This document shows positions 1 to 64,000 of a stretch of DNA of 64,000 nt, in pieces; within the stretch, counting starts at the first letter, position 1, and every line of letters starts with the position of its first letter. The notes under the pieces were generated by a model that was not told the origin of the DNA, did no database searches, and worked only from the letters and a program-made list of their open reading frames with translations. Source of the stretch: Micractinium sp. NFX-FRZ (lineage: Eukaryota; Chlorophyta; Trebouxiophyceae; Chlorellales; Chlorellaceae); contig JAPTJF010000220.1 of assembly GCA_029339195.1 (NCBI GenBank), positions 33,929 to 97,928 of the forward strand, given 5' to 3'. The translations under genes and the position numbers were made by a program.

Positions 1-3000
1 GGCTGAGTAGAGTGCAACTGCAAGGCTGGACTGTGGGAAGCACAGGGCCGGCGGCTGTGGGTCGACAGCTGCAGCAGAGCTCACTCAAGCAGCTGCAGCA
101 GCATGGCAGGCACAGCAGTGTTGCCTACCTCGGGTGCGCCTGCCAGCTTCAGGACAGCTGCCTGCAGCTCCTCCAGCCCCTGACGGGTGGCAGCCGAGGT
201 CTGCACCATGGCCGAGAAATGCGCGCAGGCGCCAGCCGGCACGCCCGCCAGCTCAGCTCCTGCTGCAAGGGCGCCGCCGCCAGCGCCGTTGCTGCTGCCA
301 TTCTGCTGCTGCGCCTGCTGTGCCCTCTGCCCAGCCAGGTCGGTTTTGTTCAGCACCAGCAGCGCGGGCGGCCCCCGCCGCGTGCTCCCGCTGCCGCTGC
401 CGTCATCCGCATCGCTATCCCCGTCGCTGCTGGCCGACCCCACTCCAAACATTTGCTGGAAGATCTCCGCATCGCCCTCCGTCCACCCCGTTTCTGCATC
501 CACCACCATCACCACTATGTCTGCCTGCCGTGCCGCTGCCAAACTGCGCTCCACCCCTATCTGCTCCACCAAGTCAACCGATTCCCTCAGGCCCGCAGTG
601 TCCAGCAGGGTGATGGGGATGCCACCGATGACGATGCCTGTGGGGAAGGGGGAGGCAGCAGGTGAAGGGTGGGTGGAAGGCAAGCCTCAGCCCTCGCTCC
701 CACTCACCTGGTGTGGTGCCAGCTAGGCCTGCACCCTCTCCCCGCCCACACACGCTCTTACCTGGGGCTTGCAAACTCCAACACACCGCCCCCTCTCACC
801 CGCCTCCACAATGTCCCGCGTGGTGCCGGCAATGTCTGTCACGATTGCCCGCTCCGTGCCGCTCAGCGCATTCAGCAGGCTGGACTTGCCCACGTTGGGG
901 CGCCCCACCAGCGCCACCTGCGGCAGCCAAAACAGTCGAAAAACGGTCAGCGGGGCTGCGCCTTTAGCACATTCAGCCAAGTGGAGTTGCTCATGTAGAG
1001 GCGCCCAACAACAGCCAATTGATAGTGGCAGGGCAGCGGGGCCCACAGCAGCGGCGGCGTTGAATAAGAAGGCTGTGGGCAAGCAAGCATTTGAGGCGGT
1101 GAAGGTGGTTATATGCCCAGCCCATAGAGTGTGGGGTGCTTTTGGCATGGTAGCTGAACGCGGGCACCGGCGGCACCTGGTGCGCCCGGCAGGCCAGCAG
1201 GCAGCAAACTGCATGCAACAGCCCCAGCCGGTCAACCTGCCCGTAGCAGCGTGCCCGCAGCAGCCTGCCACAGCCACAGCCGGCCCACCCGCCCGTGTCA
1301 CCTGCAGGCCCGCCCGCAGCAGCTGCCCCTGCCGTGCCGTGCGCAGCGTGCGCTCCAGGTGCAGGCCTAGCTGGCGGACGCGTTCGACGAGGGCTGGGAC
1401 GTCCAGGGGGGGCAGGTCCTCGTCAAAGTCCAGCCTGGCGCCAGACGGGCAGGGCAGGGCAGGGCGCAACAAAGGAGGTGGGCGGGTAAGACGGGGGCAT
1501 TGTGTTGCTTGACGCCTGCCTGGCGATGTGGCGTGCAGAGGCAGGACCTGGGGCTTGCAAGAGGACCGGCACACCCTGTGCAGTGTGATATCCACTCCCA
1601 CAGCCTGCTGTGTGTGGCCGCTAGCCCCTGCTGCACTCGTAACTAGCCCCCGGCCCCTACCCTCCCAGGCGTCCTTCTCGCTGCCTGTGCCAGACACGAG
1701 TCCACACACCCGCCCGCGCACACTGCTCCTCAATCAATACACACCAATCAACCACTGCTGTCCCCCATCAGATGGCTCCCCCCATTTCACACCACCAGGC
1801 TCACCGTGCATCCAGCTCAACCAGCAGGTCCACACACTCTGCCCGCATCAGCTGCACCTCCCGCCCCAGCCCGCCAGACAGCCCCGCCAGGGCGGAGTCG
1901 GCGGCCGCCACAGTGCGGGCGTCGATGAGCTGCATGAAGGCAGCGCGATGAGGCACAGTGGGTTGGGGCGTGGAAATGGCAAGGGGTCAGGGCCCATGAT
2001 GCTCGCCGCTGCCAGGTGCCCGCATTGCCTTGCCCAGCACTGCATATGAGCGCATGCAGTAACATGTACACAACACAGGTATGTGGGGGCAGGAGCATGT
2101 GACTGTTGCTGGCCTGCATGCGCTTGCACCCACCTGCGCCACGCTCTCGGCTTGCGACAGATCCAGCCGGCCATTGAGGAAGGCGCGCAGCGTGAACTCC
2201 CCCGGCTGCGCCAGCCGAGCCCCCGCCTCCAGGCAGCGCTGCACGCGGCGGGGATGTGTGGCGGGCGAGTGGGTGGGCAGGTGGGCAGGGTGGGCGGGTG
2301 GGCACAAGGAGCGGGTGGGCAGGCGGGTGAGCGGGTGAGCACAAGGAGCGGGTGGGCAGGCGGGTGAGCGGGTGGGCGGGTGAGCACAAGGAGCGCAGCC
2401 GCCCTGGGCCAAGGCGCAGGTGTCACAGCAAGGGACGCAAGCAGCAGCCAGGTGTGCTCCTTCCTGCTCCTCCTGCACTCGTCGTTATGATGCCCGTCTG
2501 GCACACCGCACCCTCCCACCCTGGCTGCTACCAGCCACTGCACACCTGCAGCACGCGCTGCGCGCTGACGCCGCCGCCGTGCGTGTGGATCTCTATCACA
2601 TCTTCCGCCGTGTAGCTGCGGGGCTCCAGCATGGCAAGCAGCAGCACCTGCGGTGTTGCGGGAACAGGCAGCGGCAGCGGTGTGGCAGGGGTGTGAACAG
2701 TAAGCGGGCACGCGAGGTTGAAGAGGAACTCTGGCACGCTCACGTGCCAGGCGCCCAGAGCCCAGCTGTTGCCAGCTGTGGTCACCTCACCTCCCGGCCC
2801 ACTAACACATGATAAGTCGCACTTGTATTCCCTCACAAACTCGCACCTCATCCAGCAGGCTGCCCCCAGCGTCCACAGCGCGTCCATAATACACACGGTG
2901 GCTCTCCGGCTCCCATGCCACCGCAGCGCACCCTTGTCCGTCCCCTGCCTGCTGCGCCCCCGCCTGCCGCCGTGCGCCGCCTGCTGGTTGGAAGACTTGC

Positions 3001-3190
3001 TGCGCAATGTCCACTGCTTCGCTGCCACTCAGGCGGATGATGGAGACCGCCCCTGCCGCCGCTCCCGTCACGATGGCAGCAATCGTTTCGGCGTCGGCGG
3101 CGTCAGCAAGGCTGCCAGCAGCAGCGGCATCTGCACCACTGTTCAGCCAGCTGCTGTCATCTTGTAGGCTGACGAGTCCGCCCAGGTACT
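1..3190 (-). CDS. mnmE: tRNA modification GTPase MnmE/TrmE, organellar type (partial)
   Basis: GTPase that, with MnmG, modifies the wobble uridine of certain tRNAs; in plants and algae it acts in mitochondria or plastids. Exons read on the minus strand: 3190-2847 (N-terminal formyl-THF-binding fold, [21 protein letters not shown]), 2647-2546 ([17 protein letters not shown], the family hallmark), 2238-2134 ([19 protein letters not shown]), 1929-1805, 1434-1302, 917-800 (G1 loop GRPNVGKSS and the G2 region DIAGTTRD) and 637-85 (G3 DTAG, G4 NKTD, then SAMVQTS in the G5 region). Splice phases join cleanly throughout. The C-terminal FCIGK-type end is not seen: a GTGAGC donor at 84-79 suggests that one or more exons lie beyond the left edge. 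The first exon is unresolved; an Ala-rich stretch near 3230-3290 could be a transit peptide, but no in-phase junction to 3190 with a clear ATG was found. Confidence 0.93.
2262..2397. repeat. G-rich minisatellite in an mnmE intron
   Basis: Tandem GCGGGTGAGCGGGTGGGC-like units, with the word agcacaaggagcg recurring about every 40-50 bases (near 2303, 2337 and 2384). It lies in the intron between the MnmE exons at 2238 and 2546. It has no coding role. Confidence 0.75.
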
Positions 3191-3727
3191 CTGCTAAAAG
3201 GGAGTTGGAATTCTCACGCGACGAGTGTTGGCGAGGCAGAGGAGAGCGGCGGCGGCGGCGGCACTGGCGGCGGCGGCAGTAAGGCGCATGACACGAGTGA
3301 CTGCGCCGGCCAGACGCTTCCTACCTTGCTCTAGTCCCCGACAGGGTGGCGCCCGCTGCCCAGAGGTGCGCCTCTGCCGCTTGGCAGGCCGGCCCAGCCA
3401 GTGCCCCACTCGCATGTGGCAGGCCGGCACCTCATAGCGAGCCATCATGCCCGTTGCTTTCATCTGCGCCGCCATGAGCGTGCAGCAGCGGCGCAACAGC
3501 CTTCAGCGAAATGGGCGTGGGTGCCTGCCGCTTATCAGCGAGACTGAGCAGGCCCTTTGCAACCGCAAATCGATCAAGGGAGTACTCGAAATGGTTGCAA
3601 GAGAAATGGCTGGTGTCGGCATGCCGGCCACGCTGTCACGAGGCGTTCCTTTCTTTCCGGGGCTCCGAGACGCATTTGCACTCTGCAAAAGCATCCTTCA
3701 GTCTACCAGCTTGCAATGCAGCTTGCA
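3191..3727. other. Shared upstream region of divergent genes
   Basis: Lies between the 5' part of mnmE (minus) and the C2H2 membrane protein (plus). It must hold the first mnmE exon, both 5' UTRs and both promoters. No TATA box or other named element is clear. A 12-base direct repeat (gcagcttgcaat, about 3719-3730) overlaps the start of the downstream gene. Confidence 0.4.
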
Positions 3728-5068
3728 ATGAAGCCGCCCCACACAGTCCTGTTCGCGCTTCTGGTCTGCACGCTGCGCAGTGGCCTCGCCTCCCCAGAGC
3801 CCGCTGCCCGCGCAGCTGCACGACCCCACTGCGACCGGCAAGCTAGCCGGGACGTGCGGCGGGTTGTGCAGGAGGTGCGGTGCTGCTCCCAATGCTGTGG
3901 TCAACCGCTGGCGCAGGCTGGGGCGTCCTCTCCTCAGGCCAGCCAACCTCCCTGCATTGCCCCTGCAGGTGTTGCTGCCGCACCTGGAGGGCGAGGCACT
4001 GTCGACAGGCTGCCCGCTGTCCCTCGCTGACAACAGGTTGGGCACACATTTGGCGGTGCTGGTACATGCTGCTGCATTGCCGTCCATTGCTGGGCCTGCC
4101 CCGCTGTGGGCAACCGGCATTGTGAATCAGGCAACTCCCGCTGAGTTTGTTCTGCAGGTACGCTCAGCAGGAGGCAGCCAAGGAGGCGCGTGCGCAGGGG
4201 CGCTGGCGCTGCGGGCAGTGCGGCAAGCGCTTCCTGGCAGAGCGCTTCATTGATGCCCACATGGAAGCCCGCCACCCGTACCTGGAGCATAGCCATGTGA
4301 GGGTTGACCGAAGGATGCAGAGGGCGCATGCAGCCTACTGTGGTTGTAGCGCAGGCGTGCATTGGATCCGTTTTTAACCTCCTGTTCATCTCCTCGTATG
4401 TCGCACCTTGCAGGCCAATGCCACATGCCTGGGCGACTGGCACGCTGCCCTGCACGCCCGACACCTCGCAGCATACCTGTCTGGCACCAGCGGTTGGGCG
4501 GCGGACCCGCTGCCCTGTCGGCCCAACTCAGCGGCCGAGCAGTGGGACGCATGCCTCGACCTTGCGCGGCGCTGTTTCGACGGGGACAGCGGTGGCCACA
4601 CGCGGCTTCGAACGCTGATGGCAACCCACCTTTGCCAGGCACACACCTGCGACAAGCGGCGCAAGCGGGGGCACCTCATGGCGGCGGTCAAGGTGGGAAT
4701 TGGTTCTATTCACACGCATGGTTCATTGGACTTGGGCATATGCAATGTCCATGCTAAATGGTGCAATGGATGTGTTGAGCGGAACTCGACAAGCCCTCCT
4801 GCTCCCGGCCTCCTTGCAGACGCACCAGCAGTGGCAACCTAGCGCCAGAATTGCAGCTGCCACAGGTGCCACGATTTTGGTGGCCTTCTGGCTTACTTTG
4901 TGTTTGCTTCAATCGGATGGCGGGCGTTCCAACTGGGCACTGCGCAGGGCGGCATCCTTGCGGCGGCACCTTGCGGTGGCGGCGTGCGAAGAGCGGCAGT
5001 GGCTGCCAAGTGTCGTGCAAGACGTGCTGCTGCGTGGCCTGGGCAATGGCAAGGCACACATGCAGTGA
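3728..5068 (+). CDS. Predicted secretory/membrane protein with one C2H2 zinc finger
   Basis: Five exons: 3728-3874, 3969-4036, 4158-4296, 4414-4692 and 4820-5068, about 290 residues. The N-terminus MKPPHTVLFALLVCTLRSGLA looks like a signal peptide. Exon 3 carries one C2H2 finger, CGQCGKRF...DAHMEARH (C-x2-C-x12-H-x4-H). Exon 4 is Cys/His-rich (WDACLDLARRC, THLCQAHTCDKRRKR). The last exon has one membrane span, ATGATILVAFWLTLCLL, followed by a basic tail. A finger between a signal peptide and a membrane anchor would sit in the lumen or outside the cell, or the segment may be a disulfide knot. An upstream in-frame ATG at 3716 is possible. Function unknown; I do not recognise a named family. Confidence 0.75.
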
Positions 5069-5095
5069 GAATACATAATCTTAGGCTTTCGCACT

Positions 5096-5100
5096 TGTAA
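5096..5100 (+). terminator. Poly(A) signal TGTAA
   Basis: The chlorophyte poly(A) word TGTAA lies 28 bases after the stop of the C2H2 membrane protein, in an AT-richer stretch. Confidence 0.6.
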
Positions 5101-5473
5101 AAGCAAGTTGAATTTGTCACTCTTCAGCAGGCCGGCGGTGGGTGGCAGGAGGGCGGCACGCTGCGAGTGCTGTGCACTTCTGAATGCTTCTTTCGCTCCT
5201 GATCGGTCGTGGCAGCCCGCAACGACTGGTGTATCTTTCGATCGCTGCGCAAAAGCAGGAACCCTGCCTTTGAGGCCGCAGCTCGGACCAGGCAGGCGCA
5301 GCGCAGTGCACTGCCTCCCTCGCTGAGCTAGCAGAGAGCACAGATTTGGCTGGGGGCGATTCAACCAGCTGCTGCCGCCGCGGCGTACACGCGGGCGCTC
5401 AGCCTGGCGACAGCGGCGGCGGCGCAATTGGCAGCCGAGGCGGCAGCCGCGGCGCAGGGCAGGCACCGGCCCA
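5101..5473. other. Intergenic region / 5' UTR of the ZGRF1-like helicase
   Basis: No gene seen. The last 120 bases are GCN-rich and become the leader of the next gene, whose ATG is at 5474. Confidence 0.4.
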
Positions 5474-8400
5474 ATGCCGGCCTGCTTCCGTGCCACCTAC
5501 ACACAGGACGGCCACAAGAAGCTGGCCAAGAATCGGCGCTGGCTGGACGGCTTTGTGGTGCAGCATGGGCAGGAGGGCAAGCTATATGACGAGGGCGGCA
5601 CAGTCGTGGCGGTGGGCAAGCTGCCAGCGGGGCAGACTTTGGAGGAGGGCGCAGAGGTGGAAAAGGGCTTTGGAGCTAGCATTATAATTCAGGTCGACGT
5701 TCCTTGCGACCCCAGCGAGATCAACAGCAGCTGCGGCGGCGGCGATGGGCAGGCAGCGTCGGGAGCGGCAGCGGGGCCGACAGCAAGAGCCGCAGCAGGT
5801 GCGGCAGCGGGGGCAGCATCCAGCAAAGTGGTGGGTGCTGGCGGGGGCGCTGCTGCGCTGCCCCAGCCGCGCGCTACAGGCATGGCATTGCTGCGGCCTA
5901 GCGGCCCAGGTGGCAGGCGGCCTACATTCAAGGCGCCGCGGCTGGCGCCCACCGCACCTACGGCAGAGGCAGCACCGCTGTCTCAGAAGCATGCAAGCGC
6001 AGCCGCCGTGCAGCACGCGCAGCAGCCGCAGCAGCGGCGGCAGTTCATACCACCGCCAGCCAAGAGGCCGGTTGCACCGCCGCCAGCAATGCGGCCGCAG
6101 CAGCACAGCCTGGTGGCCCCAGGCCCTGCAGCACCCGAGGGAATACGGTCAGGTGGGTGCTGCCATCCACTGATGAGTGTGTGCTTGCGGGTGCTGCTTC
6201 AAGGCCTGCATGCTGCTCCAAGGACGCTGGGGGCTGCTCCTTCCTTTTGCTTCCGCTGGTGGGTGCTGCTGCTTTACGGGATGGCAGGCAGGCACTTGCA
6301 ACATGAGCTGACCCCCAGCCTGACCAACGCATCCACCCCCTGCAGATGACGACATTCTTGCCCTGCTGATGGGTGGGGCGCCGCTGGGCCTGCCAGCTGC
6401 CCAGGAGCCACCCGCAGCCAAACGGCCACGGGTGCAGCCGCCGCCAGATGCACCTTTGGTGGGGCATCCAGCGGTTGAGGAGGCGGCAGCGCCATCCCGT
6501 GCGCCGGTGCCAGCGGTGGGCAGAAGCAAGTGGAGTAGCTTTCTTGCAGATGAGGATGAGGATGAGCTACTGGCAGAGGCAGCTGAGGATGGTGATAGCG
6601 GCCCGCCTGGGTTGGGAGCAGCAGCAACAAGAGCGGGAGCGGCAGCCAGCCGCCCACTGGGTGCCTCCGGAGTCCCATCTCACAGCGGGCCAGCGCAGCA
6701 GTGGCAGCACCAGGCATGGCCACGTGCAGGGCCGGCTGCGGTACCTGCGGGCGCAGCGCAGCGCCCAGCCTGGGGCCAGGCGGCGCAGGCTGGGCAGCAC
6801 GATGAGTGGGACCTCGGCCTCTCATCTGGCAGCGCCGCGGGCGCGCTTGGCGGCTTCCACCCCATCGTGCGCCCAACCCAGGCAGCAGCGCTGGCGCCCG
6901 CACAGCCGCAGGGCCCCGCGCAGCAGCGGCAGCAGGCGTGGCAGGTGCAGCGTCCGCCCCTGCAGCCCTCGGCGCAGCAGCTGGCGCAGCAGCAGCAGCC
7001 GCAGCATGCTCGCCCAGGGGCTGGCATTGGCGGCGGGTGGAAGCCGCCTGCCCCGCTGGGCCCGGCAGCACCCACGGCCGCGAGCAACAGACAGCCAGGG
7101 ACAGCAGCCCCAGCCCAGCGAGCACCACCTCTTTCCACACCGGCTGGCAGCTGGAACCGACTGGTGGATGGTGTGGTGCAGCTGGGGTGGCCCACGGCAG
7201 CAGAGGCGGCCCGGCCTGCCCGGCAGGTGGCCATCCCTGACAGCTTTGCCAGCTGCCAGCAGTATGTGCAGGTGTGGAGCAACGCGCTGCTGGAGGAGCT
7301 CAACCTCAGGTGGGAGATTCTTTAAGAAGGGCACGGGTGGCACAGGTGGCGCGATAAGGTTCTTGGGGCGGTGAAACATCGTGCGGCAGCGCAGGGAAAC
7401 GCGGAATCGCGTGCATGGCTAGCATGCAGCAGTACGATCTATGTCTACTGGTGGTGATTCCAGGTCAAGTTCACGACTTCCCCAATTGTCTTTGCTTGCA
7501 GGATAGCCGAGGTGGCGCAGGGCTACCACACCGCTGCGGCCCGGGCTGGCCAGCAGCAGCCGCAGGCTGGGACGGGTGGGCACCAGCCAGGCAGAGGGTT
7601 TGGCCCTGCAGGCGCTGGCGCCGGCGCCAAGCAAGGTAGGGCCAGCCTGCCTGCCGAAACCTCGCTCTTGGCGGCTGCACGCTGCACACTACTACTGCTG
7701 CTGCTGCCGCTGCTGCTTTCTGTAAATCAACTGCACCTGTACTTGCATCGAACACCCACGTGCATCACCCCGCCCTCCTCTGTGCCTCCTGTTGTGCCCC
7801 TGCAGCGGGGGCCGGCCAGCTGGAGGCATGCCTGCGCCAGGCCCGGGTGCCCTACTACAACTCCTGCGACCTCTTCATCTGGCGCAACAACCTGCCGAAA
7901 AAGGTGGGCGACTGGGCGGGCAGGCGGCCACCGCTGCATGGCTAGGGTAGCAACTGTTTGCAGATTCTGAATGATGGTTGTAGCTCAGGCAGGTGGCGGA
8001 TCTAATGCCAGGGCGCACAGCGGTACCCTTTCCGCATATACTCTGGTCAGCGCCCCCCTTCCCTTCTTGACTTGGCTAGCGTGCCTCACCGCAGGGCGGC
8101 TGGAAGGGCAACAAGCGGGGGCGGCGCTCGCAGGATGATGACGATGATGGTGGCGGTGGGGAGGAGGGGGAGGAGGCGGCTGCCAAGCCAGACAGCATCT
8201 ACCTCATCCTCAAGAGCGGGCGCCAGAAGTCGGCAGAGTATCGGTGAGCTGGCGCTTGTGGGGCGGTGTGGAAAATGTCCACACGAGTAATGAATCAAGG
8301 CATGCATGCATGTCGCACAAGGGCTGGATCGGGTAGGTTGGTCCTGGCTGGCAGCAGCTGACAGCAGCTGACCCACCCTTTACGTTTGCACACAAACCCT

Positions 8401-11400
8401 AACCCTAACCCTATTGATAAACCTCGCTGCCCTCCCTCCCACCTTGCTGTCCTTTTGCTCCCAGGCGCGATGACCTGTGGGTGCTGAGCAACACCCCGGA
8501 CTTCCGCAGCAGCTCTGCGCCTGGCCAGCTGGCCGACCGCAGCCGTGCACCGTGGGTGGCGGTTGCGCGCAGGTGAGCTTTGCCAGTCGCATTGCCTGCC
8601 GCCAGCTCTGCTGGCCGCTTCATGCACTGCGTGGGGCGTGGTCCCGCCCCGGGCGCACCCACCATCCAGGCCGCCTTTGTGCTCTGCTCCCACATGCTGC
8701 GTCCCACGTTTCTGCGCCGAGAGCCGCCCCTTGCTGCGCCTATGTTTTGCATCAGACCGCTTTGCTGGTGTTTCACCCACCCCCGTGCTCGCAGCCTCTG
8801 GCACGGTCCCAACCAGGACGGAAAGTGAGTGGGCGGGGGCCACGGGAATGGCCGCTGCCAGAGGCTTCACTTTGTTCAATGCTTGGGTCTCCCCCAGCCT
8901 GTTAATTTGCTTGTGCATGCTGGCAGACAGGCACGTGGACTTATCTGAAGCCCATGCCTTCTGCTGCAGGTTTGAGATCGAGTTCCTGTCGCCCCGCCCC
9001 CCTGGGCTGGGCCGCTCGCAGCCAGTCTACGCCATCAAGGCAAGCTGCCCTGGGCGTTGCGACAGCGCGGAGTGCTTGAGCTGGGAACTGCTGCGTTTGC
9101 TGTGGAAACCCTTGCATCGAGGCTCTGCCATTTGCCTGCACGCCTGACCTCCTGGCATTGCCTCTCCATCGCCCACCCTCCCACCCAGCGAGCCATGTCC
9201 CTCCTTCCCCATCACCACATGTGCCTTGCAAACTCCAGGGCCCAGACGCCTCCACTGAGCTGGGCATGATGGAGCTGCTGCGCTCAGGCGCAGCAGCCAC
9301 AATGCCGCTGCTCCCCCACCTGCTGCGCGCCCCGGGCAATGCCGCCGGCACCGGCAGCCACCTCTCCTTGCAGAGCTCACCCTCTGGCGACTTCGTTAGG
9401 CAGCTGCAGCCAGGGGCAGAGGCAGCGGCCGCCCCTGACCCTGGGAGCCCTTCCTATAGCTGCTCAGAAGACGAGGATGAGCTGGCAGCGGCAACAGCAG
9501 CAGCGGATGGGCTGGTTGAGAGCCCCCTGATGCTGGCACAGCGTGTTATTCAGCAGTTCAAGCTGAATGAGGAGCAAGCAGAGGTGGTGCAGTATGTGGC
9601 CAGCTGGTGTGCCCCCGGCAGCGGCAGCGCCCCTGGGGGTGGTAGCGCCAGCAAGGCGGGCAGGCCTGCGTCGGCGGCAGCGGCGGCGCAACCAACGCCG
9701 CCGCCGGTGTGCCTGGTGCACGGGCCCTTTGGCAGCGGTGAGATGGGGTTCTCTTGGCATGTGCTGGCAAGGCACCCAACGCTGTGCTGCCACGGCGGAC
9801 AAACTCAGCGCCTGCAGGCCACGAGCAGCTTGCTCCGTGGGCTTCCACTCCCAGGGCATCGTTGTCCTCCCCAGAAGCTTTTCATTACCATCCCTCCTCC
9901 CGTCACCATCCATCTTCCCACACCCTCCCTTGCCTCCATCTGCATGCAGGCAAGTCCACTCTGCTGGTGGCCATCCTGCACTTCATTCTGGAGCAGCGCC
10001 AGCGCCAGGGCTCCCCCCTGGCGGGCGCCCGCGTGCTGGTGGCAGCTCACACCAACGTGGCAGTCGACCGTGTGCTGCTGGGTGAGGTGGCTATGCACTG
10101 GTTGAGACGGCTGTACCGCTGCGAGGGCTGGCTGGCTGGCTGATTGGCTGGCTGATGAGTGGTGCTGCTGGTGCTGTTGACAGTGGCAGGCCTGCAATTC
10201 ACACACACAAACGGAGCTCTGGGCTGCCTCTGGGTGAGATGAAGTGCAGCTGGCTCCTGACACGCAGTGCCGGTTGGGTGCAGCATGTTGCCTTGTTTTC
10301 CCCTGCCGCCCCCGCATGCCTGCAGGAGTCTGGCTGCAAATGTGATTGACCTGTCCCAACCCGTACTGCCTTGTCCTGCCTTGTCCTGCGCCCACAGGCC
10401 TGCTGGAGTGTGGGTGCACCGACTTCCTGCGGGTGGGGCCGCTGCGCCGCCTCAGCCGCCGCCTGCTGGGCCAGTCGCTGCACGCCAGCGAGAGCCGGGC
10501 CACCGCCACTGCAGCGGCAGAGCTGCGGGAGATGCTGAAGGAGGCCAGCAATTCTGCTGACAAGGCGGTGATACAAGCTGAGCTGGCGGCGGCGGAGCGC
10601 GGTGAGCCTCTGAGCGCGTGGTGCAACGCCCAACTGCATGCCCTTCAACAGGGCGCCCCTGTGCTTGCTATACCTGCGGCCTGCATCCCCTGGGGGCGGA
10701 CTTGCGGCGCCTGCCATCCTTGGGGCATTGGGGGGTCTCGCCCTGGGCGGAGGTGCGGCGGCCGCTGCAGTGCATTCAACCAAGGAGTACCTGCGTGCGG
10801 CCCTGCCTCTGAAGCCCTTTCCCGCCCTGCCCTGTGCTGCAGGCGCGGACCGCCAGCGCAAGCGGCTGCTTAAGACGGTGCCTGTGGTGGGCGTCACCTG
10901 CTGCTCCTCCATGCTGGCAGCCCTTGACGGGCAGAGCTTCCAGGTGGTCATACTCGATGAGTGCTCACAGATGATCGAGCCCCTGTCGGCAATCCCCCTG
11001 CTGCGCGGCAAGGCCAGGTGTTTGCTGCTTGCCTGTGTCCACCTCATGTGCTGTCTGCCGCTGTCCCCAACGCATTGCTGCACACCCACGTGCTTGTGGT
11101 GTCCCTGTGCTCACGCCACATGCTGACATGCTGCCACGATGGCGACCTGTGCCTGCGTGGCAGGCCCTGCTGTGCCAATGGGCGTCTGATCCACTGCCTT
11201 GCTGCTTGAAGGCGACCTGCGCCTGCCTGGCAGGCCCTGCTGTGCGGATGGGCGTCTCCACCACCCGCCATGCTGCTCTCATGTGTGCAGTTTGTGTGCA
11301 CCGCTTCTGACGTGTCAGTGCTGCCTCCCTTGCCGCATCCTGCACTGGCTCCTAGCTACCTGCTGCTTGCTTCCCAGTACACCTCTCTTGATTTTGCCTG

Positions 11401-13600
11401 TTCTCTCCTCAATCTGCCTCCTGCACTTGCAGGTACCTGATCGCCGCCGGTGACCCGCTGCAGCTTCCCCCTGTGGTGGCCTCTCCTGCCCACCTCACAG
11501 CCAGCGCTGCAGGGGCCCGACTACAGCAGCCTCCGCAGCAGCAGCGACCGGGGGGCCAGCTGCACGGCCTTGTGCGCCTGCTGTTTGTGCGCCTGACGGC
11601 GCTGGGCCTGCCGCCCTTCCTGCTGCGCCGGCAGTACCGCTGCCACCCCGAGTGAGTGGGCAAGCACTGGTGCAGGCGTGCATGCTGCAGTGCACGTGCA
11701 TGTGCGTTCGGATCTATGTCATCTGAGCCCCACATATTCCTGTCGGACCAAGCCTCCCGGCCATCATCCGCCCACCCCCCTTGCGCTCACCCTGCCCTGC
11801 CCCCCGCAGCATCTCAGCGGTGCCAAACGCCCAGTTCTACGGCGGCCGCCTGCAGGATGGATGCACCCGGGAGCAGCGCGCCTCGCTGCTGCCGGGCCTG
11901 CCCAGCCTCGCCTTCCTGGATGTGCGAGGGCAGGAGCAGTACAGCGCAGGTGGGGCGGGAGACGAGGGGGCTAGGTGGTGGGTTGGGGGCTAGGTTGGGT
12001 GTAGGAGCGGCAGCCAGCCGGGTGCTCCCAAGAGAGGTGATGTGGCTTGCCCTGGATGGCCAGCCTACAGTTGGATGGTACTTTATTATTTCCATTGCTG
12101 ATCCCACGCCTTCTCCCTTGCCTCCCTCTTCCAAGCAGGGCGCAGCGCCAGCAACCAGGCGGAGGCGGAGGCCGTGGTGGCGGCGGTGGAGCTCCTGGTC
12201 GCTTCAGGAGTCGGCCTGGGCCAGTGCGGCGTCATCTGCTTCTACCGAGCGCAGGTGGGTTGGGCGTCAATCAGAGGGCAGCAACCGGGATGCAGGCTTC
12301 GCGTGCAGCAATGTGTGTGCATCAAGGTTCCGGAAGGGACACTGCTTGCTAAAATTAGGACACCCCGCTTTTGCCCATTCGTGCAGGTGGCCCTGGTGCG
12401 CTCGCTTCTGGACCGCCGCCTGCCCCAGCTGCAGCAGCAGCAGCAGCAGCGGCAACAGGCTGCTGCACTGGCGGGCGACAGCTGCAGCCATGGGGCGGAA
12501 GAGGGGCTGGATCTTGCAGCAGGCAGGGGCGCAGGCAGCGAGGAGGGCGGGAGTGAGGGGGAGCCTGCAGCGCAGCAGAATGTGCAGGTGGCTACGGTTG
12601 ACTCGTTCCAGGCAAGTGGTGCTGATGCCAGAGCCCGCTGGTGCAGCTTGATGTGAACTATGCCTGAATGGCAGCTGCTCTGACTGCTGTGGGGTGGCTG
12701 CTCGGCCTGCGCTCGACTCGACTGCCCGCCAACCGTCATGCCTGCCCACGTGCCCGCTTGCCTCCCTGTGCCTGCCTTGCCGCCCTGCCTGCCTGCCTGC
12801 AGGGAGCCGAGTGCGACGCCATCATCCTCACCACTGCCATCACGCGGCCAGGAGCTTTTGCCTCAGGTGCGGCAGCCTCTACAGCCCTGCTCAGCCTGCG
12901 CTGCTCTTCATTGAACACTCACACACCCACTGTCACGTGCATGCCACGCACACTCCCTTCTCCACAAGACACAGCACGCCTTCAAGTCACATCGTGGTCA
13001 TCTCTCTGTTCTCCCACCCTGGTTCGCACCCCACAGCCTCCCCCTGCCCCACCTCCTGCAGACTCCTGCCGCCTCAACGTGGCATTGACCCGCGCCCGCC
13101 GCAACCTTATCATTGTCGGCTGTGCCCCGGCGCTGCAGCAGTCAGCACCCGCCTTTGCCGCCCTGCTGGCGCGCTGCCGGGCAACGCCTGGCGGCTACTT
13201 CCAGGGCCGCCTGCCAGCCCCCGGGGTGCTGGCAGCGGCGAGGCAGCAGGCCGGGCGGCAGGCGCCGCTGCCGGGGGCGCTGGCGGGCAGCGCATCGCCG
13301 ACGTCAGCAGCTGCGCAGCAGCAGCAGCAGCGGCAGCAGCAGCCTGCATGGGGACCGGCGGGGGCGCCAACAGCACGGGCGATGGAGCAGGAGTCAGGGG
13401 AGGAAGACTGGTCGCTCGTAGATGAGATGGAGGCCCCAGAGAGCTCCCGCCAACAAGGCATGCTAGTGTCAGCACCGGCGGCACCAGCAGTGGCAGCAGC
13501 AGCGGCACCAGCAGCGGCAGCACCGGCTGCAGGGCTTGTAGGGGCTGGTCCCACAGATGAGCAGGAGGCAGGAGAGGAGGGCAGCTGGGATCAGGTCTAG
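5474..13600 (+). CDS. ZGRF1-type SF1 DNA helicase
   Basis: Superfamily 1B helicase like animal ZGRF1, which acts in recombinational repair of blocked forks. About 18 exons give roughly 1,500 residues. Order: an N-terminal DUF2439 domain (ATYTQDGHKKLAKNRRWLDG...KLYDEGG, exon 5474-6152); a long disordered Gln/Ala/Pro segment (6346-7309); a ZGRF1-specific core (VPYYNSCDLFIWRNN, 7806-7903; YRRDDLWVLSNTPDF and VYAIKGPDASTEL further on); then the helicase. Motif I GPFGSGKST is split by the intron 9738-9949; Ia is VLVAAHTNVAVDR; II is VVILDECSQM; III is AAGDPLQLPPVV; IV is RRQYRCHP; V is VATVDSFQGAECDAIILT; VI is RLNVALTRARRNLIIVG. All motifs are intact, so it should be an active ATPase. The GRF zinc finger expected between the two ZGRF1 core blocks is not visible. 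The C-tail is Gln/Ala-rich and acidic, ending at 13598-13600. Confidence 0.92.
8394..8413. repeat. Interstitial telomere-like repeat
   Basis: Three CCCTAA-type units (aaaccctaaccctaaccct) in an intron of the helicase gene. The first unit fits the plant type (CCCTAAA read across the join), the others the six-base form. Confidence 0.75.
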
Positions 13601-13729
13601 GCCGCCAGCGGTTCTTGTGGGGCATGCAGATGCTGTGCGAGGCCACGCCCGCTGCGGTAGTACTGCACCCCACTTGCTCTTGATGCATATCGAAACTATT
13701 ACTTCACAAATGTTTGATCGATCCTGACA

Positions 13730-13734
13730 TGTAA
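13730..13734 (+). terminator. Poly(A) signal TGTAA
   Basis: TGTAA 130 bases after the helicase stop and only 45 bases before the stop codon of the convergent sulfotransferase gene, so the two 3' UTRs almost certainly overlap. Confidence 0.55.
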
Positions 13735-13778
13735 AGGAAGTGCGCACAGAAAACAGTCAACTCTGGCAAGCCTGCCAT

Positions 13779-13874
13779 TCAGCGCTTGCTTCGCCGCTTG
13801 CTTGCGGCTGCTGCTACCGCGCTGTCGCCTGCTGCTCCTCCGCCTCCTGCTGCTGCCCGCCTTCCCAGGGCGGC

Positions 13875-13914
<40 letters not shown>

Positions 13915-16736
13915 GCTCCCGTGGCAGCAGGCCCAAACTGCAGGGACCCCACGTCATGCCCGTACTGCTGCTGTACTGCAGAGAAGCACGCACTGTGTTG
14001 GCCTCTATAGAAGTCCAACACGTCACAGTACTGCTCCCTGGCTGCCGGGCGCTTCTTCCCTGCACACGGGTGTTGAGGTGTGGTTGAGGCAAGGCGGGGC
14101 AAGGATGATGTAAGGGGCATGCATGCAAGTGGGGAGGAGGAGCGGTGGATGCGCAGTGGCTGGCGGGCGGGGCAGCAGGGAGGGCGGAGCCACTGCCCAT
14201 GAACTGATGATGCTTCGGTCCGTGTCCAGTGGCAGGCGCACCTGAGTCTTTGGACTCATTGCAGCCCCTCCCATTGACGTTCTCCAGCTGCTTTTCTAAT
14301 GGCCGCACCTGCGCAGAAAGGGCAGGGGTGCGCTTGGCAGTTGGTTGCTGTTTTGCTGCGCCGGCAGGCACAGGCCCCCTGAGGGGGGCGCACAGGCGCA
14401 GGTCTCCCACTGCATATGTCATCGGTGCAGCCACTGTTGGCACCCAGCCCGCCTGCTCAGGTTTGCTCCCTCTCAAACCAACACAAAACAGGACCCCACT
14501 GCTCTCAGCCACAGCGATAGAGCCATTGCCCACAGCGGCCGCCACGCACTGGTGGCGCATCAGAGGGCCGCCGCCGCTCCAGCTCTTCGAGCACGGTGGC
14601 CAGATCTTCATCTATCGCTTCCGTTCGTCCGATAAAGTCCACCGCCCAGCCGCCGCCCGCTGCCAGCATGCAGTCCTCCTGCGGTTGAATGTGGTCCCAC
14701 ACGAAATCGGCGCCCTTCCTGCAGCGTGTTCAAGGTTCAGTTGGGGTGCCTGTTGAGGTGCAGAAGGCACGGGGTTGCGCTGGTTGGTGTGCGGGGCAAG
14801 GGTAAAAGTGTGCCCCCCACACACTGTTTGCGCCTCCTTGCCTTGTTGGCACAGCATGACATCAGGAGGCGTGCATCCGTGGGGGTAGTCCACTGCTCTC
14901 CTCCCTCCTGGCCCCGCCTGCCCCACTCTCGCGCCCCGCCCGCCTTGGCCTGCCCTACCCTCCCACCCACCCCCTCCGCACCCTCCCGTGCCAGCATCTC
15001 AACGGATTAGGGTTGGGGCGACCCTAAACCCTAAACCCTTGGGGGCACACTCACTTGGAGCACAGCCGGTCGCTGGTGCACACCGTGGCAAAGCCGGCCG
15101 GGTCGGCACAAAACTGGTTCCACCCGCCGTAGGCTGCATTGCCTGGGGGAGACAGGTTCCTCATCATCATGCTGCAGATGAGGGGCGGAAAGGGGAGGTA
15201 GCACAGCGAGCAGTGCAGTTGGGTGGGCATATGAGCAGGCACGACGTGGTCAGTGGGCGCTGCCAGCGTGCGGCAGCGTCTGGCGCGGCATGCAGGTGTC
15301 GGGTGGGCGCCAGCGCGGCTGAACGGCCAATCCAATGGCATCAGGCAAACAGGGAGCCCTGGCGGGGGTGGGGGAAGGGGGGCGGGCGCACCGGTAGCTG
15401 CTGATCGCCCTCTGGTACGAGTTGCGCACAAAGGTGACCACAAAGTAGGTGCTCCATAGGTCCTCCAACTCCTGCCCCGTCAGCATCTGCATGGATCAGG
15501 CGCGGGCCAGCGGGGTGAGCACGGGAGCAGAGGGGACAGGTGGCCGAACAGGCAATTTGGAACGTCTGCGAGATATGATAATCTAGGAGGTGTTGGGGCC
15601 TCCATGCACCCAACCCAGTTTAAACTAAAGGGGATGGGCGCTGGCTTGTGGACGGGTGGCGCAGGAGCGTAACCGCCGTTGCCGACAATCTGGCCTCCCC
15701 AAATGCAACAGCTTCGTTCAGTGGCCCACAGCACCTGCAGCGGCTCAAAGCTCATCGCTGCCTCGGTTTGATTGTTGGCGCCGGCTGTGGCATTCGTGGC
15801 GCCCTCGGCGCCGGAGCGGCGGCAGCCCTTAAAGTGGCAGAGCAGGCTGCTGGAGGCGGTCTTGGCGTGGCGCAGGTACACAACTGGGAGGGCGGGAGGG
15901 AAGGGGGAGGACGGGGAGGCACGAGGGGGCCAGTACAGTCAGCAGAGGGGGGATGAAGAGCGGAGGCACTGGTGCCCCAACCCACAAGTGGTGCATCTGT
16001 GTGTACGCCAACAGTGCAATGCATTGGTCCCCGCGTGGGGCAGGCTGGAAGCGTTGCCTGGTCATGGCAGCAGCCTGCCCACCTTTGTACATGTGATTGA
16101 CCAGCACTTGGCATGCAGAGAAGAGCTGCAGCGGCGGCAGCGGGTGACCTGCAGGCCAGGCGGTGGGGTTGGGCGGTAGCGCGGCGCTCGGGCCGTGTTG
16201 TTGGGTAGGTGCGCACCAACCGTGTGGGTTGTGACCTTGCATAAGGATGCACGGATGGGGATGCATGCCTAGGCCCAGGGCAGCAGCGCGTTGACAGAGT
16301 GTGGATGCTGCTCGCAGGCAAAGATGAAACCCTCCAACCGCCAGGACAGGTTCTCACCCGCCGCTATGGCCTCCTCACGCTGCGCCAGCCACGCCTGCGT
16401 ACGGTTCTGCCGCCACTCCTTGTATCCAACCTGCCACTGCTGCGGGTTGAGAGGCCCTGCTTTCGTCACAAAGCCGTGCACTCCTGCCCCCGCGGGAACG
16501 GCGGCAGCCGTGGCGGCAGCCGTGGCGGCGGCGGCACTGGCACGCAGCACCGCATACAGAGAGGTGCACAGCACAGCGCCGATCAGCAAGAAAAGCCGCT
16601 TTCCATAGCTGGCTTTGCGTATTTGCAAGGACAGCAGCCGGGCGAGCCGAACAACCAGCCCTTTGCCGCGCGGAGGCTTGCGCATTGCTAGGCGCCACAG
16701 GCAGAACGTTTCAATGGGTGCGCATGCGCAGCACAC
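13779..16736 (-). CDS. Membrane-anchored sulfotransferase (Sulfotransfer_2-like)
   Basis: Probable Golgi type II sulfotransferase using PAPS. Exons: 16736-16358, 15883-15735, 15486-15392, 15171-15055, about 14720-14570, about 14312-14250 and about 14061-13779; roughly 400 residues. It has a basic N-terminus, then a signal-anchor (YGKRLFLLIGAVLCTSLYAVL). The 5'-phosphosulfate loop is VVYLRHAKTASSSLL, completed by splicing 16358 to 15883. The 3'-phosphate motif is TYFVVTFVRNSYQRAISSY. A later exon holds FVWDHIQPQEDC and WAVDFIGRTEAIDEDL, typical of the C-terminal half of algal sulfotransferases. The C-terminus carries 13 Gln in a row and a Lys/Arg end. The start may be 16736 or the inner ATG at 16685 (MRKPPRGKG). 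The substrate is unknown. The exon 4/5 junction is the least certain. Confidence 0.83.
13879..13917. repeat. CTG/CAG trinucleotide tract coding poly-Gln
   Basis: About thirteen CTG units on the plus strand encode poly-Gln in the C-terminal exon of the minus-strand sulfotransferase. Such tracts vary in length between strains. Confidence 0.8.
15004..15040. repeat. Interstitial telomere-like repeat, both orientations
   Basis: A TTAGGG word (ggattagggttgggg) is followed within ten bases by accctaaaccctaaaccc, the plant-type CCCTAAA repeat in the opposite orientation. It lies in the sulfotransferase intron next to the 15055 exon border. Confidence 0.75.
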
Positions 16737-17488
16737 GGAGATTAAAAGCCCCTATGCAGACTCGCTTGCGCGGTGTGTTCTATGCTGGGTGCGTCGTGGC
16801 GGCGGCGGTGGGCGGAAGCTCGTGCCCAGGCTCGACGGCAGGAACACCGCGAGCAACCTGATGCATCTTGTTGCTGCGAATACTCAGTTCGACACTCGGC
16901 ATCTGGGAGCCTAATGAGGCTACAACTGGACACGAGCCGCCCAAGTCGGCTCACACCTCCTGTTGGCTCTCTGCCACTGCCACCGGGCGCCTGGGAGATC
17001 GCCCGGAGGGTTTTGAGTCATCATGCGATTTGTTCTTGATTCCTTTGAAAAGGTGCCTGGTAGCCTGCTTGGTCTCCTCGGCAAGTCTGTTGTTGGAAGC
17101 AGACATGGTCCAGGTGGCAGGCAGCAGGCAGCAGGCAGCAGGCAGGCTGCCGGCTGGAAGGCGGCAGTCGCTCTAGTCACAGACCGGCCTGTGCGTACAG
17201 GCGGCAGTCTCTCTAGATAGTCTTCATCTGGCCTGTGGGTAATAAATCAGAAAACTAACGCCCTCCCAGCACATGGCACTTGGGTCAAATTGAAACCAAC
17301 TTGCAAATCCAGGAGGCTCTGCAGCTGCAAGGGGGAGCTGCAAGGAAGCAGCGGCTGCCACCTGTCACGGACGTGTTGGCATGTATAACACGCTTTCTGC
17401 AGTCGCAATCGCCTGCTGCACACACTGCCTCATTGCAAATCGCCTTTGCATCGCCTCGCAGACGCCCGTGAGCTTTGGACTCGAGACC
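16737..17488. other. Divergent upstream region, no gene seen
   Basis: Separates the sulfotransferase (minus) from the PLAC8 gene (plus). It contains an aggcagc-type simple repeat (about 17117-17150). I see no conserved protein. Confidence 0.4.
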
Positions 17489-18631
17489 ATGGCCACCCAC
17501 TTGCAGACCAACAAGTGGCCAACAGGGCTCTGTGTGAGTGCTGGACTATACTGGTCGTCCAAAGTGTGCCGTTTGGAACCTGCAAGCAGGGCGGGCACTG
17601 TCGCCGCTCCACTGCCGCCAAACGCGGAAGTCTAAACGGAGGCCCCGTGGCGCCGTGCCTCTAGATAGTTTGCATGCTTGGTTGTGAATAGCGCTGGTTA
17701 TCTTGCCAGGCGGCAGCAGCAGCTTGCTGACGCCAGCTGTTGCGCCCCCCGCCCGGTGCCGCCCAACGGCGACGGCTGTGCTTGCCGGCCCTGCTGCCGT
17801 CTCCTGTGCTCCGCATCGGACGTGCGATAACCGTTGCACACGACGCCCGCCCAGCACGAGATGAGCCACACCCCCGAAACTTGATCTCATCCGTCCTCAC
17901 GGTCCTTCCCGCCTGCCTCGTCTTTGTGTGCAGGACTGCTTCTCAGACTGCGGCACGTGTTGCTTTGGGTTCTTTTGTGCGCCATGCCTGTACGGCCAGA
18001 ACGCCGAGAAGCTGGGCAGCTCGTGCTTCGCCAACTGCCTCCTCTTCTTCCTGTGCGGAGGCATGTTCTCCTGCTGCTTCACCGGCAACCGCCAGAAGCT
18101 GCGGGCCAACCACGCGCTCGCCCCCGAGCCCTGCAACGATTGCTGCGTCATGTGCTGGTGCGTTTGTGGCAGGGTCTATGTGGCAGGAGCTGCTGCAGAG
18201 CGTTCTCATTTGTAGAGGCTCATGGCTCGTGGCCTGCTGGTGAACCCGTGCTGCTTGAGGCCTTCTGAGTCGGTGCTGGGCTGTCAACCGGCTGGCCAAG
18301 TCCTCACGCTGCTCCCATCTGCCTCGTCTGCGCTGCAGGTGCCCGGCCTGCGCTGTGTGCCAGGAGGCGCGTGTGCTCAAGGTGGGTTGCAGACGAGGAG
18401 GGCGAGGATCGGTGCCAGTCCGTTGCATGCTGGGCGGGACGGGCATGGCAGTGCTGGGTGGTTAGTTGCTTGGCTGCTAGTTGGGTGCTGCGCATTGGCC
18501 GCCCCGCCACGTCCCCCTCACAAGCACCGCCTGCCTGCACCCCCTGCCTGCAGACGCACGGCGCGGCGCCCCAGTTCTACCAGGCACCCGTGATGGCGCC
18601 TCCGCCGCCCCAGGCCATGGCGCAGGTGTGA
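17489..18631 (+). CDS. PLAC8 family cysteine-rich membrane protein
   Basis: Four exons, 17489-17533, 17934-18157, 18339-18381 and 18554-18631, give exactly 129 codons plus stop, with every phase matching. It reads MATHLQTNKWPTGLC|DCFSDCGTCCFGFFCAPCLYGQ..., the WxTGLxDCxxDCxxCC start of PLAC8 (plant PCR cadmium-resistance / FW2.2-like) proteins. The usual CCxxxxCPC core appears as CCFGFFCAPC. A hydrophobic Cys-rich span follows (ANCLLFFLCGGMFSCCF), then CVMCWCPACAVCQEARVLK, typical of the C-terminal half. The tail is Pro-rich. Plant relatives affect divalent cation export or cell number; the role here is inferred only from the family. The first exon is only 45 bases, and its start is the ATG directly before the conserved block. 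Confidence 0.9.
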
Positions 18632-19670
18632 AGCGGTGGAGGGTGGCACAGAGCCCCAGTCATACCCGACACAGCTCCCCACCTGCCAGCTTTCTGGCCA
18701 TGCAGCATGCTCATGCACATGCACACTAGGGGCAAGTAGCACGGAAGGACGCTCGCCAAGTGCCACCGTGCGTGCATACGCCATCTGGGCCAGGGGCGTG
18801 TGCGCTTGGAATGGCGTTTTTCAAACCCAACGTGTGACGATGATACCCTGCACTCCGCACTTGCGTGATGGCGCCGCCATCTACCACTTGATCTCAGCGC
18901 CCGTGTCTTGCTTCATTTGTGCGCATCTACCTTTATGAGCCAGGTACCTAGCGTGCCAACACCCCTTCCTTTGTTAAGAGAGAGACTTGCAACGTGTTCG
19001 ATCAACCTAACGGATTCACCGCACTTCAAATGTAATGATGAGGCATCCACGTGCATAGTGCTGACTCTTCAGCAGGCTCAGCATGGGCCGCTGCACCAGC
19101 AGCCTTGTCCCTGCCTTGATTTCCCACAGCGTCGTTGTAAAGCCCAGCCTCCAGCATGTTTTCTTTCAAAGCTGGCCCTCAGGCCTGCAAACAGCTGCCT
19201 TCAATATTGTGGGACATGCCGGGCTCGGTACGGGGCCCAGGGTAGAGGTGAGGCACGCGAAGGAGTTGCTGGGAGAGATGGGGGCAAGGGTCAGTGTAAT
19301 TGCGTGTGGTGCTGTTGTGTGCTGCATGGGCAGTAAACCGTTCGATTTGAGTATGGGCAGGTGCCCTGAGGGCCTGCACCAGCTTCCCTCCACTCCCGCC
19401 CGCCCACCCCGCCGCCCCGGGTGGAAAGCCGCCAGCTCCCAAATCAGAGCACAGCACCTGCCTCCGCCACGCCGCGACTAACTGATCAACGTTCCGCGCC
19501 TCACGCAGCGTGTGGCAGGAGCAGCGTGCAGCTGAGCTCTGAATTTTGAAAGCGCATCGCCCGTGCCCGGCCCACCGTGCCGGCAGCAGCGATGTCGCGT
19601 CTCTGATCGACCTGCGACACTCTTTGAAGAACCTATATCTCCGGGAAAGGCTCCCGAGACGCCCGCAGCC
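18632..19670. other. Intergenic region with a TGTAA word
   Basis: No conserved gene seen over about 1 kb. TGTAA at 19031-19035 may end the PLAC8 transcript (400 bases after the stop). The rest should hold the promoter of the giant gene that starts at 19671. Confidence 0.4.
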
Positions 19671-22600
19671 ATGCGGCGCCTCTTCGTGGTGCTCGACCTC
19701 TCCCTGCTGCGTCAGCCGGGGGAAGAGCAGCGCGAGGCGGTGCTGCAGCAGCTGACCACTACCGTAGCGCGGCTATGGGCCGCGTACCAGCCCCCCGGCA
19801 GCAGCGGCGGTGGCGGCGGCCGGCACGTCAGCTGGGGCTATGCCCTCTACGACTCTGCCTGCCCCGAGCTACTGCTCAAGCCCAAGCTGCGGCGCATCGC
19901 TCAAACCCTGCGTGAGTAGCTGCCCTGCTGGATGGGTGCTGCTGGCTCTCTGCCGCTGAGGCGGCCACGCTGCATCGCCCGGCCGGCAGCTGTTGCCAGC
20001 TGCCCACTTGATCACTTCCGCCGTGTTTGACGCGTGCATGCCCCCCCACCTGCCCCCTGCAGGCCTGCCTGCGGCCTTCCAAGAGATCATGCAGACCGAC
20101 TGCCGGGGCGCTGAGTTGGCGCACTTTGTCGCCCTGGTGGGTGCTGCTGCCCAAGCCTCTGTGGAGGGTGGCAGCAGCAGCGAGGCGCCAGCGGCGGCGC
20201 TGGCGCGCTCCCTTCAGAGCGCGCTGGGCTCCAGCTTCATGAAGAAGCTTCAGGAGCTGGCAGACAACGACAGCAGCAGCGGCGGCAGCGTGCGCAGCAG
20301 GGCAGACGGCCTGCTGGTGCTGCTGACCCCCGGGCTGAGCAGCAATGCACATGTGCAGGACTTTGTGGGTGCTGACGTGCGCACTGGTGACGTGGCGGAG
20401 CGGCTGCTGTCGGCCGCCCTGCCGGCCGCGCTGTGGCAGCGGTGCTCCGGCGGCGCGCTGCGCGTCTGCTGGGTGGCAGCTGATACCGTTGTGGCTGGCA
20501 GCGGCGGTGAGCAGCCGCTGGCGGTGCTGCCACCGCTGCAGACGCTGGCAGTTCTGCCGCCCATGCAGCCTCTGGCGGTGCTGCCGCCGCTGCAGGAGCT
20601 CATGCGGCAGCACTGCGCCCAGGCGTCCGCTGCGCCCCTGGCTGAGCTGGCAGGGCCTTGCAGCCAGGCGGAGTTTGCTGCGCGCCTGGCGCTGCCGCAG
20701 GCATCTACTGCAGTGGATCAGCAGGCAGCGAGGCAGGCGGCGGGGGAGCAGGAGGAGGAGGATGATCCCTGGCCGGCAGCGGCTGGTCCGGATGAGGATG
20801 CAATGTCAAACCTGAAGCTGCTAGTGGCGTGCTTGGAGGGAGCCAAAGGTGGGTGCTCATTTTGGGCTCTCTTGAAAGGAGCCAAAAGTGGGTGCTCAGT
20901 ATGGACCGGCTGACAGGCCAAGGTGATGTGGTGCAAAAGCAAGGCGGCGGGCAAGCATTGGAAGCACAGACAGCAGTCAGATATTGCAGCTGCATGCATG
21001 TGTGCATGCATGCCCGCGCTGGCTGCTGTGAGAGCTGACCTCCTCATTACTGCCAATTGGGCCCTGTGCAGAGCGCGAGGCGGACGAGGCCCGGCGCCGG
21101 CTGCGGGTGCAGCACCGCCAGCTGGCCAAGCAGCGACAGCACACCATGCTGCCGACCGCGGCGCGGCGCCAGCTGGTCGCAGTGGGCAAGAAGGGGGCGG
21201 CACTGCTTGAGAATGCAAAGCGCATGCAGGTGAGCTAATCTGTGCTGCTCCTGTGCTGCTGGTGCTGCTCCCGCTTCTTGGCACTGGTAATGCGGTGCAG
21301 GAAAGTGGCTGGCTGGCTGGATGCAGAGGTGCACAGTGAATGTTTCAGCTGCGATGTGCCCAGTTCCGGAATATGCATACAGTAGAGCGTGACCACTGCT
21401 GTGCCTCCTCCCCTCCCCGCCTCCCCGCTTGCAGGCCCGCAAGGGCGGCGCCTCCCAGCCCAACTCTGCACGCGCCACAAGTGACGACGGCGCCGCGTTC
21501 TCAGATGACATGGCGGCTGCAGCGGCTGTCAGGGCTGCCACGGCTGAGGAGGGCGAGGAGGCAGACAGCGGGAGCATCATGCCGCCGGAGGCAGCGGCTG
21601 CCGAGCTCAAAGGGTGAGGTGCAGCTCGAGATGGACATTGGGGGGTTGTGGGAAGGGTGGGCGCCACTGCGGGAGGCCCTCGGCTGGAGAGCGCTTCCCC
21701 TATGTTCCTTGCCAGCAGAATTTGCCGGCTCTCGTGTTGTAAGCGAACCGCGTCTGAGGTTAAGAGCGGCTGCAGCCGGTAGGCGGTTATCCTTGGGGGG
21801 GGCAGCTCAACTAGGGCCCAGCTGTGCCACCCTCTGAGCCCCATGAGGCCTCACGCCCTCCATTCCTCACCCACGCCTCTTCCCTCTCTCTCCCGTCCAG
21901 TCGCCTGGAGGAGCTTCTGGCCAGCACAACAGCTGCCGAGCAGGCCCCCGCCCCGACAGCGCTGCTGCAGCAGATCCGCTCCCTGGTGGAGACGTGCTAC
22001 TCCTCCATGCAGCGCTACTGCAACCGCAGAGGCCAGCAGCCACAGCAGCAGCAGCAGGCAGCTGCAGCAGGGGCGGCCACAGAGGGTGCAGCCGCAGCTG
22101 CCGCTGCTGCTGCACCTGCTGCAGCTGCAGCCGATGAGGCGACCAGCGCGCCGCCACTGGCGGCATTACTCGCTGCACCTGTGGCGCTTGCCCCGGCCGC
22201 CGCGGCCGCCAGCGGGCAGCAGTCACAAGGCCAGCCATTTGCAGCAACAGTGGCGACGTCCATCGATGGCATGCGCTCGCTGCTGCTGCAGCAGGTGCCG
22301 GTGGCTCTGGCCGACCTGCGGCAGCAGCACACGCGGGCAGAGGAGCCGGCGGAGGTGCGCGCCCTCTCCCACCGCTTCCTCCACGAGCTCCTGCTGCGCC
22401 TCAGCATCTGCGCCTACGGTGAGGGGGCTGCTCTGCAGGGGGAGGGGGGTTGTTCCCGGCCGGGGAAAGGGGTGCTTTGACTGGCCGCATGCATGGCGTG
22501 CTGGCTGGGGGTGTGCTGCGCCTGACTTGACCTGCGTGCTGGCTGGCTGCTCACCGTGCCTGGGGTCAGGCAGTTGGCTGCCTGGGCGGCCCCCCAGGGG

Positions 22601-25600
22601 CGCAGGGCTGTGGGTTGCGCCGCGCGCCAGCAACCTGCTCCGCTTGTGGCAGGTAGATCCATCCCTGCCCTGGCTCATCCTGCACTCCTCCCGTTTGTTC
22701 TGCCTCTGCAGGCGCCCGGGCAGGCGGCCAGCTGCCGGTGGGGCAGTACGCTGAGGTGGAGGTGCTGATGCAGGCAAGTTCGGCCAGCAGGCCTGCTCAT
22801 GGTTAAAATTGGTTCCTTGGGGAAACAGATTCCAGTGGTTTGCCACGCTCGTTAGCGGCATTGCTTTCCTTGCCCCTGCGCTTTCTTGCCCTGCTGCGCT
22901 GTTGTACACCCCGCCTGCCAGCACAGCTGCCCACAACCAGCGCCCCGCCCCTTTTTGCCCCTCTTTACCTGCTGCAGTGCCTGGTCGCCACCCGGGACCC
23001 GATCCCAACGGGAGGCCAGGATATCTTCACCACCTGCATCAAGAAGGCTTTTGGTGAGCCGGCCGGGTGATTCCGCCAGATTACATGCATCTGGGGTGCG
23101 GGCTGTGCGTCCCTGCTAGCTGGTGTGTGTAGGAGTGTCTTCCGCAGCGCTCCTGTTCCCGTCTCCTCTGCGCCCCTGCTCCATCCACCGCCCTCTCTCA
23201 GCTGACCAGCTTCTTGCTTCCCCTCCCGTCTCCGCCCCCCGACCCCTGGGTCCCCATTTCCCTCTCTCCGCTCGCCCTTCCCCCTGCCTGCAGGCGCCCG
23301 CTTCCCGGCTGACCTGCGCCGCCTGCAGGGCGAGCTGTGGGATGAGGACCTCAGCCTGGACTTTGACTCAATGATGGGGGAGCAGCGCGACAGGGTGGGT
23401 TGGTGGGTGGCAGGGTGGTCTGGTCGGCGGGCGGGGCCTGACGGGGTTGGACGGCAATGATGTGCGGTGCCTGCACATAGGGGCTCACTGCACACAGAGG
23501 GCTCCGCCCTTGCAGCGGGCGCTCACTTAATCCTTCGTGGTTGTCGGCCTTGCGCTCACGCCTGCGCCTGGGGACCCCCTCGCCTGCCAGCCCTGAAACG
23601 CCACACTGGCACTGGGATCACCTCGCTGCCAAGCCATCACTGTTTCACACTGCCCCGCTGGATGCTGACATGAGGTGTCTGCCAAGACTTGCGACATCAT
23701 CTCACTGCCACGTCACCTCCCTGCCCCGCAGGATGCCGACATCGAGGTGTCTGGAGAGACGCCCGACTGCAGCACTGGGCCGCTGGCCTCGGGGCCCTCC
23801 AACCCCTCTGTGCAGCGCGCACGGCGTGAGCCCAGGGGCCAGCCCCCCGCCGCCGCCCACCCCAGCATCCTCGGGAGAGCGGGCAGCGGGCAGCGGGAGG
23901 CGTCTGGCAGGGAGTGCACCAGCGGCCGCCCGTCGGCGGGCACCGCCCGTGCCAGCGGCAGCTTCATGAGCGGTGCGTGGGGCGGCAGGGTTGGTGGGCT
24001 TCTTGCTGGTTACTCATCACTTGTGTCTGCTGTGCCTGCTGCCTGTGCCAGACCTGTGGTTGGGCCGCCCTCACTACGGCATGTGCTGAGCCTCATCCCC
24101 ATCCACCCACCTGCCTGCAGGCGAGCACAGCGGCGTGCACGGCGGCGTGAGCGGCGTCCCTGCTGCGGCCCGCTCGGGCGCTGCTGCAGCGCTCACCGCC
24201 ACCAGCCGTGGGGCGCTGGTCAACTTGGGGCACATCAAGCAGAGGTGGGGAGGGGCCAGAGGCCTGGGCAGCTGGGTTGCAGGCAGCTGGGTGGAAGGCT
24301 GGCAACTGGTAGTTGGGTCGACCAAGCGTGCTGCGCTTTGCTGCGCTTCTCAGTCGACCACTCTTGTGGGTCTTGACTTGATGGCCCGTTCCTGACTTTA
24401 GTTGCATGTTTCTGGCACGTATCAGCCTTCCTATTAACTGACTATTGATGCTATTGATCTCACATTGTCCCTGGCAGGTACAACAACACCAAGCTGCTGG
24501 AAATGCAAGTTCGGTCCAAGGTGCCCGCCAACCTTCTGCAGAAGAGCAAGCTGAAGCACGCCACCGCCAGCAGCCGGCTGCCATCCAAGCCAACAGCTGC
24601 AGCAACTGCAGGCGGCGCAGGCAGCAGCCGTGCAGCAGCTGCAGTGGCAGCTGCCAACAGGAGCCGTGCAGGTGGTGCAGCGACGGCGCCGGCCCCCACC
24701 CCGCAGCTGGCACCGCGGCCGCCACGCGAGCAGCAGCAGCGGCGGCAGGTGCCCGCAACTCCCGACAGCCGTGGCAAGCGACTGCGGGAGGCGGCAGCTG
24801 TCGCAGCCACAGGGGAAACCCAGCGGCAGCAGCAGCAGCAGCAGCAGCAGGCATCAATGATGTCCGGCGAGAACATCACCTCACCAGACAACATCCAGCT
24901 GGCAGCTGCAGGGCAGCTGCACCCTGGCACTGGCGGTGCTGGCGCAGCAGCTGCGGCCTCTGGCATGGAGGTCATTCCTGACACAGACGTCCGCCCCGCG
25001 CTGCCGCGGGCGCCCGCACTGGCGGCGGGAGCAGGAGCAGCAGGCGGAGGCCTGATGCGCAGCCCCTCCATGCGCCTCAACTTTAGTGAGTAACAGGCTG
25101 CCTGCCTGCCTGCCTGCTTGGCGGCCTGCCTGTCTGCCTGCTTGTTTGCTTGCCCAACTGCCTGTCCGCCTGCCAGTGCGCGCACAGTCGTAGGCTGCCC
25201 TACTTGCCTTCGGTGCTGCATGCACTTTTGGCTTTGCCACCCTCAGCACATGGCTTGACTGCAAACCAACAACTGACTCATGAATGATCACCCCGTTTCT
25301 GCCCGCCGTCCGCAGACGCCGTGCCTGCTCCAGCGCTGCTGGCACCAGGCGCCATCCTGGCCTCCCAGCAGCCGGCAGGCAGCGCCAGCACCTCTCCCGC
25401 CGGCGCAGCAGCCGCAGCCGCACCCCAAGTGCCCACGTGGATGATTGCTGCCACGAAGGCAGCCAAGGGTGGCAGTCGTGGGGGCACAGCCATGCCTACA
25501 GTGGCGTCCTTTGGCGCGCTGGCAGCGGCTGGCTTGGTTCCCCTGCTGGCTGAGCCCTCTGCCGCAGCGCCAGTGGCAGTGGCGGCAGCCGAGGCGGCAG

Positions 25601-27713
25601 GAGATGAGGAGGCACCAGACGCAATGGAGTGTGACCCACCCGCGGCCTCCATCCCTGCCAGCCCTGAGGCCGAGTCTCTGCCCCAGCTGCAACCCTCTGC
25701 ACAGCAGGAGGCAGCCGGCGGCAGCCCAGCAGCAGAGGCAGGCGCAGAAGCAGAGGCAGAGGCAGAGGCACCCGCTCAGATGGAACAGGAGGCTGTGGAG
25801 CAAGAGGCAGCGGCATGCGCCCCCACAGCGGCCGCACGGGGTCGCAGCAGGAGCAGGGCAGCGGCTGAGGAGGGGGCGGCAGCAGCAGCTGAGCCGGCCC
25901 CCACCACGGCCATCCGCACGCGCACCAGGAGCGCGGCAGCGGCAGATGCAACAGCTGAGGCACCGCCAGCGGCCACCAAGGGCACCCGCGGTCGCAGCAG
26001 GAGCAAGGCTGCGGCAGCATCAGAGGAGGCAGAGGCAGCTGCACAGCCAGCTTCCACCACCGCTCGTGCACGCAGCATAAGCAAGGCTGCGGAAGCAGCA
26101 GTGGCGGAGGCAGAGGCAGATGCGCAGCCAGCATCCACCAAGGGCGCCCGCGGTCGCAGCCGGAGCAAAGCTGGGGCAGCAACAGGGGAGGCAGAGGCAG
26201 ATGCGCAGCCAGCATCCACCACCGCTCGTGCACGCAGCATTAGCAAGGCTGCGGAAGCAGCAGCGGCGGACGCAGAAGTTGAGGCTGTGGCAAAGGCACA
26301 GGCGGAGGCAGCCCCTGCTACAGCTGCCCACACGCGCAGCAGGAGCCGCGGCAAGCAAGCTGCTGATGCAGCCACCCCAGCTGGGCAGCAGGCAGGCAAG
26401 CAGGCGGCCAATCCCAGCAGCCGGCCGGCAACAGGCGGGGCCGCCTCTGCGCAGACTCCCGGCGAGGGGCAGCAGGAGCAGGATGCGGCGGCCCCTGCCA
26501 GCGGACGGCGGGCCACGCGCAGCACCCCGGTGGCGGTGCCATTGCAGGATCAGCCAGAGGCTGCCACCTCTGGGCGCAGGCGTTCCGACAGGCTCACCCC
26601 GGTGGCAGCGCCAGCATCTGAGGAGCCAGCAGCAGGCGTTGCCTCTGGGCCGCACCGCCGCTCACCCAGGCTCACGCCAGGCGGGCTCGAGCAGCCTGTG
26701 GCAGCACAGCAGCAGCCCCAGATGGCTCAGGGCAAGCAGAGCGGCCGCCGCAAGTCTGGTGCTGGTTGCACGCCAGGTGCAGCTGGCGCTGGCTCCGCAG
26801 CTGCGGTTGAAGAGCCGGCGGCAGCCAGCGGCCGCGGCAGGAAGCGCCGCGCTGCCGAGCCTGCAGGCCAAGCAGAGCCGCAGGAGGTGTCAGCCGCGGC
26901 AATGCCTCAGGATGAGCAGGTAGAGCAGCCAGTGATGGCTGCAGAGCAGCTTGCCAGTATCGCTGCCAAGCTCGGCTGCAGCAAGTGCAAGCAGTGCCGG
27001 ACCGGTTGCGCCGCCTGCCGCCCCGCTGCGGTGGTCGCTCTGGTGAGTGCCTCTTTGACTCCCACCCCCTGTGTTACTCCTGCCTGACGCTGCCACGCAT
27101 ATAAGCATGCTGTGATGCCTGCTGTGCCCTGCTGCCCTTTGCTTCCGTGCCGGGGCTGGAAGCCTTGCTTTCCCACTCTTCTTTCTCGGCATTCCCCTGC
27201 ACTCCCTGCTCCCTTGGCACCTGCAGGAGGAGGCGGGCCTGCAAGAGCTGATGGCGGGTGTGCGCTGGCACGGTGAGTTGCCTGCCAAACGGGAGAGCTG
27301 CCCTGCTTACAGCCTTGCTTCTCGCACCAGCTGAGACTCATGCGCCATACCACCCCTCGCTGGTGCAACTCCTCCTCAGGCGTTGCTCTACAACATACTC
27401 CACTCTCCATCTCAACATGCTCCACTAACGTGCTTCACTCCACATCTCCACCCTCCTGCTTGTTGTGCCTGCCCCCGCAGGCAAGTGCCGTGGCAGTGGC
27501 TGCGCTGAGTGCTGGGCAGCAGTGGTTGCTGCACTGGCGGCTGCGCCCGCTGGCGAGGCAGCACCGCCAGCTGGTGAGCCGAGGCCGGAAGCTGAGGAGG
27601 CAGCGCCGGCAGTTGAGGAGGCAGCGCCAGCGACAAGCGGCAGCCCTGGGCCAGCGCGCAAGCGCCGCCACACGCGGCACAGTGCCGGGGCGGCTGATCT
27701 GCTGGCCCCAGCT

Positions 27714-27744
<31 letters not shown>

Positions 27745-30700
27745 GCGCTGAGCCCGCTGCAGAGGCAGCAGCAGCAGAGGCAGATGCCCATGGCGATGCT
27801 GACATGGCAGAGGTTCCAGCAGAGCAGGGCGTGGCTGCAGAGCAGCCCGACGCCAGCAAGCCGCGCAGCAGCCGGAAGGCAGCAGCCAAGGGCGGCACCG
27901 CCCCTGCGCAGGCCTGCAAGCCAGCCACGCGCCGCACCCCTGCAGCAGCGCCAGGGCAGGAGGAGCAGGAGCAGGGGCAGGCCACGGAGGCAGCACCGCC
28001 GTCCACTGCCTCCCGCCGGGGCCGCAGCGCCAGCAGGCGCCAGGGCCTGGAACCGGCCCCAGAGTCGACGCCGCCATCCACTGCACCTCGCCGCGGGCGC
28101 AGCGGCAGCAGGACGCAGGCGGGGACGGAGGCAGCGCCGCCCACCGTCCGGCGAGGGCGCAGCGCTGGTCCCCCTGAGCAGGGGATGTATGCCTCACCCA
28201 CCGCTGCAGCCGTTGCAGTCAAGAGCCGATCCCGTAGCAAGAGCAAGGGCAAGGGCGGCGCAGCAGCGGCTTCTCTGGCTGTGGTCACTGCTGCTGCAGC
28301 TGCGGCTGAGGCAGCCGAGGCAGCAGCAGTGGCTGGCATGCAGCCGGCTGCCCTGGCAGCAGCAGCAGAGGGCGCAGCAGAGATGGACGTGGATGGCACG
28401 GCCCCTGCTGCGGCGCCCCCAGTGCCTGCCTCCCTTGAGGCAGCTGCGGCAGCTCTGGCAGCAGCAGTGGCACCCGCAGTTCAGCCAGCAGCGCCAGCGC
28501 CTGTCCCCAGTGCTACCGACCCTGTCGCGGGTGCCATGGCGGCTGCTGGTGCCTTGGCGGAGGAGCTGGATGCCGAGGCGGGAAGGGACATGGCGGGGCA
28601 GCAGCAGCAGCAGCTTCAGCAGGTGCCGCTTGGGATTGAGGACATCCTGGCTGCGTCAGTGGTGCCCTCTACAGCCGACGCTGCAGCAGTGGCAGCCGCC
28701 GCCGTGCCTGATGCGGCAGCGCCAGAGGTGGCACCTGCTTTGCGTGGCCAGCCGGAGCAGGAGGAGGAGGATGGGGATGGGCCGGAGCAGCAGCTAGGGC
28801 AGCGCAGGCGGCTGTCTGGCAGCGGCTTCTCCACTGGCAAGCGCCTAGGCTTCATGCAGACTTCGTCTGCCTCGGTGAGCGACTGACAGTACTGCTTGCA
28901 CCCCCACCTGCTTGCCCCTTCTGTTGTGTCTGTGGCTTGCCTCGGCTGCGCTTGCAGCTATCTTTCAGTTTGCTGCTGCGGCAGCACGCTGAATGCAGCT
29001 TGCATCTGCTGGTGCATTCAGCAGCTGCGTGGCACGCCGCAGTCGCCATGTTGCCGGGATCCACAATGCCGGCCTGTGTGTGCCTGCCCACTGTCCCCAG
29101 CGCATGTCTCACCCCGCTGCTCCTCTTTCGCACTTGCACCGCCCCCCGTGCCTGCAGGCGCGCAAGCGCGGCGCCAGCAGCCAGGCGACCAGTGGGCGTC
29201 CGAAGCGGGCAGCGTCCGGTGCGTCCGTGCCAGCACCCTCATCACGCCATGCCAGCCGCTCACCAGTGCCAGCTCTGCTGCGCCAGAGGGCTGCCGAGTC
29301 GGGCGGGGCCTCTCAGCCAGGCTCGCCGTATGAGGGTGCCTACAGCTTTGCAGAAGAGGAAGGTGACTCTGCAGCGGCAGGGGCAGGGGCAGGGGCGGCC
29401 CAGGCTGCTGAGCTGGCAGCCGAGCGCGCTGGCGCAGCAGCCGGGGCGGCAGCAGCGGCGACGGCAGCCGGGGCGGCTGCCAAGGGAGCCGCAGCAGCAG
29501 CGGGTGACGCCGTCATCGAGCAGGGTGAGGCGGCTGCACCCGCCACTGGCCCGTTCCAGGTTGTGGGCAGCCCCGAAGTGTCGGCAGCCGGCCAGCCAGC
29601 GCGCTACAAAGAGGCGCTGGAGCAGGTGCAGGCGATGGCACACAAGGCGGCAGCAGTCCGACAGCAGCAGCAGCGGCAGCAGCAGGAGGACTCAGATGAC
29701 TCCTGCCCAGAGTCTGCCATGCACGACAGCCAGCTCATGCCGCAGTCCCCTGCTGAGGTGGCCGGGCCGGCAGCCGCCAGCGCAGCTGCCGCAGCGGCGG
29801 CGCGCTCCCAAGCGCCCACCCCGCAGGCCAAGCAGCGGCGCCTGTCGCCCGGCGTCGCCGCCGTGCCCGCACAGCCGCTGCCGGATGGCATGGGCAACAA
29901 GCAGTTTGGCTCTGGCACAGAGAAGCCCAGCCTGCTGCTGCCACAGCAGGCGCAGCAGCCCAGCGCAGGGCTGCGGCCGCCGGTGGTTGGTGACAAGCTG
30001 GCCCTTGCGGTGCGTGGCTCCCAGCTGGGCTCCCTCAAATTTGAGGAGGCCACGGTGCAAGGTGAGCGAGACACGAGCATGGGTTGACCACTGAACTGGT
30101 CACGACCAGGTGCCAGGTGCCGCTGCTTTTGCTGCCGCCCTGCAGTGCAGGCCACTAGCTTCATGCTGCTGGCGGGTTTGAACGGTGCTTGCAAGCGTGC
30201 CGCATCCATAGGCTGACTATCGAGTGTGTTTACCCGGCCTCTTGTGCAGAGTTGCTTCCTGTGGAGGGGGCTCCCGCCCCCGCCAGTGCACCCTTTGTGC
30301 TGCCACTGCTGGTTGAGTGAGTGCCCACTTGCATGTGTGCTCCTCAGCCTGCCACCCAACCGCCAGCCGCATGCCTCTACCGCTTTGCGTCTCCACGCCC
30401 TGCAGTTATTCCCTCAAGCCTGCTTTGCTTCCAGCCTGCCATCTGTGCACCGCAGACTGCATCCCTCGTTGCACCCTGGCAGTTTGACCTAGCGCGCCCT
30501 GCATGCCCCGCCCACTCCGCCACATCCGTGCAGGCTGCCTCGCGCAAACCTTGGGATCGAGGTGCAGCTCAGCTCAGCCAACTTTGTCGCGGCGTGGCAG
30601 CCGCTGACCCAGCTGCACCAGTGGCAGTGGCTGCAGCCTCAGGGGGAGGCGCAGCTGCGGGCCCTGCAGCTGCGGGCCGACCAGCAGCGGCTGGCAGTGC

Positions 30701-32829
30701 AGAGGCAGGAGCTGGTGGAGCAGGAGGGGCGGCTGGTGCAGCAGATGGAGGCGGCCCAGGACCCCAAGTACCGGCATGTTGTGGTGAAGCAGCTGGCAGG
30801 TGTCTTGCTGCAGAGGGAGACGCTGGCACTGGAGCTGGTGGGCGCTTACCGTCAGGAGCAGCTGCTGCTGGAGGGGCTGGTGAAGAGGCAGCCCACGGAT
30901 CGGGCGCTGGAAGCAGAGCAGCTCGGGCTGCTGAATGACAGGCTGCAGCAGCTGGAGCTGGTGGTGCAGCAGCTGGCGGGGGAGTTGGATGATCGGCAGC
31001 AGGAAATGCTACGGCGGCAGCTGCGGCAGCAGCAGCAGGCACAGCCTCAGGCCCCTGACTCCACTACCTCGATTCGCAGCGCAGCTCCGGGGGCAGCACT
31101 GCTGCCGCCTGCTGAGGCACCGGGCGAGACGCAGCGGCACAACGCGGCGGCGCGGCAGCAGGAGCGGCGCAGCAGCATCGACAGCTTGGTGCTGCCGCAG
31201 TCGGTGCAGCAGCTGCGGAAGCGGCAGGAGCAGCAAGGGCAGGAGCAGGAGCAGCCGGCGCCCTCTGCTACGCCCCGCGCTCGCCAGCTGGCATACCCGC
31301 TCAGCCCGCCCGCTGCCGCGCCTCAGCCGGTGGCTGTTCCGGGCAGCGCAGCGCGCGCTGCCGGGCGGCCCCCGCTGCCGGCGCACCCTTTTGCGGCAGT
31401 AGGAGCTCCACAGGAGATTCAGTCACCCGCCCGACTGGGGCTCTGCTCTGGCTTTGCCCAGCACCGGGGCTCTCCCGCACGTGCGCAGCTGCTGCGCTCG
31501 CCAGCGCAGGCGCGGCCGGCAGCGCCGTCACCGTCACCGCTGCGCCGCCTGCCTCCCCTCTCTGTCATCTCTGCTCAGCTGGCTTCCCCAGCCCCGGCGG
31601 CATGCCAGCCCCAGCAGCCGCAGCAGCAGCAGCAGCCCCTGCCAGCCACGCAGGAGCAGCTGCCCGCCACGCAGGCACAACTGCCAGCCACTCAGCCGCA
31701 GCAGGCCGGCGCCGCACCCCTGCCCGCCACACAGCCTCACGTGCCCGCCTTGCAGGCAGACAGCCAGCTGGCGGCGGCAGCAGCAGCCGCAGCGGCTGAG
31801 GCCCTGCAGGACGCTTTTGGGGGCGCGCCCGCACAGCATGGCCAGCAGCACGACGCACACACGCAGCCCTGCCGCAGCACTGAGCAGAGCATGGGGGAGG
31901 CAGCCATGCAGGCGCTTCTCGATCGCATTCGGTGGGAAGCTGCTCGAGTCACCGTGGCTGGCGCCCCTGGCGGCAGCAGCAGCGGCAACGTCGGCCCGGC
32001 TGACCCAGCGCAGCAGGACGGCTGCGTGCTGCTGTACTGCACCAAAACCTCGGGCCCGGCAGGCCTGCCCATGCTGATGCAAGCGCTGGTGCTGGAGACC
32101 CGGGCGCTGCAGGACACAAGCCCCGGCAAGCGGGTCAGGTGAGGTTGATTGTTGTGAAAGGATGGGCCAAGCAGTGCCGGCATGGGCCGGCGCCACGCCG
32201 CAGGTCGAGAAGCATCATTGTACCCCAGCGTGCCGCATGCACACTGGGTGATCACAGCGTAATGCCGGCGTAGCATATCGGGTTACCTCACCAACATGCC
32301 AGGCGCGCCACGTTTCCCGCGGCCTGGTCCCTGCCCCTTCAGTACACCAACTCTCACCATGCTCGTGCACCCCCTCCCTCAACCCTCCCCTGCAGCCACC
32401 GGTGCCGGGCGGTGGTGCTTGCCAAAGGGCTGCAGGGCGGCATTCTGGAGCCCACCCAAGCCCTGGAGACTGTCGAGCTCGAGCTGGGGCAGTCCTGGCA
32501 CCAGGAGAAGGAGGAGGGGGTGCGGAAGATGCGGCAGTGGCATCCCCTGGGCCGCGTGTCGCAGGCGACACGTGAGTGCACAGGTGGCGGTAGGCGGGGA
32601 GGGAGGCGGCCAGGCGGGGAGGGGGACGCGGCGCTGCAACTGGCTGGGTTGCGCGCAAGGTGCCATGGCGCTTGTGCAGCATGGTCTGTAGTTAGAAGCG
32701 CAGCAGCACAGCGCTCCACGTGGTCTTCTTAAGAAGGTAGATTGTGGATGCCAACCTGCCCCGCCCCGCTCCTGCCAACCCACTGCAGTCTCGGAGGTGG
32801 CGGTCGCCGTGGCAACACAGCAGGCGTAA
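19671..32829 (+). CDS. Giant protein with Treslin/TICRR-like N-terminus
   Basis: Nineteen exons join in phase from ATG 19671 to TAA 32827: 19671-19911, 20063-20848, 21072-21229, 21436-21615, 21901-22420, 22712-22773, 22978-23053, 23295-23394, about 23733-23969, 24121-24244, 24480-25089, 25315-27042, 27227-27271, 27481-28875, 29158-30060, 30250-30317, 30532-32139, 32395-32570 and 32788-32829; about 3,000 residues. The N-terminus (MRRLFVVLDLSLL... HVSWGYALYDS; later DGLLVLLTPGLSS... HVQDFVG) resembles the vWA-like start of Treslin/TICRR, the metazoan Sld3 counterpart that loads CDC45 at origins. Residues about 350-700 hold a basic helix (ARRRLRVQHRQLAKQRQ) and LLQQIRSLVETCYSSM. The middle (25.3-28.8 kb) is Ala-rich and disordered, with SR-type repeats, RLTP motifs and a Cys cluster. 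The C-terminal part is a Gln-rich coiled coil (30.6-31.0 kb). The Treslin call is from pattern only. The join at 25089/25315 (GTGAGT donor, phase 1) matters: without it this would be two genes. Confidence 0.6.
25830..26360 (+). repeat. Coding tandem repeats with RGRSRSK / RARSISKAAE modules
   Basis: Within the giant protein, units of about 30 residues alternate between T(K/R)G(T/A)RGRSRSKA and TTARARSISKAAEA, spaced by Ala/Glu-rich linkers (AEADAQPAS). About six units are visible; two are nearly identical at DNA level (26040-26130 and 26200-26270). Confidence 0.85.
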
Positions 32830-33422
32830 CGTCGACACGGCAGACAGGCCACAGCACCGGGCCTCTGCATTGCGCTTAGCTTACACAGGGTGTAGAAAAG
32901 CTCGGCAGGTAGCCAGGCAGTACATCAGCTGGCACCGTTTCATGCCTGCGTGCTTCGTCGCATATCATTCTTGGGGGTTTTATTGGGTGTTGGCCTGTCT
33001 GCTGTAACATGCAGCACAGCTGCTGTAATGCAGCTCGGTGAGTCGTTCCCAGCACTCCCGGCAGCCGGTGGGGCCACCAACATGCCAGGCGTCGGCGGCA
33101 GTACAGCAGGGCAGGTCGCCGGCCGGCGTGCTTCGACACGCAGCTCGCCGTGGACGTGCACCTTCCCTTTGTTGTGCTCTGGGGTCCCTGTTCCGGCGAC
33201 GAGGTGCGCGGTTCCATCCTTCCATGATTGCAAGTTGCTTGCTGCTGGCCGAACATCTGGCGGATAAAACTACGTTGCCCGCGCCATCTAGCGTGATTCC
33301 GAGCCCCGCCGCGCAGCTGCGAGAGCGGCGGCTCTGGTCCCACCCCCCGCCACGCTGCCGCCAGTGCCGCCCACCCCGGCCTCGCCTCCCTTTTGCAGCA
33401 AAGCACAGCAGTAGCGGCTGTC
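32830..33422. other. Intergenic region with TGTAA
   Basis: TGTAA at 33003-33007, 174 bases after the giant gene's stop, is a likely poly(A) signal. A ttttgcag acceptor at about 33390-33397, just before the MYND A start, hints at a 5' UTR intron. Confidence 0.45.
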
Positions 33423-36400
33423 ATGAGCTGGAGCACTTGCCTGGACTGTTTGGAGGGCATCCTGGAAGGGCGCACCCTGTTTCGGGGGGATGCAGCGGTC
33501 ACGGAGGAGGCGGCGATCCATTCGCTGGCCATGTCAGCGGATGCACTGCCCAACGTGGCACAAGGCCCTGCGGTGACCGCACGCCTCAGCGGGTAGGGTT
33601 TTGAATGTCACAACACGCACGGCATGGGAGTAGTGGTGGAAGTGGTTGGGTAGCTTCCTGCACTCAAGGTTTACTCAAGGAGCAGGAGCAGCAACGGGCT
33701 GCCGTTGCCTGGCGGCCGTACCCCTGGCAGCTTGTGTGGGCGCAACCTGCTCTGCTGCCGCAGCAAGCACGCCTTACTCACATCCCCACTAGCTTCTCCG
33801 ATAGGGCACAGGTTCAAAACCTGAATCCCGGTCCTTTCTTGCGCTGATTCTGCAGGAGTTTGAGAGACTTGGGCGTCCAACTCATCGAGCTGGAGACAGC
33901 GGTGCGTGCTGAGCTGGCAGGCAGCGCCAGCCTGGAAGTCCGCATGCCGCAGCTCCTGGAAGCAGGCAGCCTGATAGTTGCTGGGGCAGCCATGGCGCTC
34001 AAGGCGCGCCTCACAGACTTCGGAGCTGTGCTGGCGCTGTCGTCCGCAGCCATGCAGCTGATGCTCAGCTCGGGCCGGGGCATGCTGGAGGTCCACCCTC
34101 GGCGCCTGGGGCCCGCAGGGCAGGCCGCCACCGTGCGCGCCCTCGTCAGCGCACTGCTCAGCACGCTGTGGTTTGTGCTGCGCCTGCTGATGGAGCCGTG
34201 GAATGCGCGGGCGCGGGCTCTGGTTGGCAGCACATGCTGCGTCGGCCTGGCCGAGGCGTTGTGCTGCGCAGGCAGCGCACTGCAGAGCTTGGGCCCAGAA
34301 GCGATGCGCACGGCCGCGGGCAAAGGTACGGCTGGGTGCCAGCCCGCCTGCCTGCCTCCAGCCTGCATGCCCGCCTCCCTGCCACCTGCTAGCGCGCTTG
34401 CCGGCCTGCCTTTACGCCGAGGCTCGCACCGCTGCACAAGAACACTGCTGTCTGAATCCAGCCGTGTGCTCTCTCCAACTGATCCCGCTTCCCCCCGCGT
34501 TCCACTGCTCTCGCCCCTCCCCGCCTCCCGCTCACACCCGCCCAGCTTCACCCCCGCCCGGCTGGCCCCTGCGCCCTCCCAACCCTGTTGCTGCTGATGA
34601 TCCTGATGCTGATTGGAGCCCGCAGTGTCTGTGCACCCTCTGCTGCAGTGTACATGGAGCGCCTCCCCTGCGTAATGTCCATGCTCCTTGAAGCCCCAGA
34701 CATGGGCTTCTCAGCGCGCCTGCAAGCCAACCCGCCCTGCCAGCGCCAGCTGGCAAACCACCTCCTCTTTGCGCTCGACTGGCTGTTTGCTGGGAGCGAA
34801 GCAGCAACAGGCGTGGCGGCAAACGGAGCGCACGGGGCCTCCCATGGCGGCAGCAGCACGGGCGGCGGCAGCGGCGGCGGCGGGCCCGGGGAGATGGCAC
34901 AGCGCACCCCTGGGCAGCTCTGGCAGCTGGCCTGCCTGGGCCTCAGCTCACTCACGGCTGCTGAGCTGATGGAGGGGCTGGAAGAGGAGGCCAGTCAGGG
35001 CAGTGCAGCGCGGGTGCTGGCGACCGCAGGCACGGCGCTACGCGTGGCGGTAGCAGAGGGGCTGTGCGTCCCTGAAGAGCTGCTTAGCGACGCATACTAT
35101 TTCAGCATCAAACTGGCCGGCATAGCTTCGCAGAGCGTGCTGTTTCCACCGGGCGCGCCTGCGGCCGTGCACAGCGGGAGGGGGGCGCCAGGCCTGCCCC
35201 CCGCGGCAGGCAACCCGCAGCAGCAGGCGGCGGCCTGGGCGGTGCTGCGCCTGCTGCCCGACCTGGCGCCAGCGCTGCAGCGGCTGGTTCGCCGAGGCAT
35301 GGCGGTGCTGCAAGCGGCCAGGGAGGCTGGGCAGGAGGCGGGCGAACCGGCTGCAGAAGCAGACACGGCCTGCTTCTTTGCCACCGCTGTACTGGACCCA
35401 GCTTTGGTTGCACCCTGCCTGACGGATAAGAGCCAGACTGCCATCTGGTGCCTGGCAGGTGAGCACCGCATGAGCGGCCACATGTGGGGAGGTGGGAGCG
35501 GCCTTCTAGAGAAACGCTGCTTGGCGGCATGGGGTGGTGCTGTGCACACGTTTCCTGTGCCGTGCCGTGCTGCCGTGCTCCATCTGTGCCCACCAGTGCT
35601 GCCGACCTACCCCTGCGCTGTGCCGCCCCCACCCGCCGCGCATGCCCTGCAGCCAGCGCTGCCCTCCGCCTGCTGCCGCTGCTGAGCGACATGCTCCTGG
35701 AGTTCCCAGAGGCGTCCGCGGCGGCCGCCGCTCAGCGCCTAGGCTCCGTTGAGTCGATGCCAGTACTGGCACTGCGCTGTGTCACCGTGTGGACCGCGTT
35801 CATTGAGCCCGTGGCTGAGCTGCATGCCCAGCTGACTCAGGACCCAGCGTTGCATGGTGACGTGGCGGCCGCCACCGCCGAGCCGCTGTGGCAGCTGCAC
35901 ACCGCCGCCCTGCGGTTGGTGCACTGGGCGGCGGGGCAGGGGGAGCAGCGGCTGGCGGCGGTGTTCCCTCAATGGGACTGGCGCTGGCTGGCTTTCAACC
36001 TGGCAAACACGCTTCAGCTGGTTTGGGAGGCAAACAGGATGGCGCGCACCACAGCGTGCATAGCAGGCGACACGCAGCAGGAGGCGGCTCTGACCAGGTG
36101 ACTGGCTGACCTAAACAGCTGGCTGCCCAGGACGGTTGTGCCGGCTGTTTGCCCGCCACCTGGTCATTGCATCGTATGCCACCCACCCCTCTCTCACCTC
36201 ACACCTCTCTGGCTGCTCACACGCTGTGCTGCCCCGCCTCCCTCCCCGCCTCCCTCACCCACTGCCACAGGCGCATGCAGGCCATCTGCGCCGCGCACGC
36301 TCCAGCAGTGGCTGTGCTGGGTTCCAAATTGGGGCTGCAGCCGGATCGTTTGGACATAGGCTTTTGCCTCGATCTCAGGCTGGTGGCGGCAGCCGCCCCG

Positions 36401-37818
36401 CCCCCTGTCCTCACGCCGGAGCTGCTCTCCGCCTTCGATGCCTGCGTGCGGCAGGACTGGCGGGTGAGAGCAGGGCCAAGGCCTGTGGCTGTTTGCACAC
36501 AGGTGCCTGCCAGCCTGGCGGTTGAAAAGAGCACCGCAGAGGCGGCCTGTTGCTCTTCCTGTTGCTGCTCCCCTCAGCCAGGATTTTTTACTTTGGCTTT
36601 GCTTGGCTTTGGGGCGTCACTGCTGGGTCCCCGCAAATGCAGTGCCACCAGCTCGTGCCCAGCCGACCTGCCCCGCCTGAGGGTGGGGTGTGGAATAGCT
36701 TTCCTCCGTTCCTCCCTTTTTGTCATGTTGAGGGGCGGGTAGGGAGCCAGCAACCACCTAGCTCGCCTGCCCTCACTCGTGCTCTCCAGCCGCCAGCTCA
36801 TCTTTCTCAGCATGATGAGCCGTCTCATGGCCGCTGAGGCGAGTGCCCCACGGTGGCCTGCCCGCCCCTCCTCCCTCCTGCAGGCGTCCTCTTGGGAAGA
36901 CACCTCGCTGCTGTGGGAGCGCGTGCACAAGGTGGCACTGGAGGCGGAGGAGTGGCCGCGCTACGCCGCCCTGCTGCTGCGCAGCGGGCTGCTCGCGCAC
37001 GGCGTGCGCCTGGCACACGACGCAGGCCTGCCCACGCCCGGGGGGCAGGTGACCTGTGCCTGCTTGTCCGTGCATTGTTGCCTGAGCTGCCTGAGCTGAC
37101 GGGTTATGTTGCCCTTGCTCTAGTGAATGCATGCAAACACGCTCGCTCCTGCTGCCATGTGTGCATACAATGTGTGTGCGCAAGGTAACACAGATCACGC
37201 ACCTCACTGACTTGTCTCCCTCGTGCTGTGCAGGCCCGGCGCCTGCTGGCCACGCTGCACGTGCTGTGCGGCAACTTTTGCGGCTCTTGCATCTCGTTGA
37301 TGGAGGCAGAGCAATTAGACCGTGCAGGCAGCAGCGGCGGCGGCGGCGGCAGCGGTGGCAGCAGCAGCGGCTCGGCAGCTGCCAGGGGCGGCACCGCTGC
37401 CATCTCAGACGCCCTACCTGCCCTCAAGGCAGCAATAAGGCAGTGTGAGGAGGCGGGGGGTGGCGTGGCCCCGCCTGCCAGCCTGGCATTGCTGCGGCTC
37501 TACCAGCAAACGCTGCTTCCGGCGGCCACACGGCTCGCCACGGCCATGCAGGCGTGGTGGGCGGAGCCGGAGCAACAGGCGGCGGCGCAGCTGGAGGCAG
37601 CGCAGGTGGCAGGCACCCGCAGCTGCGCCTACCTGCGCTGCGCCAACCTGGGCAGCAGCGGCGGGCCCGCGGCAGGGCAGGGTGAGGGCAGCAAGCGGTG
37701 CAGCGGGTGCCGCTCGGTCCGCTACTGCGGCACCGCCTGCTCTCATGCCGACTGGCGGGCGGGGCACCGCCGTATGTGCAAGGTGCTGGCTGAGGCGCGG
37801 CAGCAGCAGGGTGGGTAG
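33423..37818 (+). CDS. MYND zinc-finger protein A
   Basis: Seven exons: 33423-33592, about 33856-34324, 34649-35457, about 35650-36101, 36271-36463, 36884-37048 and about 37234-37818; about 945 residues. The body is a largely helical, Leu/Ala-rich repeat-like region without a named domain (for example AALRLLPLLSDMLLEFPE). A conserved block precedes the finger: VALEAEEWPRYAALLLRSGLL. The C-terminus has a MYND finger: CAYLRC...GSKRCSGCRSVRYC followed by CSHADWRAGHRRMC, with the metal ligands Cys, Cys, Cys, Cys, Cys, Cys, His and Cys present. MYND fingers bind short Pro-rich peptides. No SET domain was found, so it is not an evident SMYD methyltransferase. It is a paralogue of the gene at 42609. 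Function unknown; large MYND families like this are known in Chlorella-type algae. Confidence 0.88.
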
Positions 37819-38440
37819 GTGTATAACCTTGTGTGCCGCTACGCCATGTTTGCTCGTGTGTTCTGATCTGCGTGATCTCCCCTCTTTGCACCTTGCTTGC
37901 ATATGTAGTCTTGAACTGATATTACAGGAGGCAGGCCACTTGGGTGGGCACTGCAGCATTCACAGGGACGTTGGAAAAAGGCTCGGAAGGAATACAAAAG
38001 TTCAGAGCAATTTCAAAGCATCGGGGGGTGGGAAGGCAAGGGATGTGGCTTGCATGGGTGCAATGTGTGATGGTGGCTGGGGTGCAGGCGTGATCATGGG
38101 ATGGAGCGTGGCGTGCAGTGAAGTGGTGCAACTGAATGAAAGGGGTGCGGAACAGATCATTTTTATTGTTATTTGATGCAGCAGCTGTCTCCGCTGCAAG
38201 CCAGCCAGTCAGCTGGCTTGCTTGCGCTGGCATGCCGCAGGGAGGTGGGAGGGCTGGGGAGGAAGGTCCCCTTTATTGGGAGGTGCGCATCCTTACAAGG
38301 AGCTTGCCATCTTACGGGCTGAGCGCTCACAAGTTGGGAGCGCCCTCTTGCCGTCCGGACGCTTCCGGGGGCCCTGGGAATCACTGGATGAGACCACGGG
38401 CCGCCCCCCTTGCTGTCCCGGGAATTCCTCACTCGGTCGA
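37819..38440. other. Convergent 3' region
   Basis: Lies between the stops of MYND A (plus) and the fasciclin gene (minus). The plus-strand word ttaca at 38293-38297 is a minus-strand TGTAA, 144 bases after the fasciclin stop. No gene seen. Confidence 0.5.
38293..38297 (-). terminator. Poly(A) signal TGTAA (minus strand)
   Basis: TGTAA read on the minus strand, downstream of the fasciclin gene stop at 38441-38443. Confidence 0.5.
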
Positions 38441-41400
38441 TCAGGGGATGAGCACATCGTCGATGATGTGCACCAGGCCAGCGCCTGCAGGTAGGTCGCC
38501 GATGACGATCTGCGAGGGGGGCCAGGGGCAGGTGGGGAGAGCAAGGATGAGGGATGAGATTGGAGGGAGGGGCAGCGCTGGACGGTCACATGCATGCAGG
38601 TTGCTGGTGAGAATCTGCCAGGGAGGGGCAGGGGCAGGGGCAGGGCAGAGGCCGGGGGGGAAGGAGAGCAGGGGTCAGGGAGGGGTTGTAGAGGGGAGCA
38701 AGGAGGGAGATAGGGAGGCACGCAGGCAGGCCGCGACAGATGACTGCTAGGTGAAGGGGAGGCAGGGGGGCAGGGGAAGCACGGGGGGGCAGGTGGGGCG
38801 AGCAGGGGCCAGGCGCAAAAAGAAGAGAGGGCAAAGAGCCACCGCAGGTGGGAGCCAGGCCCCCACTTCTTCCCACACCCACAAAGCTCCAAACAAACGC
38901 TGCCTCCCTTCCCCAGCCAGCCAGCCCTCAACTCCCTGCCCTACTTCCCTACAGCCATCTCCCTTCATGTGCACCCCTTGCATGCGTATGCATCACACCC
39001 ATTGGCCCACAGCAGGCACAGCAAAGCAGGCACAGCAGGCACACCTCAGCGCTGGAGCGGGTGCCCACAACCTCGAAGTCGTCATACTCCTCAAGCCCCT
39101 CATCACCGTCGTCGTCGCCATCGTCAGAGTCAAGGCGCAGCTGCAGTGGTGTACAATGGCAGCAGCGGCGGGGCCCGGCAACGGCTTGTGAGTGCGGAGG
39201 GTGGGAGGTGTGCACCGTGGCGAAGCAGCGAGCCTCCTGCTCCCCCGGCCAGTGCGCATGTGGCACTGCCTGAGCCAGGCAACGCCAAGGGCTGCCTGCT
39301 GCGTGCAAAACACTGGCGGGTGCTCCTCGCTGCACGGCGTCCCATCTAACGCAAGCTTGCGAGCTTGCATGCAGCTTGCTTGCAGTACTGCCTGGCACTA
39401 CTGACTCAGGGCAGTAGTGAGTGCTCAGCTTAAGCACCCCCACATGCGCATGTCATGCACACCTTGAGTGCCTGCCCCTCCAGCAGGGTGGGCGCCGTCT
39501 TGGGAGCGCCGGTGCTGGGCCAGGCGGTGGTGGGCAGGAGGCCGGGTGCCACGTGGTACTGGAGGACCTGCATGAGAGGACCGCAAGTAGGGGCATGGCG
39601 GGGCAGGGGGCAGGAGGGGGCGGTGAGGGTGCCAGCCGGGGAAAGGCAAGACAAGACAGGACAAGGCAAGCCAGGACAAGCCAAAGGTATGGAAAGCTGG
39701 AGCCAGCAGGGGGCAGGCGGGCAGGAGGGCAGGGCAGGGCAGGGCAGGGCAGGGCTTCACAGGCAGCGGTGAGATGCCAAACAAGGGTGTGGAGTCGGGC
39801 CAGCCAGTATCCTCTGGGCAGGCTTGGCCTGGGCTGTCTGCAGAGCCTGTGTGGGACTGCCCTGAACAAATTCGTCAAGGATGCTGCGCAGGAAATGAAA
39901 GTGTGCTCCCTAGTGTGCTCACTCACCTTGGTCAGCATCGGGACATCAGTCAGCAGCGCAGCAAAGCAGCGGTCGTCATCACCGCCCAAAGAGGAGCCAG
40001 AGGTGGAGTCGTCATCCAGCAGGCGCCGGCGCTTGTCATCGTCGTCGTCATCGCCCCGGCAGCGGCTGGGGAAGCGACGGCAGAAGGCGCGCAGGGCGGC
40101 AGCACGGCGTGCGGCGGCACGCCGGGCAGCGGCGCGACGGGTGGCAGCGCGCCAGGCAGCGGCGCGCCGAGCGGCGGCACGACGCGCGGCGGCACGGCGG
40201 GCAGCGGCGCGGCGGGCGGCGAGAGAGCTGGGGCTGGGGCGAGGGCGGTCGTCATCTGCAGGGTTTGAAGGGTGGACAAGGCAGGGTTGGTCAGTACCAT
40301 TGTTGGACAACACGAGGGATAGCTGGGCAGGCATGCACGCAAGGCCCCCTTCTCCCGCCCAGCCAGATTGAGAGTTGCCCCAGGCGCAAGACATGCAAGC
40401 ACTCGACTAGCGCCCCCCATTGCCTCATTTCCAGCCCTCCCTGTCCACCATCATCGTCGTCATCATCATCATCATCATCATCGTCGTCATCCAGCAGCTT
40501 CCTGCGCTTGTCATCACCGTCGTCATTGTTGTCGTCACCCCACGAGTCGTCATCATTGCTGTTGTCGTCGTCGTCATTGCCATCCACAGCAGGCAGGCTC
40601 AGCTCGCAATCGTCGTCAAACAGATCACGGAAGGCGTCGTCTGCAGCAGGGATGGGATGTGTAAGTCAGTTAGAAGGAAGGTGGGGTGGTGGGACATGGC
40701 CCGGAAGTAGTGGTGGGCTGCAAGCAAGATAGGCAGCCGGTGCAGCGATGTAGCAGGCAGGCAAGCAGGCAGGCAGGCGGGCAAGGGCAGGTAAGCAGGC
40801 AGGCAAGGGCGGGCAAGGGCAGGCAAGGGCAGGCAGGCAGGCAGGCTGCCACCAGGGCACTCACTGCTGGGAGCCAGCAGGGTGGCTTCGAGGGTGGAGT
40901 TGGACAGGGTGGCAGTGAGGCCGGCAGCCTGCAAGCAAAGGGAGGGCGTGAGGGAAGCATCATGGCCAGGCAAGCACTTGGTGGAGGGCACATATGATCC
41001 TTACAGGTCCAAGCGAGCCTGGCACATGCCAGCGCATGGGAGGGCGGGCAGGTGGTGGTCACTGCTGCGGCAATGGCCGGCTAGGCCACGGGCAGCTGGG
41101 TGGCAGCTGGGGAGCAGGGGCAGGGCAGGCATGACGGCCTTTTCAGAGCCAGATGCACCCCACGAGATCACAGCCCCCCTACTCACATCGACAGCCCGCT
41201 GCAGGTAGGTGAGCTTAGCCCTCACGATGGCATCATAAAGACTGGTGGCATAGGTGGTGCTTGCCTCCTCCTGAGCATGGGCCGGGGCTGCTGGCAGGCG
41301 GCAGAGTCGGCGGGTTGGGGGAAAGCGGTGCCATCAGCGGCATGGGGTGCAGGCCAGGCCACACACCCGTCCCATCCCGTTTGATGGGAAGCCAGAGGTT

Positions 41401-41633
41401 AGGTGTGCTGTTGAGCAGCATGCCGCTCCTGGAGGGGCCCCTCCCTAGCAGCGAGACTGCATCACGCCGCACTGAGTTGGCACTCAGGCGCTGGCGGCTT
41501 GGCGGCGGTGCAGGCGGCATGGTCAGAAGCCCCCCCCCCCCGACCTCTCAGGCGCCGGCGCTGACTCACCAGAGAGCAGGAGGAACAGTCCTGCGGCCAG
41601 CGCGAGGCCGACACCGAGCTTTGGCGGCGACAT
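38441..41633 (-). CDS. Secreted fasciclin (FAS1) protein with acidic and Arg-Ala inserts
   Basis: FAS1 domains mediate adhesion at cell surfaces and in walls. Exons read down the minus strand: 41633-about 41570 (signal peptide MSPPKLGVGLALAAGLFLLLS), 41270-41187, 40928-40865, 40640-40449, 40255-39927, 39567-39463, 39140-39045 and 38509-38441; from the second exon on, all lengths and phases agree. The FAS1 start is LTYLQRAVDAAGLTATLSNS...ATLLAPSNDAFRDLF. The H2-type motif is VLQYHVAPGLLPT, followed by APTLLEGQALK. The end is FEVVGTRSSAEIVIGDLPAGAGLVHIIDDVLIP. Between NDAF and YHVAPG sits an insert of about 175 residues: two acidic modules with KRRKLLDDD and KRRRLLDDD, a run of 14 Asp, and an (RRAAA)n block. 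The exon 1/2 phase does not match directly, so a small exon in 41290-41560 may be missing from this model. Confidence 0.87.
40088..40222 (-). repeat. 15-base coding repeat, (Arg-Arg-Ala-Ala-Ala)n
   Basis: Tandem 15-base units of the form gcggcacgncgngcg encode about nine RRAAA pentapeptides with a few changes (WRAAT, LRA) in the fasciclin insert. The plus-strand frame gives a mirror Ala/Arg peptide, which is a shadow. Confidence 0.88.
40449..40493 (-). repeat. GAT/GAC tract coding poly-Asp
   Basis: The plus strand reads (ATC/GTC)n, giving up to 14 consecutive Asp in the fasciclin protein. It lies at the exon end, whose donor falls within the repeat (GATGATG|GTGGAC). Confidence 0.85.
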
Positions 41634-41729
41634 GGCGTGATAAACGCCATGGTTTAGCCGCAATTATGTAGCGCACGGCAGCTTCCCACAGCACCGCAGC
41701 CCGTAGCTGACACGCGCGCAAGCCGCGCT

Positions 41730-41879
41730 ATGTCGGACCAGTCGGACCAGTGCCAGCAGTACTACCCCAGCTTCTGGCAGGAGCGGCAGCTCCGGCAGCC
41801 CCTGGACCCACCCTGGTGCAGCCAAGCAGGGCGCGTGGGGCCCACAGACTCGAGCAGGAGCTTCAGGGGCGAAAACTAA
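41730..41879 (+). CDS. Small ORF, doubtful
   Basis: A 49-codon ORF with a distinct ATG start, MSDQSDQCQQYYPSFWQERQ..., begins only 97 bases from the divergent fasciclin ATG. It is less Ala/Arg-biased than random frames here. It could be a small gene, a first exon, or chance. I recognise no family. Confidence 0.2.
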   Translation: MSDQSDQCQQYYPSFWQERQLRQPLDPPWCSQAGRVGPTDSSRSFRGEN

Positions 41880-42608
41880 GAACCTACGCGTGCTGTATTG
41901 GAGAGACAGGCAAGCCGACGCCGTGCCGGCGCGCTGGTGTGGCTGGCAGTGCTCCTCCCGACGCCCGGTGGACACCCGCCAACCCACACTTGACCCACAC
42001 CTCCCCTCTTGGCTCACATACTTGCCAGACAGAGATGCCAGACACGGCACTGGTCAAACACTATTGCCAGGTTGCGGGGGCTTTATTGTCAGGATCACAC
42101 ACACTGAACTCTGGCCATGGCTCTTGGGCGACTCAGCACACCGCCCCCAGCACACCTGTGCCGCTTGCACCCTGCAGGAGGCCCCCCTTCCATCAGGTTC
42201 ACACTGTGGGACACTTTCAGTGGTTGGATTTCAAGAGCAACGAGCACACTCCTTTAATTAGACGCATGCCAGCCCTGCGTGCTGTTTGGGTGGTCATGTG
42301 CAGGTGGCTACCCCCGCCGCATCCCGTGTGTGGCGGCGCAGCGTGCAGATCACGCCGGTGGCCATAATTCAGGGCCTTGGTCGCCAGTCCTGGTGCACCT
42401 CTGCACGTCGCGCAGCTTCCATGTTCGTCATCCGAGACCGGGTGGAGCAGTCGAAGCACTGTGGCCTACTCACGCTTGAAAGCTTCGGCTTGTGCCCTCC
42501 GCCTCTGCTCGGCAGCCTTAGGGTCACCAAGCCTGCGGCTGCGGTAGGCGGTTCCTCCGTCGACCTCGTGCTGGGCTGCACCACCTGCCGCCTGTGCCGG
42601 GCGCCGCC
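41880..42608. other. Upstream region of MYND gene B
   Basis: No convincing gene. On the minus strand, an open stretch at about 42560-42474 ends in a GTGAGT donor-like site (LGDPKAAEQRRRAQAEAFK), but no partner exon was found. The region should hold the MYND B promoter. Confidence 0.35.
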
Positions 42609-45600
42609 ATGAGCGGGCAGTGGGAGCGGGTGCTGACGCAGCTGGAGCGGCTGCTGGATGGCAGCTTCCTCGACACGCAGCAAACAGCCCGCAACCTGCA
42701 ATGGGGCTCCGACTTCTGGACGCGGGAAGCACCGGCCTTGGGCTCGCCGCCTAGCCAGAGCATGCGGCGGCGCCTCTCCAGGTGCGGGCGGGGTGTGGCA
42801 CTTGGCTGTCATTTGGCCGGCTCAAAGTACGGTCCCCAGGGGCCCGCATGGGGCCAGCCGTTGCGCCTTCAACAACACAGCACAACTTGATCCTGGCAGC
42901 ACTGAAAGCCGTACCTTGCACTCTCTGCTGCAGGGGGGTGCGCACCCTGAGCGAGCAGCTGCGGCAGCTGGAGGCCGCGCCAGCCAGCGGCCGTGACGTG
43001 CCCTCAGCGGTGGTGCCTGCAGCGGACCTGCGAGCAGCGCAGCACGCGGCAGCGCTGCAGACAAGCGACGCCTGGCTCCGATTGATGCAAGCTGCGGAGC
43101 TGGGTGGGCAGGACTTGTACCGACTGGCTGCCGGCCTGTGCCCCCTCGTCTTCGGCAGCGGCCTGCGCCTGCTGCAGCAGGATTCGCTTACTGCTGCGCC
43201 AAGAGGCGGCCTGCTCTTCGCCCAAGTAAGCTTCACCTGGCGCTGCCTGTCAATTTTCAAGCAGCCCTGGGCTGCCGACATCCTGCCCGCAGTGGCCAGG
43301 ACAGTTGCCAAGCCAAGCGAGCTGCTGCCCTGGCTGCTGGCGGCGGTGCAGACGCTAGAGAGTGCTGCGGCCAGCGCAGGTGCGCGGTCCGCTAACAGCA
43401 CACCCACATGCCTGCCTGCCTGCATGCATGCATGCTTGCATGCATGCATGCTTGCATGCATGCATGCTTGCTAACCGGCCCGCCCGCCCGCATGTCTGCC
43501 TGCCTGACGGCCGGCCTGCTTGCTTGACGGCTTGCCCACCCGCATGCATGTTTGCCTGCCTGCCAGGGCAGCAGGCCAGACGACTGCCAGCTCCTGTCCC
43601 GCCCCTGCCTGCAGCACCTGGCGGGGAGCTGTTGCGCGCGGCTGGCTGCATGCCCTCCCTTGTTGGCTGCCTCATTGAAACCCTGAGTCTAGTCCTACAG
43701 AATCCTGCCTTTTGCCAGCTGGGGGCAATGCTAGAGAGCGATCCGGAGCAGCAGCGGCAGATTATGGCAGCTGCGGCGGCCGTGCTGGGCATCTTGCTGC
43801 GTGAAGCACAGGAGCAGCCCGCCCGCCCCGCTGCAAGAGAAGCAAGGGGCAGCCTTAGCAGCTCACACGCAGGCAGCGCCACCACCGCCGCCACCGCTGC
43901 CATCGGCAGCAGCAGCAGCAGCAGCGGCGGCAGCGGCAGCTGCACGCTTACTTCCCAGCAGTGGGCCTGGGTGTTTGAAGGGCTGGCCGCCCTGCACTCG
44001 CGTCACCTCTCACAGGGGCGTCTGCTCCTGGCCGCTGAAGGTGGCGGGATGCAGGCGCTAGCGGCAGTCACAGCGGTGATGCGGCTGGCGCTGGCGGCCG
44101 GGCAGGACTTGACGGCTCAGGAGTGTTCCATGGCCTGTTCTGCTGCACTTGGGACCGCGGGATTCGTCGCTTATCATGGTGTGCAGCCTCCTGATGCCTC
44201 GGATCCCTCACGGCTGGTGCCACACGCGGCAGAGGTCGCCAGTACATTGCTGCAGCTGGTGCCAGATCTGGCAGCTGCTGCGCGGCAGTGCCCGCATGAC
44301 GACAGCAGTCTGCTCATTCCGCTTATGCGCTCCTGCCAAACGATACTGTGTCTGCTGCCCTTGGTCTGCAACCTGACGGGCGTCGGGTCTGTGGCAGATC
44401 GGTGCCGAGCCGGTGAGTCAAGCACACCTGCTGGCCCGGCACGTCGCTATGCGACAGGCCATAGCACCTACTGCGTGCATGCCTCCCGTTAGCGTGAGCC
44501 GCGTGCGTGCCCGCCGCGCCCGCTGGGTGTGCCCTGTGGGCAGGGTGCCCGTCCGGCTCCCTCACCGTGCAGCGTGCCCCGCCGTCTTCCGCTGTGCAGC
44601 TGACGCGTGCCTGCGCCTGCTGCCAGTGCTCAGCGAGATACACACTCAGTGGTGCGGCCGGGACGTCATAGGAGGAGAGGAGCAGCAGGGGCAGGCAGCC
44701 GAGCATCCTTGTGAAGCATCGACGCTGCTGGCCGAAGCCTGCCTCGGCGTGTCGCGCTGCCTTGTTGAGTTAGCGGCCAATTCCCCGGACAACAGCCCGG
44801 CTGATGCAGCTGAAGGCGGTGCTGAGTCAGCAGGCGCCAGGGCCGAGCTGACGTGGCAGCTGCACAGCACCACCTGCCGCCTGCTGCACTGGGTCGCAGC
44901 CCTGAGTGAGGAGCAGCTGACCATGCTGCGCACGTTTGGCGACTGGCCAAGCCTGGCCGGCTCGGCCGCAGCGACTCTCGTGCTTGCCTACGACAGCACT
45001 GCAGCAGATCTGGGTGCAGCTCTGGGGCGCGTTGAGGAAGAGCAAGTGCACACACTGCACAGGTGGGTGCATGGGGCCCCCTCTGCTGTCGCTCCCCTTC
45101 CCGTGGTGCATGCGCCGCCTTTTGCCTTTGGCTTGCTGCCCTTTGCCGTTGTCCTGCCAACTCTGCCCTAACAGCGCACCTGCTCAATCGTCTTGTGACG
45201 CTGCAGGCGCCTGCAGGCCATGTGCACTGCGCACTCCCAGCTGCTGCCCCTGCTGGCAGCCAAGCTGGAGGTCTCCCTGGAGCAGCTGGCAACCGGAGCT
45301 GGGCTCTGGTTCACTCTAGTGATGGCAGCCACACCTGCGTCACTACTAGATCCCAGCCTGTTGCCAGCGTTTGCACGTGGCATGCAGGAAGAGTGCGAGG
45401 TGGGCTGCTGCAGCTGGCGTTGTCGGTGGTGTGGAAGCTGTGGGCGCCAGTGCAGACGGTGCCCAGGATGCATGGTGCAGTCTACATGGTTCGACAACAG
45501 GCAGAAAGCGAGGGGGAGGAGACCGGGGTGGCTGCCGTTCCCGCCCCGACACAGCCACACAACACAGGATGCATGGTATTACCGGCAGCAATGCAGGCAG

Positions 45601-46581
45601 TGGTGCAGCCAATGTCCAGGCAGGAGCAAGCAGACGGCAAGCGCGTGTTTGTCTCACTCCATTCATGTCGTGCAGGCTGCCGTGGAGATTGGGCCTCGAG
45701 GCTCTTGGGGCTGGCTGCACCGATTGGCCTATGATGCGCAGGAGTGGCCTCGATATGCATCCTTCCTGCTCTCCAACGGCCTGCTTGCGCGTGCGCTGGA
45801 GCTGGCCGAGCGAGCGGGCATGCCAGAGGCCGACCTGGTAAGGACGCGTCTGCATGCCATCGCCCCGTGCAGAGCACGGAACCCGTGGTTTGATGCCACT
45901 GCTCAGCCCTGAAGGGATAATAGCAGCGCCAGGTGTCTCTGCTGTGCTGCTTCCCCTTCAGTGCTTGCCTCTCACTCATGCCTGGCAATGCATGCTGCCT
46001 CTGGCGTCCCTTGCCTGCAGGCAACAGACACGCTGCATGCTGTGCTCACAGTGTGCTGCAACCTTGAGGCAAACTGCAGCAGTGAGGTGGACACACATCG
46101 GGGCAGCGGTGCCGCTGCGAGCGACAGCTGCAAGACTGCAATGCATGCAGCTTGCACGTCTCTGCAGGCGGCGCTCGAGGAGTGCATGCGCGAGCGCAGC
46201 GAAATGGATCCACTTGCCAGCCTGGAGCGTCTGCACCGCTATCAGCGCACCCTCATCCCTGCCGCCACGCATGTGGCAGAGGCGCTGCAGGCGTGGTGGG
46301 CGGAGCCGGATGAACAGGCGGCGGAGCAGCTGGAGGCGGCGCAGGTGGCGGCCACCCGCAGCTGCGCCTACCTGCGCTGCGCCAACCTGGGCGCGGAGGG
46401 CGGCCCTGCTGCGGGGCAGGGGGCGGGCAGCAAGCGGTGCGGCGGCTGCCGCTCGGTTTGGTACTGCAATACCATATGCTCTGGCGCAGACTGGCGGGCA
46501 GGGCACCGGCGTATGTGCAAGGCTCTGGCGGCGGCACGCGCAGCGGCACGGCAGGCGGGCGAGGGGCAGGGGCAGCAGTAG
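42609..46581 (+). CDS. MYND zinc-finger protein B
   Basis: Seven exons: 42609-42781, about 42945-43379, about 43614-44412, about 44599-45062, 45207-45399, 45676-45837 and 46021-46581; about 930 residues. It starts MSGQWERVLTQLERLLDGSF. The C-terminal MYND finger is CAYLRC...GSKRCGGCRSVWYCNTIC followed by GADWRAGHRRMC, with all ligands kept. The block LAYDAQEWPRYASFLLSNGLLARALELAERAG matches protein A before the finger, as do ADACLRLLPVLSE and RRLQAMCTAHSQLLPLLAAKLEV. Exon count, order and phases match gene A. As in A, the body has no named domain. It is likely a peptide-binding scaffold; function unknown. Confidence 0.87.
43408..43475. repeat. GCATGC-rich simple repeat in an intron
   Basis: Runs of tgcatgcatgcatgct follow a tgcctgcc tract. 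The word GCATGC is its own reverse complement, so this intronic stretch can form multiple hairpins. It lies in the second intron of MYND B. Confidence 0.8.
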
Positions 46582-47004
46582 CTTCGGACGGCGTGCGACC
46601 TTGGTGCCCCATTCCTAAGCCGCCTTGTTTGATTGTTTTGCATGTGTCTTACTTGACAAGTCGACACGCAGTGCATTGTTCAATGTGGGATCAGGTGCCG
46701 TAGTGTCAGCAGCAGAGCGAGACCACGGGGAGCATGAGGGATGAGAGGAGCAGGGGGGAGAAGAAAGAAACCACAGCGGAGATGCAAGAGAGCAGTGGGC
46801 AACACAGCAGGAGGCGAGGAGAGCAGGGAGGCGCGTGCATGGCGGCAGCAGCAGCAGGGGGAAGCAAGCAGGTGAGACGAGGTATCAATGCATCATGGCT
46901 GGAATGAATGGCAGCATGGGAGTAGGCAGCTGGGAGTACAGGTGTGGTGGGCGTGCCAATCCCACAAGAGAGGTGCGACAGGGGCGCAGGTATGCATCTC
47001 TGTG
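46582..47004. other. Convergent 3' region
   Basis: Lies between the stops of MYND B (plus) and the 2OG oxygenase (minus). Purine-rich on the plus strand (about 46735-46870). No gene seen, and no clear TGTAA on either strand. Confidence 0.4.
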
Positions 47005-49123
47005 TCAGTGCCTCTGGAAGACAACATCAGAGCGCAGCACATACTTGCACCCGCCCGTCACCAGCGCCCCCTCATGCTCCAGGCAGCAGTCGCCGTGCTT
47101 GTGCAGCAGCGCCAGGCCGGGGGCGGGCGCAACGCTGGCCAGCTTGCGGTTGCGGCTGCCTGCAAAGATTTGCGGGTGCGGGACATTAGGCCACGGGTGC
47201 ACGGGGGCCATGATGTAGTCTGGGGCCAACAGGAGCAGGGTGTTGCGTGCACTACCAACCAAGGTGGTTAATGCAACGGCTGCCCAGCCGCATGCCCCGC
47301 CGCCGCCGTAATGATCGTTCAGGCGAGCCCACAGCCAGCCGCCGCTGCACCTCACAGCACAGCACCTGCACTGCCCCATCAAGTTCCCTGGCACTGGAAA
47401 GCTGGACTGTTACCGCATGTCTGGCCCGCCCCTGGAGCTCACCATAGAAGATGGTTTCGCCGCCGCCACACAAGGAGAGGTAGATGAGCAGCGTGTATTG
47501 GGTGAACCGGCCTGCAGAGGCGGGGCGGCGAGGAGAGGCAGGGGATACACCGGTGTGGGACAGAGAGGGAGAGAGCAGGCAAGGGGGATGCAAGGCGGGC
47601 ACTCTTAGAGGGCGGAGGGTGCGCCAGGTAGCACCAGGTGCGCAGGATCAGGTGCCGCGCCTGGTGCTGCGCCATGCCACTGCGCGACCCTAGAGCTGCT
47701 GTTAGGCACGAAAACGCAACGCCTGGAGGCCTGCTGGGCACACTCTCACCTCCGCCTAGCTCGTTTGATTCATCTATGTGCCGCCCAAACCGCTGGCCCG
47801 CATTGTAGCGGTAGATGCTGCGGGGCAGGAGGGCGTGCAAACCGCAGGTGAGGGGAGGAGCAGACGGGTGCGTGGGGTGGCAGGGGAGCGCCATGGGAAG
47901 CTGAGTGGGCACTAGGTATTGGCAGATGCTGTGGGGCAATGGGCAGATGCTGGTGGGCTAGGCCCACAGCCGCGCCCTCCTCATGAACAGTACCGCGCCC
48001 TCCTCATACCCAAGCATGTCCCGTGCTGCGGTGGCCTCACCGTATGTTTGGGTTCAGCCCCACAGCCGCCCCCTCCTCATCCTCCAGGTCTCCCACAAGC
48101 TCTGCCAGCCCCGTAGCCTGCAGGATAACAGATAGGGCAGACGTGTTACCACTATGCCGAAGACTGTTTGTGTATGTAATGTGATCGACAAAAGAGGATC
48201 TGCCAACACCGGTGGCCTGCACGCGGGAGATGGAGCAATTTGGGATGGTTCAGTGTCGAGACACTGTACGGCACCTGTGGGAGGGTCGACCGAGCACAAC
48301 GCACACAGCCAGTGCGTGTGCCGTGCATGCTGCGGTCCAGCGTGCAGCAAGCGAGGGAAAACAAGGGCGGCAGGGCGGAGCTGCTGCTGCTGCTGCTGCC
48401 CCAAGGATGCAGCCAGACCCATGCTTGCCTGCCACAAGTGGTCGGCGAAAGCTTGGTCTGAAAACTGGATGCGGTGGTTGTCTCGGAAGGCCTGCATGCG
48501 GCAGGCAGGCAGGCACACAGCGGCTTGGTCAAAGGCAGGGATAGGGGCTGGCAGAGGGGCGCGGCAGAGTCCCAGATGAAGAACAGACACTGCTGGGTGC
48601 AGCAGGAGTGGTGGGTGGGTCCTGGGGAGAGCGTGCAAATCGTGCAGATGCTCGCGGCCAGCCAAGCTGGCGCCCGGCAGCACCGACGTGTGCCCACCAC
48701 GAACCTCTCCATAGGCGGGGCCCCGGCTGGTGCTGTGCTGGAACCCCACCGCCTCTGCTGCAGCCACGAATTTCTCTGCTTCTTGTCGTGTCAGGCAGCC
48801 AGGGACCTGGGTGATGGGCAGGGTGGGGAGGGAAGCAGGCATTCAGCAGGAGCGCGACTGGCAGGGACTGGGGGGGCGTGCTCAGTGAGGCAGGTGGGGA
48901 ATGGGGAGGGCCGCTGCTTTCGCTGTCGAATGTGCAGCAATGCACACTCCGAGCGCCAGCTTCCCCACACCTGAATCATGAAATCGTCACGCAGCAGGGA
49001 CTCAGCCTGCAGCCCCGACTTGGGGGCGATGCGCGGCCACTTGGGCGCCCCTGCACGCAGGCGGCGGTGGCGGCAGCTGGCGGTGGGCGGCGGCCGCTGA
49101 GTCGAACACCGCGCTACTGTCAT
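47005..49123 (-). CDS. 2OG-Fe(II) oxygenase, plant prolyl-4-hydroxylase-like
   Basis: Non-heme iron enzyme using 2-oxoglutarate and O2. Exons run from 49123 down to the stop at 47005-47007. Exon 1 (49123-48971) begins MTVARCSTQRPPP. Then come VPGCLTRQEAEKFVAAAEAVGF, FRDNHRIQFSDQAFADHLW, a GLAELVGDLEDEEG block, AVGLNPNIRIYRYNAGQRFGRHIDES, RFTQYTLLIYLSLCGGGETIFYG, SRNRKLASVAPAPGLALLHKHGD, and LEHEGALVTGGCKYVLRSDVVF. Metal ligands are His and Asp of GRHID and the distal His of LEHEG; the Arg of LRSD should bind 2-oxoglutarate. The layout (FxxNxR, GLNPNIRxYxY, RSDVVF) matches plant cytosolic P4H-like proteins rather than the ER collagen type, and no signal peptide is seen. An intron after IFYG (about 47447-47165) separates a stretch that would otherwise read through. 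The substrate is unknown. The internal exon near 48360-48480 is Gln-rich and its end uncertain. Confidence 0.9.
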
Positions 49124-49700
49124 TTTGTTTTCCTTCTGCCGACTCAATGCTTATTGCACGCTAGTTGAGCAGGCAGAGGCGCTCTCGAGCAATTGGGCCT
49201 TGAAGGGGGCGCCTTGCCTGCTGGTTGCTTGTCTCGACCCATTGCCGTGATTGGCCGCGGCGAAATGAGAGGCCCTGCCTCCGTTTGGCTCGCTTCGTGC
49301 TGCGATCATGCTGTGCTCCCCGCGCTCACCCAGCTCGCTTGTTTGCGGCTTCCATCATGCACTCGACTTGAATCGAATAGCAACAGTGCTCCCACACGCG
49401 ACCTCGCCTCAGGTGACCGTCTTGTCTCGAGAGCAAAGGGCGCTTGGCCAGCGCTCCGCTTTCCGCAACGCTCCAAGGGTGTTTACATTGCATAGCAGTG
49501 AAAGCGCATGTCTGGCAGCGGTCGGGGAGGGCGCCAGCCAACCGGGCACCGGCAGCTGCGGCGGCAGCGGGCAGTCGGGCCGCTGCCTGCCCACCCGCAC
49601 AAATCCACCTCCCGCTGCGACACCTTGCACCCATCCTCTGCAGACTTTCTGCCAGACGCTTCACACATTTAGCAGCATCACAGCACATCCGGCAGGCAGC
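49124..49700. other. Divergent promoter region (oxygenase / proC)
   Basis: A 577-base gap between two ATGs pointing apart. No TATA box is clear. A GC-rich stretch covers 49530-49620. Confidence 0.4.
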
Positions 49701-52700
49701 ATGGACAAGAAGATTGGGTTCATCGGCGCCGGCCAGATGGCCGAGGCGCTGGCCCGCGGGTTCATCGCCAAGGGGGTCACCTCTGCCGACAAGGTGATGG
49801 ATGCCAACACTCTTTTATACAGGAGAGAGAAAGGGAGAGAGAAATGTCACCTCCTTGCACTCTCCCCTCTGATGTGCACCTTCAGGGTGCTTGCCTGAAC
49901 AGTGTTCACGTACATCGGCACGGGAAATCCTACCGTCCTGTTTTTGTGCTGCAGGTGTTTGCCACGGATGTGGTGTCCGCCCGCAAGGACGTCTTCCGCA
50001 GCTTTGGCACCAACCCGGTGGACGGCAACGTGGAGGTGCATGGGGAGGGTTCTTCCGGGGGCTGCTTTACTGTGTGTGCGGTCAGGCTGCATGGCTGCAT
50101 CCGCAGCCTTGGCACCAACCCGGTGGACGGCAACGTGGAGGTGGGACGGGCCTCTCACTGTGGTTTCGTGGGTGTTGCCGTGAGTGCGATAAAGTTGCCA
50201 CGAGCCCTTGGGTGGATGGGGAGGGCTCGTATGGGGGCTGCTTTGCTTGCTGTGTGTGCGGTCAGGCTGCGTGGCTACGTCCGCAGCCTTGGCACCAGGC
50301 GGATGCTAATGTGGAGGTGACACGGGATGCGTTCGTAGGGGTGCAAACAGAGTGTGGTGGTTTGTGGAGCTTGCGCTGCAGGTGGGGCAGCAAGGTGCGG
50401 CCAGTGCTGCTACGACATGCAGCGCTGGTGCTCCTCCCACCGATCAAGACGGTGCCCCCCATGCACAACACGCGTTCCACCGCCTGCAGGTGGTGAAGAG
50501 CGCTGACGTCATCTTCATCGCTGTCAAGCCGCAATACGTGTCGGTGGTGCTGCGGGAGGTGAGAGGCTGTGGCAAGCTGACTGCCTGCCCCCTTGCACAT
50601 GTTGCCAAACTGGCCTGGTCTCGCCACTGCCGTGGCGGCGCCATTGGCAGGTTCTGCTGCACCCCCGCCCCAGCACCGGCCTTTTACAGTGTGACTGAGT
50701 TACGCCTGGGCACTCACCGCTGTGCGCGCCCCACATGAATTCCTCCTTTTCCGGCTGCCTCCATCCCACGAGCTCCCTTTCCCCCCCACTGCCGCCTCCT
50801 CCACCCCGCAGGTGCGGCCACACCTGGAGGACCGCCACACAATTGTGTCCATTGCTGCCGGCATCACACTGCAGTCGCTGAAGGTGGGCCGCCAGTACTG
50901 CTGTGTATGTTGCTTGGTCTTGTCTGTAACAATAACTGTCTTTCTACCCTTTTGTCTTTCCGCCCCACTGCCTTTCTGGACACAACTGTTGTGTCCACTA
51001 CTGCTGGCGTCTGGCTGCATTTGCTCCAGGAGAGCCATAGTGCGGGGTGGCGGGCGGGGCATGCTGCTTCCCTATGGGGGTTGACAAGAGCTGCTGCAGG
51101 CGTGCCATGCTGCACCTTGCTGCTGCACCAGCTCAGTTGCTTTGCCACCACGGTCTCAATGCGAGCAGGAGGCGGCAGGCGACAACGTGCGGCTTGTGCG
51201 CGTCATGCCCAACACGCCCTGCCTGGTGGGCGAGACCGCAGCAGCCATGTGAGCGCGTGTGGGAGGGCAGCAAGCGTGCGTGCTGCTTTTAGAGCGGAGG
51301 ATGCCTTGCGGCTTGCCTGCCTGAGCGCCCGAATGGCTGCCCACCTGCATCACGGCCCTGTACGCTTAGCTTAGGGCTCCTTTCCGCAGCTGCCGCCATG
51401 CATGCATCATGTGCCTCTCACACCCTCCGCTCCCGCCTGTTTGCCCTGCTCAGGTGCCTGGGCGGCAAGGCGGACGACAGCGATGCCGACCTCGTGCAGC
51501 GGCTGTTTGATGCGGTCGGCAAGGTGGGGTGGTCAGAGGGCCGGGGAGGGGAGCAGTGCTGGCTGATTCAGAACAAGAAGACAGCTGTGGGGGACATAAG
51601 GAGCACTGTTATCAGGGCAGCATAGCACCGTTCCCCTGCATCTCTGCCCTTTGTTGCGACAGTGTTCACACGAATCTTGTCCTCCCTGACCGCCCTACTA
51701 GATCTTTGCCTCTTCATTGCAAATAGTGTTCCACAACCCCTGTCCTCCCTGCCTTCCACATCAGATCTACCGTGTTGACGAGAAGCTGCTGAGCGCGGTG
51801 ACGGGCCTGAGCGGCAGCGGCCCCGCCTACATCTTCCTCATGATTGAGGCGCTGGCAGATGGGGGTGAGTGGCGGGTGGCTGCGTTGTCTGACGTGGCAG
51901 CATGCTGAGGTGGCGTTGCGCTGCTAGCGGGCAGGGCAGGGTAGTATGCATATTCAAGCTTCTGGCGGACGGAGGCGGGTGGTGTGGTGTTTGCTGAGTT
52001 GGCTGTGTGCTGAGCTGGCATGGGCTGGCCTGGAATTGGCTTGCCGTTCAGACCGAGGTGGGCGCAGCTTGGCGGCAAGGTGAAGCAACGCGGCACAAGG
52101 TGGTGTGACGTGTAGCAAAACTTGGGCAATCGAAGGGCCCTGGAGGCGCCCTCCCTCACCCCTTTATTGCCCATCTGCAGGTGTGCGTGCCGGCCTGCCT
52201 CGTGACATTTCTCAGCAACTGGCGGCCCAGGTGGGTGGGAGGCCCGGGCTGGTGGGCAGGGTGCTCAGAGGGCAGGACAGAGGACAGCAAGAGTAAGAGC
52301 ATTGGCGCAGGTGTGCGGACGCTTTAGGAGCTGCTGCTCCCGATCCTGCCCGTGCCGCCTTTGCCTCCTGTTTGAAAACTCATTTTCAATGCGAAACCTT
52401 GGTGTCGCCTGGTGGGGCCGCACCGGACTTTCTGCCTTCACCTTGCGCACGTCTTGTCACTGCCCCATGCAGACGGTGCTGGGCTCCGCAGTTCTTCTTC
52501 TAACCTTCACATAAAAGCCAAACCCGTCTACTGCCCGCCATGCAGACGGTGCTGGGCTCCGCCAAAATGGTGCTGGAGACGGGCAAGCACCCGGGCGCAC
52601 TGAAGGACATGGTCACATCCCCCGCAGGTGGGTGCTTTGCTGCATTGCCTGCTCGCTTGTTGATGCTGGTGCCCTCACCGCAAACAGGCTGCGCCCTCCT

Positions 52701-52981
52701 GCAAGTGGTGTTGCGCTGGGGTGGCGCTGCCCTCAAGCGGCGGGCCCTGTGGGGGGCAGCAGGCGGCAGGGCGCTCCAGAGGAGGGCGCGGCCCTGTGGC
52801 GCTCTTTATGCTGACCCCGCCCCTCGTTCCCCGCTTCCTATTGCGCTTCTGCCCGCCGCAAAATGCAGGCACCACCATTGCGGGTGTGCACGAGCTGGAG
52901 AAGGCGGGCACGCGGGCGGCCTTCATCAACGCGGTGTATGCCGCCACGCAGCGCGCCGACGAGCTGGCCAAGATGGGATAG
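49701..52981 (+). CDS. proC: Pyrroline-5-carboxylate reductase (last step of proline synthesis)
   Basis: Reduces P5C to proline with NAD(P)H. Ten exons: 49701-49793, 49955-50035, about 50491-50560, about 50812-50883, 51169-about 51249, about 51454-51522, about 51765-51864, about 52181-52229, 52543-52626 and 52867-52981; about 271 residues, the normal family length. The Rossmann start is [19 protein letters not shown]. Then come [31 protein letters not shown], the signature [50 protein letters not shown] and the C-terminal [14 protein letters not shown]. No transit peptide is seen, so a cytosolic location is likely. Duplicated exon copies lie in two introns. Confidence 0.97.
49988..50317 (+). 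repeat. Duplicated exon-end copies in a proC intron
   Basis: The end of proC exon 2 (cgcagctttggcaccaaccc...gtggag, 49997-50035) is repeated almost unchanged at 50102-50140, with its own gtggga donor, and again, broken, at 50282-50317. A flanking block ending gtgtgtgcggtcaggctgc also occurs twice (about 50043-50090 and 50218-50271). Confidence 0.92.
52464..52564 (+). repeat. Duplicated acceptor plus exon start in proC
   Basis: The string gccccatgcag|acggtgctgggctccgc at about 52463-52489 recurs as cgccatgcag|acggtgctgggctccgc at the true exon start 52543. The first copy then diverges (agttcttctt), so using it would break the frame of the conserved AKMVLETG block. Confidence 0.85.
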
Positions 52982-53618
52982 AGTGGCGAGCGAGGAAAAA
53001 CAGCTGAATGGTAGAGTATTAGCGAGAAGCGAGTGTAAGAAGTCGCAAGCACAGGGACACAGGAGAGCGACGGGGAGCAAGCATGCCTGCCGCCGCCGCC
53101 GCCGCCAGCTCAGCGTGGGAAGGCAATGTGATATGGGATCCCAGACTCCCTCGATCGACGTTCTGTTTGCACCACAGATCCTCGGCAGCACTTGTCATCA
53201 TCATCAGCGCTCCTGAGCGGCGGGAGAGTTACCGGCACCTCGGGCGGGAGCCCGAGGAGGTGGCTGGACACGATCAAGCGCGCCGTTTGCCTGGATCGCG
53301 GCTTTGTGTGGTACAAGACCAGGTGCGAAGAGGAGCCGGCAAACAAGGTCCGGCCCAGCAAGCGCCGCCCGAGGCCGCCCTTTTTTGAGCGCCTGCGGGA
53401 CTGCGATAACAGCACTGGCTTTAACCAGCAGTTTAAATGGAATGGTCCTGCAGCGACACCGTGCCTCGCAAGGCCGGCAGGGCACCCCGCCTTGGCGGGA
53501 GGGCAGAAGAGTGACCCGCCGCTCACGCCAGGCTCACACCTCCAAAATGTGCCCCCCCGCCTCCGCCTAAGCGGGCCTCCCCCGCCTCTGCCTCCCCTGC
53601 AGGGTGACCTGATCCGCC
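52982..53618. other. Region between proC and the AP2 gene
   Basis: No convincing coding exon. TGTAA at 53034-53038 probably ends proC. A ctgcag acceptor at about 53597-53602 lies 17 bases before the AP2 ATG, pointing to a 5' UTR intron whose first exon is upstream. Confidence 0.45.
53034..53038 (+). terminator. Poly(A) signal TGTAA
   Basis: TGTAA 53 bases after the proC stop codon, in an AT-richer context. Confidence 0.65.
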
Positions 53619-56600
53619 ATGGATAGTATCAATAGGGACGGGGCGCAGCGCCCAGCGGCGGCAGCGGCAGCGCTGTCGCCCGCGGGCGGTGTGCTGGCGG
53701 CATTGGAGCGGCACCGGTCCTTTCCCCAGCTGCTTCTGAGGGACGGCAGCCTGACTGCCGCAGGGCTGAGCAGCCTGCACCTGAAACTGGGTGGCAGTCA
53801 GGACCTGGGAGGTCTCTTGGATCCCTCCCTCATCCACCACATGCAGTCACTGCCACGTAAGCCGCCCACCTGCACCGCTGCCCACCTGCCGGTTCGCGCC
53901 TTGCTGGCAGCTGCTGCTCTCTGTCCCTGCTGCCCAGCTTGGCATGCTGGCCTCGTACCTCCACAGCTGCACATCCTGCTGCCTGCCTGTTCCCTCAACG
54001 CTTTCCTGCCAGCCCATGCAAACCTACCCGCTAGCCCAAGCGCCCCTCCACCAACACCCGCTGCAGGCCTGGAGCTGGACAGCCTCCTCACCAGCCCCAA
54101 GTGGAAAGCACTGCTGAGCTGGGAGGAAGCTGAGGGTGCCGCCTTCTCTGGGCCCCAAAGCAGCCCCACCGGCCACTTGGAGGCAGGCACCAACAGTGCT
54201 GCCCCTTCCAGCACCGCCCTGCCGTCGCACCGCGGCTTTGACCGCAGCGAGAGCGGCGCCCCGGTGTCCCCCGGCGTGGACCAACAAGTGTCGGCAGCTG
54301 CCCTGGAAGCTGCCTGGGCGGAGACCCAGCAGCAGCAGTACCAGCAGTACCATCAGCAGTACCAGCACGGGCCAGGGCAGGCGGAGGATGCAGAGATGGT
54401 GCCTGTGGCGCAGCAGGTGCCCGCTGAACTCCCGGCAGCCCTGCCTCTGGCCCGCCCCCGCCCAGGTGGCGGCAAGAAGCGGCCCAGCGAGCTCACTCAC
54501 TTTGGGCAGCTTCCCGGCAGCCCCATGGCAGCTCCCCCGCCTGCCAAGCAGCTGCGGCAGGGGGCGGCGCCCCGGGGGCAGCTGGCCGGCCTCCGGCCTG
54601 CCAGTGACGCCATGGAATTGGATGCCGAGGCGGCAGTGGCTCATGCAGCTGCCTCGGCTGCCGCCTTTGACGCCGCTGTGCGGGGCAGCGGGCAGCAGGA
54701 CGGTGGTGCCGCGGTGGATGTGATCACTGGGCTGGGCTCACGGCTGCGGCTGGACAGCATCGGCGGGCCGACGGACCAACGCCGCCTCGTGGCGGCGGCC
54801 GCTTCTGCCGCCGCCGCAGCGGCCCGGCCGCCCAGCCGGCACGGCTCCCGGGTGCGGCGGGGAAGCAGCAACGTGTCGATGCTTATGGCAGATCTGCCCA
54901 CCAGTCCCACCACTGGCAGCGGCGCTCAGCTGCTGCCTCTGCCGCCTGGCGAGGAGGCAGCAGCGCCTCAGCTGCCTGCCGCAGCGCCTGCCCCCATGAG
55001 CATGCCAGTGCATCGCATGGCAGGCAAGGGCATGACGTCAGGCACAGTAGTGCGTGTGGAGGTCAAGGCGGAGGCGGCTTCAGAGGCGGTGTACCAGCCA
55101 GCCGGCCAGCAGCCTTTCAGGCGGCAAGTGCTGCCCACCAAGAGTCACAAGGCCGTGGCCACAGGTGTGTTGCATTGCATTGGTGCGTGGCCACCGGTGA
55201 CTGTTGCATTGCATTGGGTGCGTGGCCACCAGTGGGTGTTGCATTGCGTTGCGTATGCACTGGATGGGGGTGGGCGGTGAGTGGGGAAGCTGGCCCACCT
55301 GCATGCCCGCCTGCCTGCCTGCCTGGCCGTCTCCCCTGCTCCCGGCCCGCTTGCGAACTGGAGCTCACGCCGTGCATCCTCAGGACCACCTGACATGTAT
55401 CGTGCTTCCGTCCCAGCGAGTCATTGCCGAAGAGCCCTCGGCTCCCTGATCCGCCCTTTTGAACACAAACACTGCTCTCCACCTGACTAAGCACGCTTCC
55501 CGCCTGCCTGCCTCCCTTCACTTGTTCCACGCAGGCGAGAGCGGCGTCTTCACCTCTGCCTACCGGGGCGTGACCAAGCACAAGCTCACGGGGCGGTTTG
55601 AAGCGCACTTCTGGGATTCATCCTTCATCCGCCCCAACCAGGTAATGGGTGGGAGCAGGCAGGGCGTGCAGAGGGCCCCGCAGGTTCCCTTCTGGTGCGA
55701 TGATGCGCGATCTGCTGGGGGGTGGGGGGTGGGGTGGGGTGGGGGGCAGGCAGGGATGCAGGGAGCCCCGCAGGATCGCTTCTGGTGCAAGGGTGACAGA
55801 TGAGCTGGGGGGTGGGGGTGAGAGCAGGCAGGGATGCAGGGGGCCCCGCAGTTTTTTTGTGGTTTTTTCCAGCGATTTGCTGGGGGCTCACCCCTCCCTC
55901 CGCACTGCAGCCCAGCACAACATTTTGCCTCTCTGCCTGCGGCTCCGCCTCCTCATTCTGGGCCGGCATGTGGGCGGACGCAATACACCATTCCCTCCCC
56001 AACATCACAGCCATTCCGCTCCCCCGCTTTGAACTGTGCAGAAGAAGGGCAAGCGCGCCAAGGGCCGGCAGGTGTACCTGGGAGGTTACGAGACTGAGCT
56101 GGAGGCGGCGCGGGCATATGACAGGGCCGTGCTGGCTTACCTGGGCCAGCAGGCGCCGCTCAACGTGCGTTAGGGCAGGGGGAGGGGAAGGGCGGGTGAA
56201 GCGCTGGTTTGAATGTCTGTATACACAATGAAGCCGGCCTGGATCGTGTGGGACCGCAGGCAGCGGTGACCGTGGGAGGGAGGGTAGGGCTGGCTGGGGG
56301 TGTGAGGGAGGCTGGGGCGATTTTGCACTCGAAGAGCTCATTAAAACCATTTGAGGACTAATAATGCTCAGATCTGGCACTGACATGCTTGCAGTGTCGT
56401 TGTCCTTCTGACTCTTGGTAATGGGTTCCTTGGCACTTTCACGTGACACCTGCAGTTCTGTTTGGAAGACTATGGGGAGGACCTGGCCTGGATGGCGGGG
56501 CGGGCGCCCGAGGAGGTGGTCTCCGTGCTGCGCCGGGGCTCCGTGGGCTTTGCACGGTGAGGTCATGTAAAGCACGCTGCTGTAGTCTGCTTAATCTGCA

Positions 56601-59340
56601 CTTAAACTGCATAACTCTGGTGTGTGTGTGCCCCGAAGAGTCGGTTTCTGTCCTGTGCTGGGAGCACGTAGGTATTTGCACGGTGCTTGTTTGCTTGTTT
56701 GTGTTTACAGTCCTTTTTTTCGCAATGAAACTTGCGAGACAGACCCACTGAGGTGAGAGGGACACGCCTCACTTGCTGCCTGTGCAGCGCTTGCCTTGCC
56801 GCTCACAGCGCAGCTGTTTTTGATTTGTTTGCGAATCTGCCTGGAAGTGTGTAGGTAGCAGTACCTCACCATGCAGGTGGCAGAGCCAGTACGGCAGGCA
56901 CCACCGGCAGGACCAGTGCTGCGCCCCTCCTCCCAACCTTGTGTCCTCCCTTGCTTGCCTGCAGGGGCCAGAGCCAGTACCGTGGCGTGACGCGGCACCA
57001 CCAGCAGGGCAAGTGGGAGGCGCGCATCGGGCGGGTGCAGGGCAGCAAGTACCTCTACCTCGGCACCTTCGACTCGGCAGGTGGGTGGGAGGGTTGTTTG
57101 GCGGGCTGGCGCCACCATTGCACTGTGGAACACAGCGTCGGCGGGCTGCACAGGTGAATTTGGTGTAAAGCAGCATTGGTGGACGTGACTCGATCGACGC
57201 CAGCGCTGTAGAAAGAGTCGGCAGCTGTCAAAAGGGTGTGCTCACATGAGGCCCAGCTCATCAACAGCCTGAGGCGATGGCTTGCTGACCGGCCCTGAGC
57301 GCCGCCTGCCTTGTGTGCTGGTGCAGAGGAGGCGGCACGGGCATATGACCGTGCGTGCGTCAAGTACAGGGGCACCAAGGTGAGGGCCCACACAGGGTGA
57401 CAGCTGGCAGGCCTCCATTCATGTCACTGGGGTATGTGTGTGTGGCGCTACTCCTTGGCCAGACCTATAAACACACACATGCTCCCCCGCCCCGTCTGCC
57501 ACTCCCCTGCAGGCCATCCTCAACTTCGCCCTGGCAGACTACCAGGCAATCCTGGATGACCCAGACAGCTACGACCCCCTGCCCGCCCCTGCTGCCGCCC
57601 CCTCCGGCGGGCTGCCCGCCCAGGGCGGCGTGCCAGCAGGGCTGGTGGGCACGCCAGCTGGCGGGCAGCTGATGGGGGAGACGGGCGGGCTCCTGCCGCT
57701 GGTGTCGCCTCCCCAGCAGCAGCAGTACGGGCAGTACGGGCAGTACAGCCTGCCCCTCATGTCCCCGCTCTCCATGCCACTGTCACCCATGGCAGCCTCC
57801 CCCACGCAGCTGCCTCAGCCTACCCCGCTGCTGCCTGTGCCAGGCAGCGCCTTCAACCCGGTCGGCGCAGCAGGCACAGCAGGGTCGCCGCACGGGCTGC
57901 GCCTCCCAGCCATCCGCACTCGCGCGCGCTTGGCGGCGGTGGCGGCGGCGGCGACAGGTGCCTCGCCCCGCGTGGGGGGAGCCGGCGGCAGCGGCAGCGG
58001 CAGCGGCAACGGCGGCACCCCTGGCTCTGGCGGCAGCGCCGGGAGCGACCCGCTGGCTGACTTCCTGCTGAGCCCGCTGGCCGCCAGCCTGCTGAGCCCG
58101 CTGGGCCTGTCCGCATCGCCGGCAGGTGCGTGGGCCGCACGAGTCAATCATGTTGAAATAAGGAACCTTGGTTTCTGGCTGCTGTGGGTGCGCAACCTTT
58201 ATCCTGCTGAGTCGCGCGTGCTTGCCAGTGTGCCCCACCTCTCTACCTCCTAAGTGCTCTTGAGGCATGTGCCGGGCTATCTCAGGTGCATGCCACGTAA
58301 ACGCTGCGCTGTTGCCCTGTCCCTGCAGGCTGGAGGGACTCCCCCCTGGGCAAGCTGGCCACTGGAGAGCTCGCCCGCCTGCTGTCAGGCAAGTGCACAC
58401 ACCCTTCTCTAGACAGCCTGTGCCTGCACAGCAGCCCTGCCAGGGCTGTAGACGAGGGCTTCATGCGTGCACCGCTTCTACATTTGCTCAGAGCACCGCC
58501 TGCATCAAAGCATGCCCTGGGCAGAAAGGTTCGAGTGTTGCAGGGCTGCTCACCGAACCACCACCCATCGGCCCCGCCCCCGTCCCCCACCCCCCACCCC
58601 CGACCTGCAGGCAGCGGCAGCGCCACCCCGCTGAGCAGCCTGCTGAGCCCCGGCAAGCACCGGCTGGCCGGCTCCAGTGCGGCGGCCCCGCTGCCCCCCG
58701 CCGAGGGCGGCCCCGGTCTGAGCGGCGGCACTGGAGGGCTGGACGGCATCGCCCGCCTGTTCTCCACCCCAACAAGCGAGGCCGACCTCTTCTCAGCACT
58801 GCAAGTGAGCCCGCTGCCCCTGCTGTGCATCATGCCCATGATGCCTCTGCTGTGCATCATGGCATTGTCCATGATGGCAACAGGCTGTTCCTGGGTTTGC
58901 TGGCAGGTTGCCAAACCAAGCTGCACTGGCTGCGCAAGGAGCAGCATGGCAGGCAGGGAACAGGCTGCTCCGAGTTTGCCGCCTGCTTTGCTGGCTCTGC
59001 TTTCCTCACACTTTCACCTGGACTACTGGCTTGCTGCGCACCGCTGCGCGACGGCACACTCGCCCCCGTGCCCCTCCTGGCCCCCGTTCCCTACCCTCTG
59101 CCCTCTGCCCCCTGCCCCCTACCCCCTCGGCCCCTGCCCCCTTGCTCATCCTGCCCCCTGTTCCTCCTGCAGTGGCTGGACAAATTGGAGGCATTGGATC
59201 CAGCCCAGCTGGAGGCTGTGCTTGGCTCTCCCATGGTGCGGGATGCGGCAGCCGGCGTCCCGGCCCCCGCCAGCACCGGCAGCGCCGACCAGGAGGGCAG
59301 GGGTGCGGCAGGGGGCATGCCAGGGGGTGGCCAGTCGTAG
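53619..59340 (+). CDS. Double-AP2-domain transcription factor (ANT/WRI1 type)
   Basis: Nuclear DNA-binding regulator; plant relatives control organ growth or, for WRI1, lipid and glycolytic genes. Eleven exons, about 960 residues, from [12 protein letters not shown] to the stop at 59338. A long low-complexity N-terminal half (to 55164) includes [16 protein letters not shown]2 domain 1 is [21 protein letters not shown]...[22 protein letters not shown] (55534-56164). The linker is [38 protein letters not shown]2 domain 2 is [59 protein letters not shown]. The insert [16 protein letters not shown] in domain 1 marks the ANT/AP2 class. The C-terminal half has repeated hydrophobic LLSPL/LSPL motifs ([19 protein letters not shown]), possible activation segments. 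One intron (58389-58610) has a GC donor. Confidence 0.94.
56694..56735 (+). repeat. Dispersed repeat, divergent copy
   Basis: ttgcttgtttgtgtttacag...cgcaatgaaacttgc in an AP2 gene intron. It is a relaxed match to the 44-base repeat found twice at the right end of the window. Confidence 0.5.
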
Positions 59341-60546
59341 CGGCTGGATGGCAGGCAGTTGGCAGCGCACACGCTGTGGCGCCGATGCAAGGAGGTTCTG
59401 AGGTGCGGGCGTTGGACATCGTGAAGCGGCCCTTGGCGCCAGATGACTCGCAGCAAAGGGCAGATGGTACACCGCGGCATAGGCTGAGCGGTTGGGGCGG
59501 GGCAAGGCCTGGTCCTGGGGGGGCGGTTGTGAGCTATCGCACGTTAGCTCGCACCATCATGGCTCAAAATGGGCCACTCAGCGCTGAAATGCGCCACTAT
59601 TTTCACCATGCGCCCAGTTTGTGAGCTCACTCACTACCCTCACAGTGCATCATGCCGGCAGTCGCATATATGCATGCGATTCCAAACTCTCTTCCCAGCA
59701 ACACGTTCAGAACAGGGCATTGCTGCAACACCAGTTGCATGCCTGCTGCAGACTGGGGTCTGTCAGCACTGCAACTGACCAATGTTTTGTAAACCGCACG
59801 CGTGCTGATGCCCGCCAGCCGGACGAATGCCATCTGAGGCAGGCCAGGGCAGGGTGGCGGCACAGCTCTGTTGTACCTCTCTGTCTCGAGCACATCCACA
59901 TTCATTACAACCGCCCGTAGCATGTGACAGGCAGATGCCAGCCTTCTGCAGTCCGATGGGTAGAGTGCTTGCTGGCACCGAGAGTTGGCTCTGAGGAACC
60001 TCAGGATTTCATTTCACATTCAGATGACAGGATGCACCGAAAGAAACAAGAGGAAGTACAAGAAAAAGCAAAAGCACTGAGGACAGGTAGCGGCAGTCGC
60101 GACTGGCTGCCAGTTGCAGATGAACAATGGCTCGCAAGTGGACCAGCCGGTGGTGGCAGAGGGATGCGGAAGTGTGTGTGGCTATACTGAAAAGAGCAAA
60201 GACAGGTGTGAGCAAAACCAAATAGATATAGGATAACTGCATGTACTGCAAAAGAGTCGCGTGCAAGCTTGCGGGGTGCGGCAGTGCTGGGGAGCGTGCA
60301 CGCGCGGGCAACAGAGTTTGCGGGGAGGAACGGATAGGGATATGGTAGGGATGTGCTCAGGCAGGGGGAAAAAGACGTTTAGAGGCATTTTCGCAGTTGT
60401 AGGCACACTGCTCACAGGTGCAAAGAGCAGGTGGGTTGGCAAGCTGGGCAGGAGAGGCAGGGGAGGGGGCGGGCTGGCGGCCAGGCCAGCAGGGCAGGGG
60501 GCAGTCTCGAGGCTCGGACGGCAGGGCATGGGGTGATGGGGCCGTG
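59341..60546. other. Long convergent intergenic region
   Basis: About 1.2 kb between the stops of the AP2 gene and the membrane protein gene. TGTAA at 59788-59792 is a possible poly(A) site, giving a 3' UTR near 450 bases. AT content is higher than elsewhere (about 59600-60350). No gene seen. Confidence 0.45.
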
Positions 60547-63161
60547 TCAAGACTGCCTGCCTGACAGGCGGCTGCTGAGCCACCAGGTCAGCGCCAGAAT
60601 CCACCAGATGATGAGTGCCTGGGTCCCGATTCCAGGCCCACTTCCCAGCATGAACGCAAGTCCCTGACTGGTGCGAGAGTCTGCTCTCTCCAGAAGCCTC
60701 AGCAGCCGCGCACCAGGCGAGGCACGAGCGCGTGCCCGTCGCGCCTGCGCCGCTGGCTGCTGCCCCGCTGGCGCCACCACATCGGGCACAGCAGGCGCGG
60801 CAGGCGCGGCAGGCGCGGCGTCCAGCTCGGGCCTGCTCCAACACGCCACCGACGCGACGGTGGGAAAGACGATGCCAAAGGCAACCGAGAGGAAGGAGAG
60901 GAGTGCGCGGCAGACGCGCTCAGGCGGCGCGCTGCCTGCAGGCACAGCGTGGCACAACGAGCGGGCGGGAGAGGGGTTGCTAACATCCACCAAAGAAGTC
61001 CGGGCATGCCGCTGTCGCATCGCAACAGACGCCCTCATGCTACACGGGCAGTGCCGCCTGCCACGCACCGCCCTCCTCCGCCCCGCCCCGCCCAGTCCTG
61101 GCCGGTGCCGCATGCAACAAGCCACGCCTGCCTGGCAGTGCAGAGGCACATCCCCTTGCTCTATCCCCTGTACTGCTGCAGCTCGGCATGCAGCTCGGCC
61201 AACGCCCGCCTTGCCAGCCCTACTGCCTACCTCCGCCCCCGCTCGCACCTCGAATCAGCGACTCCGCCACCCCGTCACCCATTGTGGTCTGCTCAGCAAT
61301 GGGCACCATCATAAGCACCGGCATGGCGGTCATCTCCAGAGCTGATCCCAGGAGGACCGCCCTGTCCCGCGTGAGCGGGTCCGACAGCAACTGCGTGGCT
61401 GCATACTCTCGAGCGTTGCTCGTGAGCAGCGTGACTGCGATTTGGGTGGCCAACGTGGTGGCAGGGCTAATCAAGATGGCGGCGCCGCCCACAGCCACCC
61501 CCAGCAGCCGCGTGCCTGCGAGGCGGGGAGGGCGGCAGGGCAGGTGGCGAAAGTGGCAGTGGGTGCTGGCAACAGCGACGGATGGCGGGCAGGGGGCAGC
61601 AGGGTAGGGCGGGCCGGCGGCGGTGGGTGCTGGCACGAGCGACAGGTGGCGTGGGCAGGGGGGTGGCGAGCCAGAGCGGGAGGGCAGGGCAGTGCAGGGT
61701 TGTTGAAAAGCGAGGCCGCTAGGGAGCGAGCAAGCATGTACATGTACGTGTGAAAAGCTGTAACAACTAGAGCAAGCAAGCAAGCAAGGGCGACAAGGGC
61801 GCATGTACATGTACATGTGAAAGCTGTAACGATCAGACGAGACTAAGCAAGCAAGCAGGCAGGCAGGCAGGCGGGCGGGCAGGCAGGGAGGCGGGCAGTC
61901 ACCTGCCAGCACCCTCGAGAAGTCTGCCAGTGCGCCCCACCAGCCCGGCTTCGCGGGGCGTTCCAACATGAGGGAGGCCCCCACCTGCACAGCGCACACG
62001 GCATGCACACGCCAGCACCCGCAGCATGCGTCAGCGCACACAGCATGTGTCACCACATGCAGCATGTACATGTCAGTTTGAGTTGTGCCTCCAGGCGGAC
62101 GCCCGTGGTGCCTTGAAGCGTCAGTGTCGGTGCACGCATGCCATGCTGGCACAGCTGATGCGCTGCACCTGTTGCACTCGTCGCCAGGCCACTGGTGTGC
62201 AACCCAGCTCCAGCAAGCGGGCTTGGCACAGCAGGCATCCACTTGCTTGTCTGGGCTTACAGTCTGTTACTCCGCAAAGAAACTTGCGACCCACAAGAGC
62301 GCCCCGGCATACAAGCACGGTGCTGCCCAGCTGGCAGCATGGACAGCAGCCGCAGCAAACGCAGCAGCGGCCGTGCCAGCAGCAGCGCCAGCAGCAGCAG
62401 CGGCAGCGGCAGCGCACCCCGGTCTGGCGCAGAGAAGGGACGGCGTACAGCATGATTCGGGACAGCGGCATCAGCCAAGACCTGCGGCCAGGGGGGGGAG
62501 CGGACAAGCAGCTGGAGGGAGGGCGCCTGCTGTCAGGGAGAGCGGGCAAGCAGACCAAGGGGGGCTGCGCAGAAGGGCGGCAATGCGGCTGGCCACCCTC
62601 CATGTGCTTGTTTTTGCTTTACATCTTTTTACCCGCAATGAATCTTGCTATGTAGAGCACATCTTGGAGCAAATCATGGGCAACGTGCGAGCCTCCAGTC
62701 GGTACAAGAGGTGGGTCGCATTCGTGTGTGCCTACCAGGCTACCAGGCCCCGCGCTGCTTGCCTGGATGCCCCATGCGCGCAGCAGCACCCAAAACAGGA
62801 CCTGCTTCATGCTCAGCCGCCCCTCATCCTGCATGCATATGCCTCACCTATGAGCCAAGTACACAGATGTCCGGAACAGCATCCCCCAGGCCAGCACCGC
62901 CAGCGCCATCGTGAGGCTTGCCGTGTGCGCCCTTGCCATGTCGCTGTTTGCGCTGCTCCATTTCGATGTGGTTATGACGAGTTGGGCGACCGCCGCTACC
63001 ACTGCCACAGCCTGGTGCAGCATAAGCAGCGGCGGTGCGAGGCCGCCGTTGTGCTGGGCAGCACCGCTGGTTGCGCCAACTGCGGCAGCGGTGCCACCGG
63101 TGCCACCTGCCTGAGCGACGCCGAGCGCCCCGGCGGCATTTGCGTTGCCACCGGTAGCCAT
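60547..63161 (-). CDS. Multi-span membrane protein of unknown function
   Basis: Five exons in phase: 63161-62846, about 62487-62421, about 61987-61902, 61515-61249 and about 60938-60547; about 375 residues. It starts MATGGNANAAGALGVAQAGG. I count about six hydrophobic segments: LAPPLLMLHQAVAVVAAVAQL, SLTMALAVLAWGMLF, LGVAVGGAAILISPATTLATQ, AVLLGSALEMTAMPVLMMVPIA, LLSFLSVAFGIVFPTVASVA and QALIIWWILALTWWLSS. Conserved-looking soluble links include LAHRSWLMPLSRIMLYAVPSLRQTGVGASLMLERPAKPGWW, made only by splicing across three exons. A long Ala/Arg loop comes before the last span. I recognise no family. Confidence 0.72.
61734..61860. repeat. Tandem duplication of about 67 bases in an intron
   Basis: Two head-to-tail copies of gcatgtacatgtac(g/a)tgtgaaa...gctgtaac...agcaagcaagca (61734-61800 and 61801-about 61860). 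They are followed by a ggcaggcaggcaggc tract to about 61893. They lie in the membrane protein gene. Confidence 0.85.
62605..62648 (+). repeat. 44-base dispersed repeat, copy 1
   Basis: Starts tgcttgtttttgctttacat and ends cgcaatgaatcttgc. It is identical over 44 bases to 63932-63975, in an intron of the minus-strand membrane protein. Confidence 0.92.
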
Positions 63162-63550
63162 GGAAGGACCAAAATTTGCATCAGCGAGCTGAAGTGCGGC
63201 GACCGCGGCGGCAAGCGTCTGCAGACACGTGCAGACACGTGCAGGCACGCAGACGGCCCTTTAGGCTGTCCAGGCGGGGTCGGTATTCTGCAGAAGACCC
63301 TCGGTAGTCATACAGCCGCCTGTTTATGCACAAGCGGCTAAAGAGCGGGATGGGAACCGTGGCACCCGGCGAGCGCCGCTGGTAGACGGCCCTGGAGCTG
63401 CCACTAGTAGATGATTTTGGTTTGCATGCCGCATGCAGGTCTTGGCGAGGGTCGTACAGGCGCTGGGGGCGATGTGACCACATCTTCCCAGAGGGGCCCA
63501 TCGAGGGGGTCATTTTGCGGCACCCACAAGTGATGCTATTTTACCCACCT

Positions 63551-63643
63551 CGCACGGGTGTTCCAGCAATCCAGTTACATGTTCTTGTTCCTCACAAGAT
63601 ACTGAGCAAGGCTGCCAGGGTGCAGTGTTGGAACACCCGTGCG
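63551..63643. repeat. Inverted repeat, 15-base arms
   Basis: cgcacgggtgttcca (63551-63565) pairs exactly with tggaacacccgtgcg (63629-63643) around a 63-base loop. Confidence 0.88.
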
Positions 63644-63931
63644 GTGACGGTCAGAATGTTAGAAACACTGACTGTGCCGTGAGGGCCCCCACACCCCTAA
63701 AAAGTCAGAATTGGGCCTATTTTGGTAGCACACTTACCACCCTTCGGCCCACAATAGGTGTGATTACGAATGAAAATGGTTGCAGCAACTAGTGTATTTG
63801 AAAAGCTGGGATTTGCCCTACTTCTGGTATACCACGTGCGTAACGCGCGGCGAAGGGGTGGCGGCGGCAGCGGAGGCGGAGGCCAAAAAATGTCTTTTCC
63901 AGGGGCGAGAGTTTGAGCCTGCTTGCTTGCT

Positions 63932-63975
63932 TGCTTGTTTTTGCTTTACATCTTTTTACCCGCAATGAATCTTGC
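63932..63975 (+). repeat. 44-base dispersed repeat, copy 2
   Basis: Identical to 62605-62648. Preceded here by a gcttgcttgctt tract, and in the same orientation as copy 1, 1.3 kb away. Confidence 0.92.
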
Positions 63976-64000
63976 GATAAAGATGCCTAGGTTTCTGAAA

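Follow-up and report, generated by a model that had tools for sequence, protein, structure and literature searches.

A candidate Treslin/Sld3-like gene with a probable long C-terminal extension in a green alga

Gene model at the locus

The window analysed here is a 64-kb stretch of a 66-Mb genome held in 838 contigs. A preliminary description had proposed that nineteen exons on its plus strand join in phase into a single frame, and we were able to rebuild that model to the base: from the ATG at 19671 to the TAA at 32829 the exons (Table 1) sum to 9,054 nt and encode 3,017 amino acids plus the stop, with no internal stops. Seventeen of the 18 introns are of the GT-AG type and one (22774-22977) is GC-AG. 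Reading through the introns meets at least one in-frame stop in 17 of 18 cases; intron 9 (23973-24120) has none, but its length is not divisible by 3. Searched against the genome, exon 2 and the coil-like beginning of exon 17 match this locus only, and the first 1,001 bases gave a single DNA match elsewhere in the genome, of 86 bases at 79%, over a repeat in exon 2.

TGTAA is a green-algal poly(A) signal, and the longest stretch of the plus strand of the window that is free of it, 21738-33003, ends 174 nt past the stop codon. Upstream of the gene, at approximately 17865-18215 on the plus strand, there is a Cys-rich frame that we take to resemble a PLAC8-type protein.

Table 1. Exons and features of the gene model, in window coordinates
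Feature	Position	Strand	Evidence or remark
Exons 1-5	19671-19911, 20063-20848, 21072-21229, 21435-21613, 21901-22418	+	assembled model
Exons 6-10	22712-22773, 22978-23053, 23294-23394, 23732-23972, 24121-24244	+	assembled model
Exons 11-15	24478-25085, 25316-27042, 27227-27272, 27481-28874, 29158-30061	+	assembled model
Exons 16-19	30250-30316, 30534-32138, 32396-32571, 32789-32829	+	assembled model
vWA-like domain (CIT), residues 1 to ~292, exons 1-2	19671..20697	+	alignment to relatives; vWA fold in P0012 model
All-helical STD-like domain, residues ~455-722, exons 5-9	21901..23776	+	BLAST to 18/18 relatives; helical model of a relative
RYNNTK...MQV conserved stretch, residues 824-860, exons 10-11	24228..24571	+	pattern in 16/18 relatives
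VPATP, candidate CDK site T923, putative TopBP1-BRCT-binding motif	24749..24763	+	[VI]P[DAN]TP in 18/18 relatives
VIPDT, second hydrophobic-xx-T motif	24971..24985	+	VIPNT-type motif in 18/18 relatives
RSP in the final conserved block of exon 11; S1024 may be a second CDK site	25058..25066	+	alignment; SP absent from most relatives
PGAIL...PTWMIAA motif, exon 12 start	25345..25452	+	resembles relatives' next motif; evidence for 11/12 join
Cys-rich module, C1586, 1589, 1592, 1596, 1599, 1625, 1630, 1633, exons 12-14	26977..27512	+	without Pfam match
Gln/Leu/Glu-rich coiled-coil-like stretch, residues 2447-2580	30640..31041	+	sequence inspection; without Pfam match
Small C-terminal domain, residues ~2907-3000, exons 17-18	32020..32558	+	second copy in gene on contig C30
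Two TGTAA, candidate poly(A) signals	33003..33028	+	green-algal poly(A) signal

A protein family sharing a single domain and motif order

Pieces of the window protein matched no Pfam model, those for Treslin and MTBP included, and a PDB sequence search with it found no match. With residues 1-1031 as the query, a protein search scored 7,993 candidates and returned none at E 0.01. Narrowing a word search to residues 588-870 yielded one match, P0001 (1,671 aa, E 8.4e-8), which when used as a query led to 18 proteins, itself included, of 1,108-1,933 aa. Two are named, both as hypothetical proteins: M9435_003692 of Picochlorum sp. BPE23, and P0016, whose record is labelled Picsp (taken as Picochlorum) and titled after CHLNCDRAFT_50408 of Chlorella variabilis. 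These two, of 1,481 and 1,532 aa, are direct relatives of the window protein over residues 1-1031, and differ from it in being shorter and having other C-termini; their names suggest that the window comes from a trebouxiophyte alga. In viral contigs, 9 stretches fit a pattern and none was confirmed.

In BLAST comparisons the STD-like region of the window protein matched 17 of the 18 relatives at E 1e-8 or better and P0018 at 8e-5, with 38-50 of 149-151 positions identical; its vWA region matched 15 of 18 at 1.1e-4 or better, the exceptions being P0002, P0003 and P0017, with no match at 1e-3. A profile built from the 18 relatives, with the window protein left out, scored residues 1-1031 at 290.9 bits in a single alignment over 2-1001 (E 3.7e-90, a value computed for 3 sequences only), and residues 1032-3017 at -40.5 bits. 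Homology to the 18 relatives thus confirms exons 1-11 of the predicted gene. The family has one order of parts: a vWA-like domain, a linker, an all-helical domain, and VPxTP and VIPNT-type motifs. In the window protein the helical domain is split by an Ala/Gln-rich insert and terminates in SGETPD. Three short stretches, SGETPD, GSG(I/V)HG and R(F/Y)NNSKQ, are also strongly conserved in the window protein and the 18 relatives, in the segment that leads from the helical domain to the TP motifs (residues 708-860 of the window protein).

The vWA-like start proposed in the preliminary description is supported by a fold model of relative P0012, which places a vWA fold at the N-terminus. The available text of PMC8807876 gives the layout of Treslin as CIT (a vWA domain), M (a Ku-like barrel that binds MTBP), STD, and TDIN with two CDK sites; it describes the CIT as common to animals and plants and absent from fungi, and cites Sanchez-Pulido 2010 for the plant Treslins. 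The predicted fold of the algal N-terminus agrees with this animal and plant feature. No strands were predicted between the vWA and STD-like domains in the P0012 model, which had a shallow alignment, and the linker in the family (128-247 aa) has a hydrophobicity of 12-22%, versus 34% for the human barrel. An M domain is not predicted, and the family is unlikely to have one, judging from the model.

To place the helical domain we aligned the family profile to a human TICRR sequence in which Pfam recognised Treslin_N, Treslin_STD and Treslin_M at 3.6e-60 or better. The top match set STD on STD, with a score of 30.6 when the window protein was in the profile (reached by 0 of 201 decoys) and 26.3 when it was not (4 of 201). 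In the second match the last part of the vWA domain aligned with the corresponding part of the human CIT; its score was reached by 15 and 19 decoy hits, of which 3 in each set lay close to that diagonal. Compared domain by domain, the STD score was reached by 0 of 300 shuffles and the vWA score by 1 of 300, both with and without the window protein. The Pfam Treslin_STD model matched one of the 18 relatives (P0008, 319-432, E 0.049, below the cut-off), while the family consensus sequences gave no Treslin_STD match and instead helix-type matches to unrelated families. Neither 3WI3 nor 8J09 (Sld3) was among the matches listed in PDB fold searches with the helical domain, and profile searches against the PDB yielded no usable match. 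Treslin_STD and Treslin_N likewise found no match in the genome itself, a search that has no power because control genomes were also silent.

From these comparisons we consider it probable that the gene product is a Treslin/Sld3-type origin-firing factor of green algae. The preliminary assignment to this family is moderately supported by the top profile match of the helical domain and by the VPxTP motif, whereas the curated Pfam Treslin models miss the window protein. It is quite unlikely, in our view, that the protein is instead an algal nuclear protein with a vWA and a helical domain outside Treslin/Sld3, its likeness being convergent or just that of a common vWA fold, given the STD-on-STD match together with the order of parts, the P0008 match, and VPxTP motifs in all relatives. 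Far less probable still is that the gene is the counterpart of MTBP/Sld7: a vWA domain plus barrel is common to MTBP and Treslin in the available text of PMC8807876, but in the algal family the barrel is not predicted and an STD-like domain and TP motifs come next. The S7MC and MTBP Pfam models also miss the window pieces, though the Treslin models miss them too, and MTBP_mid (PF14919) run against the whole genome gave a best E of 2.26, on contig C296, in a search with little power in this lineage.

Extent of the protein and its C-terminal tail

The preliminary description raised doubts about the join between exons 11 and 12, near 25.1/25.3 kb. The last residues encoded by exon 11 are RSPSMRLNF; two codons further on, an unspliced reading would reach a stop. 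Because exon 12 starts with a motif resembling the next one in the relatives, the gene probably continues into it. In the relatives the W part of that motif ([TSN]W) occurs in 18 of 18, PG[AV]I in 8 and the full pattern in 5; the pattern, which was composed after the sequences were seen, occurs once in the six frames of the 64 kb. Across the join (25085/25316) the family profile scored 4.2 bits, versus 2.4 for exon 11 alone, a small gain that was matched by 7 of 500 shuffles of the exon 12 start and by 1 of 140 other model stretches. Motif and profile together lend the join modest support.

Most joins 3' of exon 12 are placed by splice consensus and phase. The exception is 17/18, which is supported because a second copy of the small C-terminal domain spans both exons. 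This copy lies on contig C30 at about 54706-55360, is identical at 36 of 100 positions, is the sole further match in the genome, and is split by an intron at about the same place as in the window gene. The domain common to the two genes has no Pfam name, and upstream of it the C30 gene has a sub-threshold AP2 match (E 0.097).

The tail of approximately 2,000 residues is mostly low-complexity. Exon 12 carries a tandem repeat (25965-26276, period 162, 1.9 copies) with units of the RSRSKAA/RARSISKAA type. The Cys-rich module, CSKCKQCRTGCAAC...HGKCRGSGCAECW, could be a zinc-binding unit.

We believe it likely that all 3,017 residues belong to a single protein. An unlikely alternative is that two genes have been wrongly fused, a Treslin-like gene of exons ~1-12 and a separate downstream gene made of the later exons. 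The absence of any family profile match past residue 1031, the shorter lengths of the relatives, the recurrence of the C-terminal domain in the C30 gene beside a sub-threshold AP2 match, and codon preference, which is uninformative in exons 12, 14 and 15 and lends no support to the frame called there, would all fit such a fusion; against it, the family's next motif sits in exon 12, the Cys-rich module crosses exons 12-14, a single frame is kept through every join, and no TGTAA interrupts the plus strand between 21738 and 33003. For the claimed giant of about 3,000 residues, exons 1-11 hold by homology and exon 12 with modest support, whereas the membership of exons 13-19 in the same protein is not established.

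Proposed role and comparison with known systems

The preliminary description had also pointed to a candidate CDK target. The best candidate is T923, within the VPxTP motif kept throughout the family, with S1024 second and only possible; VIPDT is followed by D in the window protein, and is therefore not a CDK site. In the available text of PMC6175577, ligands of BRCT1 and BRCT2 of TopBP1/Rad4 have a hydrophobic residue at -3 relative to the phosphorylated one, examples being Treslin SVAEpTP and Mdb1 TVPNpTP, and the algal VPDTP and VIPNT agree with this rule. A candidate for the TopBP1/Dpb11-like partner is a multi-BRCT gene on the minus strand of contig C111 (136000-145500), in which two of three scanned open frames have BRCT domains above the Pfam cut-off and one has them below it.

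If the gene is of the Treslin/Sld3 kind, its vWA domain would be the counterpart of the CIT described for the Treslins of animals and plants, and its helical domain would be the Sld3-Treslin domain, bringing Cdc45 to the MCM double hexamer once this is loaded; yeast Sld3 recruits Cdc45, according to the available text of PMC12416888. Phosphorylation by CDK of T923, and perhaps of S1024, would allow the BRCT repeats of a TopBP1/Dpb11-like protein to dock there, and that protein would in turn bring GINS, so that assembly of the CMG helicase and origin firing would depend on CDK.

Because the family seems to be without the Ku-like barrel, it may use another contact with MTBP/Sld7 or dispense with such a partner. 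One specific version, which we consider less likely than not, is that trebouxiophyte Treslin lost the barrel and works without MTBP/Sld7, dimerisation and regulation having shifted to lineage-specific tails, with the 2,000-residue tail of the window gene as the extreme. If the barrel is really missing, the absent MTBP/Sld7 contact would be the most interesting feature of the algal family.

Treslin/Sld3 is the point at which CDK turns on replication origins, and its fast sequence divergence makes it hard to trace. Among the matches listed in a literature search of titles and abstract openings, with subscription journals mostly outside its scope, we found no description of an algal Treslin, and the identifiers of the relatives led to no paper. 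A candidate in fast-growing algae would make it possible to study which components of this switch are universal and whether it can do without the MTBP/Sld7 contact.

Compared with known systems, the algal family shares a vWA fold at the N-terminus with MTBP and with Ku (Ku70/Ku80). MTBP/Sld7 and Ku70/Ku80 differ in the barrel that follows, which is not predicted in the algal proteins, and the available text of PMC8807876 ascribes neither an STD-like domain nor TP motifs to them. With yeast Sld3 the family shares a helical STD-like domain followed by motifs of the CDK/BRCT-binding type; according to the same text, Sld3 is without a vWA domain and binds Sld7 through a truncated barrel. Unlike Treslin/TICRR, the algal family has no predicted Ku-like barrel between the vWA and STD-like domains, the Pfam Treslin models give no significant match, and the tail of the window gene is unrelated. 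Like the Treslin/TICRR of animals and plants, it has an N-terminal vWA domain (CIT), a helical domain at the position of the STD, paired hydrophobic-xx-T(P) motifs that resemble TDIN, and a long, mostly unstructured C-terminus.
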